This document shows positions 1 to 64,000 of a stretch of DNA of 64,000 nt, one piece after another (positions within the stretch are counted from its first letter, which is position 1; each line of letters begins with the position of its first letter). The DNA comes from Shimia sp. SK013 (GTDB taxonomy: Bacteria; Pseudomonadota; Alphaproteobacteria; Rhodobacterales; Rhodobacteraceae): NCBI RefSeq assembly GCF_001292625.1, contig NZ_LAJH01000011.1, positions 1 to 64,000 on the forward strand, written 5' to 3'. Below the pieces are notes generated by a model, which worked only from the letters and a program-made list of their open reading frames with translations, was not told where the DNA came from and made no database searches. The translations under genes were made by a program, and so were the position numbers.

Positions 1-34
1 CCATACGGGCCGCGCTTTTGTTTTTGGTGCTGGC

Positions 35-490
35 CTATAGCGGCGGGCCGACAAATTCCTGACCGTTGTCCTGTGCAATTTGTGCCATCACGTCTTGGGT
101 GATTGCGCCGGTTTGCGCGGCGGCATGAAAGGCGCGGAACATGGTTTCCATTTTCAATGCGGGGGTGAAGACATACCGCAGGCGGCCTTTGGTCGCGCCG
201 ACATTTTTAAACGCATGCACCGTGCCGCGCGGGATAAAGGCGACGTCGCCGGGGGACATTTCGTGCAATACCCCGTCGATTTCGACAACAAAGTCACCTT
301 CGAGGAAAAAGAAGGTTTCGTCCTGATCGTGATGAATGTGGCGACCGGGACCGATGCCGGGATGCACGATGTCCTCAAAGATCTCCTGTGCACCGCCAGT
401 GTCGTCCCCGGTCAGCAAAATACGCAAGGTAATCGCGCCGGGAAAATCCAGTGTTTCGGCGGTGGCGTAAGCGGTGTGAGTGGTGGGCAT
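35..490 (-). CDS. Single-domain cupin protein
   Basis: This is a 151-residue small cupin. Residues about 40-110 carry the two cupin motifs: a HIHHDQDETFFFLEG-like motif 1 with the metal-type His residues and Glu, and a GDVAFIPRGTVHAF-like motif 2 with the last His. These residues suggest a bound metal ion. The start is well supported by AAGGAGA six bases upstream of the ATG. It stands alone on the minus strand, with DUF1489 next on the same strand after about 90 bp. Small cupins include dioxygenases, isomerases and ligand sensors, and nothing here fixes the substrate. The family call is firm; the function is unknown. Confidence 0.85.
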   Translation of the reverse strand: MPTTHTAYATAETLDFPGAITLRILLTGDDTGGAQEIFEDIVHPGIGPGRHIHHDQDETFFFLEGDFVVEIDGVLHEMSPGDVAFIPRGTVHAFKNVGATKGRLRYVFTPALKMETMFRAFHAAAQTGAITQDVMAQIAQDNGQEFVGPPL

Positions 491-580
491 GGCGTGTCTC
501 CTTGTGTTGGAGACACGATGACAGATGTGTGAATTTGCATAAATACCGCCATCGATAGAGGTATCTGTGCAAATTTGCGG

Positions 581-1012
581 CTATAGCACGCCGATGTCCG
601 CCAGTGCGCGGTTGAGGTCGTCGGGCAGGGTGTCGTCGTTGGCGCGCGACTTCGGAAGATCTGCGGGGGCGTCCTCAGGTTTGAGATACCGCCAGCCTTG
701 GAAGGCACGTTTGGTGGCGTTGGCAGTGCGGCGAATTTCCGGGTCCAGCACAATTGCACAGCGGCGGATGCCGTCGTCGCCTCGCACCTCGTCCAGACGC
801 ATAATCCGTTGGCGGCATTGGATAACCCCTTTGATCACCCAAAAAATGGAGCCGCCCGCCAAAATCTCGACCTCGCGTTTGGGCCACATCCGGGTCACGT
901 GCCGAGGCAGCGAGTCGGGCATTTGGGCGCGCCGCATCTCCTGCCATGCGATCAGGCTGTCGACACTTTCGGTGCCGACGCTGAGTTTTACGAGGTTGAT
1001 TAAATTATCCAC
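581..1012 (-). CDS. DUF1489 family protein
   Basis: The 143-residue product begins VDNLINLVKLSVGTES and matches the conserved alphaproteobacterial DUF1489 family, whose members usually start with a similar INL(I/V)KL segment. The GTG at 1010-1012 is chosen for that reason; an in-frame ATG at 1045 would add 11 residues. The open frame continues upstream to 1717, but that part is antisense to nrdJ and is not believed. Function is unknown. The family is small, soluble and basic, with no signal peptide or membrane segment seen. The start region overlaps a TTATCCACA sequence on the plus strand. The gene is divergent from nrdJ. Confidence 0.75.
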   Translation of the reverse strand: MDNLINLVKLSVGTESVDSLIAWQEMRRAQMPDSLPRHVTRMWPKREVEILAGGSIFWVIKGVIQCRQRIMRLDEVRGDDGIRRCAIVLDPEIRRTANATKRAFQGWRYLKPEDAPADLPKSRANDDTLPDDLNRALADIGVL

Positions 1013-1024
1013 AGGTTGCCCACA
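1005..1024 (+). promoter_or_regulatory. Candidate pair of DnaA boxes upstream of nrdJ
   Basis: The sequence holds TTATCCACA (1005-1013), identical to the consensus DnaA box, followed two bases later by TTGCCCACA (1016-1024), which differs at two positions. The pair lies at the start of the DUF1489 gene and about 180 bp upstream of the nrdJ start. DnaA control of ribonucleotide reductase genes is known from other bacteria, so a role here is plausible but inferred. A single 9-mer can occur by chance; the tandem arrangement is what makes it worth noting. Confidence 0.35.
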
Positions 1025-1201
1025 GATTCGTCCCAAGGTACGCATGATATTGTATGTTATAGGGGGGGCGCCGCAACCTGTTGTGCCATCTTCGTGAAAT
1101 TCTTTGTGCGTTCCCTCGCGTTCACAGTTGTGCCGCGCGTGTGATCCATTATAGATTGGGGCCTCTTCACAATAATGCGCAGAACCTACAGGGAATCCAC
1201 A

Positions 1202-3484
1202 ATGAGTCGTTTCGCCGCCCCCATCGCCGAGCAAATCTGGGACATGAAATATCGTTTCAAAGAGGCGGATGGTGCTCCGATCGATATCACTGTGGAAGAC
1301 AGTTGGCGCAGGATCGCGCGCGATCTGGCGAAGGTTGAAAAAGACCCCAAAGCTTGGGAAGACAAGTTTTACGCCGCGCTGGAAGATTTCAAATATCTGC
1401 CAGCAGGCCGCATCACTGCGGGCGCGGGCACGGCGCGTCAGGTGACACTGTTTAACTGTTTTGTGATGGGCACGGTGCCGGACAGCATGGGCGGCATTTT
1501 CGACATGTTGAAAGAGGCGGCCCTGACGATGCAGCAGGGTGGCGGGATCGGCTATGACTTTTCCACCATTCGCCCGCGTGGTGCGGATGTGATGGGTGTG
1601 GCCGCGGATGCTTCTGGTCCGTTGTCGTTCATGGATGTGTGGGATGCGATGTGCCGGACCATTATGTCTGCCGGTTCGCGTCGTGGCGCGATGATGGCAA
1701 CCATGCGCTGTGACCATCCCGACATTGAAAGCTTTATCACTGCGAAATCAGACCCCGCACGCCTGCGTATGTTCAACATGTCCGTTCTCGTGACGGACGC
1801 ATTTATGGAAGCGGTCAAGGCCGATGGTCCTTGGGAGTTGACCTTTGGCGATCGTGTTTACCACACGGTTGAGGCGCGTGATCTGTGGAACAAGATCATG
1901 CAGGGCACATATGATTACGCGGAACCCGGCGTGATTTTCATCGACCGCATCAACCAGCGCAACAACCTGAGTTATGTCGAAGAGATTGCCGCGACAAACC
2001 CCTGCGGGGAGCAACCTTTGCCGCCATATGGCGCGTGTTTGTTGGGGTCGATCAACCTTGCGCGGTTGGTCAGCAATCCGTTTGAAGCCAATGCAGAGCT
2101 GAACGAAGCAGCGATGTCTGACCTTGTGGCAACGGCCGTGCGGATGATGGACAACGTCGTTGACGCATCAAAATTCCCGCTGGAACAGCAGGCCCAAGAA
2201 GCTCAAGCCAAGCGCCGGATTGGCCTTGGCGTGACGGGTTTGGCGGATGCGTTGCTGATGCTCGGGCTGAAATACGGCTCGGAAGAAGCGGCGCAGCAGA
2301 CTGAGGCCTGGATGAGAGCGATTGCGCGGGCGTCTTATCTGGCGTCGGTGGATTTGGCGAAAGAAAAGGGTGCCTTCCCGCTGTTTGACAAGGATAAGTA
2401 CCTTGCTGGTGGCATGGTGCAGGATCTGGACGAAGATGTGCGCGCGGCGATTGGCGAGCATGGCATTCGCAACGCGTTGCTGACGTCGATTGCGCCAACA
2501 GGCACAATCAGCCTTTATGCAGGCAACGTCAGTTCCGGCATCGAGCCGGTGTTCGCATACGCCTATACGCGCAAGGTGTTGCAGAAAGACGGGTCACGCA
2601 CCGAAGAGGAAGTCGTTGATTACGCTGTGCAAATGTGGCGCGACAAGTTTGGTGACAAGGAGTTACCGGACTATTTTGTGAATGCACAGACGCTTGAACC
2701 TGCCGCGCACGTGCGCATGCAGGCGGCGGCGCAGAAATGGATCGACAGCTCGATCTCCAAGACCATCAACTGCCCCGAAGACATCGGTTTTGAAGAGTTC
2801 AAAAACGTCTACATGCAGGCGTGGGACACCGGCTGTAAGGGCTGCACCACCTATCGCCCCAATGACGTGACTGGTTCGGTTCTGACCGTTTCTGAAAGCT
2901 CCGAGGACGCGCCGGGTGAAAAGCCCGCGGATCACGTCGCAGACGGCGGTGAAGTGATTTATATGTCTGACCCGCTTGAGCGTCCGCAAAGCCTTGAGGG
3001 CGCGACCTACAAGCTGAAATGGCCTGATAGTGAGCACGCGATTTACTTGACGGTGAATGATGTGATCATCAACGGTCATCGTCGGCCGTTTGAAGTCTTT
3101 ATAAACTCCAAAAACATGGAGCATTATGCGTGGACACTGGCGTTGACACGGATGATTTCGGCGGTGTTCCGTCGCGGTGGGGATGTGTCCTTCGTGGTTG
3201 AGGAGCTGAAGGCGGTGTTTGATCCGCGCGGTGGCGCTTGGATGGAAGGCAAATATATCCCGTCCATTCTGGCCGCGATTGGTGGCGTGTTGGAGCGTCA
3301 CATGATCGCGATTGGCTTCATCGAGGGCGAAGGCATGGGGCTAAAGGCGGACCCGCAATCTGAGGTTATGGCAGTCGGTGAAGCGCCACGCGGCAAGGCG
3401 TGCCCGAGTTGTGGTCAGTTTGAATTGCAGATGGTGGAAGGCTGCATGACGTGCCGCAGTTGTGGCCACAGTAAGTGCGGGTAG
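1202..3484 (+). CDS. nrdJ: Adenosylcobalamin-dependent (class II) ribonucleotide reductase
   Basis: The product of about 760 residues reduces ribonucleotides to deoxyribonucleotides using a radical generated from adenosylcobalamin, so it needs no separate small subunit. The NPCGEQPLPPYGACLLGSINL region holds the Asn-Cys-Glu radical-site motif. The LFNCFVMGTVPDS segment carries the N-terminal redox cysteine, and the C-terminus has a CPSCGQ...CMTCRSCG cysteine cluster typical of NrdJ thiol exchange. The ATG at 1202 (MSRFAAPIAEQIW) is preferred over the one at 1175 because CAGGGA lies at normal spacing and family members start this way. It is monocistronic and divergent from DUF1489. I saw no cobalamin riboswitch or clear NrdR box upstream. 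Confidence 0.95.
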   Translation: MSRFAAPIAEQIWDMKYRFKEADGAPIDITVEDSWRRIARDLAKVEKDPKAWEDKFYAALEDFKYLPAGRITAGAGTARQVTLFNCFVMGTVPDSMGGIFDMLKEAALTMQQGGGIGYDFSTIRPRGADVMGVAADASGPLSFMDVWDAMCRTIMSAGSRRGAMMATMRCDHPDIESFITAKSDPARLRMFNMSVLVTDAFMEAVKADGPWELTFGDRVYHTVEARDLWNKIMQGTYDYAEPGVIFIDRINQRNNLSYVEEIAATNPCGEQPLPPYGACLLGSINLARLVSNPFEANAELNEAAMSDLVATAVRMMDNVVDASKFPLEQQAQEAQAKRRIGLGVTGLADALLMLGLKYGSEEAAQQTEAWMRAIARASYLASVDLAKEKGAFPLFDKDKYLAGGMVQDLDEDVRAAIGEHGIRNALLTSIAPTGTISLYAGNVSSGIEPVFAYAYTRKVLQKDGSRTEEEVVDYAVQMWRDKFGDKELPDYFVNAQTLEPAAHVRMQAAAQKWIDSSISKTINCPEDIGFEEFKNVYMQAWDTGCKGCTTYRPNDVTGSVLTVSESSEDAPGEKPADHVADGGEVIYMSDPLERPQSLEGATYKLKWPDSEHAIYLTVNDVIINGHRRPFEVFINSKNMEHYAWTLALTRMISAVFRRGGDVSFVVEELKAVFDPRGGAWMEGKYIPSILAAIGGVLERHMIAIGFIEGEGMGLKADPQSEVMAVGEAPRGKACPSCGQFELQMVEGCMTCRSCGHSKCG

Positions 3485-4210
3485 ACCAAGCTGCTCTGTT
3501 TGTTTGTGGTCCGACAAGGAAAGTCCATTCTTGCGACAAAAGACGGATTTTTGAGACCCCCTGTAGATTGAGCCTAGGCTAAGAGTGGATGGCGGCACGG
3601 TTGTGTCGCCATTTCCTTTTTGGCGGCCTGCCGTTTTAGGGAAAAATGCATCCGTCGGAACGGGACAGTTGGTGCCAGAGGACCGACGCAATTGTACTCG
3701 CTTCGGACATTGCGCGGTACAAGAATTGGAACTAGCTCAATAACTTGGGGCCAGGTCAACTTTGGCCCACACCGGACCTTGGCCAGATGTCTAACCGCTG
3801 CGTTGCAGCTTCCCCGAAGCGGCCGTTGGCGCATAGGAGCAACATTGTGGATCTGCCAAGGTCAACAGTGGGGGACAATGTTGACTGTTGCGCGGTTCGC
3901 CTTGGATGAACATCGCTCCGGAATGAGCCACGCTTCGTAATCCAGTCAGGCGCCGACACCGGCCCGCGCGCCTTGGGAGGAACATCCCCCCTTAACAATC
4001 ACAGAGAGACCAAAATTCTGCGCGATAGACTCAACGGCGACCGCACGATAGTGTTAACTTCTGATTAATAGAAAGTTGTTTAGCGAAGATCCAACAAGGA
4101 ACCGCATCTCTGGAAGCCCGGCCGCAAGGCCACATGTGGCGCAATCTAGCTCGTTCAACCTCGATTGGTGGGATTGGCCGTAGGCTGTGCCAAGGAAGGG
4201 AGAGACCCAA
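3485..4210. other. Long intergenic stretch without a recognised gene
   Basis: About 725 bp separate nrdJ from the lipase cassette. Short frames exist, for example 3620-3940, but their translations are basic and unrelated to any family I know. The composition has low-information stretches and dyads such as TGGCCCACACC...GGTCAACTTTGGCC near 3750-3790. It reads like the non-coding filler common in Roseobacter genomes. The promoter for the downstream lipase operon is presumably in the last 150 bp, but I could not pick out convincing -35/-10 boxes. Confidence 0.5.
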
Positions 4211-5215
4211 GTGATAGCAGATCCGAACATGGCGCGCAGGATGATAAATGCCTGCGTTTGCGCCTACGAGATCCACCATGACGAAGAGGAGGCCGCCGTC
4301 TCCTCCAATATCCTGCGGCGGGTCGATAATGGCGATGGCTGCGTTTATGACGTTGATGCGGAAATACAAGGTGCGGTTGGCTTTGTAGAAGGCCCCGAGA
4401 CTTATGCACCTGCTTTTATTTGTTCAGGCGAAGACCACATCAATGGGTGTCTCGTTGGGTTGACCGAAGATGGCTATGCGGTTGTATCCGTGCGCGGCAC
4501 CCTTCCACCGGAGCTTGATCATCATAACATTATGGGGTGGGTCAAGGACTGGGTTAATGACGCCCATATGCGCCCGCTGAAATGGATTTTGGGAAAGGCG
4601 CATCTGGGTCACGCAGAACGCGGATTTGCTGAAGCGGCGCAGGAATTGTGGCCTTGGGTCCAAGAGCAACTGGGTTTGATCCTCGATCAGGCTCCAAATG
4701 GTGTGCTTATTACCGGGCACAGCAAAGGCGGCGCGATGACCTATTTGATGGCGTCACTCGTTCACCAAACCTGGCCGGATCTCGAAGGCAAAATCGAAGT
4801 TTACGCCTTTGCTCCGGCCGTATCAGTCGACGAAGCTTTCGCCGAAGGCTATTCGGCTTCTGGCCTTGCCGAAAAGACCTATCGGTTTCAGCACGAAAAC
4901 GATCTCGTACCCTTTTTGCCCAATTGGACAAGAGCCAGCATATGGAAGGCCGTGAGCTTTAAGGGCTTCCTGCACGAGGCCGAATGGCTCGCCCTGACCG
5001 CTTTCGTCGGATCCCGGACCGGTGCCGGATATTGGGCTCCAGGTCATTTAATATATTTCGACAGCAATTTCCGTTACGTGGATGATCCGAACCCGGTTGA
5101 CCGAGCACTGGCAGCTGTCGCCTCGGCCTTGCAGGCAGGGGAGTTCAAAAAAGTTGGCGCTGCCCACAGCGCACGTGACAGTTATTTGCGATGTTTCCCG
5201 CCTGCCGCGGAATAA
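4211..5215 (+). CDS. Class 3 (alpha/beta hydrolase) lipase-like protein
   Basis: The 334-residue protein has the nucleophile elbow GHSKGG inside a VLITGHSKGGAMTYL segment, as in the class 3 lipases, with Ser as nucleophile. A downstream VYAFAPAVS strand and an HENDLVPFLP segment supply the likely acid and the region leading to the catalytic His, with H in the APGHLIYF segment a candidate. There is no signal peptide, so it is probably cytoplasmic. The GTG at 4211 is chosen because AAGGGAG lies seven bases upstream; GTG 4187 has no ribosome-binding site. It is followed by a catalase-like and a DyP-type haem gene on the same strand, which suggests release of acyl chains or other esters for oxidation. 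The specificity is not determined. Confidence 0.8.
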   Translation: MIADPNMARRMINACVCAYEIHHDEEEAAVSSNILRRVDNGDGCVYDVDAEIQGAVGFVEGPETYAPAFICSGEDHINGCLVGLTEDGYAVVSVRGTLPPELDHHNIMGWVKDWVNDAHMRPLKWILGKAHLGHAERGFAEAAQELWPWVQEQLGLILDQAPNGVLITGHSKGGAMTYLMASLVHQTWPDLEGKIEVYAFAPAVSVDEAFAEGYSASGLAEKTYRFQHENDLVPFLPNWTRASIWKAVSFKGFLHEAEWLALTAFVGSRTGAGYWAPGHLIYFDSNFRYVDDPNPVDRALAAVASALQAGEFKKVGAAHSARDSYLRCFPPAAE

Positions 5216-5357
5216 TATTCTTCCGCGCCATTTTTGGTTTTACGCCGTCCGAATTGCTAACCGAGCCGGCCAATTTTTTCGGCTGAACCGAAGGCTGTAA
5301 CTATTATCCGCACACCGTTGTGCTCAGCTTGTCAAATCCTGATTGCAGAGGAATGCC

Positions 5358-6401
5358 ATGGAAGATCCACAACTTGTTGAAGACATCGTTCACGCCTTGG
5401 ATTTGCCTCCCCCTGCGGGCTCCACCAAAAGACGCCCGGTACACACTGTTGGCGTGGGTGTTCAAGGACACTTCGTGCCGTCAGCGGTTGCGTCCGGCTA
5501 CTGTGTCGCCGAGCATTTCCAGACCAGGACAGACGGAAAGGCATTAAAGGTCAATGTCCGATTTTCCAACGGCATGGGGGTCGTGCAAGAGCATGATGGC
5601 TGGTCCGATGTGCGGGGCATGGCCGTGCGTTTTCATCTCGACGACAAACGGTCTACCGACCTTGTGGCGATGACATTGCCAGTGTTCTTTGCCCCCTCGC
5701 CCAAAACATTCCTCGAATTTGCATTGCACGCCCGGCCAGCGCCGTGCAGGCGCCTGACACCCTGGGAGAAAATCAAGCAGTATCTAAAACTGCAATTGCC
5801 GATGCCCGACCCCTATCCGGATCAAGACGAGCGACCGAATGAAGGCGCGACCAGCTATGCCGACGCTCACATTTGGGCCCAACCTGCGGTTCTGGACGCA
5901 TCAGTGATCGGCGCGCCGGTGAGCTACGTGCGCACGGCGTATCATGCCGTGCATACATTTGTCGTTACGGGCAGCAACAAGGAAAAGCGCTACGTTCGCT
6001 TCACTTGGGCTCCGGTTGCGGGTGTCCTGAACAAAGATCCCACCAAACCCCCAGAAAATGAATATTTGCAGAGTGAACTAAAAACCCGGCTTGAGAATGG
6101 CACGGCACGTTTTTCTTTGATGATGCAAGTCGGCGAAACCGGGGATGATTTCAACGATTCCACACGCCAATGGCCGCCTCATCGCAAAAGGATCATGATG
6201 GGCACGCTAACGCTTGAGAGCATGCCTGAAGATCAACAGACATATAATGAAAAACTGAGCTTCAACCCTTGCCACCTCATTGATGGGATTGAGCCGTCAG
6301 GCGATCCTGTGCTGCACATTCGCAAGGACGTCTACGAATATTCAAGCAACAGACGCGGCGGTAATCCGTGTCCATTCAGCGGCCAGGGAGGTACGTCATG
6401 A
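5358..6401 (+). CDS. Catalase-related haem protein (SrpA-like/minicatalase type)
   Basis: The 347-residue protein has the catalase fold signature: VHTVGVGVQGHF with a candidate distal His29, VRFSNGMGV, and DVRGMAVRF, which corresponds to the catalase PRGFAVKF motif. Near the C-terminus the RKDVY motif fits the Arg-x3-Tyr proximal haem ligand, Tyr326. It is much shorter than clade 1-3 catalases (about 480 or more residues) and resembles catalase-related peroxidases and allene-oxide-synthase-like proteins. The segment that reads GNNTPVFF in true catalases reads AMTLPVFF here, so the usual distal Asn seems to be missing. AGAGGAA precedes ATG 5358. The stop overlaps the next start by ATGA, implying coupled translation. 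Confidence 0.85.
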   Translation: MEDPQLVEDIVHALDLPPPAGSTKRRPVHTVGVGVQGHFVPSAVASGYCVAEHFQTRTDGKALKVNVRFSNGMGVVQEHDGWSDVRGMAVRFHLDDKRSTDLVAMTLPVFFAPSPKTFLEFALHARPAPCRRLTPWEKIKQYLKLQLPMPDPYPDQDERPNEGATSYADAHIWAQPAVLDASVIGAPVSYVRTAYHAVHTFVVTGSNKEKRYVRFTWAPVAGVLNKDPTKPPENEYLQSELKTRLENGTARFSLMMQVGETGDDFNDSTRQWPPHRKRIMMGTLTLESMPEDQQTYNEKLSFNPCHLIDGIEPSGDPVLHIRKDVYEYSSNRRGGNPCPFSGQGGTS

Positions 6402-7114
6402 GCGACCAAGGTGGATGGCTGAACAGCTATATCAACAGCCTGCCGGAGCGGGGATGGTTCCAATTCCTGTCCAAGTACGTTGTTGTGCCCTATTGGGTGT
6501 GGCGAAGCGGCAAAAAGAAGCTTCCGGGTGGACCCCGTGAAACGATGCAACCAAGCGACAGTTCACAACGCATGATGAACCTGCTCATGCCCCTAAAGGA
6601 CAAGTCGCCGATCGGTCGTGCAAAGGCGGTCATGGCGCTGGCCCAGAACGTGGACGAAGTGTTCGCCGGTCTGGATAATGTCGGAACAGTTCATTCCGCG
6701 CGTTTTCTTTTGGTCGAAGATTATATTTGTATGATTTCTGTCTACGACGGAGACTTCAGCAACTATATCCGCGATTTCATTGCGACGATCGGCAGTGTTT
6801 TTGATGCCCTGATGCTTGTCGTCGAAGGCGGCGACAAGGTGTATCCGTGCGAAGAAAATGTCGAAGCGTTCATCGATTGGGTACGCGACCACGACCTGTT
6901 TCAGGCACCTGACTATCCGATCGAATTGTTTGGCCTTCAGGACATGGCAGAAGGTCGAAAACCCAACGACCCTCCACACGCGTTGGAAAGCCTTCCTCGC
7001 GAACTGATCCTGCAGTTACACGCGAACCCGAACATTTCGTTGGGCGGTGGCTATCGAGGGTATCCGGGCTTCTCTGCCGCACAAATTCGCAACAAACTTG
7101 GGGTGGGATGGTAA
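6398..7114 (+). CDS. Uncharacterised protein between catalase-like and DyP genes
   Basis: The protein of about 238 residues starts at ATG 6398, with GGGAGG upstream and a four-base ATGA overlap with the catalase-like gene. I do not recognise a named family. The middle contains GTVHSARFLLVEDYICMISV followed by YDGDFSNYIRDF. This resembles the beta-strand/helix pattern of a ferredoxin-like domain of the DyP and chlorite-dismutase superfamily, so it may be a haem-peroxidase-related or accessory subunit; this is inference. No signal peptide or membrane helix is evident, though residues near VVVPYWVW are hydrophobic. The downstream DyP gene overlaps its stop, so all three are almost certainly co-translated. 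Confidence 0.8.
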   Translation: MSDQGGWLNSYINSLPERGWFQFLSKYVVVPYWVWRSGKKKLPGGPRETMQPSDSSQRMMNLLMPLKDKSPIGRAKAVMALAQNVDEVFAGLDNVGTVHSARFLLVEDYICMISVYDGDFSNYIRDFIATIGSVFDALMLVVEGGDKVYPCEENVEAFIDWVRDHDLFQAPDYPIELFGLQDMAEGRKPNDPPHALESLPRELILQLHANPNISLGGGYRGYPGFSAAQIRNKLGVGW

Positions 7115-8520
7115 TGACCAAATTCAATTCTGAAGAGGTTCAGGGCAATATCCTGCGAGGATATCGCAAGAACAACGTGCGCCACCTCATGCTGGAAGTG
7201 ACTGATCGCGGCAAAGCGCGGCAATTTCTCGCGCAAAGCGCCGATGGAGATCACCCGCAGGATGTGCCACCTATTACTCGGTCTGCGAATTGGGACGATG
7301 CCCCTCAAGTTTGCTTCAATGTCGGAATCACCTTTGAAGGTTTGCGCGCACTCGGCCTGCCTCGCCGGAGCCTTGACACCTTTCCGACGGAGTACAAAGA
7401 AGGCATGGCAAATCGTGCAAACAAGCTAGGGGATGTCGGAGCCAGCGCGCCCGACAAATGGCCAGTCCCCTTTCGTGAACTAGATCGCATTCACCTTGTG
7501 GTTTCGATCTATTCCAATGATACGGGCGACTTTGACAAGGTTGAAGCGCAAGTCGCGAAAGCCTTTGACGTTCTCGGTGTGCGCAACGGGCGCAACCTTC
7601 CCGAAGGAAAGGTATTTTTCGGTTATAAGGACGGTATTTCACAACCGAAGTTCAAGCATATATTTGACCCCGAAAAGGTGGACGTAAACGAACCGAAAGA
7701 CCCTTTGGGAACAGTTCTTTTGGGCTATCCCACCAACCTTGAGGGCGTGGAATTCACTGTCCCGTATCCCAAAGAGGTTTTCTGCAACGGAGCTTTCAAC
7801 GCCTTTCGCATTCTAAAACAGGATTCGGCCGGGTTCGAAGACTATTTGACCAAGGTCGCAGACAAATTGATGACACATCCCGACGTGGACAAGCTTCTCC
7901 CGGAGGGGGCCGAGAAGGACATCTGCGGCGGTATTGGCCGGCGCGATGCGCTGCGCGAAGTTGTGGCCGCACAAATGTGCGGGCGCTGGCGCAATGGCAC
8001 AACCTATGAACTGTCACCTAATTCAGACAATGATGACGGCATTTCTGCTACCAATTTCGACTATACGCGCAACTCGCGCTGTCCGGCAGGAGCACATATG
8101 CGCCGCGCCAATCCACGAGGCGGCCCGATTGTCCAACGGATCGCCAACCATTCACGTCGTCTGGTTCGGCGCGGCATGTCTTATGGTCCGGATTTCGATC
8201 AAGCCCCTCGGACTGTCGAAAATGACAAGGCGGAACGCGGACTTCTCGGCAATTTCATAGGTGCAAATTATGGAGCACAATTTGAGGCTGTTGTTTGCGA
8301 CTGGATCAATTACGGCCTGCAGGACCCGAATATCACAGGAACGAATGACCCGCTTCTGGGGGCAAATGTGACCGAGACAAGCGCTTTTGATCTGACGTTA
8401 AGCGACGGAGGGAGCATCAGGCTGAGCGAGTTTCCGCGATTTGTGGAAACGCGCGGAGGGGCCTATACGTTTTTGCCCAGCCTGCCAGCCGTCCGGTATC
8501 TTTCGAAACTAACCGGTTAG
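7114..8520 (+). CDS. DyP-type haem peroxidase
   Basis: The 468-residue dye-decolourising-type peroxidase has the defining GXXDG motif (GYKDG, about residues 170-174) with the catalytic Asp, the proximal haem His in CPAGAHMRRANPR (about residue 328) and a distal Arg in the RRGMSYG region. It oxidises diverse substrates with hydrogen peroxide. Its length fits the longer DyP classes rather than the short encapsulated ones. No Tat or Sec signal and no encapsulin-type C-terminal extension is visible, so it is probably cytoplasmic. ATG 7114 overlaps the preceding stop (TAATG); ATG 7108 is an alternative. The gene's stop overlaps that of the convergent cyclase gene. Confidence 0.93.
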   Translation: MTKFNSEEVQGNILRGYRKNNVRHLMLEVTDRGKARQFLAQSADGDHPQDVPPITRSANWDDAPQVCFNVGITFEGLRALGLPRRSLDTFPTEYKEGMANRANKLGDVGASAPDKWPVPFRELDRIHLVVSIYSNDTGDFDKVEAQVAKAFDVLGVRNGRNLPEGKVFFGYKDGISQPKFKHIFDPEKVDVNEPKDPLGTVLLGYPTNLEGVEFTVPYPKEVFCNGAFNAFRILKQDSAGFEDYLTKVADKLMTHPDVDKLLPEGAEKDICGGIGRRDALREVVAAQMCGRWRNGTTYELSPNSDNDDGISATNFDYTRNSRCPAGAHMRRANPRGGPIVQRIANHSRRLVRRGMSYGPDFDQAPRTVENDKAERGLLGNFIGANYGAQFEAVVCDWINYGLQDPNITGTNDPLLGANVTETSAFDLTLSDGGSIRLSEFPRFVETRGGAYTFLPSLPAVRYLSKLTG

Positions 8521-11500
8521 GCCGTCAATTCCTCCAACGCATCTTCGATTCTAGCAAGCATGGGGGTTTTGCCACTTGGGGCAATTACCCTCTGTGCGGT
8601 TTTCAGGTGCTCAATCGCCTGTGCATTTCGTTTTTTGTGCTTGTGCATCAGGCCAAGGATCATCTCGCCGCGACCAAAGTAGTGGCCATCAGTGTCAAAT
8701 TGGGTGTTTTCTCTAGCCTTACCAATCAACGCTTTGATCCGTTTTTCGCCCGACAGCATGACCCCGAGCAGCGACCGGAAATTGCGCAACAAAACACCTA
8801 TCGATGCGTCCCCTTCGCCTGAAAGGATCTGAAGATAGATTTCGCTCAAGAGCAATCGGTTCCAGTCGGCAGCAATGAGAGCCCCTTCCTTTTCGCGGAT
8901 CTCAATAACACTTTCGATGTGGTGCAGCCCCTCACTGACCTTTCCTTCCAGAGCAAGCCCGACACCCAGCATCCCCTGTGGAACACCGGCAAATAAGGTG
9001 CAGCCATCGGCTTCGCGCAAATCGACGTACGTTTGCAGCGTGTCGCGCGCGCCAGGCCGTTCCAAAGCGACCAGCGCGCTAACACGCGAAGATTCCGCGA
9101 TCGCGATTTCAAACTCGGCGCGCGATAACTCAAGCGCTTCGGTAGACAAATCAAGCGCTGCTTGGTGATCATCCGTGAGGACAGCCACCAAAGCTTTCAT
9201 GGCCGTGCCGTATCCAAGCGCCCTAGGGTCTTTACGCCGCGTGCCTTCGGCGACCATCTGTTCGGCCGTGGCACGCGCGTTGGCCACACGCCCACGGGTC
9301 AGCTCGTTCCAGCCGACCGTCGCCAGATAGAAATTCTGCAAGTATGCATCATCGAAATTGCTCAGTGCGTCCTCGATGATCTCCCTTTTCTCCTGGAACT
9401 CTTCGTTTGAAATCGGTGCGGAATAGATCGAGACGGACAGTTCATTGACCATGGCATAGGAAATAGATTTCGGATCTCCCAGCCGCTCCGCCATGGCAGT
9501 CAGTTCTTTTTGGACCCTCAGCGCCTCGATAAATTGGGTATTGCACACCAAACAAGACACGTAGTGGTGCAAGAAAAGAATATGATTGGGATTGTCTCCG
9601 ATCCTTGCCAGAATGGGCTGCATCCTTGGGGCCAGCTTGATCATGGTCATCACATCAAGAGAGATGTTCGTGCAGAGCGCGAAGTTCCCGAGAAACTCTG
9701 CAAAAACGTCGTCGGTCGCGCAGCTTGGATCTTGTTCGTATATTGCCAGCGCCGCGGCAAAATATTGATTGGCCTGATCGTCAGAGAAGACGCCCAAGCT
9801 CTTCACTCCAGCCAAAGCCGAATAGTGAAAAGCCAAATCTGAACGGTCGGTCTGAGCATAGTGGTAAGCAAGCGTTTCCGCTGCTTCTGGTAATCTGTTC
9901 GCGTTGCGGGTTTCCAGCGCTTGGGCGATCGCAAAATGCAGATCCGATCGATGATCGCTCAATAGGCTTTGATAGACGGTATCGCGCAAGAGAACATGCC
10001 TGAACATGTAGTCCGAAGAACTCGCCTCGCGGTGAACCAGATCAAGCGCTTCCAACCGCCGTAGCGAAACCCCGGTTTCCTCGGGACGCTCGACGACCAG
10101 AGACAACAATCCGGGGTCAAACCGACGCCCGATTGTTGCAGCCGCCTGCAAAAAAGCGCGGTCATCCGGTTGGAGTTGCTGAATGCGCGCTGAAAGCAGG
10201 CTCTGCATGCCTGCTGGCAATGCAGTTTCACCTTGCTCGACATCGAAACTAACGGAACCGTCGGCCACCTTCAGTGCACCCTGTTCGACAAGGAAGCTCA
10301 GAACCTCCTCAGCAAACAGGGGATTGCCACCGGCGCGTTCCACGACCTGAGACACAAGAGTATCGGGAAGGGACGCAACCCCAAGACGGGTTTGCACAAG
10401 GGTTCGAATGTCCTCGGCTTCAAGTGGCTTGAGCGTGATCTGCTTCAAAGCCGGATGGTCTAGCCAGTCAGGTACATATTCGGGGCGTCGCGTGTAAAGG
10501 ATCAGCAAGTTTGTCTGACCCTCTCGAATGATCCTGCGTATCAGGTCCTCTGAAGCGCTGTCGACCCAATGCATGTCTTCAACCAACAGGATCACAGGCC
10601 CCGCATCACATTGCGCTTGCAGCAACGCGGGCAACAGATCCCGCGTCCGCAGGCCGATCAACACCCCGTCCAAACCGTCCAGTTCCCCGTCCTGCAAAGC
10701 CAAACCCAAGAGGTTCTTCAATAGCCCCAGGTTTTCGTCTGTAAGAAGATCTGTCCGCTTCAAACCCCGACGCAGCTTAATCGCGATCTCGGTTGGATTG
10801 TCCTCATCGTAAAGCTGGAAGGCCCCTCGTACGACCTCAAGAAAGGGAAGAAACGGCACCCGCTGACCCACGGCATTGCACTGACCGGTGAAGATGGGGA
10901 CATTCGAGGCCTTTGCACGCGCCAAAAATTCAAAAACCAGACGGGTTTTGCCAAGCCCGGGTTCAGCCACAAGATCGGCTACGCACACACCATTCGGAGT
11001 TTGCCCAAGCGCTTCTGACAGGACCGAGAGCTCCTTGTCGCGGCCGACATATGCGCTTAGTCCGCGTCCAAGAGATGCGTCAAATCGGGTTGCACCATCA
11101 TGGACGGCTTGCAGCTGCCAAAGCTTTTGGCGCTTTGACACGCCTTTCATGGTGTGTTCACCGCCAAAACTCAGATCAACCAGCCACTCGACCATTCGGC
11201 GGGTGTCGTCGCAAATCAAACAGCCCCCTTCTGGAGCCAGAGCTTGAATGCGCGAGGCGCGGTTTACGGTGTTGCCTACGGCCGTTACGTCCGCGCCTTC
11301 GCCTTCGACGGTTGCCATAATAACAGACCCCGAACAGACTCCGACTCGCATAACGGGACGTTTTCCAAATTTCTTGTCAAAGGCCTCACCCGCATCTTCA
11401 AACGCCTGGTGAATGGCCATCGCCGTGACGCATGCTCGCAGTCCGGCATCTTCCAATGCTTCAGGTATTCCAAAGATAGCCATAATACTATCTCCGGCAA

Positions 11501-11714
11501 ACCCGCGCACAGTGCCGCCATTTTCCTCCACGACCTTTGTCAGCAACTCATGGAGCGCGCGCGTAAAGTGAACAGCCTTTTCTGCTCCGAGCCCCTCTAC
11601 CGTCGCAGTGTAGCCCACCATGTCGGTGAACAGGACAGAGGCTATCCTGCGCTCAGCCCGACGACTTTCTGGCATCTTGGAAGTCTCAGCAGCATGTTCC
11701 ATGGGCTTAAACAT
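8517..11714 (-). CDS. Adenylate/guanylate cyclase with AAA-type ATPase and TPR region
   Basis: The 1065-residue protein has three parts. The N-terminal class III cyclase domain (about residues 24-200) has both metal-binding Asp residues, in FTDMVGYT (D31) and GDSIMAIFG (D75). An ATPase domain follows, with Walker A EPGLGKT (251-257) and Walker B VILLVEDMHWVD, like the MalT/STAND family. The C-terminal half is helical and TPR-like. Such proteins couple a signal to cAMP production or to signalling by NTP hydrolysis. No membrane segment is seen. The start is the first ATG; its ribosome-binding site is weak and ATG 11702 is possible. It converges on the DyP gene with a four-base overlap of the stops. 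Confidence 0.9.
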   Translation of the reverse strand: MFKPMEHAAETSKMPESRRAERRIASVLFTDMVGYTATVEGLGAEKAVHFTRALHELLTKVVEENGGTVRGFAGDSIMAIFGIPEALEDAGLRACVTAMAIHQAFEDAGEAFDKKFGKRPVMRVGVCSGSVIMATVEGEGADVTAVGNTVNRASRIQALAPEGGCLICDDTRRMVEWLVDLSFGGEHTMKGVSKRQKLWQLQAVHDGATRFDASLGRGLSAYVGRDKELSVLSEALGQTPNGVCVADLVAEPGLGKTRLVFEFLARAKASNVPIFTGQCNAVGQRVPFLPFLEVVRGAFQLYDEDNPTEIAIKLRRGLKRTDLLTDENLGLLKNLLGLALQDGELDGLDGVLIGLRTRDLLPALLQAQCDAGPVILLVEDMHWVDSASEDLIRRIIREGQTNLLILYTRRPEYVPDWLDHPALKQITLKPLEAEDIRTLVQTRLGVASLPDTLVSQVVERAGGNPLFAEEVLSFLVEQGALKVADGSVSFDVEQGETALPAGMQSLLSARIQQLQPDDRAFLQAAATIGRRFDPGLLSLVVERPEETGVSLRRLEALDLVHREASSSDYMFRHVLLRDTVYQSLLSDHRSDLHFAIAQALETRNANRLPEAAETLAYHYAQTDRSDLAFHYSALAGVKSLGVFSDDQANQYFAAALAIYEQDPSCATDDVFAEFLGNFALCTNISLDVMTMIKLAPRMQPILARIGDNPNHILFLHHYVSCLVCNTQFIEALRVQKELTAMAERLGDPKSISYAMVNELSVSIYSAPISNEEFQEKREIIEDALSNFDDAYLQNFYLATVGWNELTRGRVANARATAEQMVAEGTRRKDPRALGYGTAMKALVAVLTDDHQAALDLSTEALELSRAEFEIAIAESSRVSALVALERPGARDTLQTYVDLREADGCTLFAGVPQGMLGVGLALEGKVSEGLHHIESVIEIREKEGALIAADWNRLLLSEIYLQILSGEGDASIGVLLRNFRSLLGVMLSGEKRIKALIGKARENTQFDTDGHYFGRGEMILGLMHKHKKRNAQAIEHLKTAQRVIAPSGKTPMLARIEDALEELTA

Positions 11715-11834
11715 ATCACGGAAACTGACCGGTCTATCAATTTTCGGCAGCTATTTCACGGATTAAGAGGCGATATTCTATCCAAAGTTGATTCGCTTCT
11801 GAAGGCATGCAATTCAAGAATGCAGATGGGGCAA

Positions 11835-12812
11835 TCAGGCCGTGTAAGCAAGTTTCAGACCGGGGCGCGGCCATCGGGTTTTATAGATTTTTTGGGTGCC
11901 TGACGCGGTAATCCAAACGTCGCGCATGTCTTCGCCGCCAAAGCACAGGTTCGTCGTGAAGGGATCGGGCAACTCCAGATGCTCAACCGCGCCATCGAGG
12001 CTGAAGATGCTGATCCCACCGGTGATGAGCGTGCCAACACAAACTCTGCCGTCCGCTTCCACCTTGAGGCTGTCCAGCCATTGATACCCGTCGAGGGTTT
12101 GAATCACTTTGCCGGGCATCCCGACCAACGGGCCTGGTTCCACCTTACCAGCCCCCACAATATTCATCGCCCAAAGCCGCCCAAAAGACGTATCAGAGAC
12201 GTATAGCGTATCGCCATCTGGTGAAATGCCGATCCCGTTTGGTGTCGGAATGGACGCGACCTTCTCCAACGTCTGACCATCAATGGTTGCATAGTAGACT
12301 GCCCCGAAATCGCTGCCTTCCGCGTGCACCGTACCGGTGTCGGTAAACCAGAAGCCCCCGTTTTTCTTGTCAAAAACGATATCATCCGGTGCAATCAGAC
12401 ACTTTCCCTTGTACTTGCAGTAAAGCGTTGTGACCTCTTTTGTTTTCAGATCTACCCGCTGGATTTCTCCGCCCTGGTATTTTGGATTCATCGGGATCGG
12501 AACGTTAACCACTCGCGCTGGGTTGGCTTTGCGCCCAGACCCCGGAGGCGCGGAAGGATCCATTTTGGCAAACCCGTAGACACCACCATTGTTGCAGACA
12601 TATGCGGCCCCATCCGGCCCGATGGCCAGACCGTTCGGCCCACCAGGAAGTGTCGCAATTTCTTCGAGCGTCCCGTCCGGGTGCAGTTGCATCAGGGTTT
12701 GGTATTCAATGTCCACGAACAGGATCGACCCATCATCCATCGCCACTGGGCCCTCAGGAAACCCCAACTTGCTCGCCACTTCTTCAACGTTGTCTTCAAG
12801 CTTATATGACAT
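11835..12812 (-). CDS. SMP-30/gluconolactonase/LRE family protein
   Basis: The 325-residue six-bladed beta-propeller protein of the SMP-30 family includes gluconolactonases and other lactone hydrolases. The visible markers are LGFPEGPVAMDDGSILFVD with the metal-type Glu, GGPNGLAIGPDGAAYVCNNGG, and PNGIGISPDGDTLYVSDT, which carry the Asn/Asp calcium or zinc ligands. ATG 12812 (MSYKLEDN) is chosen because TGGAG lies at good spacing; the frame extends to 12896 but that extension looks random. No signal peptide is seen. It sits alone upstream of the cyclase gene on the same strand, separated by about 120 bp. Hydrolysis of a sugar or other lactone is the likely role, with the substrate unknown. 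Confidence 0.85.
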   Translation of the reverse strand: MSYKLEDNVEEVASKLGFPEGPVAMDDGSILFVDIEYQTLMQLHPDGTLEEIATLPGGPNGLAIGPDGAAYVCNNGGVYGFAKMDPSAPPGSGRKANPARVVNVPIPMNPKYQGGEIQRVDLKTKEVTTLYCKYKGKCLIAPDDIVFDKKNGGFWFTDTGTVHAEGSDFGAVYYATIDGQTLEKVASIPTPNGIGISPDGDTLYVSDTSFGRLWAMNIVGAGKVEPGPLVGMPGKVIQTLDGYQWLDSLKVEADGRVCVGTLITGGISIFSLDGAVEHLELPDPFTTNLCFGGEDMRDVWITASGTQKIYKTRWPRPGLKLAYTA

Positions 12813-13538
12813 CAAAACACTCCATTGAGGTTTTGGCACGCGAGCAATTTTCCGCGTTACCATCTGAACGAATGTACCGTTGAGCGCCCCTATCAAGTCA
12901 ACAAGTATTAACCCAAGGGTGCCTTTGGCACTTATTCGACCTCGACCCGCCGTCTCAGGATGTCGCGACAGATACCTATTTCGAAACTATCAAGATGTTC
13001 GTTCCTGCCGCGTCGCGGAAAAGCAAAGCAGAAACCGTCGCGGCGTTGATCTTTTGAATTTTGATCCAGAACCAGTGATCGGCATTGCCGTTTGAGGAGC
13101 TGGGCGTCAATCAGTTGCCGCAATACGATAAAAATGCTGCCCAAGTATCATAGTCGTTTTCTCCATTAGCTATGCTCTGCGGCCGTTGTCCCCGTGGATT
13201 TTTCTAACGAAAATGACCGCAGGCAAAAGCAGGTGAAAGTCCGGCAATTTGACATTTGTACGTTACTGAACTTTGAAAGGCTCGGCTCCAGTGCACAGCC
13301 GACCTTGGTCCACTGCGCAGCATTTGGGGACACTTCAGGGCGGCCTGAATGGCGGTTTCCAACTGTTCGCGACGGGGATTTTTCTGTTGCTGCTAAAGTC
13401 CGGTTTCCGCCCATACTGGCGGGTGACCGATGATTAACTTTGGATGGTATCAAGCACCCGCAACCAACAAAACCAATCGCCAATGCTCTTCATTCAGGCG
13501 CCGGGTCATCAACTCTTACCTTATCGCTTGCTACCCTT
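12813..13538. other. Long intergenic stretch without a recognised gene
   Basis: About 725 bp lie between the SMP-30 gene and the end of the DUF849 operon. I find no convincing coding sequence on either strand. AAAGTCCGG occurs twice, near 13238 and 13397, and the region 13190-13440 has the look of the dispersed intergenic sequences seen in Roseobacter chromosomes. That is an impression which cannot be tested from one window. The SMP-30 promoter should lie immediately above 12812. Confidence 0.45.
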
Positions 13539-14474
13539 TCAGAAAGAAACCTTGTCGCCACCTTTGAGGTCCAGAATTTCACGGGCTTCGTCCGGGGTGG
13601 CGACTTCGCATCCCAAGTCCTCGACAATGCGCCGGATTTTGGCGACTTGCTGAGCATTGCTTTCAGCCAGTTTTCCGCGGGTGATGAACAGGCTGTCTTC
13701 CAGCCCGACGCGCACGTTGCCGCCCATCTGGCTTGCAGTCGAGGCAAGGCCCATTTGAGATCCGCCAGCCCCCAGAACGGACCAACGATAGTCATCGCCA
13801 AACAGCCGATCGGCCGTGCGCTTCATGAAGACCAGGTTGTCCACCTCGGGGCCAATGCCGCCAAGGATGCCAAAGATGAACTGAATAAACACAGGCGCCT
13901 TGAACAGGCCGATGTCCATGCAGAATTTCAGATTGTAAAGATGGCCGACATCATAACATTCATGTTCGAATTTGATGTCATGCGGGGCGAGGGTGTCTGC
14001 GGCTTCTTTGATGTCACGGAACGTGTTGCGAAAGATGTTTTGATCCGAGTTGGCAACATAGTCTTTTTCCCAATCGAATTTCCAATCATCGTCTTTGTAA
14101 CGGTTCGCCAACGGATGGAACGAGAAGTTCATCGACCCCATATTCATCGAGCACATTTCTGGCGAAAAAGTTTTGGCCGGCGTGATGCGGTCTTGGATCG
14201 CCAACGTCAGTGAACCGCCGGTGGAAATATTCAGAACGGCATCTGTCGCTTGCTTGATGCGCGGTAGAAACGGCGCAAAATCGTTAGGGTTCACCGAGGG
14301 CGCACCGGTTTCGTTGTCGCGTGCATGTAGGTGCAGGATGGAGGCGCCGGCCTCTGCGGCATCCATCGCCTGTTGGGCGATGTCGTCATAGGTATAGGGC
14401 AAGGCGTCCGACATGGTGGGCGTGTGGATCGCGCCGGTTACGGCACAGGTGATGATGGTTTTTTGTTTTGCCAT
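13539..14474 (-). CDS. DUF849/BKACE family beta-keto acid cleavage enzyme
   Basis: The 311-residue TIM-barrel enzyme exchanges a beta-keto acid with acetyl-CoA to give acetoacetate and a new acyl-CoA. The zinc His pair is seen in ILHLHARD (H48, H50). Further conserved elements are NISTGGS, KFEHECYDVGHL and VRVGLEDSLF, the last holding the conserved Glu. It is the last gene of the operon, 12 bp after livM. A pathway in which a beta-hydroxy acid is oxidised by the upstream 3-hydroxyacyl-CoA-dehydrogenase-like enzyme and then cleaved here fits well and parallels carnitine degradation, where the same two families act. The actual substrate is unknown. Confidence 0.93.
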   Translation of the reverse strand: MAKQKTIITCAVTGAIHTPTMSDALPYTYDDIAQQAMDAAEAGASILHLHARDNETGAPSVNPNDFAPFLPRIKQATDAVLNISTGGSLTLAIQDRITPAKTFSPEMCSMNMGSMNFSFHPLANRYKDDDWKFDWEKDYVANSDQNIFRNTFRDIKEAADTLAPHDIKFEHECYDVGHLYNLKFCMDIGLFKAPVFIQFIFGILGGIGPEVDNLVFMKRTADRLFGDDYRWSVLGAGGSQMGLASTASQMGGNVRVGLEDSLFITRGKLAESNAQQVAKIRRIVEDLGCEVATPDEAREILDLKGGDKVSF

Positions 14475-14486
14475 TGGTCTGGCTCC

Positions 14487-15506
14487 TTAGGATGGGTTGC
14501 GTTTGATAACGCGGTAGCCAAGTGGGAAGATTTGGATATCAAAGCGGCTGCGGATCAGGCCCCAGAGACCTTTGGGGGCCTTGAGCATGACAACAATTGC
14601 GACAACGCCGAGCACAATCAGATAAGTGGTGCCTAAGTCGGCGAGCGTTTCGCGCAGCAGGAAAAACACCAATGTACCGATGATCGGACCTTCGATGGTG
14701 CCGATGCCGCCGATCACAACGATGAAGATCACAAAGGCGGTCCAGTCGTTCACGCTGAAGGCGGCGTCTGGAGAAATCCGCAATTTCTGCAAGAAGATCA
14801 GCGCACCGATCATGGCTGTGAAAGCTGATGTCACCACATAGACGATAAATTTGGTGCGCCAGATGTCGATGCCAAGGCTGCTTGCAGCGGTTTCGTTGTC
14901 GCGGATGGCAGTCAGAGCCAAGCCTTTGCGAGAGCGAAGGAAGAAGTAGACAGCGGTGATGACCAACACGGCAGCGCCTAGCGCAAGCCAGTATGACAGG
15001 CTTTCACGCAAGGCGCGCTTGCTGGCCAGTGATCTGACAATCGCGACGGGTAAGGATGATCCCGAGCCGCCGCCGAGTGTTGATATTTGCGCAAACCCCA
15101 GTCGGAACACCTCTGCGATGACCCAGGTGCCGATGGCGAAATACGCGCCGCGAAGGCGGAAAATAAGGACCGCCACCGGGATCGAAATCAACGCGCCCAG
15201 AACTCCGGCAAGGGCAATAGCAGCAACAGGGTGCAATCCGCCAAACATTGTCAGTGCAAACAACATGTAGCCGCCAAAGCCGACATATGCCTGTTGGCCG
15301 ACAGAGACCAAACCTGCATAGCCCGCCATCAGGTTCCACAGGCTGGCAAGCGCAAGATAAAGAAACAGCTCTCCCATCAAGCGCATATCGGCGCGGCCGG
15401 CCCACCACGGGGCGGCGATCAGAAGAATGAGAACAAGCCCGCCAAGTGCGGCGCCAACGCGGGCCGCCTGTGAGGAGCGGGTGACGGAATAGGTGGGCGT
15501 GGTCAT
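14487..15506 (-). CDS. livM: Branched-chain-amino-acid-type ABC transporter permease (LivM)
   Basis: The 339-residue inner-membrane permease of the LivM type has about ten hydrophobic segments. The signature stretches are NLMAGYAGLVSVGQQAYVGFGGY and the C-terminal EAA-like region with SLGIDIWRTKF. ATG 15506 is chosen because GAGGAT precedes it and because it overlaps the livH stop by ATGA; the upstream extension to 15587 is not expected to be real. Together with LivH, LivG, LivF and the Tat-exported binding protein it forms a complete importer. LIV-type systems in such clusters frequently import compounds other than amino acids, so the symbol describes homology and not substrate. Confidence 0.92.
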   Translation of the reverse strand: MTTPTYSVTRSSQAARVGAALGGLVLILLIAAPWWAGRADMRLMGELFLYLALASLWNLMAGYAGLVSVGQQAYVGFGGYMLFALTMFGGLHPVAAIALAGVLGALISIPVAVLIFRLRGAYFAIGTWVIAEVFRLGFAQISTLGGGSGSSLPVAIVRSLASKRALRESLSYWLALGAAVLVITAVYFFLRSRKGLALTAIRDNETAASSLGIDIWRTKFIVYVVTSAFTAMIGALIFLQKLRISPDAAFSVNDWTAFVIFIVVIGGIGTIEGPIIGTLVFFLLRETLADLGTTYLIVLGVVAIVVMLKAPKGLWGLIRSRFDIQIFPLGYRVIKRNPS

Positions 15507-16366
15507 GCCGAAATCCTCGGAAACAGGCCGTTGGGTCGAACGGCAAGGATGATCAAAAAGGCGATGTGGCCGGAAAGGATTTGCCAACCGGGATCGATTT
15601 TAGCGCCCACGGTTTGCGCCACGCCCAGGATGACGCCACCAGCAAGCGTGCCCCAAAGGTTGCCCAGACCGCCAATGATCACAGCCTCAAAGCCAAAGAT
15701 CAGGCGCCCACCGCCGATAGAAGGATCAAAGCTTGTACGAATACCTAGAAGGATGCCCGCAACAGCCGTCACCGCCAGCGCAAGCGCCATAGCGAGGCCA
15801 AAAATGTGTCGCCGATTAAGGCCCATCAGCTGCGCGATATCCTGATTGTCGGACACCGCGCGAAAGGCGCGTCCCAAAGGCGTGTGATAAAAGACGCGTT
15901 GCAGACCCCAAATCACAACAACGGCAATCGCAAAAGTCAGTGCTGGCAACACACCAAGTGTCAGCCCGCCGAGGCCAAAGCTTGCAGTCTCCAATGCGCC
16001 TGCGCTCAGTTTTTGCGGATCCGCGGTGTAGCCTTCCAAAAGGGCGTTCTGGATGATCACACTCAGCCCGAATGTCACCAGCAAAGGCGGCAGAAGATCA
16101 TCGCCCAGAGTTTGGTTGAGCAAGCCGCGTTGCAATGCGTAGCCGATGGCGGCCATGACAGGGACGACCAACACCAATGCCAGCAAAGGATGCATTCCGG
16201 TTGCTGTGGTGACCGTCAGCCCCAAATAAGCTGCCAAAACTATTAAGTCGCCATGGGCGATGTTCACCAAGCGCATGACCCCGAAGATCAGGGACAGCCC
16301 CGCGGCAAAGAGCGCATAAAGCCCGCCCAAGAGGGTGCCTTGCACGACTGCGTTCAGCCAATCCAT
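15503..16366 (-). CDS. livH: Branched-chain-amino-acid-type ABC transporter permease (LivH)
   Basis: The 287-residue permease of the LivH type has eight or so membrane segments. It begins MDWLNAVVQGTLLGGLYAL and has the conserved FGVMRLVNIAHGDL segment and AFRAVSDNQDIAQLMGLN cytoplasmic coupling region. ATG 16366 is one base from the livF stop; the longer frame to 16507 would overlap livF deeply and is rejected. It pairs with livM to form the channel of the importer in the DUF849 operon. Confidence 0.92.
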   Translation of the reverse strand: MDWLNAVVQGTLLGGLYALFAAGLSLIFGVMRLVNIAHGDLIVLAAYLGLTVTTATGMHPLLALVLVVPVMAAIGYALQRGLLNQTLGDDLLPPLLVTFGLSVIIQNALLEGYTADPQKLSAGALETASFGLGGLTLGVLPALTFAIAVVVIWGLQRVFYHTPLGRAFRAVSDNQDIAQLMGLNRRHIFGLAMALALAVTAVAGILLGIRTSFDPSIGGGRLIFGFEAVIIGGLGNLWGTLAGGVILGVAQTVGAKIDPGWQILSGHIAFLIILAVRPNGLFPRISA

Positions 16367-16367
16367 A

Positions 16368-17075
16368 TTATTCGATCCCGAAATAGGCGCGGGAGATATC
16401 CTCGCGCGACACAGTGTCAGAGCCGCCTTCCAGCGACACGCGTCCTTCTTGCAAGCAGTAGACCCTTGAGGACACAGAAAGCGCCTTAGTGATGTCCTGT
16501 TCGACAATGATGGCGCTCATGCCTTGGCCGATGATGCCGGGCAGAGCTTTGTAAATGTCTTTGATGATCACGGGCGCGAGGCCGAGGCTGATCTCGTCAA
16601 ACAAGATCAGGTCAGGGTTGGCCATCAATGCCCGGCCAATCGCGACCATCTGTTGCTGCCCACCCGAAAGTGACGTCGATTGCTGATCCCTGCGCTCTTC
16701 CAAAATGGGGAACAGATCATAGACGGCATCCAGACTCCAAGGCCCATTGCGCCCGACTTGCGCCCCAATCATTAGGTTTTCTTTGACTGATAGCGACGGA
16801 AACAGCTGCCGCCCCTCCGGCACCATTGCAATGCCACGCATGGCAATTTCATCCGCTCGCAGACCGCCGATATCAACACCGCTATGGCTAATCTGGCCAG
16901 GCCCGCTTTTGAGCAGGCCCGTAATGGCGCGCATCAGCGTGGTTTTCCCGGCACCATTGGCGCCAATGATGGCGAGCACTTCGCCAGCATCGATGTGCAT
17001 GTCCACGCCATAAAGCGCCTGGAAATCGCCATAGTGGGCATCAAGCCCAGTCATGTTCAAAAGAGCATCAGGCAT
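16368..17075 (-). CDS. livF: ABC transporter ATP-binding protein (LivF)
   Basis: The 235-residue ATPase has Walker A GANGAGKTT, signature LSGGQQQM, Walker B DLILFDEISLGLAP and the switch His in IVEQD(I). The start at ATG 17075 overlaps the livG end by eight bases, consistent with translational coupling; the frame extends to 17141 but that part lies inside livG. It energises the LIV-type importer of this operon together with LivG. Confidence 0.93.
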   Translation of the reverse strand: MPDALLNMTGLDAHYGDFQALYGVDMHIDAGEVLAIIGANGAGKTTLMRAITGLLKSGPGQISHSGVDIGGLRADEIAMRGIAMVPEGRQLFPSLSVKENLMIGAQVGRNGPWSLDAVYDLFPILEERRDQQSTSLSGGQQQMVAIGRALMANPDLILFDEISLGLAPVIIKDIYKALPGIIGQGMSAIIVEQDITKALSVSSRVYCLQEGRVSLEGGSDTVSREDISRAYFGIE

Positions 17076-17796
17076 CAGCTTCGATCCCCAGATAAATCTC
17101 TTTGACCTGCGGGCTTTCCATGATGGCCTTGGGGTCGCCATCTGCGATCAACTTGCCGAAATCAACCACGATCAGACGGTCCACCACGGAGAGCAGCGCG
17201 TGCACGACGTGTTCAATCCAAATGATGGTCACGCCGCTGGCGTGAATGTCTTTTATGGTGTGAATCAACGACTGACATTCCGCCTCAGTCAGGCCGCCCG
17301 CAATTTCATCCAGCAAAAGGAGGTCCGGTTTTGTGCAGAGCGCGCGGGTGAGTTCCAACCGCTTGCGCTCCAGAAGCGTCAAGCTGCCTGCCAACACGTT
17401 GGCTTTCCCCATCAACTCGGTTTGCTCCAGCACTTCGATACAGTGGGCTTCTGCCGCGTGACCATGGAGGCCCGCCGATTGTGTGGCCGCGATCATTGCG
17501 TTCTCAAACACTGTCATGCCAGAGAACGGTTGCGGTACCTGAAAGCTGCGTGCGATGCCTGCGTGACTGCGCCGCGCGGCGCTCCAGCCTGAGATGTCTT
17601 TGCCTGCAAACTCGATGCGTCCGCTGTTTGCTTTGAGCGTGCCGGTGATCAGGTTGAACATCGAGGTTTTGCCTGCACCATTGGGGCCCAAAATCCCAAG
17701 CGCTTCTCCGCGTTGCACCTCATAGCTTTGATTGTCGGCAACAGTGACGGCACCAAATGCTTTTTTGAGGTTTTGGAGTTTTAGGATTGCTGTCAT
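17068..17796 (-). CDS. livG: ABC transporter ATP-binding protein (LivG)
   Basis: The 242-residue ATPase has Walker A GPNGAGKTSM. Its signature region is SLTLLERKRLELTRAL rather than a classical LSGGQ, as is often seen in LivG. Walker B is PDLLLLDEIAGGL. ATG 17796 (MTAILKLQNLKKAFG) is chosen from homology; the longer frame to 17931 would overlap the binding-protein gene. It follows the substrate-binding-protein gene after a 61-bp gap that holds a strong hairpin, which probably sets a lower transporter-to-binding-protein ratio. Confidence 0.92.
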   Translation of the reverse strand: MTAILKLQNLKKAFGAVTVADNQSYEVQRGEALGILGPNGAGKTSMFNLITGTLKANSGRIEFAGKDISGWSAARRSHAGIARSFQVPQPFSGMTVFENAMIAATQSAGLHGHAAEAHCIEVLEQTELMGKANVLAGSLTLLERKRLELTRALCTKPDLLLLDEIAGGLTEAECQSLIHTIKDIHASGVTIIWIEHVVHALLSVVDRLIVVDFGKLIADGDPKAIMESPQVKEIYLGIEADA

Positions 17797-17821
17797 CCGG
17801 ACTGCTTTCTTGAAGTAAATC

Positions 17822-17849
17822 CGCGGCGCCAAAAAAGTATGGCGCCGCG
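17822..17849 (-). terminator. Perfect 10-bp hairpin between binding-protein gene and livG
   Basis: The arms CGCGGCGCCA (17822-17831) and TGGCGCCGCG (17840-17849) are perfect complements around an eight-base loop, in the 61-bp gap after the substrate-binding-protein gene. No U-tract follows it on the minus strand, so it is more likely an mRNA-stabilising or partial attenuation structure than a full terminator. Hairpins in this position are a known way to raise periplasmic-binding-protein expression over permease genes. Confidence 0.7.
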
Positions 17850-17857
17850 CAAATGCG

Positions 17858-19138
17858 TTAGCCGAGCAGTTTAAGGTCGGCTGTGACAGGGATTTGAGGT
17901 GCCGCCGAATTGGCGACGATTTCCAGCTCAAAGCCGCTGTCGCCCTTCTGCCACTGACCTGCGACTAGAGGCGTCTTTGTGACGTTGTTGATCGGGCCGT
18001 TGGACCAATCGACAGGACCTACAATTGTGTCCAGCAGCGTGCCGGCAATTGCGGCTGTAATTGCCTTGGGATCTTCGAGATCTGCGGCGCGTTTCACCAC
18101 ATCTGCCACCACTTCAAACAGCGCGTGCTTAAAGCCGATCGGCTGCGTCCATGGGCGACCGCTGTCTGCGGTATAGCCCATGGCCAGTTCTTTGGCCGAA
18201 GCGCCCGTCAGTGAAGAGGCAAACGGATGGTTTGGTGACCACCAAACCTCGGAGCTGAGCCCGTCGCCGCGATCTCCTAGGCTTTCGATGACGGATGGGA
18301 ACAACAGGGCCTTGCCGATCGTCACGATCTTGGGATTAAAGCCCTGCTGGGCCGCTTGCGCCCAGAACGTGGCAAAATCTGGTGGGATCATATTGCCGGT
18401 GACGATTTCACAGCCAGCCTCTTTGAAGGCCGCAATATAGTTTGAGAAATCATCTGACAGCGGTTGATACCGACCCGGATCGACCAAGTCATAACCAGCT
18501 GCCGCCAAGGGCGTGGGCAGGCCCAGTTCCGGATGTCCCCAAGCGTTGCCGTCTGCGTCGTTGGGGAACAGCCCGCCGACATTTTTGGCGACGCCGCTGC
18601 CGCCCCACATGTCAAGAAACGCCCCGATGACGTCCTCAAGTCCCCAGAAGAAGTGATACGTTGAGGCAAAGCCTTCGCCGGGCACGCCGTTGCGGCCAAA
18701 GAAATATGGCTGCCACGGACAATCGGTTGTGATGCACGGCACTTCGTTGATCTCGGCCTGATCGGCGACGGGGTTCACGGTGTCTGGCGTTGACGCCGCG
18801 ACAATGATGTCGACTTCTTCGCCAAGGATCAGATCCGCGGCAACTTCGGCGGCGCGGTTCGGGTTGGACTGACTGTCCTTGGAGATGATCTCTACGTTCC
18901 AGTTTTTGCCGTTGTTTTGCAAACCGGACGACAGCGCGGCCTCAATTCCCTTGAGCACAAAATCGTCGGCCTCGGCAAAACCGGCCAGCGGGCCGCTGCG
19001 TGGGCTGACATGGCCGATTTTGAGCGTTGGTGTGGCAGCATAGGCCCGCGTTGATTTGAGCAACGCAGGCGCAGCAATCGCTGCTGTTGCCCCGGTCAGA
19101 AACGCTCGCCGCGTAGGTGTTCTGAATATCTTGGTCAT
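17858..19138 (-). CDS. Tat-exported ABC transporter substrate-binding protein (LivK-like)
   Basis: The 426-residue periplasmic binding protein starts with a twin-arginine leader: TRRAFLTG near residue 10, a hydrophobic core AAIAAPALL, and a likely cleavage after YAA (about residue 35). The mature part begins TPTLKIGHVSPRSGPLAGFAEADDF, typical of Peripla_BP_6/LivK proteins. Its repeated DIIVAASTPDTVNPVADQAE and PCITTDCPWQPYFF segments line the ligand cleft. Tat export suggests folding before secretion. It is encoded just upstream of livGFHM and downstream of the dehydrogenase. The ligand should be the operon's growth substrate, which I cannot name. Confidence 0.92.
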   Translation of the reverse strand: MTKIFRTPTRRAFLTGATAAIAAPALLKSTRAYAATPTLKIGHVSPRSGPLAGFAEADDFVLKGIEAALSSGLQNNGKNWNVEIISKDSQSNPNRAAEVAADLILGEEVDIIVAASTPDTVNPVADQAEINEVPCITTDCPWQPYFFGRNGVPGEGFASTYHFFWGLEDVIGAFLDMWGGSGVAKNVGGLFPNDADGNAWGHPELGLPTPLAAAGYDLVDPGRYQPLSDDFSNYIAAFKEAGCEIVTGNMIPPDFATFWAQAAQQGFNPKIVTIGKALLFPSVIESLGDRGDGLSSEVWWSPNHPFASSLTGASAKELAMGYTADSGRPWTQPIGFKHALFEVVADVVKRAADLEDPKAITAAIAGTLLDTIVGPVDWSNGPINNVTKTPLVAGQWQKGDSGFELEIVANSAAPQIPVTADLKLLG

Positions 19139-19184
19139 GTGGTGGTCCTCCCTTATCCCCAGCCTCCCCGCCGGGGTTTCTGAT

Positions 19185-20111
19185 TTATGTTTCCAGAATG
19201 GTCTCTAGTTTGGTCAGATGGCTGGCGACTCGCGCCCGCACATCGTCGGCTTCCTGCTGGGTCCAGGTGCGAAACCCCTGACCTGATTTCATGCCAAGCT
19301 TGCCGGCCTCGACCAGCCCTTGCAGATACGGCGAAGGGCCTTGTCTCGCTTCGAGATCAAAGAGCACGTTTTCGTGGATATCGAGCGTCAGATCCGTGCC
19401 CACCAGATCGGCGTTCTCCAACGGGCCAAGCACGGCCAGACGTCGACCAAAACTGGATTTGATCACCGTATCTACGGCCTCGGCGTCGCAAATGCCGTTT
19501 TCCACAAGGCTCACCGCCTCGCGCCACAGCGCATGTTGCAAGCGATTGCCAATGAAACCCGGCACATCTTTGGCCACCATTACCGGAGTTTTTCCAGCGT
19601 CAGCCAACAGATCGAACATGGTTTGTGCCACCGCCGTATCCGTCCATTCGGTTTTCACGACTTCGACAAGCGGGATCATGTGTGGCGGGTTCCACCAATG
19701 GGTGCCAACTGCGCGGTTTTTCAAACGCAGATCGCTCATGATCTCTGTGATCGGCATCACCGACGTGTTGGACGCCAGAATGCAATCATCCGGAGCGTGC
19801 GCTTCGATCTCCGCGAAAATCGCTTTCTTCAGCGTCATCTTTTCAGGCGCCGCTTCAAACACCACGTCGGCGGACGCAACGGCTTCGGCGGTGCTGACTT
19901 CGACGTTGATGCACGCTATGGCGCTTGGTAATTCACTGTCTGCGCAGCCCATGTCGGCCATGCTTTGGGCAATACGGTCTTTGACGGACTCACGCGCCGC
20001 GTCGACTGGGTCCGTGATCGCCACTTTGTGACCCGCCCGCGCCAAGGTGAGCGCGATACCGTGACCCATCAGGCCGGCGCCGATTACCGCGATGTTTTTG
20101 CTAGTCCCCAT
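19185..20111 (-). CDS. 3-hydroxyacyl-CoA dehydrogenase family oxidoreductase
   Basis: The 308-residue NAD-dependent enzyme has a Rossmann nucleotide site GAGLMGHG at the N-terminus. THWWNPPHMIPLVEVVKT carries the catalytic His and Glu region, and the PGFIGNRLQHALWREAV helix starts the C-terminal domain. The HWWNPP form is typical of family members acting on free or unusual beta-hydroxy acids, such as carnitine or gulonate dehydrogenases, rather than simple acyl-CoAs. It lies three bases after the SDR gene. Paired with the DUF849 enzyme it could oxidise a beta-hydroxy acid to the beta-keto acid that is then cleaved. The substrate remains inferred only by class. Confidence 0.9.
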   Translation of the reverse strand: MGTSKNIAVIGAGLMGHGIALTLARAGHKVAITDPVDAARESVKDRIAQSMADMGCADSELPSAIACINVEVSTAEAVASADVVFEAAPEKMTLKKAIFAEIEAHAPDDCILASNTSVMPITEIMSDLRLKNRAVGTHWWNPPHMIPLVEVVKTEWTDTAVAQTMFDLLADAGKTPVMVAKDVPGFIGNRLQHALWREAVSLVENGICDAEAVDTVIKSSFGRRLAVLGPLENADLVGTDLTLDIHENVLFDLEARQGPSPYLQGLVEAGKLGMKSGQGFRTWTQQEADDVRARVASHLTKLETILET

Positions 20112-20114
20112 GGG

Positions 20115-20900
20115 TCAGCCCGCCGTATATCCACCGTCGGCATACAAAATATGCCCGGTGTAGAAATCGGATGCCTTGGAGGCGAGGAACAGCAGCGGCC
20201 CGCCCAGGTCTTCGGGCTCACCCAACCGTCCTTTGGGGACGCGCGCGAGAAACCCGTTGCGTACTTTGGTAGCTTCTTCGGTGTCTTCGTACATCCATGC
20301 CGTCAGCGGTGATCTGAAGACGGTTGGCGCAATGGCGTTGACGGTGATCCCTGTGGGACCAAGTTCACATCCAAGCGCCTTGGTGATGCCGTCCACTGCC
20401 GCCTTTGACGCGCAATAGGCGGTATAACCGGCTGGATGACCCAGCAAGCCGCGTGCGGAGGAGACGAGCACAATTTTCCCGCCATCACCTTGGGTTTTCA
20501 TCTGTGCAGCTGCCGCGCGGGCCAATAGCCAGCTTTGTGTGACATTGGCGTCCATCACGGCGCTGAAATCTGACGGCGTCATGTCATTGATTAACGCCAC
20601 TTTGTTCATGCCAGAGGCAACAACGAGGATATCAAGCCGCCCAAAACCCGCCACCGCTTCGGCGATTAGGGCTTCACAAGCGTCTTCATCGTTAGGGCGG
20701 GTGTTTACGGTTACAACAGCCGCACCGATCTCGCGGCATTCTGCGGCGATCTCATCCAACGCAGTCTGGTTGCCAGCGGCCAATACAAGGTTGCAGCCCG
20801 ATCCGGCCAAAATGCGGGCGGCGACCATGCCAAAGGCGCCGGAAGCGCCAGTAATGAGGGCGACGTCATCCTTAACGTCAAACATTGAAAGCGGGTTCAT
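20115..20900 (-). CDS. Short-chain dehydrogenase/reductase (SDR)
   Basis: The 261-residue classical SDR has a cofactor motif TGASGAFG, an inner NAG-like motif, active-site Ser in VSSARGLLG and the YxxxK pair in YTAYCASK. It ends in DGGYTAG, as typical of FabG-like enzymes. An NAD(P)-dependent oxidation or reduction of an alcohol is expected. It is packed between the cupin (3 bp) and the hydroxyacyl-CoA-dehydrogenase-like gene (3 bp), so it belongs to the same catabolic route, but the step is unknown. Confidence 0.92.
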   Translation of the reverse strand: MNPLSMFDVKDDVALITGASGAFGMVAARILAGSGCNLVLAAGNQTALDEIAAECREIGAAVVTVNTRPNDEDACEALIAEAVAGFGRLDILVVASGMNKVALINDMTPSDFSAVMDANVTQSWLLARAAAAQMKTQGDGGKIVLVSSARGLLGHPAGYTAYCASKAAVDGITKALGCELGPTGITVNAIAPTVFRSPLTAWMYEDTEEATKVRNGFLARVPKGRLGEPEDLGGPLLFLASKASDFYTGHILYADGGYTAG

Positions 20901-20903
20901 GGC

Positions 20904-21260
20904 TTATGCCTCTTGCTTGGTTTCTGGCGGATAGGGGATCACAACGAGCATGGTGCAGGTGTCATTGCGTCGGTTTTCGATTTTGCGGATCTCGCCGGGC
21001 GGAATGGTGCAGCTGTCGTGTTTGCAGAGCGTGGTTTCGACGCCATCTATGATCACGGTCATCTCGCCATCCAAAACGACATAGACCTTCTCGAAAGGCG
21101 TGGAGTCCGGACCAGCCCCGCCGCCGGGCAAAAACTGGCTCAACCCGACCCATTGGTTGGTGGGGCCACCTTCTTCAAACCCTTGCAGCCGCAACCCATG
21201 ACAGCCGAAATGGTTGGGGGCCTCATAAGGCTGTGCATCCTGAAAGCGTTTTACGTGCAT
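20904..21260 (-). CDS. Small cupin protein
   Basis: This 118-residue cupin has a less canonical motif 1 (FEKVYVVLDGEMTV) and a motif 2 (HDSCTIPPGEIRKIENR). The usual metal His residues are only partly present, so metal binding is uncertain. AAGGA precedes ATG 21260 at normal spacing. An intrinsic-terminator-like hairpin lies just upstream, between it and the cyclase-family gene. It could act as an isomerase, decarboxylase or binding protein in the pathway. Confidence 0.85.
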   Translation of the reverse strand: MHVKRFQDAQPYEAPNHFGCHGLRLQGFEEGGPTNQWVGLSQFLPGGGAGPDSTPFEKVYVVLDGEMTVIIDGVETTLCKHDSCTIPPGEIRKIENRRNDTCTMLVVIPYPPETKQEA

Positions 21261-21275
21261 CTGCGCATTCCTTCG

Positions 21276-21302
21276 AAAAAGGCCGCCGCCTAGGCAGCGG
21301 CC
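21276..21302 (-). terminator. Intrinsic terminator/attenuator after the cyclase-family gene
   Basis: On the minus strand the stem GGCCGC/GCGGCC (arms 21297-21302 and 21281-21286), with further internal GCC/GGC pairing, is followed directly by TTTTT at 21276-21280. This is a good Rho-independent structure. It sits in the 60-bp gap between the first and second genes of the operon, so it would partially separate hydrolase expression from the rest of the pathway. Confidence 0.7.
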
Positions 21303-21320
21303 AGTTGGGAGTGGTGTTGC

Positions 21321-22157
21321 TTAGAAGCCTTCGCCGGGTTCGATGCGGTAGCCTTGGCCTTTGTCCATCATCGCCACGAGGCGAATGATGCAGCCGTCGC
21401 CGCGATCCCAGTTCCAAGGGAAGAACGCGAAGGTACAGCGTTTTCCGGTGACCGCATCCAGATCGCCGCCGACATTCTCGATGCCGAGAATTCCTTTGGA
21501 GAACAGAAGGTTGTGAACAGGTTCCCACTCGGGGAAATCAACGTCCCAAGGAACGCCGCCGGACCATTCGAGATATTCTTGCTCAAGATGCGGCAAAATC
21601 GGGCCGTTGCGTTGTGGACCGATTGCAGTCGCCAAGGGGTGGTCATTGGCCTGTGTATCGTGTCCAACAACTTTGACACCCTTTTCGATCATCCATTCAG
21701 CGGCAGAGGACACGAGGCCGGGGCAATAGGCAAAATAGTCGCCGTCCTCATATTGCTTGTGCCAACCGGTGTTGATGATCAACACATCACCCGGTCGGAT
21801 CGCGTGACCGCACGCTTTCTCAAGGTCGTCGCCCGTGATCTTCTCCCACTTCTTTTTGGGGATCGACACAACCAAACCGGACCCAAAGAAATGCGGCAGC
21901 GGCACTTCGTCAATGAACGGTGTGCCGGGGACAACGTGGGCCGGCGCGTCGATATGCGTGGTCACGTGCATTGTGGTGGTGATTGTTTGGCTCAGAACAC
22001 CGGACTTGGCCATGTAGTGCTTTCGGTCAATCTGAACATCTTTGAAATAGGGCCAGTTCGGGCACTGGAACCCATAGCGGTGGCTGAGGTTATAAAACTC
22101 CAGCCCCATGTCGTTGTCAGTGTTTCCCTGAAACTCAATGCCGCGAACTTCTACCAT
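21321..22157 (-). CDS. Cyclase-family (kynurenine formamidase-like) metal hydrolase
   Basis: The 278-residue protein of the cyclase family has the metal signature HVTTHIDAPAH (H64, H68, D70, H74), with a further HDTQANDHP segment. Families in this fold open or cleave amides and lactones, for example kynurenine formamidase and isatin hydrolase. ATG 22157 is chosen because GAGGAG lies nine bases upstream; the ATG at 22166 abuts it. It is the first gene of the ten-gene operon and divergent from iclR. A ring-opening or amide-cleaving first step of the pathway is a reasonable guess. Confidence 0.9.
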   Translation of the reverse strand: MVEVRGIEFQGNTDNDMGLEFYNLSHRYGFQCPNWPYFKDVQIDRKHYMAKSGVLSQTITTTMHVTTHIDAPAHVVPGTPFIDEVPLPHFFGSGLVVSIPKKKWEKITGDDLEKACGHAIRPGDVLIINTGWHKQYEDGDYFAYCPGLVSSAAEWMIEKGVKVVGHDTQANDHPLATAIGPQRNGPILPHLEQEYLEWSGGVPWDVDFPEWEPVHNLLFSKGILGIENVGGDLDAVTGKRCTFAFFPWNWDRGDGCIIRLVAMMDKGQGYRIEPGEGF

Positions 22158-22253
22158 TGGGCACATCTCCTCTGTTCGCCGACCAGCGGCGTTTTCGATT
22201 GCAAAATGTCAGGGTGGCTCCTCCCACCTGTCTCGCATAGTGATGCATATGCA

Positions 22254-22293
22254 CCGTATCGCGGTCAACATGTAAATCACAATACGGTTGACA
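22254..22293. promoter_or_regulatory. Inverted repeats in the iclR/operon divergent promoter
   Basis: CCGTAT (22254-22259) and ATACGG (22282-22287) form a perfect inverted repeat. Inside and beside it, GTCAAC (22264-22269) and GTTGAC (22287-22292) form a second one. The latter includes a -35-like TTGACA (22288-22293) facing iclR. Such nested dyads between divergent genes are expected for an IclR operator. Binding of this particular regulator is inferred. Confidence 0.55.
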
Positions 22294-22371
22294 TGACCCG
22301 CATTGCGGTACAGTAGTGTGTGGCGTGACGAAGTAAGAGGCGCGTACACTTTCTAGCAATCGAGAATTTAA

Positions 22372-23127
22372 GTGGCTGATACAGAAGACAAAAACTCTAG
22401 ATCTGGAATTCAGGTCATTGCCCGTGCCGCAGCAGTCCTGCGAATCCTGAAGGATGCTCAAACAGGAATGAGCCTTGGCCAAATCGCAGAACGCGTTGGC
22501 TTGCCCCGCTCTACGGTACAGAGAATCACAAGCGCTTTGGCCAAAGAAAACCTTGTCATCGCCGCGCCCCAGGGACGTGGATTGATTTTAGGCCCCGAAT
22601 TTTCGTCGCTCGCGGGCGCTGCCCCTTACAACATTGTCGAGCATTGCCGCCTGTTGCTGACCGAATTGACGCACAAGACCGGTGAAACCGCTGACCTCGC
22701 TGTCATGCGCGGCATTGGTATGGTGTTCTTGGACCAGGTTCCCGGGACGCATCGTTTGACTACAGTTTCGCAGGTCGGTGAGGTTTTTCCTTTGACCACC
22801 ACGGCAAATGGCAAAGCGTGTTTGGCGCGCCTTCCGCGAGAGGAGGCAATTCCGCTCATTCAAAATGAATGGAGCCGAAATGGCATAACTGGCGACATCG
22901 AGGCTTACTTACTTGATCTGGAGAAAGTCGCGCACGAAGGCCTTGCCTATGATTTGGACGAGCATTCAGGAGGCGTGTCTGCAATCGGCTTTGCCTTTGA
23001 AGACTGGGCTGGTGATTTACATGCCATTTCGGTGCCAGTTCCCTCGTCGCGTTATGATGCGCAATGCGGCATAATCGAGCGGGCCTTGCGCGAAACCGCG
23101 GCCAACATTCAGGCGACTTTCGACTGA
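22372..23127 (+). CDS. IclR family transcriptional regulator
   Basis: The 251-residue regulator has an N-terminal winged helix (about residues 13-75: VIARAAAVLRILKDA, then SLGQIAERVGLPRSTVQRITSAL). An effector-binding domain ends in SVPVPSSRYD and ALRETAANI, typical of IclR. It begins at GTG 22372; the ribosome-binding site is weak. Divergent placement from the ten-gene operon makes it the likely local regulator, with the operon's substrate or an intermediate as ligand. Confidence 0.92.
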   Translation: MADTEDKNSRSGIQVIARAAAVLRILKDAQTGMSLGQIAERVGLPRSTVQRITSALAKENLVIAAPQGRGLILGPEFSSLAGAAPYNIVEHCRLLLTELTHKTGETADLAVMRGIGMVFLDQVPGTHRLTTVSQVGEVFPLTTTANGKACLARLPREEAIPLIQNEWSRNGITGDIEAYLLDLEKVAHEGLAYDLDEHSGGVSAIGFAFEDWAGDLHAISVPVPSSRYDAQCGIIERALRETAANIQATFD

Positions 23128-23609
23128 AGAAGACTTGGTGTCCACGACGCGGCTCTTCAAATCTTCGGCTTTGGATTGTGGTGTGAACATCCAGTGGACA
23201 TGCGTTTGATGCGGTGCATGACTGTTTCGCTCGACGGGGTCGACCCAATTCGCCACGACAACGCCTGCCCAAACCCGCACATAATTCAGAAGCCGTCAAA
23301 CACAGGCAGAAACCAAGAGCTTGAAAGGGAAGGGACAGTTGCAGTGGTTTGAATTGCAGCGCGTCCTTTGCTTCCAACCCAGACGATGTTGCCTGTGCTT
23401 TTAAAACGACCATCGCCGCTGTTTGGCCCATCAGTGCGAAGCGGTGATCTCCTGCACGCAGGTTGCCTTGGAGAGCGCAGAACCTAGCTGAAATGTGCTC
23501 TCGGGGTGGGCTTATCAAAGTTTCACGCAGGGCGGCAGTTTCCTCGGGCATTTGCGCAAGCGTTTTGCCCGCAAAGCGCTCACCAATGGAGCAGTTTCTT
23601 TCATGCCAA
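23128..23609. other. Convergent intergenic region, no gene recognised
   Basis: About 480 bp separate the ends of iclR and the mannitol-dehydrogenase gene. Minus-strand frames such as 23017-23280 have no recognisable similarity and one overlaps iclR. I see no clear terminator hairpin with a T-tract. It may hold the remnants of a lost gene, but nothing supports a specific identity. Confidence 0.4.
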
Positions 23610-25133
23610 TCAATTTGGGCTGTACGAGCCGTCTAAGTAGGCCGTAATTGCTGCCTCGCTTCCGGCGTCGCAGATCAGAGTGAACCAGAATTCAAAAGCG
23701 CTAGAAAAGCGCGGGTAGTCAGCCAGATCACCATAGATGTGACTTTGCAGTAGCCAGGTTCGAGGAGCGTCGCGCGCCGTTGTGGCAGCCGCGGTCAGCT
23801 GCGTCCAAAAGGGATCGTTGGGAGCAATTTTAGATCCGTCTTCACGGGTTCCCCAACACATACGGGCCCACAAAGCCTCAACCAAACTAAGCCCGTCGAT
23901 GGGGCCTCCAGCAGCTAATGCGTCGCGTAGGATTGGTAAAACAAAACCCGTGTGCCGTGACGATCCGTCGAAGGCCACGCGCCGGGTTGTATCGTGCACT
24001 TGCCGGTTGGAAAAACGAATAGCAATGCTAGCGACATAGTCCTTTGGAAGAATGTCTGGCACCGGTGAAACATACGGTGCGATCTCGCTGTGCTGGACCT
24101 TGTTAAAAAACGCAAAAATCACCGGATGGTCCATGCAATCTGCTATGGTTTGGACCGACAAAAGCTCACCTACGTTGGCCAATACCTGATGTCCAGCATT
24201 CAGGATGCGGATCTTCATAGCTTCAAAATCGTGCACGTCGTCCGTCAGGGTCGCGCCAACTTTGTCCCAGTCCGGTCGCCCGGCGCAAAAGTCATCTTCT
24301 ATGACCCATTGGCGATAGTTTTCATGGGTCACGGGTGCGGCATCGATGATGCCGACCTTTTCGGCGAGAGCAATCTCTTTTGGGCCGGTCGCTGGTACAA
24401 TGCAATCCACCATCGAGTTAGGGAATGCGCCGCGAGTTTCGATCCACTTTGCGAGCTCAGGGTCTGAAAGGCTGGCCAGCTTGGTCACCGCTTTGCGGGA
24501 AAGTGTGCCGTTGCCTTGAATATTGTCGCAGCTTTGTACCGCGAACGGCTCCAATCCGGTGTCTCTTCGAAGTTTTAGAGCCGCGACCATGGCGCCAAAG
24601 ACTGTCCGAGGAGCGGTTGGTTGGCGCGTATCATGGCGTATGTCGGCATGATCAATGTCAAATTCTCCGGTGGCCGGGTCAACAAAATAGCCCCCCTCAG
24701 TCACAGTGAGCGCGACAATGCGGATACGCGGATCTGCCATCATGGCAATAAGCGCACCATTGCCATCTTCGATCGGTAGAAAGTCGATCATAGATCCAAT
24801 CACTTCGGCGGAGATGCCTTGCGGATCCAGTTCGATCAGTGTCGTCAGGCAGTCCTGCGCCAACAAACGCTCGCGCATTAGAGAGTCTTGTGGGCGCACG
24901 CCGGCCCCGATAATGGCCCAGTCCATAGCCAACCCTTGTTGCATCAAACGATGCAAATACCATGCTTGATGGGCGCGGTGAAAGTTGCCCACACCCACGT
25001 GCACAATACCCGGCGAAAGCTCCGAACGATCATAATTTGGCCGCGCTACGCTTGCAGGCAGCGAACCCAATGCGGCATTCGAGAGCACAACGGGTAGGTG
25101 CTCCGCACTCGGGTCCTGCGGAGAATCAACCAT
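23610..25133 (-). CDS. mtlK: Mannitol-type polyol dehydrogenase
   Basis: The 507-residue long-chain dehydrogenase of the mannitol dehydrogenase/fructuronate reductase family has the N-terminal GIVHVGVGNFHRAHQAWYL dinucleotide-binding region. The conserved central NSMVDCIVP segment and the C-terminal catalytic KIRILNAGHQVLANVG region, with the active-site Lys, are also present. It would oxidise D-mannitol or a related polyol to a ketose with NAD+. It is the last gene of the polyol operon, 45 bp after the ATPase gene, as in the Rhodobacter smo/mtl cluster; the symbol rests on that context. Substrate preference between mannitol and arabitol cannot be read from sequence. Confidence 0.88.
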   Translation of the reverse strand: MVDSPQDPSAEHLPVVLSNAALGSLPASVARPNYDRSELSPGIVHVGVGNFHRAHQAWYLHRLMQQGLAMDWAIIGAGVRPQDSLMRERLLAQDCLTTLIELDPQGISAEVIGSMIDFLPIEDGNGALIAMMADPRIRIVALTVTEGGYFVDPATGEFDIDHADIRHDTRQPTAPRTVFGAMVAALKLRRDTGLEPFAVQSCDNIQGNGTLSRKAVTKLASLSDPELAKWIETRGAFPNSMVDCIVPATGPKEIALAEKVGIIDAAPVTHENYRQWVIEDDFCAGRPDWDKVGATLTDDVHDFEAMKIRILNAGHQVLANVGELLSVQTIADCMDHPVIFAFFNKVQHSEIAPYVSPVPDILPKDYVASIAIRFSNRQVHDTTRRVAFDGSSRHTGFVLPILRDALAAGGPIDGLSLVEALWARMCWGTREDGSKIAPNDPFWTQLTAAATTARDAPRTWLLQSHIYGDLADYPRFSSAFEFWFTLICDAGSEAAITAYLDGSYSPN

Positions 25134-25178
25134 GGCTGTCCGGCGCCTTAGAGTTTTGGGCGTCGCGTCTTATAGCCG

Positions 25179-26183
25179 TCATGTGATCCGCAGCCCGACT
25201 GCATCAAAGCGATGGATTTTTTCTGCCTTTGGCGTGAGATAAACCGTGTCCCCATGGCGGGCGGAGAATTCGCCATCCACGCGTACGGTCATCGCCTCGC
25301 CGCCATCTGTTGGATGCACGTACAAGAAAGTGTCTGAACCCAAATGTTCGGCCACGCCAACCGTGGCTTTCCATGCGCCGTCGGTTGTCGAAATTGCGAC
25401 GTGTTCCGGACGTACCCCGATAGAATGTGCGCCGAGCTTCGCAGCTTCGTCGCCTTCCAAAAAGTTCATAGTGGGCGAGCCGATAAAGCCCGCCACAAAT
25501 CGGTTGCAGGGCGTATTGTACAGCTCGAGAGGGCTTCCAACTTGTTCGATCACTCCGGCCTGAAGTACCACGATTTTATCGGCCATGGTCATGGCCTCGA
25601 TTTGGTCATGGGTCACATAGATCATTGTAGTTTGGAGTCGCTCATGCATCTCGCTGATTTCAAGACGCATGCCGACCCGTAGCGCGGCGTCGAGGTTAGA
25701 GAGGGGCTCGTCAAACAAAAACGCAGAGGGATCCCGCACAATTGCGCGTCCGATGGCCACCCGTTGACGCTGCCCACCTGAAAGCTGACCGGGGCGGCGA
25801 TCAAGGTAATCCGTCAGGTTCAATGCCTTTGCAGCAGCATCAATCCGACGTTCTTGTTCTGCGGCGTCGACTTTGGCCATACGCAACGGAAAGGCGATGT
25901 TTTTGCGCACTGACATATGCGGATAAAGCGCATAGGATTGGAACACCATTGCCAGCCCCCGCTTTGACGGCGGCACCTGTGTGGCCACTTCTTCGTCAAT
26001 GATCACGTCGCCAGAAGTGACTTCTTCCAGCCCGGCAATCAGGCGCAGTAATGTGGATTTTCCGCACCCAGACGGGCCGACAAAAACCGCAAACTCTCCG
26101 TCTTCAATTGTCAGATCCAGAGGCGGGATGACTTCGACATCACCAAACTTCTTACTCACTTTATCAAGCACAATGCGTCCCAT
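25179..26183 (-). CDS. smoK: Polyol ABC transporter ATP-binding protein
   Basis: The 334-residue MalK/UgpC-type ATPase has Walker [10 protein letters not shown], signature LSGGQRQR, Walker [13 protein letters not shown] and the switch His in VTHDQIEAM. Its C-terminal OB-fold regulatory domain includes [16 protein letters not shown] precedes the ATG. The closest arrangement known to me is the sorbitol/mannitol transporter of Rhodobacter. It energises SmoF/SmoG. Confidence 0.92.
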
Positions 26184-26192
26184 GATCTTTCC

Positions 26193-27026
26193 TTATTTCA
26201 CAGCGCCAAAGGTCAAGCCCTGGACCAATTGTTTCTGACAGAACCACCCGAGGATGATAATCGGACCCACAGCTGCGGCCGAAACCGCAGACAATCGGCC
26301 GAAGAACAATCCTTCAGGCGCGCGGTTGCCTTCAATAAGCTTGGAGAGCGTCGCCGCATCGGTGGTGGTGAGCCGGACAGTCCAATAGGCTTCGTTCCAG
26401 CAGAAGATGAAGCACAACAGCGCGGTGGACACGATGCCTCCCCAAGCCAGCGGCACCAGAATTTCCTTGAATTCACCCCACGTGTTGACCCCGTCCATCT
26501 GCCCTGCCTCGATGATGTCCTTGGGGATTTCCTTAAAGTAGGTGAACAACATCCAAACCACGATTGGCAGGTTGATCAGGCTGAGGACGAGGATCACCAG
26601 AAAATGGGTGTCAAACAGGCCGAGTGATTTGGTGAGAAACGTCATCGGATAAAGCACAGCGGCGGCTGGCAACATCTTAGTCGACAGCATCCACATCAAC
26701 ACGTCCTTGGTGGCGCGGCTGGGATTGAAGGCCATTGCATAGGCGCAGGGGATGCCAATAAAGAGTGTGAAAAGCGTGGCCGCGACTGCCGTGATGACCG
26801 AGTTCTTGGCAAAGCGCCAGTAGTCGTAGTTCTCGGTCATATTCAGATAGTTTTCCAGTGTTGGTTTGAAAACAAACAGAAATTCTGGCTTCACCGCGTC
26901 TGCATCGGTTTTGAAGCTGGTCAAAATCATCCAGAAGATCGGGAAGAAGAACAACAACCCGACAGCCCAAGCCAAGACGGGGCGCCCGACTTTTCCATAT
27001 TTCGAAGGAGGTGCAACAATTGCCAT
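26193..27026 (-). CDS. smoG: Polyol ABC transporter permease
   Basis: The 277-residue MalG-type inner-membrane permease has six predicted helices and the cytoplasmic EAA loop seen in EAGQMDGVNTWGEFKEILVPLAWGG. GAGGAGA precedes its ATG. It lies between smoF (11 bp) and smoK (9 bp) and forms the channel with SmoF. Confidence 0.92.
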   Translation of the reverse strand: MAIVAPPSKYGKVGRPVLAWAVGLLFFFPIFWMILTSFKTDADAVKPEFLFVFKPTLENYLNMTENYDYWRFAKNSVITAVAATLFTLFIGIPCAYAMAFNPSRATKDVLMWMLSTKMLPAAAVLYPMTFLTKSLGLFDTHFLVILVLSLINLPIVVWMLFTYFKEIPKDIIEAGQMDGVNTWGEFKEILVPLAWGGIVSTALLCFIFCWNEAYWTVRLTTTDAATLSKLIEGNRAPEGLFFGRLSAVSAAAVGPIIILGWFCQKQLVQGLTFGAVK

Positions 27027-27037
27027 GATTTTCTCCT

Positions 27038-27976
27038 CTATTCCATCAACGTCTTGCCAACCATGCGCAGCAAGAAGATCGCGACGATGTTGGCGAGAAT
27101 GACGGCAAAGATGCCGGTGGCGCTGGCGGCGCCAATGTTGTTGTTGGCGAACTCACCAATTAGGTAGGGCAAATTTTTGTTGCCGTTGCCGCGGCTTACG
27201 ATCTCGATTTCAGCGTAAAGTGACAGGTGGAAAATCGCTTGGATCATCACCACAATCGCGATCGGACGACCGAGATGCGGTAGTGTCAAAAAACGGAATT
27301 GCGACCAAACTCCAGCGCCATCAAGCACGGCGGCCTCTTTCTGCTGTTGGTCTTCTGATTGCAGCGAAGTCATGAATATCAAAACCGCAAAGGGTGTCCA
27401 TTGCCACGTGACCATCATAATTACCGCATAAGCCGAAGTTTGCGTGGCACGGAAGGAAATCGGTTCAAATTCCGGCCAGAGTGAAAAGAAGCCCCCTACA
27501 AGCGGTGCGTTCTGTAAGTTTGCTATAAGGTCGTTGATGCCAGCGACGGCCAATCCATTCAGGCCCAACACCGGATCAAGGATCATATTGATCCACAACA
27601 CCGCATTTACCGCCGGCATAACGAAAAACGGAGAGATCAAAAGCACTCGAACGATACCCTGACCGGGAAACGCTTTGTTGATCAAGATGGCGATCAGAAT
27701 GCCTAGAATGACGGTCGCAAATAAAATGCTACAGACAATGAACAGGCTGTTTTGAATGGCGAACCAAAAGTCCTTGGAGTTCATTACGAACTCATAGTTG
27801 CCAAAGCCCCGCCAGTTACTCAGGCTTGGCTTTGTCCATTCAGGACGGCGCAAACTATTCAATACGTAGCGGATAAAAGAAAAATAAAGGGTCATCCCAA
27901 GTGGGACCAACATCCACACCAAAAGCAGCAAGACCGCAGGCGATTGCAAGAGCCTTGGAAGAGTTCTCGTAGACAT
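27038..27976 (-). CDS. smoF: Polyol ABC transporter permease
   Basis: The 312-residue MalF-type permease has six or so membrane segments and an EAA loop at KEAAVLDGAGVWSQFRFLTLPHLGRP. GGGAGGA precedes ATG 27976. The gap before it, after the binding-protein gene, contains a GC-rich hairpin. It partners SmoG in the polyol importer. Confidence 0.92.
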   Translation of the reverse strand: MSTRTLPRLLQSPAVLLLLVWMLVPLGMTLYFSFIRYVLNSLRRPEWTKPSLSNWRGFGNYEFVMNSKDFWFAIQNSLFIVCSILFATVILGILIAILINKAFPGQGIVRVLLISPFFVMPAVNAVLWINMILDPVLGLNGLAVAGINDLIANLQNAPLVGGFFSLWPEFEPISFRATQTSAYAVIMMVTWQWTPFAVLIFMTSLQSEDQQQKEAAVLDGAGVWSQFRFLTLPHLGRPIAIVVMIQAIFHLSLYAEIEIVSRGNGNKNLPYLIGEFANNNIGAASATGIFAVILANIVAIFLLRMVGKTLME

Positions 27977-28092
27977 GAGGCAGTCCTCCCAGCAAAACGA
28001 AGCCGTCGCTTTGCTCGTAAAGTTAAAGGTGCAAAAGATCGGATTTAATTGTCGCTAGTTTGGACACGCAAAACAAGCGACGAATTGGGTTG

Positions 28093-28118
28093 CCGAGGCC
28101 CATCGCAACAGGCCCCGG
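28093..28118 (-). terminator. Hairpin between binding-protein and permease genes
   Basis: On the minus strand CCGGGGCC and GGCCTCGG (28111-28118 and 28093-28100) pair over eight positions with one G-U pair, around a ten-base loop. The hairpin follows the smoE stop at 28129 by about ten bases. No U-tract follows, so a role in mRNA 3'-end stability of the binding-protein message is more likely than termination. Confidence 0.55.
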
Positions 28119-28128
28119 CGGGGAGTGA

Positions 28129-29412
28129 TCAGTAGTAGCCAGCTTCGCGCATGATCGCATCAGCTGCAGCTTGGGATGCGGCAAGCGCGTCATCCACCGA
28201 CTTGGCGCCAGACAGAGCTGCCGCCATTTCCTGTGCCACAGCCGAACCCACTTCTGGGAACTCTGGGATCGCTGCAAACTGAACACCAACATATGGTTTC
28301 AAATCTGTTGCAGCGGGTGCCGCAGATTCAATTGCTGCCATCTCAGCTGCTGCAAATCCGGCAACCGCTTGGAACTCAGGATAGGCGTAAGTTGAAGCGC
28401 GTGTGCCGGTTGGAACCGAGCCCCATCCAAAGTCAGGGTGGTCGGCCACAGCTTTGATGTAAGCTTTGGACGTTGCCCACTCGACGAACGCATGTGCCGC
28501 CTCAGAGTTAGGTGAGCCGGCAGGCACAGCCATCGCCCAAGCCCAGAGCCAGTTTGCACCCACTGGGTTACCCGCATTCGGCGATTGTGCATATGCCACG
28601 CCGTCAACTTCGAGGAAGGACGCCGCGATTGTGGCGTCAATCCACATGCCGCATTTGCCTTCGTTATAGAGCGCAAGGATTTCGTTGAACGAGTTGCCCT
28701 CAGAGCCGGGAGGACCGTAGTTGCCCAGCAAATCTACGTAGAAATTGATCGCAGCCTTCCACTCGTCGCTGTCGATAGTGGGTTTGTAATCCGCATCAAA
28801 CCACGCGCCGCCGAAGGAGTTAACAACAGTGGTGATAAACGCCATGTTGTCACCCCAGCCTGGCTTGCCGCGCAAACAGGCACCGTACACACCGGTATCA
28901 GGGTTGTGAATGGCCGCCGCCGCCGCTTTCACGTTATCCCAGCTGTCGTTGTCCGCAATGGACACACCAGCGGCATCTGTCAGGTCTTTGCGATACATAA
29001 CCATCGAGCTTTCGCCGTAAAATGGAGCGGCATATAGTGTGCCTTCGTGAGACAGGCCGTTGCGCATCGCCGGCAGCATGTCGTCGAGGTCGTAATCAGC
29101 ACCAAAATTCAGTGGCTCGATCCAACCCGCGGCACCCCAAATTGGGGCTTCCTGCATGCCGATGTTGATGATGTCGTATTGCCCGCCGCCGGTGGCTGTA
29201 TCTGACGTGACCTGCTCGCGCAGTACGCCTTCTTCCAGAGAAACCCACTCAAGCTCCACACCGGTTTCTGCGGTGTAGGCTTCAGCAACTTTTTGCATGT
29301 TGATCATGTGACCGTTGTTGACGATCGCAATCGTCAGGCTGTCAGCGTAGGCGCCACCCGCTGAAATCAGCGAGAGAGCGGTCGCCGCCCGAATTGTGTT
29401 CTTCAAGGACAT
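28129..29412 (-). CDS. smoE: Polyol ABC transporter substrate-binding protein
   Basis: The 427-residue extracellular solute-binding protein has a Sec signal (MSLKNTIRAATALSLISAGGAYA, cut near residue 23) and a mature part starting DSLTIAIVNNGHM. Further on are GQYDIINIGMQEAPIW, AAPFYGESSMVMYRKDL and WATSKAYIKAV, as in family 1 sugar and polyol binding proteins. GGGAGGAAA precedes the ATG. It is the first structural gene after the LacI regulator, and an operator-like palindrome lies about 75-90 bp upstream. Confidence 0.92.
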   Translation of the reverse strand: MSLKNTIRAATALSLISAGGAYADSLTIAIVNNGHMINMQKVAEAYTAETGVELEWVSLEEGVLREQVTSDTATGGGQYDIINIGMQEAPIWGAAGWIEPLNFGADYDLDDMLPAMRNGLSHEGTLYAAPFYGESSMVMYRKDLTDAAGVSIADNDSWDNVKAAAAAIHNPDTGVYGACLRGKPGWGDNMAFITTVVNSFGGAWFDADYKPTIDSDEWKAAINFYVDLLGNYGPPGSEGNSFNEILALYNEGKCGMWIDATIAASFLEVDGVAYAQSPNAGNPVGANWLWAWAMAVPAGSPNSEAAHAFVEWATSKAYIKAVADHPDFGWGSVPTGTRASTYAYPEFQAVAGFAAAEMAAIESAAPAATDLKPYVGVQFAAIPEFPEVGSAVAQEMAAALSGAKSVDDALAASQAAADAIMREAGYY

Positions 29413-29482
29413 CCGTTTCCTCCCAATGGTTGGATGTTGCCCTAAAAAGCTACTGCCGAATCTCTCGCTGCGTCAATCGAAA

Positions 29483-29498
29483 TTTAACGCGCGTAAAC
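29483..29498 (-). promoter_or_regulatory. LacI-type operator candidate upstream of smoE
   Basis: On the minus strand the sequence reads GTTTACGCGCGTTAAA. It is built around a central CGCG, with TTTA and TAAA arms as in many LacI-family operators. Its first eleven bases are identical to the site above the LacI gene at 30648-30663. It lies 71 bp upstream of the smoE start, where it could block the promoter. Confidence 0.65.
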
Positions 29499-29528
29499 TT
29501 TATTAATTTTACTTCATTAAATCAAATG

Positions 29529-30560
29529 CTAAGCGGACTCTCTTCGGATCAGTTTGCCTTCAAGCAAGGTTTCCACGCGACGGATTGGGCGCGCATCCGA
29601 CTCAATCATCTCAAAAAGTGTTTGAGCACTTTTACGTGCAATCGCCTCATAATTTTGGGACACAGTGGTCAGAGTTGGGCACGTATAACGCGAGAAAGGA
29701 TGGTCATCATGACCGGCAACTCGCAAAGCGTTTCCCGGCCCCGATCCAACCCGCAACCCAAGCTGAAAAGCTGCGGACAGAAACCCAATGGCTAAACGGT
29801 CGTTGCTGCAGAGAATGGTGTCAGAAGGCAGATTTCGCTCCGAAATTGCGCGCGTACCATTCTGAAAACCAATTTCCTCGAAATCCCATCCCTCGCCAGG
29901 CACCTGAATCAAATGCGGCACATGGCCAAGAGTGTTCATTGCATGCACATAGGCACTTCGTCGTTTTAGCGCGTTCGGGTTAGAGGGCGATTTCATTTCG
30001 AAAAACGCGGGCGGCTCACCGGTCTCACAAAGGTAGTCCACCATAATGCCAACACTCTGATTGTTGTCAGACCCGACAAAGGCTTCTCCCACGGTTTCGA
30101 TATTGGCGTCAAACAGCACAGTTGGCACGTCCGCGCAAAAAGCGCTCAGGCGTTCCGGATCGGACACGCGACCCAAGGGAGCCAGCAGAACCCCGGCAGG
30201 TTTGATTACCCGCAGGTTTTCAAGGTTCTCAATTTCCTGATATGGATCACCATGCGAACCAAGCAAAATTGGGCGATATCCAGCCTCCAGAACAAGATTT
30301 TCAACGTTCCGTGCGATTTCTGCAAAAAACGGGTCGGCCATATATGGGATGACGATGCCGATGTTTTTAGTTAACCGGCGGTTTTGGTTCATTGCATAGA
30401 AATTTGGCTGGTAGTCAAATTTCTCGAGTGCGCCTTCTATGCGAGATCTTGTTGACCGCCGAACACTTGAAGGGTTGTTGAAATATTTGGAGAGCGTTGG
30501 ACGAGAGATGCCGCTCACAGCGGCGAATTCTTCCATATTCTTGATTTTTGGTTCTTTCAT
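29529..30560 (-). CDS. LacI family transcriptional regulator of the polyol operon
   Basis: The 343-residue regulator has an N-terminal helix-turn-helix (EEFAAVSGISRPTLSKYFNNPSSVRRSTRSRI). A hinge DYQPNFYAMNQNRR and a periplasmic-binding-protein-like effector domain (KNIGIVIPYMADPFFAEI) follow. ATG 30560 (MKEPKIKN) is preferred from alignment; the frame runs to 30635 without support. It precedes smoEFGK-mtlK on the same strand and presumably senses a polyol. One operator copy lies above its own start and one above smoE, suggesting autoregulation. Confidence 0.92.
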   Translation of the reverse strand: MKEPKIKNMEEFAAVSGISRPTLSKYFNNPSSVRRSTRSRIEGALEKFDYQPNFYAMNQNRRLTKNIGIVIPYMADPFFAEIARNVENLVLEAGYRPILLGSHGDPYQEIENLENLRVIKPAGVLLAPLGRVSDPERLSAFCADVPTVLFDANIETVGEAFVGSDNNQSVGIMVDYLCETGEPPAFFEMKSPSNPNALKRRSAYVHAMNTLGHVPHLIQVPGEGWDFEEIGFQNGTRAISERNLPSDTILCSNDRLAIGFLSAAFQLGLRVGSGPGNALRVAGHDDHPFSRYTCPTLTTVSQNYEAIARKSAQTLFEMIESDARPIRRVETLLEGKLIRRESA

Positions 30561-30647
30561 GCGGCTGCGCGCCCTTCGCTCGTTTTCGTCAACCGTAGGC
30601 TGCTCATAATTTCTAGATAAGCAGAACCAAACCAAGTTAACAGCAAA

Positions 30648-30663
30648 GTTTACGCGCGGAAAC
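30648..30663 (+). promoter_or_regulatory. LacI-type operator candidate upstream of the regulator gene
   Basis: The sequence GTTTACGCGCGGAAAC is an imperfect palindrome with GTTT and AAAC ends. It shares eleven consecutive bases with the smoE-proximal site on the other strand. It lies 88 bp upstream of the regulator start codon. The presence of two copies flanking the regulator gene is the main support. Confidence 0.65.
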
Positions 30664-31500
30664 GTGGATTGTTTTTTGGGGGGGCGCTTGAGAATTGCAA
30701 ATTCAATTGAACGGGCAAGACTTGGCTGTCAAAAAGCTCGGGTCGTTCCATGTAGTCTTTCGAGGCTCATTCTTTTGCGCGGGAAATGCGTTCCGAGTCC
30801 ACATAGCCGCTTTGCCAAGCACCAAAACGTGTCCGGTTCTCGAACCCCAAATTTGCCCCAGAAAGTGTTTGGCTCCTGTAGTTGCGGGTTACCGATATGA
30901 ACTCGAAGTAGCGATATCGGTCCCCTTTTCTGGCCTAGAGAAACCGACTTAATCCAAGTTTAGGAAGACTGAAATTTTCGTAATTGGGTCGATCGGGCCT
31001 CAATGGGCAAGAGCGCCGAGTGGTTCCGGAAATTCAAGCCGAACTCCTTAACTGGGGTTGATCAAGTGGAATTGCACGGTCGTGCAAAGCTAAAGACTGC
31101 CCTATGAATTCAACCGCCCTCGCTCTAAAAGTGGTGTAGGTTTTGAATGGCCAAGATCGACTTTTCTCAAGAAGCAGGGACAATAGTAGACTATGCGACA
31201 GCCCTCGCTACAAAACCCGATCAAAACGCAGGCCACCAATTATTGTGAAATAAGTTTGAGCGACGGTGCGACGCGGCGGGTACCGCAACTGACCCCCAAC
31301 CGAGTTAACGACCTGAAAGCAAAGAATTTCATTCCGCACCTTGTTCGAGGCCACAGCCGTTCTCGCACCGCAGATAATTTGGTAGAGTGCGACGGCGATA
31401 CCCAGCCAGGAAACTGGAATCTGGGAGCATATGATCCACAAAAGAATGCCTTAAACATCAACAGTTGGCGGTTGATCGTTGCCAATTGCGAGACGCTTTG
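30664..31500. other. Long intergenic stretch without a recognised gene
   Basis: About 840 bp between the LacI gene and the first waaA gene hold only short frames (30664-30900, 31193-31501 plus; 31208-31441 minus). None has a plausible ribosome-binding site together with a recognisable product. Codon use in them does not resemble the neighbours. Decayed coding sequence is possible. The waaA promoter should lie in the last 150 bp. Confidence 0.45.
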
Positions 31501-32805
31501 ATGCAGCGAGGCATGAAAATTGGAGCACAGCTTGGTGCATACCTGCTCCTGAGACCCTTACTGCAACCGTTGATGCGTTTTATCGTTCGTCGCCGGGTAG
31601 ATAAGGGCAAGGATGACGCCGTTCGAAGCGGGGAAAAGCTCGGCGAGACAAAAATGGCTCGTCCGGAGGGAACCGTTATTTGGGTTCATGCTGTCGGGTT
31701 GGGCGAGGTCCTCGCGTTGCGTCCTTTGCTGAACGAATTTCACCGACGGGCGCCCGATATGCATTTTGTCATAACGTCTACAGCGCGTTCCTCAGCAAAA
31801 GTGATTGGTGACAACTTGCCACCCAATGCGGTGCATCAATTTCTGCCGTTGGACGGGCCAAAATTTGTACGTCGGTTTCTGGATCACTGGAGGCCTGCCC
31901 TTTCGATCTGGTCCGAACAGGATTTTTGGCCTGGCGCGATTTACGACACTTCGCGGAGAGGCATTCCATTGGCCTACATCAACGCGCGAATAAACGCTAA
32001 AAGTTACGCAAAACGGCGAAAAATGAAGGGCATATATCGGGCGCTTCTTCCTGAATTCGCGGTTGTCACGGCGCAAGATAACGATACTGCCCAGTACTTG
32101 CGTCAGTTAGGTGCGCGCACACCGCAAGTTTCAATGTCGCTTAAGCCCGCCGCGGAACCGCTTCGCGTGGATGACGGCGAATTGGCTCGGTTTCGAGGCA
32201 AAATTGGATTGCGCAAAGTTTGGGTGGCTGCCTCAACGCATTTGGCAGATGAAGAAAAGGTGCTTGCAGCGCAAGCGCTGTTGGCGAAGGAAGACAATGC
32301 GCCGTTGCTTGTTCTTGTCCCTCGCGTGCCTGACCGCGGCGCGTCGATACGTGAAACAGCCATGGCAAATGGTTTGAGTTGCGTTCAGCGCAGCAAGTGT
32401 GAATATCCTGAGCCAGAAACGGCAGTTTTTCTGGCCGATAGCTTTGGTGAACTTGGGCTTTGGTATCAATTGGCGGACGTTGCCTTTGTTGGTGCTTCCT
32501 TCGGTGGTCTGGGCGGCCACAATCCCTGGGAGCCTGCTTGTTTTGGGCTCTCAGTTCTTCATGGCCCCGCTACGCAAAACTTTGCCACAGATTATCAAGA
32601 GCTGGCCAAAGCAGGTGTCACGCGATTGGTTCCCGAAAATCAGTATACGGCTGAGCGGATTGCAAAATATGTAGAGATGACAATCTGTGATTCCGCTCAA
32701 TACGGGAAAGAGACCTCGAATGCGGCTCACCTTGTTTCTGAGGCACGTGCGGCCCTTGTTCCACTTGCTGACAAACTTCTTTCTCTGATAGGCCCAACGT
32801 CATGA
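31501..32805 (+). CDS. waaA: Kdo transferase (WaaA) family protein, copy 1
   Basis: The 434-residue GT-B glycosyltransferase belongs to the 3-deoxy-D-manno-octulosonic acid transferase family, which adds Kdo to lipid A precursor. There is an N-terminal hydrophobic anchor (LGAYLLLRPLLQPLMRFIV). The catalytic Glu sits in HAVGLGEVLALRPLL (E69), and GASFGGLGGHNPWEPACFG is the C-terminal CMP-Kdo-binding motif. The start is uncertain: ATG 31501, or 31513 giving MKIGAQ. Its stop overlaps the start of a second, divergent waaA copy by ATGA. No other lipid A genes are nearby, which is unusual. Confidence 0.85.
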   Translation: MQRGMKIGAQLGAYLLLRPLLQPLMRFIVRRRVDKGKDDAVRSGEKLGETKMARPEGTVIWVHAVGLGEVLALRPLLNEFHRRAPDMHFVITSTARSSAKVIGDNLPPNAVHQFLPLDGPKFVRRFLDHWRPALSIWSEQDFWPGAIYDTSRRGIPLAYINARINAKSYAKRRKMKGIYRALLPEFAVVTAQDNDTAQYLRQLGARTPQVSMSLKPAAEPLRVDDGELARFRGKIGLRKVWVAASTHLADEEKVLAAQALLAKEDNAPLLVLVPRVPDRGASIRETAMANGLSCVQRSKCEYPEPETAVFLADSFGELGLWYQLADVAFVGASFGGLGGHNPWEPACFGLSVLHGPATQNFATDYQELAKAGVTRLVPENQYTAERIAKYVEMTICDSAQYGKETSNAAHLVSEARAALVPLADKLLSLIGPTS

Positions 32806-34127
32806 TACTGAAGATTTTTATGCTGTTTTACAGATTTCTTTGGGCTGCCTTGCTGCCTTTGATTTTGCTCTACCTCTATGTCCGGGGACGCAAAGACTCG
32901 ATTTACAGGCTAAACATTGCTGAACGTTTCGGGTTTTATAAAAACGTGCTGCCGCAGAACCCAATCTGGGTGCACGCCGTGAGCCTCGGCGAGGTGCGTT
33001 CCGGCATCGCCCTAATTCAAGCGGTGCTTGAGAGAGGCGATACGGTTTTAGTGTCAAATTTCACTCCGGCCGGAAGGCGAGAAGCAGAAAAACAGTTTGC
33101 CGCGGAAATTGAGGCAGGTCAGCTTGCCGTGATTTGGGTGCCATTCGACATGAGCTGGTGTCATCGCCGGCTCATAAAGGCATGCCGTCCACGTATTTGC
33201 CTCCCATTGGAGGTCGAAGTCTGGCCGGCGATGATCGAAACAATGCGCAAGGCCAAGGTCCCGCTCTACCTGTGTAACGCCCAATACGGGAGCCAACCAA
33301 TGGCGCGCGACGACCGAGGTCTTCGTGTCCGACGGAAGATTATTGCCCGTTGCACGGGGGCATTTGTGAAATCTGGCGTCCAAAAGGATCGTTTTGAAGC
33401 CATCGGTTTACGAAACGTGGTGGTAACCGGGGAGCTGCGATTTGATCAGCCGATACCAAGCGACCTTACCGAGGCGGCTTCTTCGTTACGGCATGCGCTT
33501 CAGGCGCCAGAACGCCAAATCTTCACAATCGCCAGCGGTGTGGCTGACGAGGAAGACCTTTATCGCGAAATGATCCTAAGCCTGAGGAAGAAGGCAAAGA
33601 CGCAGGGTCTGGCTCTGCCGCTCGTCGTTTATGTGCCGCGCGCACCGGAAAGGTTTAGAAGCGTCGGGGACAGCCTGGAGCGCGCAGGACTAAAGGTTTG
33701 CCGCCGCTCTGAAGCCTTCTCTGTAGGTACAGAAAACCTGAGCCGCCTGCCGACCTCGTGGGCATCAAATGTCGATGTGTTTTTGGGCGACAGCCTTGGC
33801 GAAATGTATTTCTATCTTTCGTTGGCCGACAAAGTCATCGTAGGGGGCGGATTCAATGAGCGCGGTGCCCACAATATCATTGAACCACTGGCGGTGGGAA
33901 AGCCGGTTTTGGTCGGACCTCATACATGGCCCATTGAGTTTCCATTTGTGGAGGCCGAAGCAGCGGGCGTGGCGCGTAGTTTTGCGAATCCTGAAGATAT
34001 GATGTCCGCTCTCCTTTCAGAGGAAAACGTCAGTCCAGCAAAGCTTTCCAGCTTTGTAGGCGAGCATCGCGGTGCCAGTGCGCGTACGTTAGAGGGGATA
34101 GATGAGGTTGCGGTTCAGTCTGAGTAA
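32802..34127 (+). CDS. waaA: Kdo transferase (WaaA) family protein, copy 2
   Basis: The 441-residue second member of the WaaA family has an N-terminal membrane anchor (FLWAALLPLILLYLYV), VRGRKDSIYRLNIAERFGFY and the catalytic Glu in HAVSLGEVRSG (E64). DVFLGDSLGEMYFYLSLADKVIVGGGFNERGAHNIIEP is the donor-site region. It is clearly diverged from copy 1, so this is not a recent duplication. A single bifunctional WaaA adds both Kdo residues in many bacteria; two adjacent copies suggest split or altered specificity, such as different acceptors. Translation is coupled to copy 1. Confidence 0.9.
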   Translation: MILKIFMLFYRFLWAALLPLILLYLYVRGRKDSIYRLNIAERFGFYKNVLPQNPIWVHAVSLGEVRSGIALIQAVLERGDTVLVSNFTPAGRREAEKQFAAEIEAGQLAVIWVPFDMSWCHRRLIKACRPRICLPLEVEVWPAMIETMRKAKVPLYLCNAQYGSQPMARDDRGLRVRRKIIARCTGAFVKSGVQKDRFEAIGLRNVVVTGELRFDQPIPSDLTEAASSLRHALQAPERQIFTIASGVADEEDLYREMILSLRKKAKTQGLALPLVVYVPRAPERFRSVGDSLERAGLKVCRRSEAFSVGTENLSRLPTSWASNVDVFLGDSLGEMYFYLSLADKVIVGGGFNERGAHNIIEPLAVGKPVLVGPHTWPIEFPFVEAEAAGVARSFANPEDMMSALLSEENVSPAKLSSFVGEHRGASARTLEGIDEVAVQSE

Positions 34128-34442
34128 AACAAGAAACTAACACAAGCAGCTGACCTGATCGTATCCACCCGTGGACGCCGAAGGCGGATTAACTCTTGGT
34201 CCAAGGGTCACTGAGACTGACGACTAATTTGTTCAACCGGTACCACTTGGCCTATCAAGACACACTTCTTGTCTTAGACGTTCTAAGTTTAGTGGCTGAT
34301 CTGCATTTGCGTCATCGGAGCGCTTTGTCCGCCTCTGTAGTACGAAGTTTACCCACCGGCCGCGATTTTGGACTCCGGGAGCGGAACAATGGGCGGCGTA
34401 AAGTTGCCGCCCATAGGTATGGTAGATGCGGGCACGGCCGCA
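34128..34442. other. Convergent intergenic region
   Basis: About 315 bp lie between waaA copy 2 and the end of prpE. No gene is seen. A perfect 9-bp inverted repeat at 34389-34414 is listed separately. Confidence 0.5.
34389..34414. terminator. Bidirectional hairpin between waaA and prpE
   Basis: ATGGGCGGC (34389-34397) and GCCGCCCAT (34406-34414) are perfect complements around an eight-base loop, 28 bp beyond the prpE stop. There is no T-tract on either side, so termination would be weak or Rho-assisted. The position between convergent genes fits a terminator. Confidence 0.55.
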
Positions 34443-36335
34443 TTAGGCGGCTGCATAGCCGATGCTTTTCAACGCCTCTGTGATTTCGTCCAGAATGGCG
34501 GGATCGTCAATGGTTGCGGGCATTTTCCAAGGGGTGCCGTCCGCGATGTTTACCATTGTACCACGCAGGATTTTGCCGGAGCGTGTTTTGGGCAGGCGGT
34601 CAACGACAACCGCTATTTTAAAGGCGGCGACTGGGCCGATTTTTTCGCGCACCAGTTTCACCACTTCTGACACGACTTCGCGGTGGTCGCGGTCTGCGCC
34701 GACGTTCAGGCAAAGGAACCCAACGGGCATCTGGCCTTTTAGTTGATCCGCCACACCAATCACAGCGCATTCTGCCACGTCCGGGTGGCCTGCAAGGACT
34801 TCTTCCATTCCGCCCGTGGAAAGGCGATGACCAGCGACGTTGATGACGTCGTCTGTGCGCGCCATTATGTAGAGATACCCATCTTCGTCGATCATGCCAG
34901 CATCGCCGGTTTCGTAGTAGCCCGGAAAGGTCGTGAGGTAGCTTTTTCGAAAGCGTGCCTCGGCATTCCAAAGGCCTGGAAGCGTTCCGGGGGGCAGGGG
35001 AAGTTTTATGGCAATGGCGCCAAGTTCGTTTGGACCCATTTGGTTGCCGCCTTCGTCAAGGATTTGAACGTCATAGCCCGGCATAGGTTTGGAGGGGCTG
35101 CCTATCTTGACGGGAATCTCTTCGACGCCCAGCGGGTTCGCGGCAATGGCGAACCCGGTTTCCGTCTGCCACCAATGGTCCACCACGGGCACTTTCAGAT
35201 GGTCAAACGCCCATTGAATGGTGTCTGGGTCGGCGCGCTCGCCGGCGAGAAATAGAGCGCCAAGGTTGGACATGTCGTAGTCCTTGATCAGTTTACCTGT
35301 CGGGTCTTCGCGTTTTACAGCTCGGATCGCAGTGGGGGCAGTGAAGAAGCTGCGTACTTTGTGTTCTTCGATCACACGCCAGAAGGAGCCAGCGTCCGGT
35401 GTGCCCACAGGTTTGCCTTCGAACACGATGGTGGTGTTGCCATGCAGCAGCGGACCGTAACAGATGTAGCTGTGGCCCACGACCCAACCGACATCCGAAG
35501 CGGCCCAGAACACATCGCCGGGTTTGACGTTGTAGATCTTCTCCATCGTCCAATAGAGCGCCACCATATGGCCCGCGGAGGCCCGGATCACACCCTTGGG
35601 TGCACCGGTCGTACCAGAGGTATAGAGGATGTAGAGCGGATGATTGCCTGGAACCGAGACACAGTCGGCTTCCGGAGTGTCTTTCTGGAATTCATGCCAA
35701 TCGACATCGCGGCTTTGATTCAGTTCAGCGTGCTCCTCGTCGCGCTGGAGAATCACACAGAGGTCTGGTTTGTGATCGGCGAGTTCAATTGCGCCATCTA
35801 CGAGGGGCTTGTAGTGCACGACACGACCTGGCTCCAACCCGCAGGAGGCAGCGATGATCGCTTTGGGTGTGGCGTCATCGATCCGAACAGCCAATTCGTT
35901 AGAGGCGAAACCGCCAAACACCACCGAATGAATTGCACCAAGCCGGGCGCAGGCCAGCATCGCCACCAGGGCCTCTGGAACCATGGGCATATAAATGATC
36001 ACCCGATCGCCCTTGGTTACACCTTTAGCTGCGAGGCCCCCTGCGAGTGAGGCCACTTGATCGCGCAACTCCGCAAAAGAAACATTGCGCTTTTTGCCGG
36101 TGATCGGACTGTCATATATGATGGCGGTTTGATCGCCGCGGCCTGCCTCGACGTGGCGATCCACGGCGTTGTAACAGGTGTTGCTCATGCTGTCAGAGAA
36201 CCATTCATACAGGCCGTTGCCCTTGTCAGTCAGGGCCTTGCTTGGGGCTTTGTCCCAATCGATGTAGCTTGCGGCCTCAAGCCAAAAGCCTTCGTGATCG
36301 TTTTCCCAACTCTGGTAGACGTCTTTGTATGACAT
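34443..36335 (-). CDS. prpE: Propionyl-CoA synthetase
   Basis: The 630-residue ANL-family enzyme activates propionate (and acetate less well) to the acyl-CoA through an acyl-adenylate. The P-loop YTSGTTGAPKGV, the GDVFWAASDVGWVVGHSYI acyl-pocket region, YETGDAGMIDEDGYLY and the catalytic-Lys motif RSGKILRGT are present. The whole sequence matches PrpE rather than Acs, as in MSYKDVYQSWEND at the start. GGAGGA precedes ATG 36335. A cluster of TTTGCAAA-type half-sites upstream matches the short-chain fatty acyl regulator family. The gene is monocistronic and divergent from a membrane-protein gene. Confidence 0.95.
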   Translation of the reverse strand: MSYKDVYQSWENDHEGFWLEAASYIDWDKAPSKALTDKGNGLYEWFSDSMSNTCYNAVDRHVEAGRGDQTAIIYDSPITGKKRNVSFAELRDQVASLAGGLAAKGVTKGDRVIIYMPMVPEALVAMLACARLGAIHSVVFGGFASNELAVRIDDATPKAIIAASCGLEPGRVVHYKPLVDGAIELADHKPDLCVILQRDEEHAELNQSRDVDWHEFQKDTPEADCVSVPGNHPLYILYTSGTTGAPKGVIRASAGHMVALYWTMEKIYNVKPGDVFWAASDVGWVVGHSYICYGPLLHGNTTIVFEGKPVGTPDAGSFWRVIEEHKVRSFFTAPTAIRAVKREDPTGKLIKDYDMSNLGALFLAGERADPDTIQWAFDHLKVPVVDHWWQTETGFAIAANPLGVEEIPVKIGSPSKPMPGYDVQILDEGGNQMGPNELGAIAIKLPLPPGTLPGLWNAEARFRKSYLTTFPGYYETGDAGMIDEDGYLYIMARTDDVINVAGHRLSTGGMEEVLAGHPDVAECAVIGVADQLKGQMPVGFLCLNVGADRDHREVVSEVVKLVREKIGPVAAFKIAVVVDRLPKTRSGKILRGTMVNIADGTPWKMPATIDDPAILDEITEALKSIGYAAA

Positions 36336-36428
36336 GGGGGTCCTCCTCTTCCTTGCTCTAGGCATAGGGGAGCGGATGCCGTGGCGGCAAGGGGCGCGCG
36401 CAGCCCCGTGTCAGATTATCGCAGGAAA

Positions 36429-36526
36429 TTTGCAGAGTTTGCGATAGTGCACTGCAAAGTTTTGCAAACTTGCGATGAGTGGGGTTGGGCGCAAATAGTC
36501 GGGAGGGTATTTGCAAAGTTGCAAAC
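36429..36526. promoter_or_regulatory. Cluster of ScfR/RamB-like TTTGCAAA half-sites
   Basis: Three sets of repeats occur in 98 bp: TTTGCAGAGTTTGCGA at 36429-36444, CTGCAAAGTTTTGCAAAC with a following TTGCGA at 36452-36475, and TTTGCAAAGTTGCAAAC at 36510-36526. They resemble the TTTGCAAA direct repeats bound by ScfR-family regulators (PccR of Rhodobacter sphaeroides, RamB of Corynebacterium), which control short-chain acyl-CoA metabolism. They lie between divergent prpE and the membrane-protein gene, so both could be controlled. No such regulator gene is in the window. Confidence 0.7.
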
Positions 36527-36625
36527 TTGGCCGTCTTGCCAATTCGAATCAACGTGGAATTCTGGGGCGCGCTGTTGACAGGTTCGAGGCGCGCGCGTCA
36601 TTGTTCAGGCAATTCGAGGAAGGTT

Positions 36626-37861
36626 ATGACAGACATCAATTTACAAACAACCCACGGCACCGGGCTGGGCAGGTTTTTCAAAATGAACTGGGTGTTCAGT
36701 GCGCGGCGGGATCTGATATTTTTGATTGGTTCGGTCTTGGCGGGCTGGGCTGTGTTTGGCATGTACCTGGTCATGGGCTGGAATATGATATTGGTCTGGC
36801 TGATCTGGGTGATCGTGTTGGACACACCGCATTTCTTTGCCACCTACAGTCGGACCTATCTGGACCGTGAAGCCCGCAAACAGATGCCACGGCTGTTGAT
36901 CCTTTCGCTGGGGGTGTTTCTGATCGGTCCCGCGGCCCTCATCTTGTCATATGGACTGCAGGGGCTGGGCGCACCATTCTGGAAAACGCCATGGTATGGC
37001 TTCATGATAATGGTCAGCCTATGGGCGTATTGGCACGTGACACGCCAGCACTATGGTATTCTGCGCCTGTATCATCGGGTGAACGGCGAGACGGGCACCA
37101 AGGATGCGCGGATCGACAGTTGGGTACTTTATGGGTGCTTGCTGGTGCCATTTGTGGCGTTCTTGGCCCGTCATGGCGGCGCGCGGCGGCGGGTCGGGTT
37201 AGAAGGGCGCCTGACCTTTCCAGAGCGTGAAGTGGGGCAGGGTTGGATCGACTATGTCGCTGCATTGCAGTGGGAGCTTTGGGTGGTATTGGCAACGATT
37301 GTGATCGTTGTGGTATTGCTAGGTGTGTTTGCGGCGAGGCAAGTTCAACGCGTGATACGCGGCGAAAAAATTGCCCTGCCCAAGCTGGCATTTTTGGCAG
37401 CTGTGCTGCCGCTGCATCTGTATATGTGCTATTCGGACCATCTGCTGTTCACTGGTCTTTTGGTGTTCACTATGATTGTGACGATTTATCACGACTGTCA
37501 GTATCTGGCGATTGTCTGGTTTTATAACGAGAACCGCTATGGCGGTAATCCGCAGAAGGCAGAGAAAACATACGGCATCGCGGCCAAGCTGTCGCGAAAT
37601 TTTTGGATTTACCTTGGCTTTGCGATTGCGACGATCTCGGTGCCGGTTTGGGGGCTGGGATGTTTAATCGGGCGTATCAATGTTTGCTCTCCAGGACCGG
37701 TCTGGGGCGACCAGCTGCAAATTGGAGGCACCACTTGGATAGCGTTTTACGTGATGCTGACACTCGGTTTTCAGATGCACCACTATGTTTTGGATCAGTT
37801 CATCTGGCGACCAAGCAAAGACAAAAAGCTGCGCGAAGACTTAAAGATGGAAGAAGCGTAG
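36626..37861 (+). CDS. Polytopic membrane protein of unknown function with His motifs
   Basis: The 411-residue integral membrane protein has around nine hydrophobic segments. I do not recognise the family with certainty. Conserved-looking His-bearing motifs lie near membrane borders: DTPHFFATYSRTYLD, WHVTRQHYGILRLYHR, TIYHDCQYLAIVWFYNENRY and QMHHYVLDQFIW. This pattern recalls membrane-bound metal enzymes (desaturase or Brp/Blh-like carotenoid oxygenases), but that is only a suggestion. ATG 36626 follows GAGGAAGG; the longer frame from 36479 runs through the regulatory region and is rejected. It is divergent from prpE and shares the TTTGCAAA cluster. Confidence 0.75.
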   Translation: MTDINLQTTHGTGLGRFFKMNWVFSARRDLIFLIGSVLAGWAVFGMYLVMGWNMILVWLIWVIVLDTPHFFATYSRTYLDREARKQMPRLLILSLGVFLIGPAALILSYGLQGLGAPFWKTPWYGFMIMVSLWAYWHVTRQHYGILRLYHRVNGETGTKDARIDSWVLYGCLLVPFVAFLARHGGARRRVGLEGRLTFPEREVGQGWIDYVAALQWELWVVLATIVIVVVLLGVFAARQVQRVIRGEKIALPKLAFLAAVLPLHLYMCYSDHLLFTGLLVFTMIVTIYHDCQYLAIVWFYNENRYGGNPQKAEKTYGIAAKLSRNFWIYLGFAIATISVPVWGLGCLIGRINVCSPGPVWGDQLQIGGTTWIAFYVMLTLGFQMHHYVLDQFIWRPSKDKKLREDLKMEEA

Positions 37862-37900
37862 TCTACGGAACACTGACAAGTTTGTAGTTGTGAAAGTGTA

Positions 37901-37930
37901 CGCCCTCCCGGAAAACCAGGGGAGCGTTTT
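37901..37930 (+). terminator. Probable intrinsic terminator after the membrane-protein gene
   Basis: A seven-pair stem with a two-base bulge (CGCCCTCCC with GGGGAGCG) is followed by TTTTACATTTT. It lies 40 bp after the stop at 37861 and immediately before the convergent malic-enzyme stop at 37936. Confidence 0.45.
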
Positions 37931-37935
37931 ACATT

Positions 37936-40215
37936 TTAACCGTAGTGTGTAACAGGCGTGCCAGCGATGGCGGCCATGTTGAGTAAGCCGCGAGCGGTGA
38001 TGGATTGGCTGACGATGTGCGCTTTGTTGCCCATGCCCATCAAGATCGGACCCACCTCCAGCGCATCGGCACGCATCTTCAGGATATTCCGTACTGCAGA
38101 GGCGGCGTCAGCGTGAGCGAAAATCAACACATTGGCGGCGCCTTCGAGGCGGGTGCGGGGGAATATCCGGGCACGCAGGCCTGCATCCAAGGCCGTATCG
38201 ACGTTCATTTCGCCTTCATAGGCAAAATCACGTGGTCGGCTGTCGAGGATCGCCAGAGCCTCTCGTAAACGTTTGCCGGACCCCTCACGGTGATTGCCGA
38301 ACTGGCTTTGTGAGCAAAGCGCAATGTTGGGCTCAAGACCAAAACGACGCACATGGCGAGCAGCGCCTTCGGCGATACGGGCAATGTGTTCGGGACTCGG
38401 CAATTCGTGCACCTGTGTATCGGCGATAAAAAGCGGACCGTCTTCGAGAATCATGAGTGACAGAGCGCCATCGGGTGCGCGCTGCGCGTTCCCCAGCATT
38501 TGTTGCACATAATTCAAATGCCAGCGGTATTCGCCGAAGGTACCGCAGATCATGCTGTCCGCTTCTTCACGGTGCACCATAATGGCGCCAATCGCCGTGG
38601 TGTTTGTTCGCATGATGGCTTTGGCCAGATCAGGGGTGACCCCTTCGCGTTCCATTAGCTCGTGATAACTGTTCCAGTAATCAAAATAGCGCGGGTCGTT
38701 CTCCGGATTAACAATCTGAAAATCAGTCCCTGGGCGAATTGTGAGGCCAGCACGCTCGCAGCGTGACTCGATCACCTCGGGGCGGCCAATCAAGATTGGC
38801 GTTTCTGTGGTTTCTTCTAGAATGGCCTGGGCGGCGCGCAGCACACGTTCGTCTTCGCCTTCGGCAAATACAATGCGGCGCGCGGCGTTTCTGGCGGCTT
38901 CAAACACGGGGCGCATTAACAACGCTGACTTGAAAACGGATTGATTGAGTTTGTGCGTGTAAGCCTCGAGGTCTTCGATCGGGCGTTTTGCCACTCCGGA
39001 CTTCATAGCCGCGCTGGCAACTGCGGCGGAAACCACACCCACAAGACGTGGATCAAACGGTTTCGGAATCAGGTAATCTGCGCCAAAAGTGAGCTGCTCG
39101 CCCTTGTAGGCAGCAGCGGCTTCAGCGGATGTGGTCGCACGGGCCAATTCGGCGATGCCGTCGACGCAGGCCACGCACATTTCGTCGTTGATCTCGGTTG
39201 CACCGACATCCAATGCGCCGCGGAAGATGAAAGGGAAGCACAGGACGTTGTTGACCTGATTGGGGAAGTCGGAGCGGCCGGTGGCGATGATCGCGTCGGG
39301 GGCGACCTTGCGGGCGGCGTCGGGCATGATTTCTGGCGTGGGGTTCGCAAGCGCAAAGACAATCGGGCGCGGGGTCATCCGGGCTACGTGCTCGGGCTTG
39401 AGAACGCCTGGGCCGGAAAGGCCAAGAAACATGTCTGCTCCATCCATAACGTCATCGAGCGTTCGCAAATTGGTTTTTTGGGCAAACTCGACTTTTTGCG
39501 GGGTCATATCTTCGGTGCGGCCCTCGTAGACCAAACCGTGAATGTCACAGAGCCAGACGTTTTCGCGCTTCACGCCGAGTTTCAGCAGCATGTTGAGGCA
39601 CGCGATGCCTGCAGCGCCGCCACCTGTCGAGACGATTTTAATGTCCTCGAATTTTTTGCCGGCAACTTGTAACGCGTTGGTGGCGGCTGCGCCGACCACG
39701 ATGGCAGTGCCGTGTTGGTCGTCATGAAAAACGGGGATGTTCATGCGTTCTCGGCAGAGCTTTTCGACAATAAAGCAGTCTGGCGCCTTTATGTCTTCGA
39801 GATTGATCGCGCCAAAAGTAGGTCCCATTGCGCAAACAATGTCCGCCAGCTTTTCCGGATCTTTTTCGTCTAGTTCAATGTCAAAACAGTCGATGTTGGC
39901 GAATTTTTTGAACAGAACCGCTTTACCTTCCATCACAGGCTTTGAGGCCAGTGCGCCGATGTTGCCTAGTCCCAATACCGCGGTTCCGTTGGAAACAACA
40001 GCAACCAGGTTCTGTCGAGCGGTGTAAAGTGCAGCATTGGCTGGGTCGTCTTTGATCTCCAGGCAAGCTTCAGCCACGCCGGGTGAATAGGCGCGTGAAA
40101 GGTCGCGCCCGTTTGCCAATGGTTTGGTGGCACGAATTTCAAGCTTACCCGGCTTGGGTTTTGCGTGGTAGAACAGGGCCGCATCGCGGAGTGACTGGGT
40201 GCGGTTGTCGGACAT
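37936..40215 (-). CDS. maeB: NADP-dependent malic enzyme with phosphotransacetylase-like domain
   Basis: The 759-residue MaeB-type enzyme decarboxylates malate to pyruvate with NADP+. The malic domain holds [15 protein letters not shown], the [19 protein letters not shown] segment and the DCFDIELDE metal site; a Rossmann domain follows ([15 protein letters not shown]). The C-terminal third (about residue 430 on) is a PTA/PTB-like domain that usually regulates activity by acetyl-CoA rather than catalysing. It connects the TCA cycle to pyruvate and NADPH, useful during growth on acyl-CoA substrates such as those handled by prpE and the beta-oxidation genes nearby. Confidence 0.95.
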
Positions 40216-40367
40216 TCGAGATACCTCGGATCAGGGATTTCAGAGATAGTTGAGCCTTAAACTAGTTTTGTAACGGTGGAAATGGGCAATCCTGACGCGG
40301 CGGCAGTGTATTGAGTATTTGACCGTTTGGTTTATTATTGATTGAAAGACTCGAGGGAGTGGTGATT

Positions 40368-41456
40368 TTGGACATACGGGCTGAGGTGCGACTCCCAACA
40401 TATGAGTTGCGGGACGATATCCCTTTCTACACCAAAACGTTGAAAATGCGGATGGATATGATTTATCCGGCGGACGACCCAACTGTGGCGGTGTTTTCGG
40501 GCCATGGATTGCGGCTGCGTATCGAAAAGGGGGCGGTGGAAGCGCCGGGAATGATCCGGGTTCTAACCGATGACCCGGACGGGTTTGCGGATGGCGCTCG
40601 GACGTTGGTTGCGCCCAACGGCACCAAAGTGGAAATCGACGAATTGAATCCGCCTTTGGTCTTACCGAAGGTGCAACATTCGTTTGTGGTTCGGAGGCTT
40701 GCAGATCAGGCCCCTTGGGTTATCGGTCGGGCAGGTATGCACTATCGCGATCTGGTGCCGGACAGGTTGGGCGGCGCGATGATAGCCAGCCACATTCGCA
40801 TCCCTGACGGTGGTCCGGTGCCAGATATGGTGCATTTCCACAAAGTGGGGTTTCAACTGATCTTTTGCGTGAACGGCTGGGTTGATGTGCTTTATGAAGA
40901 TCAGGGCGGAATGCGACGTCTGCATGAAGGCGACTGTTTTATCCAGCCACCGGAAATTCGACATATGGTTTGTGAGGCGAGTGACGATCTACAAGTGATT
41001 GAAATTGGCGTGCCGGCGGATCATGTAACCGAGGTCGATCATGAGATGACCCTGCCGACGCCGCATGACAGGCCAAACCGGGAATGGGGCGGGCAGCGGT
41101 TTGTACACAATTTGGCAGAGAATGCCGAGTGGAAGGACTTCCGCTTGTCGGGGTTCGTTTGCCGAGACACCACGATTGCTGCCAACACCATGGCGGTCGC
41201 CGGTGTTCAGGTGATCCGGCGAGGAGCTGGTGAGCCACAATGGGCGCGTCATGATGCGGATATTCACTTTACCTTTGTGATGAAGGGCACGATGGTTTTG
41301 CAGGGGGAGGGCCGCGATCCCTTTGCCTTGGAAACCGGAGATGCCTTTGTAATCCCGCCTGGAATGAAAACCTTATACGCCGAGCCGAGCGTAGACATCG
41401 AGTTGCTCGAAGTCACGCTTCCCGGTGCTTTCAAGACGAAAGAGACCAATCAATGA
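40368..41456 (+). CDS. VOC (glyoxalase-like) plus double cupin protein
   Basis: The protein of about 362 residues has three parts. The N-terminal vicinal-oxygen-chelate-like domain (about 1-95) reads LPTYELRDDIPFYTKTLKMRMD and GLRLRIE. Two cupin domains follow: MVHFHKVGFQLIFCVNGWVDVLYED with GDCFIQPPEIRH, and DIHFTFVMKGTMVLQGEGRD with GDAFVIPPGM. TTG 40368 fits a GAGGGAG eight bases before it; TTG 40338 or GTG 40362 are alternatives. The stop overlaps cdd by ATGA, so it is translated with the nucleoside operon. A role in nucleoside or deoxyribose metabolism is implied only by this context. Confidence 0.8.
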   Translation: MDIRAEVRLPTYELRDDIPFYTKTLKMRMDMIYPADDPTVAVFSGHGLRLRIEKGAVEAPGMIRVLTDDPDGFADGARTLVAPNGTKVEIDELNPPLVLPKVQHSFVVRRLADQAPWVIGRAGMHYRDLVPDRLGGAMIASHIRIPDGGPVPDMVHFHKVGFQLIFCVNGWVDVLYEDQGGMRRLHEGDCFIQPPEIRHMVCEASDDLQVIEIGVPADHVTEVDHEMTLPTPHDRPNREWGGQRFVHNLAENAEWKDFRLSGFVCRDTTIAANTMAVAGVQVIRRGAGEPQWARHDADIHFTFVMKGTMVLQGEGRDPFALETGDAFVIPPGMKTLYAEPSVDIELLEVTLPGAFKTKETNQ

Positions 41457-41872
41457 GTGCAGATATTCAATTGGACAAGACGGCGTTTGCTGTGCGCGAG
41501 CATGCTTATGCGCCATATTCCAGCTTTAAAGTTGGCGCGGCCGTGCGGTCTGTCAGTGGCGTGGTTTATTCAGGTTGCAACGTAGAAAACATTGCCTACC
41601 CCGAAGGCACTTGTGCCGAAGCAGGGGCAATCGCTGCGATGGTCGCCGCAGGCGAAACCCGACTGGTTGAAGTTTTTGTCGTGGCAGACAGCAAGGAGCC
41701 TGTAAGCCCTTGCGGTGGCTGTCGTCAAAAGTTGGCGGAGTTTTCCGGCGGTGATGCTGTCGTGACACTCGCCAATCTAGACGGTGTACGTGTGCATATG
41801 ACCATGGCTGAATTGTTGCCTGGGGCATTTGGTGCAGATCACATGGATGCCGACCACAAAGACCGCGATTAA
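41453..41872 (+). CDS. cdd: Cytidine deaminase
   Basis: The 139-residue zinc enzyme converts cytidine and deoxycytidine to uridine forms. The CNVENIAYPEGTCAEAGAI motif holds the zinc Cys and catalytic Glu (TCAE), and PCGGCRQ provides the other two zinc cysteines. YAPYSSFKVGAAV is the substrate-binding N-terminal motif. It overlaps the upstream VOC-cupin gene by four bases and precedes deoA by 15 bp. Confidence 0.95.
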   Translation: MSADIQLDKTAFAVREHAYAPYSSFKVGAAVRSVSGVVYSGCNVENIAYPEGTCAEAGAIAAMVAAGETRLVEVFVVADSKEPVSPCGGCRQKLAEFSGGDAVVTLANLDGVRVHMTMAELLPGAFGADHMDADHKDRD

Positions 41873-41887
41873 AGCAGGAGACGCTTG

Positions 41888-43192
41888 ATGGATGCGCGAG
41901 CAATTATTGCGGAGTTAAGGCGTGGCGAAGCCCCCAGCGGCGAGGAGTTGGCTTGGTTTGCCCGTGGGCTTTCCGACGGCACCGTGAGCGACGCGCAAGC
42001 GGGGGCGTTTGCTATGGGCGTGTGTTTGCGCGGGTTGAGTGAAGAGGGTCGTGTGGCTCTGACATTGGCGATGCGCGACAGTGGAGACACTTTGGCATGG
42101 GATGTGCCGGGTCCAGTGCTGGATAAGCATTCCACAGGTGGCGTCGGTGATTGTGTGAGTTTGGTGTTGGCACCTGCATTGGCGGCTTGCGGGGCTTACG
42201 TTCCGATGATTTCGGGGCGTGGGCTGGGCCACACCGGAGGAACGCTGGACAAATTGGAGGCCATTCCGGGATATCAAACCGGATTGGACGAAGCGCGGTT
42301 TTCGCAAGTGGTGCGTGAGTGTGGTGCATCAATAGTCAGCGCGACCGCCGATATCGCACCAGCGGACAAACGGCTTTATGCGATCCGAGATGTGACCGGC
42401 ACGGTAGAAAGCCTCGACCTGATCACAGCCTCGATATTGTCCAAGAAGCTGGCCGCTGGATTACATGGCCTTGTGTTAGACGTGAAGGTCGGCTCCGGTG
42501 CTTTCATGAAAACTCACAAAGAGGCAGAGGCTCTGGCAGAGTCGTTGGTGAGCACCGCAAATCTTGCGGGGTGTCCAACAAGTGCAGTTATCTCGGATAT
42601 GAACCAGCCGCTAGCGCCGGCACTGGGCAATTCGCTTGAGGTCGCCGCCAGTATGGAAGTTTTAACCGGAGGTGCTGGCGGTGCAATAGCCGAGCTGAGC
42701 GTGTCGTTGGGTGGCGTGTTGTTGGCCAATACGGGGCTTGCGGAGGACGTCGAGGCAGGCGTAGCAAAGATGGTCGAGGTGCTGGCCAGTGGCCGCGCTG
42801 CGGACGCCTTTGGAAAGATGGTGGCCGCTCAGGGCGGACCGGTCAAATTTGTCGAAGAGTGGCAGAGGTTCCTGCCCGAGGCGTCTGTGATCCGACCTGT
42901 GAAAGCGCTTCGCGCAGGGTATGTCAGCGCGATTGATGGTGAAGCGCTTGGCTTGGCCGTTGTTGGCCTGGGCGGCGGCCGCCAAGTGGAAAGTGACGTG
43001 ATTGACCCCGCAGTCGGGTTTTCCGAAGTTGCGCGATTGGGGGATCGGGTTGAGCTTGGGGATACGCTGTTGCGATTGCACGCCAGCCGTGAGGACAAGG
43101 CGGAAGCCGCGCAGGCGGCGGTGTTTTCAGCAATCACGATTTCGGATGAAATGCCCGAACTCCCGCCGCTTGTGCATGAGAGGAGCCGGTGA
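41888..43192 (+). CDS. deoA: Thymidine phosphorylase
   Basis: The 434-residue enzyme cleaves thymidine or deoxyuridine with phosphate to the base and deoxyribose-1-phosphate. The phosphate-binding DKHSTGGVGD motif and the SGRGLGHTGGTLDKLEAIPG signature are intact. ATG 41888 is preferred over TTG 41885, with GGAG eight bases before. It overlaps deoB by one base (TGATG). Confidence 0.96.
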   Translation: MDARAIIAELRRGEAPSGEELAWFARGLSDGTVSDAQAGAFAMGVCLRGLSEEGRVALTLAMRDSGDTLAWDVPGPVLDKHSTGGVGDCVSLVLAPALAACGAYVPMISGRGLGHTGGTLDKLEAIPGYQTGLDEARFSQVVRECGASIVSATADIAPADKRLYAIRDVTGTVESLDLITASILSKKLAAGLHGLVLDVKVGSGAFMKTHKEAEALAESLVSTANLAGCPTSAVISDMNQPLAPALGNSLEVAASMEVLTGGAGGAIAELSVSLGGVLLANTGLAEDVEAGVAKMVEVLASGRAADAFGKMVAAQGGPVKFVEEWQRFLPEASVIRPVKALRAGYVSAIDGEALGLAVVGLGGGRQVESDVIDPAVGFSEVARLGDRVELGDTLLRLHASREDKAEAAQAAVFSAITISDEMPELPPLVHERSR

Positions 43193-44400
43193 TGGCGAGA
43201 GCGTTTTTGGTGGTGATGGATTCCGTTGGATGCGGTGGCGCGCCGGACGCTGGACGGTTTTACAACGGCGTTGTGCCCGACACCGGATCAAATACGCTGG
43301 CGCATATTGCGCAAGCTTGCGCCGCGGGCACAGCCGAGGAAGGACGGTCAGGTCCTTTGAAGGTGCCAAACCTCGACGCGCTGGGGCTTGGTGCAGCGAC
43401 GCGCCTTTCGAGTGGCGCCAATGTACCAGGATTGGACGCGACTCCGTCCGGCGCCTGGGGCGCAGCGACAGAACACAGTCTGGGCAAGGATACGCCGTCG
43501 GGCCATTGGGAGTTGGCCGGTGTGCCGGTGCCGTGGGATTGGGGCTATTTTTCTAAGACAACGCCCTGCTTTCCCGAAGCGCTAGTGGCCAAGGTCTGTG
43601 CGTTGGCAGGAACGGAGGGTATCCTTGGGAATTGCCGTGCGTCCGGCACAGTTATCATCGAAGATCTTGCGGAAGCGCATCTGCGAACCGGGTTCCCGAT
43701 TTGCTATACATCGGCTGACAGCGTGTTTCAGATTGCCGCGCACGAAGAGCATTTCGGCCTGGATCGGTTGCTAAAACTGTGCCGCGATCTGGCGCCAACT
43801 CTCCATGCCATGAAAATCGGCCGCGTGATCGCGCGCCCTTTTGTGGGTGATAGAGACGCGGGGTTCTCACGAACCACAAATCGCAGGGACTATGCGATTG
43901 CACCGCCGGAACCGGTTTTGACCAATTGGGTGCAGGACGCAGGCGGTAGCGTGCATGGGGTTGGCAAAATCGGCGACATTTTCTCCATGGCGGGCATCGA
44001 CGACTGTTCCAAAGGCGAGGACGTGACGCTAATGCAGGATTTGCAAAAATGGGCGCATAAAGCCGAGGACGGCAGCCTGACATTTGCGAATTTTGTTGAG
44101 TTTGACAGCCTGTATGGTCATCGGCGCGACATCTCGGGCTATGCATGCGCCTTGGAATGGTTTGATGCAGAGATCGGAACATTTATGGACAAAATGCGGG
44201 AGGGTGACCTCTTGATCCTAACTGCGGATCACGGCAATGACCCAAGTTGGTCAGGCACGGATCACACGCGCGAACGCGTGCCTGTGCTTTGTGCCGGAGC
44301 CGGAACCAAGGAGGTGGGGATCGTCGATTTCATTGATGTCGCTGCCACGATTGCCACACATCTGGGGGTGACCCCACCGCGCGGAAGGACTTTTTTGTGA
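43192..44400 (+). CDS. deoB: Phosphopentomutase
   Basis: The 402-residue alkaline-phosphatase-superfamily enzyme interconverts (deoxy)ribose-1- and -5-phosphate. The first metal site MDSVGCGGAPDA, the nucleophile-Thr region DTGSNTLAHI and the metal site TADHGNDPSWSGTDHTRE are present. AGGAG precedes ATG 43192. It is coupled to deoA and to the following add gene (GTGA overlap). Confidence 0.96.
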   Translation: MARAFLVVMDSVGCGGAPDAGRFYNGVVPDTGSNTLAHIAQACAAGTAEEGRSGPLKVPNLDALGLGAATRLSSGANVPGLDATPSGAWGAATEHSLGKDTPSGHWELAGVPVPWDWGYFSKTTPCFPEALVAKVCALAGTEGILGNCRASGTVIIEDLAEAHLRTGFPICYTSADSVFQIAAHEEHFGLDRLLKLCRDLAPTLHAMKIGRVIARPFVGDRDAGFSRTTNRRDYAIAPPEPVLTNWVQDAGGSVHGVGKIGDIFSMAGIDDCSKGEDVTLMQDLQKWAHKAEDGSLTFANFVEFDSLYGHRRDISGYACALEWFDAEIGTFMDKMREGDLLILTADHGNDPSWSGTDHTRERVPVLCAGAGTKEVGIVDFIDVAATIATHLGVTPPRGRTFL

Positions 44401-45383
44401 GCGTAGCTGATCTGCCTAAAATCGAATTGCACCTGCACCATGAAGGCGCTGCACCTCCGGAGTTCATCAAGCAATTGGCTCATGAGAAAAAAGTCGACCT
44501 GAGCAAAGTGTTTACTGCCGACGGAGGTTATGCGTTTGAGAATTTCGTGCATTTTTTGAGCGTCTATGAGGCGGCCAGTTCGGTTTTGACCGGGCCGGAA
44601 GATTTTGCACGGCTGACCACCGCAATTCTTGAGGCAAGCGCCGCCAATGGCGTGGTCTACTCCGAGAGCTTTCTGAGTCCGGACTTCTGCGGTGGCGGGG
44701 ATGTCGGCGCGTGGCGGGAGTATCTTGCAGCTATTCAGGAAGCGGCGGAAGCAGCCGAAGTCAAACACGGCATCACCTTGCGTGGTGTGGTCACGGCGGT
44801 GCGCCATTTCGGTGCCGAGAAATCCAAAGCCTCGTCGCTGTGCGCAGCGGAGACCGCGGGAGGTTTCGTAACCGGCTTTGGGATGGGTGGTGACGAGGGA
44901 CAGTTCACGCAGGGTGATTTCGGTTACGCTTTTGCGCAGGCCAAAGAGGCCGGTTTGCAGCTGACAACTCATGCTGGGGAGTTCGGTGGGCCCGAAAGCG
45001 TTTGGGATGCGATTCGGGATTTGAATGTGGAACGTATCGGTCACGGCGTGCGTGCAATTGAAGATCCCGAATTGATCAAAGAGCTGGTTGAGCGCGAGAT
45101 CACTCTAGAGGTTTGTCCGGGATCAAACGTCGTTCTCGGACTGTTTCCAGATTTCGCCAGCCACCCAATTCAAAAATTGCGAGACCTGGGCGTGAAGGTC
45201 ACAGTCAGTACCGACGATCCGCCGTTTTTCCACACCACGATGCGACGGGAATACGAAGAGCTTGCCAAAGCTTTCGGCTGGACCGAAGAAGACTTTCGCG
45301 CATTGAATGTCACCGCTCTTGACGCGGCGTTCTGCGACGGCGAGACAAAGAAAACAGTAGCCAAGAGACTGGAGAGAGCCTGA
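44397..45383 (+). CDS. add: Adenosine (or adenine) deaminase
   Basis: The 328-residue metal-dependent deaminase has the first zinc pair in ELHLHHEGA (HxH), [13 protein letters not shown] with zinc His and proton-donor Glu, [11 protein letters not shown], and the STDDPPFF zinc Asp motif. It converts (deoxy)adenosine to (deoxy)inosine. Adenine deaminase of the same family is possible and cannot be excluded by eye. The start is GTG 44397, overlapping the deoB stop by four bases. Confidence 0.9.
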
Positions 45384-46012
45384 TGAACCATCTGACCGTT
45401 GTTGATCACCCGCTGGTGCAGCACAAGCTGACGATTATGCGTGACGTGGCCACGTCGACCGGTGAATTTCGCCGCTTGCTGCGCGAAATCAGCCAGCTTT
45501 TGGCGTACGAAGTGACACGTGAATTGCCGATGACGACCAAGCGCATCACAACGCCAATGGTGGAAATGGACGCGCCGACGCTTGCGGGTCGTAAGTTGGC
45601 TCTGGTGTCAATCTTACGGGCGGGAAATGGCTTGCTGGACGGCATGCTGGAGCTGGTGCCGTCAGCGCGGGTTGGATTTGTCGGCCTTTACCGCGACGAG
45701 GAGACTTTGGAGCCAGTACAGTATTACTTCAAAGCGCCTGGTGAGCTTGATGAACGGTTGGTGATTGCGGTCGATCCAATGTTGGCCACCGGCAACTCTT
45801 CGGCAGCGGCGATAGACCTTCTCAAAAAGGAAGGTGCCAAAAATATCCGTTTCTTGTGTTTGCTTGCGGCGCCTGAAGGGGTTGCGCGAATGAAAGAGGC
45901 GCACCCGGATGTGCCGATTGTTACAGCATCGCTGGATGAACGTCTGAACGAGAAAGGTTATATCCTACCCGGTTTGGGAGACGCAGGCGATCGGATGTTT
46001 GGCACCCAGTGA
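45383..46012 (+). CDS. upp: Uracil phosphoribosyltransferase
   Basis: The 209-residue salvage enzyme makes UMP from uracil and PRPP. The PRPP loop [23 protein letters not shown] and the C-terminal [16 protein letters not shown] uracil-binding segment are diagnostic. It overlaps add by one base (TGATG) and ends the six-gene nucleoside salvage operon. Confidence 0.97.
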
Positions 46013-46089
46013 AGCAAATTTAACGATATCAGCAGTTTACTCGTCTAGATATTTCCGGCAATGTTGCCCCTACATCTTGTGGGGGCAAA

Positions 46090-47427
46090 ATGAAACTGAC
46101 CAGAGTCATCGCGGTCAATGTGATCGTGGCATCTTTGGGCTTAGGCGTGGTTCACGCACAGTCCTTTTCGCCAATGGATTCTCCGGCTGAATTTCCGCCG
46201 GGGAGCTATAAAGGCAAGCAATACGTTGACAGCCGGGGATGCGTATACATCCGCGCAGGGATCGACGGAAGTGTGACTTGGGTTCCGCGTGTGTCACGGG
46301 ACCGAAAGGTCATTTGTGGTTTCAAACCGACGTTTGATAAGCCGATGGCAGGCACGGCCGCGCCGGCAAAGGTCGACGCCAACGTGGTGCAGATTCAACC
46401 TGCGGCTCCGCCGACGGAAAGCAAGTCGATTTTTGGCTCAAACAGCGGTGCACCGAAATCCAAGACCGTTGCAGCTCCAGCCCCCAAAGTGAAAACGGTG
46501 TCGCCCGCGCAACCGGCAGCCGTTGCGACAAAGCCTGCTCCGAAACCGATCAGGCGTACCAGCAAGAAGAATCCTTTGTTCACTACGCCAGTGGCCGTGC
46601 CGCCGTCGGCAAAACCATCGGCCACCAACGTTGCGCCAGTGCCCAAGACGGTCAACCGCCGTCCGGTAAATCAGGCACCGCGCGCCGCAGGAACAGCGTC
46701 TGATTGTCGAGGTGGGGCAGCGACTCACAAAGGCATGAAAATTCGCTGCGGGCCACAGACCGAATTGCCCTATACGCCAGGCACTGGCGGGCCGACATCG
46801 CAGCCGCCCAAGATGCGTTTTGATCAGCATAACTCTTCAATGCGGCGTCCTGCACCTGGAACGGTTGTGCGCGAGGGCGAGGTCGCTCGAAACGTACGAG
46901 TGGTTCCAAAACATGTGTACGAAGCCAACTTGGTGAATAACGTGGCCACCTCCGTACCAGATGGATATCGTTTGGCCTTTGATGACGGTCGGTTGAACCC
47001 CCGACGCGCGGAAATGACGTTTGAGGGTAAAGCGTTGAGTGATCGGATCTGGGAACGTAGAGTGCCGCGCAGATTGTTGCAACGCGAGGTCGCCGAGGGC
47101 CCCGTTGTGACGCGCAGCAGCACGCAAGAGAGACCGTTGACGGTTGGGCCTGTGGTGTCCTCCAAATCCGGTACCCCGGAAAAAGCGCTGCGGCTCGCCG
47201 GAACACCTTATGTGCAAGTGGCCACTTTTAAAGATGCGCGGGCGGCGCAAGCCGCGGCTCGAGAGATCCGCAAAATGGGGTTGCCGGTCCGTATCGGTAA
47301 GTTCGAGCGCGCGGGTGCAGTACACCGTATGGTGTTGGCGGGCCCGTTTGGCGAGCAATCAGCGGCCGAGGCCGCGCTTGCAAAAGCGCACGGCAATGGT
47401 TTCGTAAATGCGTTCTTGCGACGCTAA
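46090..47427 (+). CDS. Secreted SPOR-domain protein
   Basis: The 445-residue protein has a Sec signal peptide (MKLTRVIAVNVIVASLGLGVVHA). A small conserved domain follows with YVDSRGCVYIRAGIDGSVTWVPRVSRDRK (about residues 40-80). A long Ala/Pro/Lys-rich linker, a second segment with SDCRGGAATHKGMKIRCGPQ, and a C-terminal SPOR domain (about 372-445: YVQVATFKDARAAQ...VHRMVLAGPFGEQSAAEAAL) complete it. SPOR domains bind denuded peptidoglycan, so it is probably periplasmic and tied to cell division or wall remodelling. It is not in an operon. Confidence 0.88.
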   Translation: MKLTRVIAVNVIVASLGLGVVHAQSFSPMDSPAEFPPGSYKGKQYVDSRGCVYIRAGIDGSVTWVPRVSRDRKVICGFKPTFDKPMAGTAAPAKVDANVVQIQPAAPPTESKSIFGSNSGAPKSKTVAAPAPKVKTVSPAQPAAVATKPAPKPIRRTSKKNPLFTTPVAVPPSAKPSATNVAPVPKTVNRRPVNQAPRAAGTASDCRGGAATHKGMKIRCGPQTELPYTPGTGGPTSQPPKMRFDQHNSSMRRPAPGTVVREGEVARNVRVVPKHVYEANLVNNVATSVPDGYRLAFDDGRLNPRRAEMTFEGKALSDRIWERRVPRRLLQREVAEGPVVTRSSTQERPLTVGPVVSSKSGTPEKALRLAGTPYVQVATFKDARAAQAAAREIRKMGLPVRIGKFERAGAVHRMVLAGPFGEQSAAEAALAKAHGNGFVNAFLRR

Positions 47428-47474
47428 AACTTGTTGATTTGACGTGGTAATCCGGTGACGCGCTTGGACACGCT

Positions 47475-48482
47475 TTAGGCGTCACAAATGCCTTGCAGAG
47501 CCACCCACTCGCCGTCAGTCAACACAGGCTCTGGCGTCACTGTGAATGGGTCCGCCTCGATCAGTTCCAAAGTGTCCTCTCCTGAAGGGTCCAACGCAAA
47601 AGCATAGGGGCTAATTCGAACCTTTTGGGTTTTAAAGGCTTCGATCATGGCCTCATTGCTAGGCCGATCAGGTTGCGCCAAAATTACGTTTTCCATATGG
47701 CTGCGCAATAGATCCTCAGGCAACGTTCCTGTGGTCAGAAGCCGCAAGCTGGCGCGTATCCCACTGTTTTCCAACAACTGCCGCAGGGGGTCGCCAGTGG
47801 CAAGAAGGGCTGCGATGACAAATCCGGCCACGACGTCAGGTTCTTCGAAGTCTTCAACCGTCGCGCGGTTCAAAAGCACAGTGCCCCCGGGAAGCACGGC
47901 CGCTTCGCGCACACCTGAAGTCACGACCATAACTTTTTTGACGCCGATGCGTTGTTCCAATTTTCGCAGGGCTGCCTGACCGAGGGGGTCATCGCATGCC
48001 TGACCCGTGACACGAGTGGTGTGCTTTAGCAATGAAGCGCCAATGTCTTGACGAATTGCGCTGGGCGCCACTCGCAGCGCATGTTCAAGCAGAGCGCCAG
48101 GCAGCCAGAAGACGGCGAGCGCTGCGAATGCTGCGAGGCTGACCCCAAAAATACCAAAGCGCAGGCGCCCGGGGCGTGGTCGGCGGCGAGCGACGGCGGA
48201 GCAGAGTTCCTCGATGGCCTCAATCATATCAGCTTCGTCTTCGCCAACTTCGAGCGTTTCGTCATCGTCGCCGTCAGGGTGAAAGAGCGCAGGCCGCTCA
48301 CCGGGGTTCGCGCGACGCACAGCTGGGATAGACCAGTGGGTCAGTGCTCTATCCTGAAGATCGGAAATTACAAGCGTGGCATCGCCGATGGACACAATCA
48401 CATCTCGGCGTTGCGCGTCTTTGGAAGCGCGCCAGATCGCGGTGGCCTCAAGTCGGTCATACTTGTGGAGTGCTGTGCTCAT
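47475..48482 (-). CDS. Membrane-anchored M48-like protein lacking the zinc motif
   Basis: The 335-residue protein has one membrane helix (about residues 108-130) after a soluble N-terminal region with an acidic patch. Behind the helix, EAAVLPGGTVLLNRATVEDFEEPDVVAGFVIAALLATGDP lines up with the M48-peptidase core (LPGG, then the helix normally bearing HExxH). Here that helix reads VIAALLAT, so the zinc motif is absent and peptidase activity is not expected. It is probably a pseudo-protease of unknown role, conserved in layout. The family is not named with confidence. Confidence 0.75.
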   Translation of the reverse strand: MSTALHKYDRLEATAIWRASKDAQRRDVIVSIGDATLVISDLQDRALTHWSIPAVRRANPGERPALFHPDGDDDETLEVGEDEADMIEAIEELCSAVARRRPRPGRLRFGIFGVSLAAFAALAVFWLPGALLEHALRVAPSAIRQDIGASLLKHTTRVTGQACDDPLGQAALRKLEQRIGVKKVMVVTSGVREAAVLPGGTVLLNRATVEDFEEPDVVAGFVIAALLATGDPLRQLLENSGIRASLRLLTTGTLPEDLLRSHMENVILAQPDRPSNEAMIEAFKTQKVRISPYAFALDPSGEDTLELIEADPFTVTPEPVLTDGEWVALQGICDA

Positions 48483-48588
48483 GAAAGGCCTGCTCTGCCC
48501 TTATTGGTGTCCTTTGGCTTATCACAGGCGGATTGAAGCCGGCAATGGTGCTTAAAGCTTGGGCAGGTGCACAGATCCCCCGGCGATT

Positions 48589-50220
48589 TCATTTTAATTG
48601 CCGAGCGAGGATCCTGAGCTCAAATTTCTGTATCTTGCCAGTGGAGGTCTTGGGCAATTCCTGAAAGATAATGTGTTTCGGGGTTTTGAAGCCGGCCAAC
48701 TGAACGCGCGCAAAGGAGATGATCTCGGCCTCGGTCGCGCTGCTGTCTTCGAGCAATTCAAGGAAGGCGCAGGGCACTTCACCCCATTTTTCGTCTGGCT
48801 TCGCAACTACGGCTGCGAGTGAGACGGCTGGATGGTGCATTAGAACGCCTTCGACTTCGACAGAAGAGATATTTTCGCCGCCCGAGATGATGATGTCCTT
48901 GGCGCGGTCTGTGATTTGCACATATGTGTCATCGTGCTGAACTGCGATGTCTCCGGAATGGAAATAACCGCCTTCAAAGGCTTTTTCGGTCGCGTCGACA
49001 TTTTTGAAATAGCCTTTCATCACGCCATTGCCGCGGATCATAATTTCGCCGGGTGTCTCTCCGTCCATTTCGGTTTGCGTCATGGTCTCGTCCATCACTG
49101 TGACATCTTCGATAAACGGCATGGCGATACCTTGTCGCGCTTTTATGGCTGCGCGATCTTTGGGGGCCAATCCTCCCCAGCGCTCGTCATCCCAAAGACA
49201 TTCAGTGGCGGGGCCGTAGACTTCGGTCAGGCCGTAAACCTGCGTTACGTTGAATCCCATTGGTTCGATTTTCTCGAGCGTCGCAGCAGCAGGAGGGGCA
49301 CCTGCGGTAAAGACCTCGACAGTATGATCAAAGGCGCGACGCTCGGGGGGCAGTGCATTAACCAGAGTGTTGAGAACAATCGGGGCGCCGCCAAAATGGG
49401 TCACACCTTCGTCGGCGATTGCGTCAAAAATGTTTTTTGCGGTGATGTCACGGCAACAAACTAGGGTGCCGCCGACCATTGGCATCATCCACGTATGACA
49501 CCATCCGTTGCAGTGAAACAGTGGCACAATTGTCAGGTAAATTGGATGCAGCACCATGCGCCAACTGAGAACTTGTCCCATGGCGTTCAGATAGGCACCG
49601 CGGTGATGATAGACCACACCTTTGGGATGGCCAGTTGTGCCGGAGGTGTAGTTAAGGGCGATGCTTTCCCATTCGTCCTCGGGCATATGCCAGCTGAACG
49701 ACGCGTCAGCACCCGCAAGCACATTTTCGTATTCTGGATGTCGACCACTTGCAGGGGCACCGTGGTCTGGTGCAGCGACTTCGACAATCTTGGGAGGGGA
49801 TTTGCGCATTTCGACACAAGCGGCTTCGGCCAAGTGAAGAAATTCGCTGTCAACCAGCACAACCTTGGCTTCGCCGTGATCAAAAATGTAGGCGACAGTG
49901 GTCACATCCAAACGGGTGTTGATAGCATTGAGGACGGCCCCGCAGGCCGGAACGCCGAAATGAGCCTCGGCTGCGGCCGGAATGTTGGGCAGGATTGTCG
50001 CAACCACATCACCTGACTGCACACCCATCTGGTCCAAAGCCGAAGCAAGTTGCGTGCACCGTGCATGGTACTCGGTGTAGGTTTTGCGATGGGTACCGTG
50101 CACGACGGCCAATCTGTTGGGGAAAATACTGGCCGCGCGGGTGAGGCCGGACAGCGGCGTCAGTGGCACATAGTTTGCGGCCCGTTTTCCAAGGCCTGTT
50201 TCATCAGACATCCAGCCCAT
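48589..50220 (-). CDS. Acyl-CoA synthetase (AMP-forming, medium/long chain type)
   Basis: The 543-residue ANL enzyme has P-loop LNYTSGTTGHPKGVVYHHRG, the motif YGLTEVYGPATECLW, YFHSGDIAVQHDDTYVQITDRAKDIIISGGENISSVEVE and the catalytic Lys in PKTSTGKIQKFELR. It activates fatty or carboxylic acids to CoA thioesters. GGAGG precedes ATG 50220. It is monocistronic but lies close to the beta-oxidation operon and so likely feeds it. The chain length cannot be read from sequence. Confidence 0.93.
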   Translation of the reverse strand: MGWMSDETGLGKRAANYVPLTPLSGLTRAASIFPNRLAVVHGTHRKTYTEYHARCTQLASALDQMGVQSGDVVATILPNIPAAAEAHFGVPACGAVLNAINTRLDVTTVAYIFDHGEAKVVLVDSEFLHLAEAACVEMRKSPPKIVEVAAPDHGAPASGRHPEYENVLAGADASFSWHMPEDEWESIALNYTSGTTGHPKGVVYHHRGAYLNAMGQVLSWRMVLHPIYLTIVPLFHCNGWCHTWMMPMVGGTLVCCRDITAKNIFDAIADEGVTHFGGAPIVLNTLVNALPPERRAFDHTVEVFTAGAPPAAATLEKIEPMGFNVTQVYGLTEVYGPATECLWDDERWGGLAPKDRAAIKARQGIAMPFIEDVTVMDETMTQTEMDGETPGEIMIRGNGVMKGYFKNVDATEKAFEGGYFHSGDIAVQHDDTYVQITDRAKDIIISGGENISSVEVEGVLMHHPAVSLAAVVAKPDEKWGEVPCAFLELLEDSSATEAEIISFARVQLAGFKTPKHIIFQELPKTSTGKIQKFELRILARQLK

Positions 50221-50578
50221 TATTGCCTCCTCCCTTTTTGACTATTGTCGTGCGATTGTGCCGATAGAATGCCGTCTTGGAAAGTTGGTAATTCTACGCA
50301 GGTTCCTTTGGGGAATCGGTATGGTGTGGGCCAATTATTGTGGCGATCGGGTCGTGGAATGATGTCAGAATTATACCGCGCGCTGCCATTCCAAGGGCGC
50401 AAATAAGGTGATTAAGGGATGAGTTGGTCGCAAATCATGGTTAATCCGGGTTAACCATGGCGAGTGTTTCCAGAGCGTGAACAGTGCCATATTTTTTCCC
50501 GATTTACGGCCAAATCGTTCCCAAAATCTTAGCAGTATGGCCTCTAAGGCATGACAAACATGCGCCCGGGGAAGACAA
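50221..50578. other. Divergent promoter region without a gene
   Basis: About 360 bp separate the acyl-CoA synthetase gene and the Hint-like gene, which are divergent. No coding sequence or clear operator palindrome was found. Confidence 0.4.
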
Positions 50579-51217
50579 ATGGATACGAGTGAAAATTGGT
50601 GGAAGGACACGGCACCGCGCAGATCTGCGATTTCGCCGGTCTATTCTGGACCGGGCTTTGGTCTGTTTGCAGACACGCCGATCGCCACGCCAGACGGCTG
50701 GATCGCCGCAGGCGAGTTGGAGCGCGGTGACGAGGTATTGACGTTTGATGCAGGGTTTCAACCGTTGAGTGCCGTGGTGCGCGAAGATCGTATTCGGTCG
50801 GGTACGCGTTGGCCTGAAAACCTACGTCCCGTGCGGGTGCCGGCGGGAGCATTGGAAAACCGGGAAGACGTAATGATGCTACCACATCAGGGTATATTGC
50901 TGGAAATCGAAGATGTAGCCGACCCGTTTGGCGACCCTTATGCGGTGATCCCAGCTGCAGCACTGGAGATTCTTCCCGGCGTAGAACGGGTGTCGCCATT
51001 GTCGATGCAAGATATTGTTCTTCCGGTATTCTCTGAAGATCATATGGTTTTTGCTGCAGGCGGCATGCTGACCTTTTGCCAATCCCATTGGGGGACCCGC
51101 GCTGGTTTGATGCCCCGGTTCGGAATGGCGTCTAATTACAACATGCTACCGGTCAATGCTGGCAAGCTGTTGGTCGAAGAGCTTCTGACTGAATTCGAGG
51201 GTGAGGCAATCGCCTGA
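50579..51217 (+). CDS. Hint-domain (Hedgehog/intein) protein, apparently degenerate
   Basis: The 212-residue protein resembles the Hint_2 family. The FADTPIATPDGWIAAGELERGDEVLTFDAGFQPL segment (about 31-65) matches the block A region, and LPHQGILLE and FSEDHMVFAAGGML match block B and later blocks. In active Hint domains a Cys stands just before the first conserved Phe/Thr stretch; here the position reads GLF, with no Cys. Autocatalytic cleavage is therefore unlikely. Roseobacters have many Hint_2 proteins of unknown role. GGGAAG precedes the ATG, and a strong terminator follows. Confidence 0.75.
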   Translation: MDTSENWWKDTAPRRSAISPVYSGPGFGLFADTPIATPDGWIAAGELERGDEVLTFDAGFQPLSAVVREDRIRSGTRWPENLRPVRVPAGALENREDVMMLPHQGILLEIEDVADPFGDPYAVIPAAALEILPGVERVSPLSMQDIVLPVFSEDHMVFAAGGMLTFCQSHWGTRAGLMPRFGMASNYNMLPVNAGKLLVEELLTEFEGEAIA

Positions 51218-51245
51218 GACACATTCCTAGGTCAGAGGAAAACGC

Positions 51246-51276
51246 CCGCCGGGGGGATCGGCGGTCGTTTCTTTTT
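51246..51276 (+). terminator. Intrinsic terminator after the Hint-like gene
   Basis: CCGCCG (51246-51251) and CGGCGG (51259-51264) pair around a seven-base loop and are followed by TCGTTTCTTTTT. This is a typical Rho-independent terminator on the plus strand. Confidence 0.8.
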
Positions 51277-51385
51277 CTGCTATTAGATTGTTGGGTTTTT
51301 ATAAACCGACCAATTTTTTCTGAAATTTGAATTGGTGTGCCGATGTATTCCACATCGTGGGGCGTGCCGTTGGGAGGGCTTTGCA

Positions 51386-51634
51386 GTGTTTTCGGTCGAA
51401 ATTCGTAACCCTGAGGAAGTGAGTGAAGAGGGACAGACTGTCCACCTATTTCTCGGGACGGAGGATCTCCAGATGCTGATCGCCAGTCTCGAAGCAATGA
51501 GAGGCGATCTTCCTAGAAGCAATCCGCTCACTTTGTTTTCGGAAGAGTGGGGTAATGGGGCAATGTCGACTGAAAAGGTGATCGAGGATGCGCAAATAGC
51601 GCTCTGCCTCAAGATTACCAAGCTTGAGCGCTAA
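51386..51634 (+). CDS. Small uncharacterised protein
   Basis: The 82-residue product starts at GTG 51386, with GGGAGGG at normal spacing. It contains EEVSEEGQTVHLFLGTEDLQMLIASLEAMRG, followed by a short helix and KVIEDAQIALCLKITKLER. It has no membrane segment, signal or known motif. The pattern looks like a compact alpha/beta protein. The good ribosome-binding site supports it being real; no function can be assigned. Confidence 0.6.
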   Translation: MFSVEIRNPEEVSEEGQTVHLFLGTEDLQMLIASLEAMRGDLPRSNPLTLFSEEWGNGAMSTEKVIEDAQIALCLKITKLER

Positions 51635-51716
51635 GAGAATTCTTCTAAGCGATTGCGGCGGGAAGTAATTTGGAAATGTAGATGAGGCTACGGACTTTGG
51701 AGCCTAGAAAGGAAGA

Positions 51717-51734
51717 CGGGGGCCGAAGCCCCCG
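51717..51734 (-). terminator. Terminator of the beta-oxidation operon
   Basis: CGGGGGC (51717-51723) and GCCCCCG (51728-51734) form a seven-pair, GC-only stem with a TTCG tetraloop on the minus strand. It is followed by a pyrimidine-rich TCTTCCTTTCT, ten bases beyond the fadB stop codon. Confidence 0.85.
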
Positions 51735-51743
51735 CCATTTGTC

Positions 51744-53942
51744 TTATGCGGCTTTTTCTGCCTGAGGGCCGAAGCGGCCGTAGAAGGACTGACCTTTTTC
51801 GGCCATCTCGCGCAGCAGAGGTGGGCAAGTGAAGCGGTCGCCGAATTTGGCGGTCAGCTCGTCGCAACGCTCGGCGGCCCAAGGGGCGCCGACGATATCG
51901 AGCCAGCTGAACGGGCCACCGGACCATGGCATGAAGCCCCAGCCCAGAATGGCGCCCACGTCGCCTTCGCGGATGTCTTCCAGAACACCAGCTTCCAGCG
52001 CGCGCACTGCTTCAAGAACCTGCGAGAAGATCAAGCGGTGTTGGACTTCGATTAGCTCAGGCTGGTCTTCCAGTTTCGTGAACTTTTGGTTGAAGCCTTC
52101 CCAGTAGCCCAGACGCTTGCCTTTTTCGTCGTAGTCGAAGAAGCCGGCTTTGGCTTTTCGGCCCAAGCGGCCTTCGTCGACCATCCAGAAGGTCACATCG
52201 TCGGCGATGGACTTCGGATAGGCGTCGCCCATCGCAGCCATGGTTGCTTTAGCGATTTTCGCGCCAAGATCCATGGAGGTTTCGTCCACCAGTTGGATTG
52301 GACCCACTGGGAAGCCAAGTAGTTGAGCCGCGTGGTCCAGAAGCGGGAGACCCACACCTTCGCCTGCCATCATCACGCCTTCGTTTATGTAAGGAATGAT
52401 GCAGCGGTTGGCGTAGAAGAAGCGCTCATCGTTGACAACGATGGGCGTCTTGCGGATCTGACGGACGTAATCAAGCGCTTTGGCAACCGCACGCGGACCG
52501 GTGTCTTGGCCTTTGATGATCTCGACCAACGCCATTTTCTCGACAGGTGAGAAGAAGTGGATGCCGATGAACTGATCTTTGCGCACGGAAGCTTCGGCCA
52601 GACCGGTGATCGGCAGGGTCGACGTGTTGGACGCAAAGATGGCATCCTCGGGGATGATTGCCTCGACCTTTTTGGTCATTTCGGCTTTCACGCCCACATC
52701 CTCAAAGACGGCTTCGATGATCAGGTCGACGTCTGAAAGCGTGTTAAGGTCTGTGGTCGCAGTGATGCGGCCTAGCATGGCCTCTTTCTTCTCGGCAGTG
52801 ACTTTGCCACGCTTCATGCCTTTGTCCAGGTGGGCCTCGGTGTAGGCTTTGCCGCGATCGGCCGCTTCTTGATTGGTGTCGATCAACACAACGTCCATGC
52901 CAGCCTGAGCTGACACAAGCGCGATGCCTGCCCCCATCATGCCTGCGCCAAGAACGCCGACCTTTCTGACTGTCTGGTCTGGCACGTCAGGACGGTTGGC
53001 GCCTTTTTCCAGGGCTTCTTTGTTGATGAACAAAGACTGGATCATAGCCGAAGACGATGGGTTCATCAAAACGTTGGTGAACCAGCGGGCTTCGATTTTC
53101 AGCGCGGTGTCGAATGGTACCAAGGCGCCTTCGTAACAAGCCGACAGCAATGCCTTGGCCGCAGGGTAGACGCCCCATGTGTTGGCGTTGACCATGGCGG
53201 ATGCGCCAACGTAGGTCATGAAACCTTGTGGGTGATAAGGATCACCGCCGGGCATTTTGTAGCCTTTGGCATCCCATGGTTTCACGAGATCCGCATCAGA
53301 TGCGCAAAGCACCCATTCGGTCGCCGCGGCAACCGGATCGGCCACAACTTCGTCGATGATGCCAGCGGCTTTGGCTTTCTTGGGGTCAACCATTTTGCCT
53401 TGCAGCAGGTACTGCGACGCGGCCATGAAGCCCATTTTGCGCACAAAGCGTGTGGTGCCGCCCATGCCTGGGAAGATACCGACCATGATTTCTGGCAGGC
53501 CGATTTTGGCCTTGGGGTTGTCAGCCGCAAAGATGCGGTGTGTGGCCAAAGGCAGTTCCAGACCAATGCCAAGCGCAGTGCCGGGCAGGGCAGCTGCAAT
53601 TGGCTTGGCGCCTTTGTTGGTTTTTGGGTCCATGCCGGCGCGTTCGATTTTGCGCAGGAATGTGTGGCCCATCATGGTGAAGTCAAACAGCGCTTTGGCT
53701 GGCTCGTCACCTGCGTTTTCGCGGATCGTGCCAAGCGTGTTGAGGTCCATGCCGCCCGCAAAGGTGTCTTTGCCAGAGGTGATCACGGCGCCTTTGATGG
53801 ACTCGTTGCCCAGAACTTCGTCGATCAGCGCTTCCAGCTCACCGAAGGATTCTTGACGCAGGACGTTCATGGATTTGTCAGCCACGTCCCAAGTGATGAT
53901 GGCGACACCGTTGTCGCCGACGTTCATTGTGAAATCTGTCAT
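51744..53942 (-). CDS. fadB: Bifunctional enoyl-CoA hydratase/3-hydroxyacyl-CoA dehydrogenase
   Basis: The 732-residue trifunctional-type alpha subunit has an N-terminal crotonase domain (to about residue 290) with KGAVITSGKDTFAGGMDL and AALPGTALGIGLELPLATHRIFA. The dehydrogenase part contains VGVLGAGMMGAGIALVSAQAG (NAD site) and the catalytic IGIHFFSPVEKMALVEI. It performs two steps of beta-oxidation and pairs with the FadA thiolase encoded 24 bp upstream. It is the last gene of the operon, before a strong terminator. Confidence 0.96.
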   Translation of the reverse strand: MTDFTMNVGDNGVAIITWDVADKSMNVLRQESFGELEALIDEVLGNESIKGAVITSGKDTFAGGMDLNTLGTIRENAGDEPAKALFDFTMMGHTFLRKIERAGMDPKTNKGAKPIAAALPGTALGIGLELPLATHRIFAADNPKAKIGLPEIMVGIFPGMGGTTRFVRKMGFMAASQYLLQGKMVDPKKAKAAGIIDEVVADPVAAATEWVLCASDADLVKPWDAKGYKMPGGDPYHPQGFMTYVGASAMVNANTWGVYPAAKALLSACYEGALVPFDTALKIEARWFTNVLMNPSSSAMIQSLFINKEALEKGANRPDVPDQTVRKVGVLGAGMMGAGIALVSAQAGMDVVLIDTNQEAADRGKAYTEAHLDKGMKRGKVTAEKKEAMLGRITATTDLNTLSDVDLIIEAVFEDVGVKAEMTKKVEAIIPEDAIFASNTSTLPITGLAEASVRKDQFIGIHFFSPVEKMALVEIIKGQDTGPRAVAKALDYVRQIRKTPIVVNDERFFYANRCIIPYINEGVMMAGEGVGLPLLDHAAQLLGFPVGPIQLVDETSMDLGAKIAKATMAAMGDAYPKSIADDVTFWMVDEGRLGRKAKAGFFDYDEKGKRLGYWEGFNQKFTKLEDQPELIEVQHRLIFSQVLEAVRALEAGVLEDIREGDVGAILGWGFMPWSGGPFSWLDIVGAPWAAERCDELTAKFGDRFTCPPLLREMAEKGQSFYGRFGPQAEKAA

Positions 53943-53966
53943 GTCTTTTATCCTGTTGTCGGCGGA

Positions 53967-55178
53967 TTACACGCGTTCGATGATGGTGGCCGCGCCCATA
54001 CCGGAGGCAATACAAAGTGTGGCCAGACCCACTTCTTTGTCCTGACGCTCCAGCTCGTCGAGCAATGTGCCGATGATGATCGCGCCTGTGGCACCCAGAG
54101 GGTGACCCATGGCAATCGAGCCGCCGTTCACGTTGATCAGCTCGGGATCGACGCCAAAAGCTTGTTGGAAACGCAGCACCACGGATGCGAAAGCTTCGTT
54201 GACTTCAAAGAGGTCAATGTCGGAGATCGCCATGCCGGAATCCTGAAGGATTTTCTGGGTCGCGGGCACGGGGCCGGTCAGCATGATGGTTGGGTCCAGA
54301 CCGATTTTGGCAGTCTGACGGATCACGGCGCGTGGCTTGAGGCCGTATTCTTCGCCAAATTCCTTGTTGCCAACCAGAACACCAGCGGAACCGTCCACGA
54401 TGCCGGACGAGTTACCAGCGTGGTGGATGTGGTTGATCTTTTCGAGGTGTGGGTACTTCATCAGCGCCAGTTTGTCGAAACCGGGCATGACTTCGCCTTG
54501 TTCTTTAAACGCAGGCTTCAGGCCGCCGAGCGACTGCATGTCAGTGCCGGGGCGCATGTATTCGTCTTCGTCCAGAATGGTCAGACCGTTGACGTCTTTC
54601 ACAGCCACGATGGACTTGTTGAAGCGGTTGTCTTCCCACGCAGCAGCGGCGCGACGCTGGGATTCAACAGCCAGTTGGTCAGCCTGATCGCGAGTGAAGC
54701 CGTATTCGGTCGCGATGATATCGGCCGAGATGCCTTGGGGCACAAAATACATGTCCATTGCGATGGAGGGGTCAACCGCCATTGCAGCACCGTCGGAACC
54801 CATTGGAACGCGGCTCATGGCTTCGACGCCACCAGCGATATAGGCTTTGCCTGCGCCGCCTTTGACTTGGTTGGCGGCGATGTTCACAGCTTCCATGCCG
54901 GATGCACAGAAACGGTTGATCGCGAGACCGGGGATGCGTTCGTCAAGATCAGAGGCAAGAACAGCCGTCCGCGCGAGGCAACCGCCGTTCTCTTTCACTT
55001 GGGTCACGTTGCCCCAGATCACGTCTTCGACGGCGTGGCCTTCGAGGTTGTTGCGCTCTTTCAGCGCATTGAGAACTGTTGTGGACAGGCTCAGCGAGGA
55101 CACCTCGTGCAGGCTGCCGTCTTTGCGGCCCTTGCCTCGCGGCGTGCGCACGGCGTCATAAATATAGGCTTCGGTCAT
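53967..55178 (-). CDS. fadA: Acetyl-CoA C-acyltransferase (3-ketoacyl-CoA thiolase)
   Basis: The 403-residue thiolase has the acylated Cys91 in INRFCASGMEAVNIA, the GGSIAMGHPLGATGA His motif and the C-terminal catalytic Cys in LCIASGMGAATI. It cleaves 3-ketoacyl-CoA to acetyl-CoA and a shortened acyl-CoA. It is encoded just before fadB in a beta-oxidation operon. Confidence 0.96.
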   Translation of the reverse strand: MTEAYIYDAVRTPRGKGRKDGSLHEVSSLSLSTTVLNALKERNNLEGHAVEDVIWGNVTQVKENGGCLARTAVLASDLDERIPGLAINRFCASGMEAVNIAANQVKGGAGKAYIAGGVEAMSRVPMGSDGAAMAVDPSIAMDMYFVPQGISADIIATEYGFTRDQADQLAVESQRRAAAAWEDNRFNKSIVAVKDVNGLTILDEDEYMRPGTDMQSLGGLKPAFKEQGEVMPGFDKLALMKYPHLEKINHIHHAGNSSGIVDGSAGVLVGNKEFGEEYGLKPRAVIRQTAKIGLDPTIMLTGPVPATQKILQDSGMAISDIDLFEVNEAFASVVLRFQQAFGVDPELINVNGGSIAMGHPLGATGAIIIGTLLDELERQDKEVGLATLCIASGMGAATIIERV

Positions 55179-55188
55179 GGGAACTCCC

Positions 55189-55482
55189 TCATGAGCTTTG
55201 GATGAAACTTACCGCTTCGAAGCAATCGAAGCAGACGAAGGTGAAGAGAAGGCCGACGTCAGCAAACGCCAGATCATCTCCGATTGAGTCGAGCTGCGAG
55301 ACGAAGCTGGTCTCTTTCCCGCAACTCGGGCATGGCGGGGCGGTTGCACCTTCAGGAAGGTCGGGCGTTCCGCCGATTTTTGAGCGCTGCCCCACGCGAT
55401 CGTCGGCCCATTTGAACCCCATTGTCCGAGTGGCTTCTTCGGACTTTGGCGTCAGGTCGATTTTGAATTCGGGCAGCGTCAT
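55189..55482 (-). CDS. Small zinc-ribbon-like protein
   Basis: The 97-residue protein has two Cys pairs, CPSCG (near residue 51) and CFDC (near residue 84), that could bind one zinc. The C-terminal stretch DVGLLFTFVCFDCFEAVSF resembles the end of DUF1963-type proteins. It lies in the beta-oxidation operon between the GST and thiolase genes (4 and 10 bp), so it is very probably real. Its function is unknown. Confidence 0.75.
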   Translation of the reverse strand: MTLPEFKIDLTPKSEEATRTMGFKWADDRVGQRSKIGGTPDLPEGATAPPCPSCGKETSFVSQLDSIGDDLAFADVGLLFTFVCFDCFEAVSFIQSS

Positions 55483-55486
55483 GATT

Positions 55487-56125
55487 TCAGGCCCTGTCGC
55501 TCGGATTGCCGGGCATCAGGTCGTAGGGGTGTTTCCACCCTGGTGTTTCGGAAATGTTGGTCAGCCAACGGTCGATATTCGGCCAGTCGGCGCGGTCAAA
55601 GCCAAACGGCTCTGGGTAATAGAGGTACGAACAGCAGGTCAGGTCGGCGTTGGTCAGGCTGTCGCCCACGATCCAGTCGCGGCCCTCAAGGTGCTTATTC
55701 AGAATGTCATAGGCGCCTTTGAGGCGGCCGAGGTTGAAGCCGATGACCTCTTTGGGCTGCTTGTCCTCGGGCAGGAAGTTCATCAGGAAGCGGGTCATGC
55801 CCGACACTGAAGAAAATTTGTGGTTGTCCCAGAACTGCCAGCGTAGGATTTCGCGGCGCTCGGCGTCGTTTTGGCCTGCGAATTTGCCAGATTTTTCGGA
55901 AATGTAGTCCTGAATAACCGACGCCTGTGAAAGGCTTACGTCGCCATCCACCAAAACTGGTGCTTCGCCCATTTCGTTGACATTTTGGCGGTACTCGTCG
56001 GAGCGAGTTTCGCCCGCAAAGAAGTCAACTTTGACCGGTTTCCACGCGAGGCCCGAAAACTCGAGCGCCAGCGCAGCTTTGTAGGAATGTCCAGATTCAC
56101 CGAAACAATAGAGTTTGATCGTCAT
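55487..56125 (-). CDS. Glutathione S-transferase family protein
   Basis: The 212-residue GST has an N-terminal thioredoxin-like domain (MTIKLYCFGESGHSYKAALALE, with NEMGEAPVLVDGDVSLSQASVIQDYI, including the cis-Pro and the glutathione-binding Ser). An all-helical C-terminal domain has WIVGDSLTNADLTCCSY. ATG 56125 follows GGGGAGA; the longer frame to 56299 is rejected. It may act in detoxification or in thiol-dependent handling of fatty-acid products. It is part of the beta-oxidation operon. Confidence 0.9.
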   Translation of the reverse strand: MTIKLYCFGESGHSYKAALALEFSGLAWKPVKVDFFAGETRSDEYRQNVNEMGEAPVLVDGDVSLSQASVIQDYISEKSGKFAGQNDAERREILRWQFWDNHKFSSVSGMTRFLMNFLPEDKQPKEVIGFNLGRLKGAYDILNKHLEGRDWIVGDSLTNADLTCCSYLYYPEPFGFDRADWPNIDRWLTNISETPGWKHPYDLMPGNPSDRA

Positions 56126-56162
56126 GCCGTTCTCCCCTTGGGCATTGCCGGTGGCGTCGCCG

Positions 56163-56375
56163 TCACCGTTTTCTCTCGTCCAACGTTGCGTTGAACTGGC
56201 GCAAACGATGCGCCAGCAAATCTTCGTCTGTGACCGCGTCGAAGTTTTCAAAGAGAAAGGACAGTGCTTCGCCTTCGTCCAGACCGGCCTCAGTCGCAAA
56301 GCTTTTCAGCTTGCGATATCCATCCTCGGTCATGGAGACCGGAAAGCGGCGGGTCAGGCGGAAACGTTTGGGCAT
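56163..56375 (-). CDS. Small ribbon-helix-helix-like protein
   Basis: The 70-residue protein reads RFRLTRRFPVSMTEDGYRKLKSFATEAGLDEGEALSFLFENF. It is a basic strand followed by two helices, as in CopG/Arc-type ribbon-helix-helix proteins. The GAGGAGG ribosome-binding site is excellent. It sits between the acyl-CoA dehydrogenase and GST genes. A DNA-binding role is possible but is inferred from pattern only. Confidence 0.65.
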   Translation of the reverse strand: MPKRFRLTRRFPVSMTEDGYRKLKSFATEAGLDEGEALSFLFENFDAVTDEDLLAHRLRQFNATLDERKR

Positions 56376-56405
56376 CTGTCCTCCTCAGATAAACCGGACG
56401 TGGCA

Positions 56406-56427
56406 GAAAGGGCGGCTTTCCCCGCCC
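56406..56427 (-). terminator. Hairpin with short T-tract between acyl-CoA dehydrogenase and RHH genes
   Basis: On the minus strand GGGCGG and CCGCCC (arms 56422-56427 and 56410-56415) pair around a six-base loop. TTTCT follows. It lies shortly after the acyl-CoA dehydrogenase stop and would attenuate rather than abolish read-through into the downstream genes. Confidence 0.6.
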
Positions 56428-56434
56428 ATCCCGA

Positions 56435-58210
56435 TCAGAAGTTTTCGGCAGCCAGCGCCATCACGGTGTCGCCACCGGTCTGGATACGGGCCAGGTGCAT
56501 GCCAGTCGCAGGCAAGCGGCGCGCCATGTAGTAGCGGCCGGTCGTCAGCTTGGTTTCGTAGAACGCTTTGTCCGACGCACCATTTGCAAGGGCTGCGTTT
56601 GCGGCTTTGGCCATCTGTGCCCACATCAGGCCGAGGCAGACGTGACCAAAGAGGTGCATGAAGTCGTTGGACCCCGACAGAGCATCGTTGGGGTTCTTCA
56701 TGCCAGTCTGCATGAAGTACATGCCTGCTGCCTGAAGGTCCTTGGATGCTGCTTTCAGAGGCTCAACAAAGTCTTTCATCGCGTCGTCGTCGCCGTTTTC
56801 CTTGCAGAAGGTTTTGACGAGGTCAAAGAACGCCATCACGTGCTTGCCGCCATCAACCGCCAGTTTGCGACCCACAAGGTCAAGTGCCTGAACGCCGTTG
56901 GCCCCTTCATAGATCATCGCAATGCGAGCATCGCGGGTGAACTGGCTCATGCCGTGCTCTTCGATGTAGCCGTGACCGCCATAGATCTGTTGGGCTTTGA
57001 CAGTCATGTCGTAGCCTTCGTCGGTCAGGAAGCCTTTGATGATTGGTGTCAGCAGGGACACGAGGCCGTCTGCGTCTTTGTCTTCTTTTCGATGAGCGTC
57101 GTCGATCATCTGGGCGCCCCAGAGGATAAACGCACGTGCGCCTTCGGCGAAGGATTTCTGATCCATCAGGGAGCGGCGGATATCTGGGTGTACGATCAGC
57201 GGATCGGCGGGGCCTTCTGGGTTTTCAACGCCGGTCACGGCGCGCCCTTGCAGGCGGTCTTTGGCGTAGATGACAGCGTTCTGATAGGCAGCTTCCGCCG
57301 CGGCCAGGCCCTGCATGCCGACACCCAGACGGGCTTCGTTCATCATGGTGAACATGGCGCGCATGCCTTTGTTCAGATCACCCAGCAAATAGCCTTCGGC
57401 TTCGTCGTAGTTCAGCACGCAAGTCGAATTGCCATGGATGCCCATTTTCTTTTCGATGTTGCCAACTGACACACCGTTGCGCGCGCCGATGGTGCCTTCG
57501 TCATCCACAAGGAACTTGGGAACAATAAAGAGCGACACACCTTTGATGCCTTCGGGGCCACCGGGAACTTTGGCCAGCACGAGGTGCACAATGTTGTCGG
57601 CCATGTCGTGATCACCCGCCGAGATAAAGATCTTTTGGCCGGAGATTTTGTAGGAGCCGTTGTCCTGTGGTTCCGCCTTGGTGCGCATCAGGCCCAGATC
57701 GGTGCCGCAGTGCGGTTCGGTCAGGTTCATGGTGCCGGTCCACTCGCAAGAGACCATGTTGGGCAGCCATTTGGTTTTCTGCTCGTCCGTGCCGTGGGCA
57801 AGGATTGCGGCAGCTGCACCGTGGGTCAGGCCCTGGTACATGGTGAAAGCTTGGTTGGAGGACGAGAACATCTCGCCGACAGCGGTCGACAGCACATAAG
57901 GTAGGTTCTGACCGCCGTATTCTTCGGGCATATCCAGACCGGTCCAGCCGCCTTCTTTGACTGTTTCAAAAGCTGCTTTGAAGCCGGTCGGCGTGTAAAC
58001 GATGCCGTTTTCCAGACGGCAGCCTTCTTGGTCGCCAACGGCGTTCAGCGGTGCAAGCAAGTCACCCGTCAGCTTGCCAGCTTCTTCGAGCACGGCGTTG
58101 GTGAAGTCGGCTTCCATGTCTGCGTAGCCGGGCGTGTCGGAATTGGAGACGTTCAGGACATCGTGCAGGACGAACTGAAGGTCTTTCACAGGGGCTGTAT
58201 ACGTTGGCAT
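56435..58210 (-). CDS. Acyl-CoA dehydrogenase
   Basis: The 591-residue FAD enzyme of the longer acyl-CoA dehydrogenase class has a C-terminal extension. [21 protein letters not shown] and [26 protein letters not shown] are the flavin and substrate segments, and [43 protein letters not shown] holds the usual catalytic-base region. It performs the first beta-oxidation step. ATG 58210 ([10 protein letters not shown]) has GGAAGAG upstream. It follows the MerR gene by 17 bp and starts the catabolic part of the operon. Confidence 0.94.
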
Positions 58211-58227
58211 AGTCTCTTCCCTTGGAC

Positions 58228-58629
58228 TTATTGTGCTGCTTTTAGATCGTTTTCGAAGTCGGCGATGATTTGCTCGCCCCACTTCAATTGTTCACGCAAA
58301 TCGTCGATGGCTTCATTCAGCTCATCACGCTGCTCTTCCATGTCTTGCAGGCGTTGGCGGGCCACATCGTAGGTGCGCTGCAACTGTGTCGCCTGTTGAT
58401 CACCCATGTCATAGAGATCGAGAAGCTGACGGATTTCTTCGAGTGAAAACCCGAACCGTTTGCCCCGCAAGATTAGCTTCAACCGGGCGCGATCCCGTTT
58501 TGTGAACAGGCGCTTCTGGCCTTCGCGGATGGGGAACAACAGTTCCTTGGATTCATAGAAACGCAGGGTGCGTGGCGTGACGTCATAGGCGTCACACATC
58601 TCGCGGATCGTCATTTGTTCTTCGCTCAT
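58228..58629 (-). CDS. MerR family transcriptional regulator
   Basis: The 133-residue regulator has the winged HTH at the N-terminus ([59 protein letters not shown]) and a long coiled-coil dimerisation helix. It lacks the Cys residues of metal-sensing MerR proteins. AGGAGG precedes ATG 58629. It heads the beta-oxidation operon, as LiuR-like MerR proteins do. A perfect 14-bp palindrome lies upstream. Confidence 0.93.
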
Positions 58630-58695
58630 CGGTCCTCCTTGGCTCTCTTCTCTTGTGAGCAGATGGGGTGACTGTCGAAGGGATACAGCACTGCT

Positions 58696-58709
58696 TTACG
58701 TTAACGTAA
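58696..58709. promoter_or_regulatory. Perfect 14-bp palindrome, MerR/LiuR-type operator candidate
   Basis: TTACGTTAACGTAA is a perfect palindrome, 67 bp upstream of the merR start. Palindromes with ACGT half-sites are typical of the LiuR group of MerR regulators that control branched-chain and fatty-acid catabolism. This supports autoregulation of the operon by the encoded MerR protein. Confidence 0.75.
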
Positions 58710-58720
58710 GAGAGACGTCG

Positions 58721-58739
58721 CGTCACAAAATTCGTGACG
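58721..58739. promoter_or_regulatory. Inverted repeat CGTCAC-N7-GTGACG
   Basis: The perfect 6-bp arms CGTCAC (58721-58726) and GTGACG (58734-58739) lie 12 bp beyond the MerR palindrome, around an AT-rich spacer. It could be a second operator for the divergent region or form a small stem. No regulator is assigned. Confidence 0.4.
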
Positions 58740-58778
58740 TGGGATCCTTTGACCTTAGGTCTTTTTCCTAAAATTGGC

Positions 58779-58931
58779 ATGACGGACGATTTACCTAAGG
58801 AATTGTTTGGGTATTGCCGGACAGGTCGTGCATTGGAAAACGCGGGGTTTGAGGAAATGGTTGACGACCGACGCAAGTATTTGCGATTCTGGTGCAAACC
58901 GCGGCACAAAGACCGCAAAAAGGACCTTTAG
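58779..58931 (+). CDS. Possible small protein
   Basis: A 50-codon frame begins at ATG 58779 (MTDDLPKELFGYCRTG) and ends in a very basic tail (KPRHKDRKKDL). It lies between the merR palindrome and the GSCFA gene. It lacks a clear ribosome-binding site and I recognise no family, so it may not be translated. An upstream GTG at 58734 is also in frame. Confidence 0.3.
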   Translation: MTDDLPKELFGYCRTGRALENAGFEEMVDDRRKYLRFWCKPRHKDRKKDL

Positions 58932-58988
58932 GCTTGGCGATCCGCCCTAGCGGGGCGCGCGCCAAAGTGGCAAGTGAGAGTGCAGGCG

Positions 58989-60059
58989 ATGGGCGAATTC
59001 AAAAAAACGTCACCGTATGAAGACGTTCCTTCGCGGGGTTATTGGCGTTCTGGTGTGGCTGAACAAGATCCACTGGCGATGGAAGGACTCTATCGCCGCA
59101 AGTTCAAAATTACCCGACACGATGCGATTGCAACCGCCGGAAGTTGTTTTGCACAACATATTGCACGGCACCTAAAGGCTCGAAAATTCAATGTTTCGCA
59201 ATACGAGCCCGCGCCCCGCGGAATGAGCGTTGAACTGGCCAAGAAATACGGGTTCGGTATTTATACCTGCCGCTATGGCAATATCTACACGACCGCGCAA
59301 ATGTTGCAGCTGGCACGAGAGGCTTTTGGGGTGGCGGAACCCGCTGACAGGGTATGGGAGCGCGAAGGGCGGTTTTTTGATGCGCAGCGCCCGAACGTTG
59401 AGCCGAATGGGTTTGAGACCCCTGAACAAGTCTTGCGTGCCCGCGCCGGGCATTTGGCTGCAGTGAAGCAAATGCTTCTGGAAATGGATGTTTTCGTTTT
59501 TACCTTTGGCCTGACGGAAACCTGGGCACATAAAGACAGTGGGACTGTGTTTCCAACAGCGCCCGGCACAATTGCTGGTAGTTTTGATGCTAAAGTCTAT
59601 GAGTTTCAAAATCATCGCCACGGTCGTGTATTGGGCGATTTTGTAAAACTAAAAAGGCTGTTGCGACGCGAACGTGACAAGCCGTTGAAAACGATCGTCA
59701 CAGTTTCACCTGTTCCGCTTACGGCGACGGCCTCAGGACAGCATGCGTTGGCTGCGTCAACTTACTCTAAATCTGTGCTGAGAGGAGTCGCTGGTGAGCT
59801 TTTTGAAACCTATCGAGACGTCGATTATTTCCCATCTTATGAATTGATCACTGCACCTGCGACCCGAGGGATGTTTTTTGAACCCAATTTGCGGAGCGTC
59901 ACCGAAACCGGTGTGAACACGGCAATGGGAGCGTTTTTGGCGCAGCATGATCCGAAAGGTGGCAAGGCGAACGTAATCCGCAAGACCGCCAACGTGCCTC
60001 AGAGTGACAAAAACGACGTGGTATGCGAAGAGGTTTTGTTAGAGGCGTTTCAGGCATGA
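58989..60059 (+). CDS. GSCFA-domain protein
   Basis: The protein of about 356 residues has the GSCFA signature (ATAGSCFAQHIARHL, residues about 46-60), which puts it in the GDSL/SGNH-like GSCFA family. VFTFGLTETW and TVSPVPLTAT segments are further typical motifs. Such proteins are usually linked to envelope polysaccharide or acyl-ester modification. ATG 58989 follows GAGAG; GTG 58974 is less likely. It overlaps the next gene by four bases. Confidence 0.9.
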   Translation: MGEFKKTSPYEDVPSRGYWRSGVAEQDPLAMEGLYRRKFKITRHDAIATAGSCFAQHIARHLKARKFNVSQYEPAPRGMSVELAKKYGFGIYTCRYGNIYTTAQMLQLAREAFGVAEPADRVWEREGRFFDAQRPNVEPNGFETPEQVLRARAGHLAAVKQMLLEMDVFVFTFGLTETWAHKDSGTVFPTAPGTIAGSFDAKVYEFQNHRHGRVLGDFVKLKRLLRRERDKPLKTIVTVSPVPLTATASGQHALAASTYSKSVLRGVAGELFETYRDVDYFPSYELITAPATRGMFFEPNLRSVTETGVNTAMGAFLAQHDPKGGKANVIRKTANVPQSDKNDVVCEEVLLEAFQA

Positions 60060-60817
60060 GCCGGAAAATTTGTGTGATGGGAAATTCCCATGTTGCTGCG
60101 CTGAAAAGCGGCTGGGAAGACGGCGATGTAGCCGGAAAAGGTTTTGTGCCGACGTTTTTCGGAGCACTTTCAGATGGCATGGCTACGTTAGATGTCGTGG
60201 ACGGAGAGGTGATCCCACGCGACACCAAAGCTGCGGATTTTTTCTGCAAAATATCTGGCGAAAATACTGGTGTTAAGCCTGAAATCTACGATGCGTTTCT
60301 GCTTGCGGGTATGGGCATGTTTCCAACACCAGTTTTCAACAACTACCGAGCCTTTTCCACGCCAAGTACGCATCACGACGCGCCGCACTTTGTAAGCGAC
60401 GCAGTGATAGCTGATACCCTTTGGGAAGGCATCGACGGATCAATGATGATGCATTGCGCCCGCACAGTGCGTCGTGTCACCGACAAACCAATTTTTCTCG
60501 CTTGGCAGGCTTTCTGTTCTGAAAGCCTATTTGACATCGAATGGCGCGCGACACAGATGCAACCTATTTTGGACAATAGCGATCAGCCTTTTGTGCGGCT
60601 CATGATGGACACCGTTGAGGCGCGGCTAAAGGAGGAGGGGTTTGAGGTGCTGAACCAACCCGACGAAACCCTGCGCGACGGTGTCATGACCAAAGCAGAG
60701 TTTTCCCGAGGCTCAGTGCTGTTTCGCGCGGACAATCCAAAGGCGCATCGGGAAAACGATGTGTTTCATATGAACGGTATATATGGGCGCACCTGTTGGA
60801 ACAGCTGGGAAATTTGA
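60056..60817 (+). CDS. SGNH-hydrolase-like partner of the GSCFA protein
   Basis: The 253-residue protein begins MSRKICVMGNSHVAALKSGWE. The GNSH segment resembles the first block of SGNH-like hydrolases (G-x-S). No signal peptide or transmembrane segment is seen. Four-base overlap (ATGA) with the GSCFA gene shows they form a pair. Esterase activity is possible but not demonstrable by eye. The longer frame from 60023 lies in the previous gene. Confidence 0.8.
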   Translation: MSRKICVMGNSHVAALKSGWEDGDVAGKGFVPTFFGALSDGMATLDVVDGEVIPRDTKAADFFCKISGENTGVKPEIYDAFLLAGMGMFPTPVFNNYRAFSTPSTHHDAPHFVSDAVIADTLWEGIDGSMMMHCARTVRRVTDKPIFLAWQAFCSESLFDIEWRATQMQPILDNSDQPFVRLMMDTVEARLKEEGFEVLNQPDETLRDGVMTKAEFSRGSVLFRADNPKAHRENDVFHMNGIYGRTCWNSWEI

Positions 60818-60841
60818 GGCGCAACCCCAATTCGGCTGGAT

Positions 60842-61216
60842 TCAGGCCTTGGACAGAAAACCGGCGGTTTCGTCGCGCAGTTCTTTAAGTTCGTTCATCG
60901 CCTCATCCAGTTGAGCGCGCTGTTCAAGAAGTTCCGCGTATTGACGATCTGCCATATCGACAAAGGCTTGCATCTGCGCGGACGTGCCTTCGTGTTCGTA
61001 AATCAACAACCACTGTCGGATGTCCTCGAGTTTGATGCCAAATCGACGACCACGCATAATCAAAGTCATTCGGGCGATTTCACGAGGTCCAAAGTAGCGA
61101 CTACGCCCAGATCGCTCTGGGTGAAGAAGCTCGATGTACTCGTAGTAACGCAACGTCCGAGGGGTGACGTCGAATCGGGTGCACATTTCCTTGAAAGACA
61201 GGCGATTTTCAGTCAT
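60842..61216 (-). CDS. MerR family transcriptional regulator (second)
   Basis: The 124-residue regulator is paralogous to the one at 58228-58629. It carries [50 protein letters not shown] and a C-terminal coiled coil (EQRAQLDEAMNELKELRDE). No metal-sensing Cys is present. It is divergent from the two thioesterase genes across about 117 bp with an inverted repeat TTGCCC-N5-GGGCAA. A role in fatty-acyl metabolism is inferred. Confidence 0.92.
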   Translation of the reverse strand: MTENRLSFKEMCTRFDVTPRTLRYYEYIELLHPERSGRSRYFGPREIARMTLIMRGRRFGIKLEDIRQWLLIYEHEGTSAQMQAFVDMADRQYAELLEQRAQLDEAMNELKELRDETAGFLSKA

Positions 61217-61250
61217 TTGGCAGATCTCCTTGGCGCGGAACTTAGTTATC

Positions 61251-61267
61251 TTGCCCGCCTAGGGCAA
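61251..61267. promoter_or_regulatory. Inverted repeat TTGCCC-N5-GGGCAA, MerR-type operator candidate
   Basis: The perfect 6-bp arms TTGCCC (61251-61256) and GGGCAA (61262-61267) lie in the divergent promoter between the second merR gene and the thioesterases. MerR-family operators are short dyads within the promoter spacer, so the position fits; binding is inferred. Confidence 0.55.
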
Positions 61268-61333
61268 CCACCCCCCCTTGCTCCTTTGCCAAAATGTCGA
61301 TCTTAATTGGCGCAAACAACCCCGAGGGTGGAA

Positions 61334-61756
61334 ATGCAGGGCGACAAGTCAAAATTTGCTGAACAGTTCATAAATCTAATCCCGCATTGTCAGGCGCTTG
61401 GCATGAAGTTGACCGGGATTGGAGAAGGCGTTGCAGAAATGGAGCTGCCTTACAGCGAACAGATCGTTGGTGATCCCGAAACAGGCGTCGTGCATGGCGG
61501 GGCTGTGTCGGCATTGATGGACACTTGTTGTGGCGCGGCAGCCATGAGCCACCCGTCCTCGCCGTCGGGCACAGCAACTATTGATCTGCGGATAGACTAT
61601 ATGCGGGCCGCCACACCGGGGCAGGCGATCCGGACGCGGGCCGAGTGTTATCACATCACACGCTCTGTAGCCTTTGTTCGCGCGACGGCGTTGGACGATG
61701 ATCCAAATCAACCAGTTGCCACTGCGACCGGTGCCTTTACTGTGGAGAGAAGATAA
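61334..61756 (+). CDS. PaaI-type hotdog thioesterase
   Basis: The 140-residue hotdog-fold protein is of the PaaI/4HBT type. GVVHGGAVSALMDTCCGAAA is the conserved helix and active-site segment (HGG, then the Asp), and TIDLRIDYMRAATPGQAI is typical. It hydrolyses an acyl-CoA. ATG 61334 follows GAGGG. It is one base from the next thioesterase gene. Confidence 0.92.
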   Translation: MQGDKSKFAEQFINLIPHCQALGMKLTGIGEGVAEMELPYSEQIVGDPETGVVHGGAVSALMDTCCGAAAMSHPSSPSGTATIDLRIDYMRAATPGQAIRTRAECYHITRSVAFVRATALDDDPNQPVATATGAFTVERR

Positions 61757-61757
61757 A

Positions 61758-62267
61758 ATGCCGCGCTCACGACCCGACCCCGTTCAAGTCGTCAAGCAAC
61801 GGCGCGATGCGGCTTTGTCAGCGCTAGTGCATGGTGTGCCGTATATTCAGTTTTTGGGGATAGAGTTCGATCGTCGTGGTGACGAGCTGACCGCGATACT
61901 GCCTTACGACGACAAACTGATCGGGAACCCGATGATACCGGCGATCCACGGAGGAGTAACCGCGGGTTTCCTTGAGACCACCGCGGTGATCGGTTTGGCT
62001 TGGGCGAGCCTTTGGGATGATATCGAAGCGGGTCGATTTGATATGGAAGAGCTGACTCGCGGTCATTTGCCACGCTTACCGAAAACCATTGATTTTACGG
62101 TGGACTACCTTCGGTCTGGCTTACCGCGTGATGCCTACGCGCGAGCTAGAGTAACGCGGTCTGGGAGGCGATATGCATCTGTGCAAGTCGAGGCTTGGCA
62201 AGATCAGCGCGACCAGCCCTTTGCGCAAGCCACTGGGCACTTCGTGATGCCGGCTCGCGATGAGTGA
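61758..62267 (+). CDS. PaaI-type hotdog thioesterase (second)
   Basis: The 169-residue hotdog protein has IPAIHGGVTAGFLETTAVIGLAW and TIDFTVDYLRSGLPRDAYARARV. It differs clearly from the preceding one (HGG then Glu). The two may form heterodimers or act on different acyl-CoAs. Its stop overlaps the start of the MATE gene by eight bases. Confidence 0.9.
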   Translation: MPRSRPDPVQVVKQRRDAALSALVHGVPYIQFLGIEFDRRGDELTAILPYDDKLIGNPMIPAIHGGVTAGFLETTAVIGLAWASLWDDIEAGRFDMEELTRGHLPRLPKTIDFTVDYLRSGLPRDAYARARVTRSGRRYASVQVEAWQDQRDQPFAQATGHFVMPARDE

Positions 62268-63594
62268 GGCCGCAGGCGGCGTTGGAGAAATCACCCATCG
62301 CCGGATTTTGCGAACTGCGCTGCCAATTGTTTTGGCCAATGCCACTGTGCCCATTCTGGGAGCTGTGGACACAGGTGTTGTCGGTCAGTTGGGGCAGGCA
62401 ACTCCGATCGGGGCTGTCGGCATAGGCGCGATTATTCTGAGCGCGATCTATTGGGTTTTTGGCTTTCTTAGGATGGGCACGACGGGGCTGACTGCCAAAG
62501 CGCAGGGCGCCGGGAGGCAGGGCGAGGTCGCGGCAATGCTCACGCGGGCTGTGATGCTCGGTCTGTGCGGCGGAGTGCTAGTGATCGCTTTGCAGGTCTG
62601 GCTATTTCGAGGCGCGTTCCTATTGTCGCCAGCTTCGCCCGAGGTTGAAACGCTGGCACGCGACTATCTTTCAATCCGCATATGGTCTGCACCAGCCGCA
62701 ATAACGATCTACGGGTTGACGGGCTGGTTGATTGCGCTCGAGCGCGGAAAAGCTGTTCTGATTATCCAAGTTTGGATGAACGGGCTGAACATCCTATTGG
62801 ATATTTGGTTCGTGTTGGGATTGGGCTGGGGCGTTGGCGGGGTCGCCGCCGCCACCGTAATCGCGGAAGTCACCGGGTGCGCCCTGGCTTTGTGGATGTG
62901 CCGCGACGCCTTCTTAAGGCCGGCGTCGCGCAATTGGTCTCGCGTTTTTGATCGATCGGCTTTGTTGGAAATGGCGGCGGTCAATCGTGACATTCTGCTG
63001 CGCTCGCTGATGCTGCAGTCGATCTTCGTCAGCTTTCTGTTCCTGGGTGCTGATTTCGGGGATGTGACACTCGCCGCAAATCAAGTGCTTTTGCAGTTTC
63101 TGTCGATCACCGCCTATGCGTTGGACGGATTTGCGTTTTCAGTGGAAGCCCTTGTCGGGCAAGCTTTCGGCGCGCGTGACAGGGCTGGGGTGCGGCGCGC
63201 GTCGATCCTTACGAGTCTTTGGGGCGTGATCTGTGTGGTTGGTTTAGCGTTCGTGTTCGCTGTGTTCGGTGGGTCGGTCATCGATTTGATGACGACAGCC
63301 AGTGATGTGCGTATGGAAGCGCGCGCCTATCTGGTTTGGATGGTTCTGGCGCCGCTTCTTGGTGTGGGGGCTTGGATGTTGGACGGAATTTTTGTTGGTG
63401 CCACATTGGGTCGTGAAATGCGCAACATGATGTTTGTTTCGGCGCTGATTTATTTGGGTGCCGTGCTTGTTTTGGTGCCACAATTTGGCAATCACGGACT
63501 TTGGGGCGCGCTGTTGATTAGTTTTGTAGCCCGCGGTGTGACGTTGGGGCTACGGTATCCCCGGTTAGAGCGGTTGACCGAGGTCAGTTCTTGA
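62260..63594 (+). CDS. MATE family efflux transporter
   Basis: The 444-residue membrane antiporter of the DinF/MATE group has about twelve hydrophobic segments. The GAVDTGVVGQLG and MGTTGLTAKAQGAGRQGE motifs near the N-terminus and AYALDGFAFSVEALVGQAFG in the second half are typical. It exports drugs, cations or metabolites using a sodium or proton gradient. ATG 62260 overlaps the thioesterase gene by eight bases; its stop overlaps that of the convergent permease gene by eleven. Confidence 0.93.
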   Translation: MSEAAGGVGEITHRRILRTALPIVLANATVPILGAVDTGVVGQLGQATPIGAVGIGAIILSAIYWVFGFLRMGTTGLTAKAQGAGRQGEVAAMLTRAVMLGLCGGVLVIALQVWLFRGAFLLSPASPEVETLARDYLSIRIWSAPAAITIYGLTGWLIALERGKAVLIIQVWMNGLNILLDIWFVLGLGWGVGGVAAATVIAEVTGCALALWMCRDAFLRPASRNWSRVFDRSALLEMAAVNRDILLRSLMLQSIFVSFLFLGADFGDVTLAANQVLLQFLSITAYALDGFAFSVEALVGQAFGARDRAGVRRASILTSLWGVICVVGLAFVFAVFGGSVIDLMTTASDVRMEARAYLVWMVLAPLLGVGAWMLDGIFVGATLGREMRNMMFVSALIYLGAVLVLVPQFGNHGLWGALLISFVARGVTLGLRYPRLERLTEVSS

Positions 63595-64000
63595 GCCGGT
63601 AGCCTGTTTTGATCATCGCCCAAGCGACTGAAACTACCAAAATTGTACTGATCGTTACAACAGCGAGGCCAAGCTCAGGGGCGCTATCAGAGGTGCCGAT
63701 CACGCCGTAGCGCGCACCGTCGATTAGATAAAATACCGGATTAAAGTGCGTGAATGTGCGCAAGCCTGAGGGTAAGGCCTCGACGGAATAGAACGTTCCG
63801 GAAAGGAATGCCAAGGGCGTCACGACAAAATTGGTGATCGCCGCCATCTGGTCGAATTTGTTAGCAAAAATACCAGCCACCATGCCGATTGCGCCCAAAA
63901 ACGTGCCGCCCATTGCGACGAAGGTGAGCGTCCAGAGCGGATGCGCTGGCACGATGCCGAGAAAAAGTGCCAAAGCCGCAAGAATTGCCAAGGCCACAAC
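63584..64000 (-). CDS. ABC-2 type transporter permease (C-terminal part, cut by window end)
   Basis: At least 139 residues are visible, with FDQMAAITNFVVTPLAFLSGTFYSVEALP and TFTHFNPVFYLIDGARYGVIG, typical of the ABC2_membrane domain of multidrug or polysaccharide exporters. The N-terminal part lies beyond 64000, so the true start is not in the window. It overlaps the MATE gene tail-to-tail by eleven bases. Confidence 0.85.
   Translation of the reverse strand, partial: VVALAILAALALFLGIVPAHPLWTLTFVAMGGTFLGAIGMVAGIFANKFDQMAAITNFVVTPLAFLSGTFYSVEALPSGLRTFTHFNPVFYLIDGARYGVIGTSDSAPELGLAVVTISTILVVSVAWAMIKTGYRLKN

Follow-up and report, generated by a model that had tools for sequence, protein, structure and literature searches.

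A ten-gene operon of Shimia sp. SK013 most likely encodes a catabolic pathway of the reductive phloroglucinol type that would import and degrade phloroglucinol or a close relative, a reading to which we assign a probability of roughly 0.78 on the basis of sequence comparisons. This operon lies in the window, i.e., the whole stretch of 64,000 nucleotides that was analyzed, and encodes together the four enzyme classes of a published pathway: an SDR, a cyclase-family hydrolase, an HADH-type dehydrogenase, and a BKACE. According to the accessible part of PMC10470551, the reductive phloroglucinol pathway was reconstituted from Clostridium scatologenes with the enzymes PGR, DPGC, TfD, and TAL, and such clusters have already been reported in marine alphaproteobacteria by genome search. 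The first-pass annotation had viewed the operon as an undescribed pathway and its cyclase as foreign to the known carnitine route. The view of an undescribed pathway does not stand against the accessible part of that paper, where the same four enzyme classes form the pathway, so that the cyclase does belong to a known route; the agreement of gene sets stops short of the cupin and the LIV-type importer. The Arg at the NADPH site of PGR and the BKACE signatures of CsTAL are absent from the operon's proteins, and we therefore term it a variant that would function like the phloroglucinol pathway.

A conserved operon with its own importer

What the DNA shows directly is which genes are present, how far they are conserved, and which homologies and motifs they carry. 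All ten genes are found on the minus strand at positions 13539-22166, tightly packed behind a divergent IclR regulator gene and transcribed in the order cyclase, cupin, SDR, HADH, binding protein, two ATPases, two permeases, and BKACE (Table 1). As calculated from the coordinates, neighboring genes overlap by up to 8 bases or lie up to 61 bases apart, and 642 bases separate the BKACE stop from the end of the next downstream gene. The 5' limit of 22166 differs from the earlier 22157, which is an alternative ATG of the cyclase gene. The ten-gene operon of the first-pass annotation is otherwise confirmed, with Pfam matches that agree with the class of all ten genes. The operon contains two G+C-rich hairpins followed through by T runs, and terminator-like sites were not enriched (11 found versus a mean of 10.5 in shuffled sequence).

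Table 1. Genes of the operon and the divergent gene of its probable regulator.
Feature	Position	Strand	Evidence
BKACE, proposed 3,5-dioxohexanoate:acetyl-CoA cleavage enzyme	13539..14474	-	PF05853 347.5 bits
ABC importer permease 2 (LivM-like)	14487..15506	-	PF02653
ABC importer permease 1 (LivH-like)	15503..16366	-	PF02653; start at 16366
ABC importer ATPase 2 (LivF-like)	16368..17075	-	PF00005
ABC importer ATPase 1 (LivG-like)	17068..17796	-	PF00005, PF12399
Binding protein of LIV-type importer, twin-arginine-like signal	17858..19138	-	PF13458 128 bits
HADH-type dehydrogenase, proposed 3-hydroxy-5-oxohexanoate dehydrogenase	19185..20111	-	PF02737/PF00725
SDR of phloroglucinol-reductase clade, proposed ring reductase	20115..20900	-	Best PDB match 5g4k
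Small cupin lacking usual metal ligands	20904..21260	-	PF07883 40 bits; cupin-fold model pLDDT 87
Cyclase-family hydrolase, proposed dihydrophloroglucinol ring-opening enzyme (DPGC-like)	21321..22166	-	PF04199 116 bits; W38-P39-Y40
Divergent IclR-type regulator	22372..23127	+	ORF; typed by eye and annotated homologues

Out of 528 relatives found, 80 BKACE loci entered a neighborhood comparison of the kind that the first-pass annotation had suggested. Among the 65 long loci, which extend for 9.5 kb or more toward the operon (the 15 shorter ones are excluded from this number), the ten genes plus the IclR gene were complete in 60 at a coverage of at least 60% and in 62 without a coverage limit; 4 of the 15 shorter loci were complete as well. 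Because the set is complete in 60 of the 65 long loci (incomplete: L050, L051, L074, L079, and L084), the ten-gene grouping exceeds chance. The cyclase, cupin, and IclR genes were each present in 64 of these 65 loci. Motifs and residue conservation were scored over rows comprising the window and those loci with a copy that satisfied filters on score and length, which was the case at 70 of the 80 loci for the cyclase, 70 for the SDR, and 71 for the cupin.

The operon had been proposed to be self-contained with a full importer, and Pfam indeed finds a complete LIV-type ABC set of one PF13458 binding protein, two PF00005 ATPases, and two PF02653 permeases. The N-terminus of the binding protein carries a twin-arginine-like TRRAFL, read by eye. 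The IclR protein is the probable regulator of the operon and would probably sense the substrate or an intermediate.

An SMP-30-like gene, named by eye, adjoins the operon. Loci L007-L095 contain no counterpart that reaches 40% identity to it, and it is therefore placed outside the operon unit. A BKACE participates in deoxyribonate breakdown, and this route was considered because of the operon's BKACE and the neighboring SMP-30-like gene; it was dropped with the latter lying outside the unit.

Enzymes of the proposed phloroglucinol-type route

The reactions, substrate, cofactor, regulation, and role of the cupin are all inferred from these data. In the proposed route, the LIV-type importer would take up phloroglucinol or a near relative, the SDR would reduce the phloroglucinol ring to dihydrophloroglucinol, and the cyclase-family hydrolase would convert the latter into 3-hydroxy-5-oxohexanoate by retro-Claisen hydrolysis. 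The HADH-type enzyme would oxidize this product to 3,5-dioxohexanoate (triacetate), which the BKACE would convert with acetyl-CoA into acetoacetyl-CoA and acetoacetate. The earlier suggestions of a ring opened before oxidation and cleavage, and of a dehydrogenase/BKACE pair suited to the latter two steps, both fit this route, the cyclase-family enzyme being of a kind that could open the ring first.

The SDR groups with phloroglucinol reductase by PDB match, reciprocal search, and phylogeny. Its best PDB match is 5g4k (175.6 bits; next molecule 142.6 bits), which we take to be phloroglucinol reductase (PGR), and a reciprocal search with 5g4k ranked the operon SDR at the top of 19 matches in the organism's own genome (175 versus 102 bits). 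Both proteins fall into one clade with support of 98/92 in a tree in which long branches meet. The 5g4k record itself is titled as an SDR-family oxidoreductase and nothing more specific. The TR(S/N) motif at the NADPH site of PGR was not found in the core rows, all 71 of which have Gly in place of the 5g4k Arg; the SDR is therefore not classed as an NADPH-dependent PGR, and the use of NADH is possible. Its cofactor may thus be NADH, matching the dehydrogenase, and an SDR running on NADH together with that dehydrogenase would leave no net redox change. In L090 and L112, the slot is taken by a different SDR without the PTVFRS loop.

The cyclase is the one PF04199 match in its own genome, and its W38-P39-Y40 corresponds to the Trp/Tyr motif of DPGC, with published residues serving as the C. 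scatologenes side of the comparison. All 71 core rows carry WPYF, as do the cyclases of all six plasmid clusters (L087-L090, L092, and L093), while W-P-Y is missing from ten cyclases of other clusters. A structure model of the cyclase (mean pLDDT 62) was too weak and is left out of the argument. The HADH-type dehydrogenase keeps the catalytic Ser, His, and Asn (S117, H138, and N189), and the CoA-contacting Lys and Asn are not conserved in a single pairwise alignment with shifted numbering. Its top model is FHMPC dehydrogenase (NF042925) with 247 bits, below the cut-off of 500, and vitamin B6 degradation was rejected on this score.

For the last step, the BKACE scores 533.3 bits on NF053538 (3,5-dioxohexanoate BKACE), above the curated cut-off of 430, and its nearest solved relative, BKACE15, accepts 3,5-dioxohexanoate according to the accessible part of PMC11961710. 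BKACEs of the same subfamily also occur in modules without cyclase or cupin, and that of L110 passes NF053538 without a neighboring cyclase; the NF053538 match therefore does not fix the substrate. From 164 records of BKACE15-like proteins, 25 places were listed and five inspected, using our own profile rather than NF053538; none of these five has a DPGC-type cyclase, and L120 has another cyclase (34.7 bits). The Trp of the CsTAL TGAW motif, present in clostridial L090, is replaced by Ile in the operon BKACE, which is therefore not classed as CsTAL-type. Kce of lysine fermentation was rejected at 234.7 bits (cut-off 382).

Compared to the C. scatologenes pathway as far as the source gives it, the operon shares the clustering of four enzyme classes, a PGR-clade SDR, a W-P-Y cyclase, a BKACE-family last step, and a dehydrogenase that keeps its catalytic residues without the CoA contacts. 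It differs in the Gly at the NADPH site, in the subfamily of its BKACE, which has Ile in place of Trp, and in transport, where a LIV-type ABC importer replaces the major-facilitator transporter. Furthermore, it includes a conserved cupin and belongs to a host described as aerobic, whereas the clostridial pathway is that of an anaerobe. Acetoanaerobium noterae has clostridial homologues of the cupin, SDR, HADH, cyclase, and BKACE genes in consecutive positions near a chalcone isomerase gene. A search for PhlG/DAPG hydrolase gave no match in the organism's own genome, and neither did the search control.

A conserved cupin without the usual metal ligands

Foldseek with the cupin model named general cupins, and the nearest solved fold is the TM1459-type manganese cupin (E 7.7e-07). 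The metal-ligand His residues of the cupin motifs are absent at the aligned positions of the operon cupin: the four His of TM1459, among them His92, which is presumably a metal ligand, are replaced by D52, T54, K58, and R92. This Arg is constant, and H17, Y60, D82, and R92 are invariant in 81 of 81 rows. At E <= 1e-12, the cupin was detected in 10 of 398 genomes sampled from the phylum. In seven of these ten (window included, several closely related), it lies beside cyclase, SDR, and HADH, with one of the seven loci ending at a contig end before the BKACE; in the other three, it accompanies an intradiol dioxygenase, an SDR, another BKACE, and a Zn-dehydrogenase. The cupin also belongs to such dioxygenase-BKACE clusters and is therefore not exclusive to the phloroglucinol-type pathway. 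It is a fixed fifth intracellular protein that perhaps acts as a keto-enol tautomerase or an enolate-binding helper. Neither the term "cupin" nor "ABC transporter" appears in the main text of PMC10470551, so that our analysis would bring to light a conserved cupin unmentioned there.

Alternative substrates and routes

A related ring could be imported whole and processed by the same chemistry; candidates are methyl-, acyl-, and carboxy-phloroglucinols, small phlorotannins, and other cyclic 1,3-diketones. The residue differences between the operon's enzymes and the clostridial ones agree with this idea, as do the several short neutral keto acids that the BKACE subfamily takes according to the accessible part of PMC11961710. 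PTVFRS-type SDRs accompany other cyclases in L091, L116, and L117, and since SDR and HADH of this type also occur with other cyclases (L091 has a fumarylacetoacetase-type enzyme), the module has diversified. We nevertheless consider a related ring unlikely, because the cyclase motif is identical to that of DPGC and no extra tailoring enzyme is present in the window's operon or needed to define the 60 complete loci. It is more doubtful still that a lactone, either that of triacetic acid or a 3,5-dihydroxyhexanoate lactone, is what the cyclase opens, with SDR and HADH oxidizing hydroxyls before the BKACE cleaves 3,5-dioxohexanoate. This lactone route would share the endpoint and is compatible with BKACE and HADH, but the SDR groups with PGR and the clostridial homologue is found in a flavonoid-type setting, which makes it very improbable. 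A limited literature search gave nothing on the breakdown of triacetic acid lactone.

The first-pass annotation had drawn an analogy to carnitine catabolism, which shares oxidation followed by BKACE cleavage, and the operon might accordingly serve carnitine-like or other beta-hydroxy acids with cyclase and cupin as bystanders. Modules of LIV-type importer, HADH, and BKACE without a DPGC-type cyclase do exist (L120 and L123 annotated, L119 by eye), and such modules, that of Paracoccus denitrificans BKACE15 being an example, agree with the operon in the type of importer, the class of HADH, and the subfamily of BKACE. However, profile searches found no DPGC-type cyclase, operon-type cupin, or PGR-clade SDR in them, and their HADHs reach only 171-186 bits on the operon HADH profile (171-191 bits across four cyclase-less modules). 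The operon HADH itself falls far below the cut-offs of the carnitine 3-dehydrogenase models (160 bits versus 592 for NF005716, 126 versus 414 for NF005471), whereas another dehydrogenase, encoded elsewhere in this genome, reaches 571 bits in a reading frame truncated at the end of the locus. The carnitine analogy thus gives way to a separate carnitine-type BKACE/dehydrogenase pair on contig C11 (at around 100.7 kb), and, with cyclase and cupin each kept in 64 of 65 long loci, we regard a beta-hydroxy acid route as extremely improbable.

Significance and distribution

Polyphenols of plants and algae contain phloroglucinol as a building block, and the phlorotannins of brown algae are built of phloroglucinol units. 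If our reading is true, this import-and-degrade operon of roseobacters would be a gene marker of marine polyphenol carbon turnover, and the separate annotations of cyclase, cupin, SDR, 3-hydroxyacyl-CoA dehydrogenase, and 3-keto-5-aminohexanoate cleavage protein would resolve into a testable pathway. The four-enzyme route was already known; what is added here, judging from the encoded proteins, is an importer of its own of the LIV type, a different BKACE subfamily, and a conserved cupin. As a speculative extension that we would rather bet against, bacteria of oxygenated seawater and surface sediments might perform a cofactor-closed reductive breakdown of phloroglucinol (NADH in, NADH out) with a high-affinity importer suited to scarce phlorotannin monomers. 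The cupin could then be a step missing from the published pathway, namely an Arg/Lys-based tautomerase or enolate-handling enzyme for BKACE-ending aromatic pathways in general, including dioxygenase-type clusters. Within the family, sampled at nearly one genome per genus, 33 of 295 genomes contain a match to the cyclase at E <= 1e-60, and one of these 33 (G315) carries the related two-cyclase type alone.

A probable operon for reductive phloroglucinol-type catabolism

All ten genes of the DUF849/LIV-transporter operon named in the first-pass annotation were found, in the order PF04199 cyclase, cupin, SDR, HADH-type dehydrogenase, binding protein (LIV-type, with a twin-arginine-like signal), two ABC ATPases, two permeases and BKACE (PF05853 family), with spacing that ranges from an 8-base overlap to a 61-base gap (see table). 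The nearest match in the literature is the Clostridium scatologenes phloroglucinol cluster, for which there are purified PGR (SDR), DPGC (cyclase family), TfD (HADH-like) and TAL (BKACE family) and a reconstituted route, so that SDR, cyclase-family, HADH-like and BKACE-family enzymes are common to both (excerpts of PMC10470551). The suggestion of an undescribed pathway falls to this use of the same enzyme classes: the route itself is already known, and the same excerpts report it from marine alpha- and gammaproteobacteria on the basis of a genome search. Among the papers listed by our searches, in a library that covers few subscription journals, none dealt with the operon in roseobacters, its importer or its cupin. 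The host, with a genome of 4,049,808 bases in 28 contigs, comes from Skagerrak surface sediment and is described as aerobic; its genome also carries genes suggesting anaerobic respiration (excerpts of PMC4818494).

Import, reduction, opening, oxidation and cleavage are the operon's likely working order: the LIV-type importer would bring in the substrate, whose ring would be reduced and then opened hydrolytically, after which the 3-hydroxyl would be oxidized and CoA-dependent cleavage would yield acetoacetyl-CoA and acetoacetate. A CoA-transferase subunit encoded in the same genome (TIGR02429, 215.7 bits) could activate the acetoacetate. One lost Arg in the SDR, together with Asp34 where the second strand of the HADH-type dehydrogenase ends, leads us to infer that both may use NADH; if the SDR does so, reduction and oxidation would cancel.

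Location of the operon, neighboring features and related clusters (window coordinates unless a locus, L, is named)
Feature	Location	Strand	Description
Operon	22166 down to 13539	minus	ten genes (ORFs, Pfam)
IclR-type gene	22372-23127		divergent from operon
Hairpin	21281-21302	minus	G+C-rich, T run; cyclase/cupin gap
Hairpin	17822-17849	minus	G+C-rich, T run; binding-protein/ATPase gap
SMP-30/gluconolactonase-like gene	11835-12896	minus	named by eye; 642 bases downstream of operon
MBL-fold hydrolase gene	L092:12915-13898		interrupts operon in Pacificitalea
MBL-fold hydrolase gene	L093:15394-16362		Aminobacter; other place, position expected for binding protein
Two-cyclase clusters	L091:11171-17118; L116:2113-4930; L117:6666-10363		two adjacent or fused non-WPY cyclases, PTVFRS-type SDR, HADH
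Cupin/dioxygenase clusters	L109:9650-13603; L110:9899-13899; L111:9762-13838		cupin family, intradiol dioxygenase, SDR, TGNLT-type BKACE, Zn-dehydrogenase
Carnitine-type pair	L002: contig C11, about 100667		own genome; separate BKACE and dehydrogenase

Conservation of the unit

A BKACE scan of the genome collection gave 528 relatives, 80 of them listed as loci, and the 65 loci that extend 9.5 kb or more on the operon side (long loci) are the basis of the gene-content counts. The comparative neighborhood analysis proposed in the first-pass annotation bore out the unit: the ten-gene set plus IclR is complete at a coverage of at least 60% in 60 of the 65 (the exceptions being L050, L051, L074, L079 and L084) and in 62 without a coverage limit. 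Two rhizobial loci (L060 and L080) keep the genes distributed on both sides of the regulator. Within the family Rhodobacteraceae, 33 of 295 genomes have a cyclase match at E <= 1e-60, one of them with the related two-cyclase type only. A contig from a bin labelled Euryarchaeota (L083) holds IclR, cyclase, cupin, SDR, HADH and BKACE genes at 48-88% identity to those of the window; the bin is likely mislabelled or mixed. No counterpart of the SMP-30-like gene reached 40% identity in loci L007-L095. The two intra-operon hairpins are possible partial terminators; terminator-like sites show no excess over shuffled sequence.

Related gene runs occur in other hosts. The anaerobe Acetoanaerobium noterae (L090) has an uninterrupted run of homologues of the cupin (50% identical), SDR, HADH, cyclase and BKACE; the next gene scores 22.1 bits, just below the PhlG/DAPG-hydrolase cut-off of 22.7, and a chalcone isomerase domain (195.6 bits) lies about 3 kb beyond it, a setting that fits the flavonoid-to-phloroglucinol route. 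On two sphingomonad plasmids, genes for cyclase, cupin, SDR, HADH and BKACE lie amid others annotated for aromatic breakdown; one gene run contains an MFS transporter (L087) and the other no transporter (L088), and the importer is therefore an exchangeable part.

Evidence from the individual enzymes

The cyclase carries W38-P39-Y40 at the motif where, in CsDPGC, Trp20 and Tyr22 stand in place of the substrate residues of isatin hydrolase (excerpts of PMC10470551). WPYF is present in 71/71 core rows (the window copy and the copies from the 80 loci that passed score and length filters), in L087-L090, L092 and L093, and in L112 from a genome of another class. The operon cyclase is the only PF04199 match in its own genome.

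The closest solved relative of the SDR is 5g4k/5g4l (175.6 bits; next distinct molecule, 142.6), which we take to be phloroglucinol reductase, the PDB record title giving SDR-family oxidoreductase only. Searched against the own genome, 5g4k has 19 matches, led by the operon SDR (175 bits, 42%) ahead of a second at 102 bits and 30%. A maximum-likelihood tree of 32 rows, in which the tool warned of long branches meeting at this point, unites 5g4k, the operon SDR, 14 sampled core SDRs and six plasmid-cluster SDRs in one clade (98/92), next to which the SDR of L090 branches (99/99). The loop PTVFRS-x-(L/V)T-x-WM is shared by 71/71 core rows and 5g4k and is absent from 4nbu and 8wwf. Counting against PGR identity, the NADPH-site Arg of 5g4k is Gly in 71/71 core rows, and we therefore do not place the operon SDR among the NADPH-dependent PGRs; the L090 and L112 enzymes, which have an Arg and lack the PTVFRS loop, also count against PGR identity.

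The HADH-type dehydrogenase has S117, H138 and N189 at the catalytic positions, and one printed alignment places neither Lys nor Asn at its CoA contacts, an absence also reported for CsTfD (excerpts of PMC10470551). Its top NCBIfam model, FHMPC dehydrogenase, scores 247 bits, far below the cut-off of 500.

The operon BKACE passes NF053538, "3,5-dioxohexanoate:acetyl-CoA acetone transferase" (533 bits, cut-off 430), and its nearest solved relative is BKACE15, whose substrates include 3,5-dioxohexanoate (excerpts of PMC11961710). This evidence is weaker than it looks, because BKACEs of the same subfamily, BKACE15 included, are found as well in modules that have neither a DPGC-type cyclase nor the cupin. 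LIV-importer/HADH/BKACE modules of this kind are L119, L120 and L123, and the crystallized BKACE15 of Paracoccus denitrificans belongs to one such module. Since it has Ile at the position of the CsTAL Trp, the operon BKACE is not assigned to the CsTAL type. The clostridial L090 enzyme has Trp, and the mycobacterial L089 enzyme is short with Ile; one slot is thus filled by different subfamilies, which suggests that its conserved feature is the substrate. In the separate carnitine-type pair of the own genome, the dehydrogenase falls short of the carnitine 3-dehydrogenase cut-off (571 against 592 bits) in a frame that is cut at the locus edge, beside a GbdR-like regulator scoring below cut-off.

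The cupin is present in 64 of the 65 long loci; the word "cupin" has 0 occurrences in the main text of PMC10470551. Y12, H17, G27, G39, Y60, D82, S83, R92 and N96 are invariant throughout 81 rows, 72 from the core and nine from divergent relatives. D52, T54, K58 and R92 occupy the metal-His places of TM1459, of which His52, His54 and His58 are named in PDB titles and His92 is the fourth; judged by these residues, the cupin should lack the usual metal binding. A cupin-alone search was positive in 10/398 Pseudomonadota genomes, seven with cyclase, SDR and HADH and three with intradiol dioxygenase, SDR, another BKACE and Zn-dehydrogenase. BKACE lies within the same gene run in nine of the ten (the tenth ends at a contig edge). 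The cupin/dioxygenase clusters suggest that the family may serve BKACE-ending aromatic routes more widely; our guess is that the cupin takes part in the handling of enol or keto-acid intermediates.

WPY is absent from ten cyclases of other clusters, five of which (two in L091, two in L116 and one in L117) adjoin a PTVFRS-type SDR and HADH, and this SDR type is therefore not tied to the WPY cyclase alone. These two-cyclase clusters possibly act on a different aromatic substrate; a cupin is present in L091 and L117, and in L091 a fumarylacetoacetase-type enzyme follows in place of BKACE.
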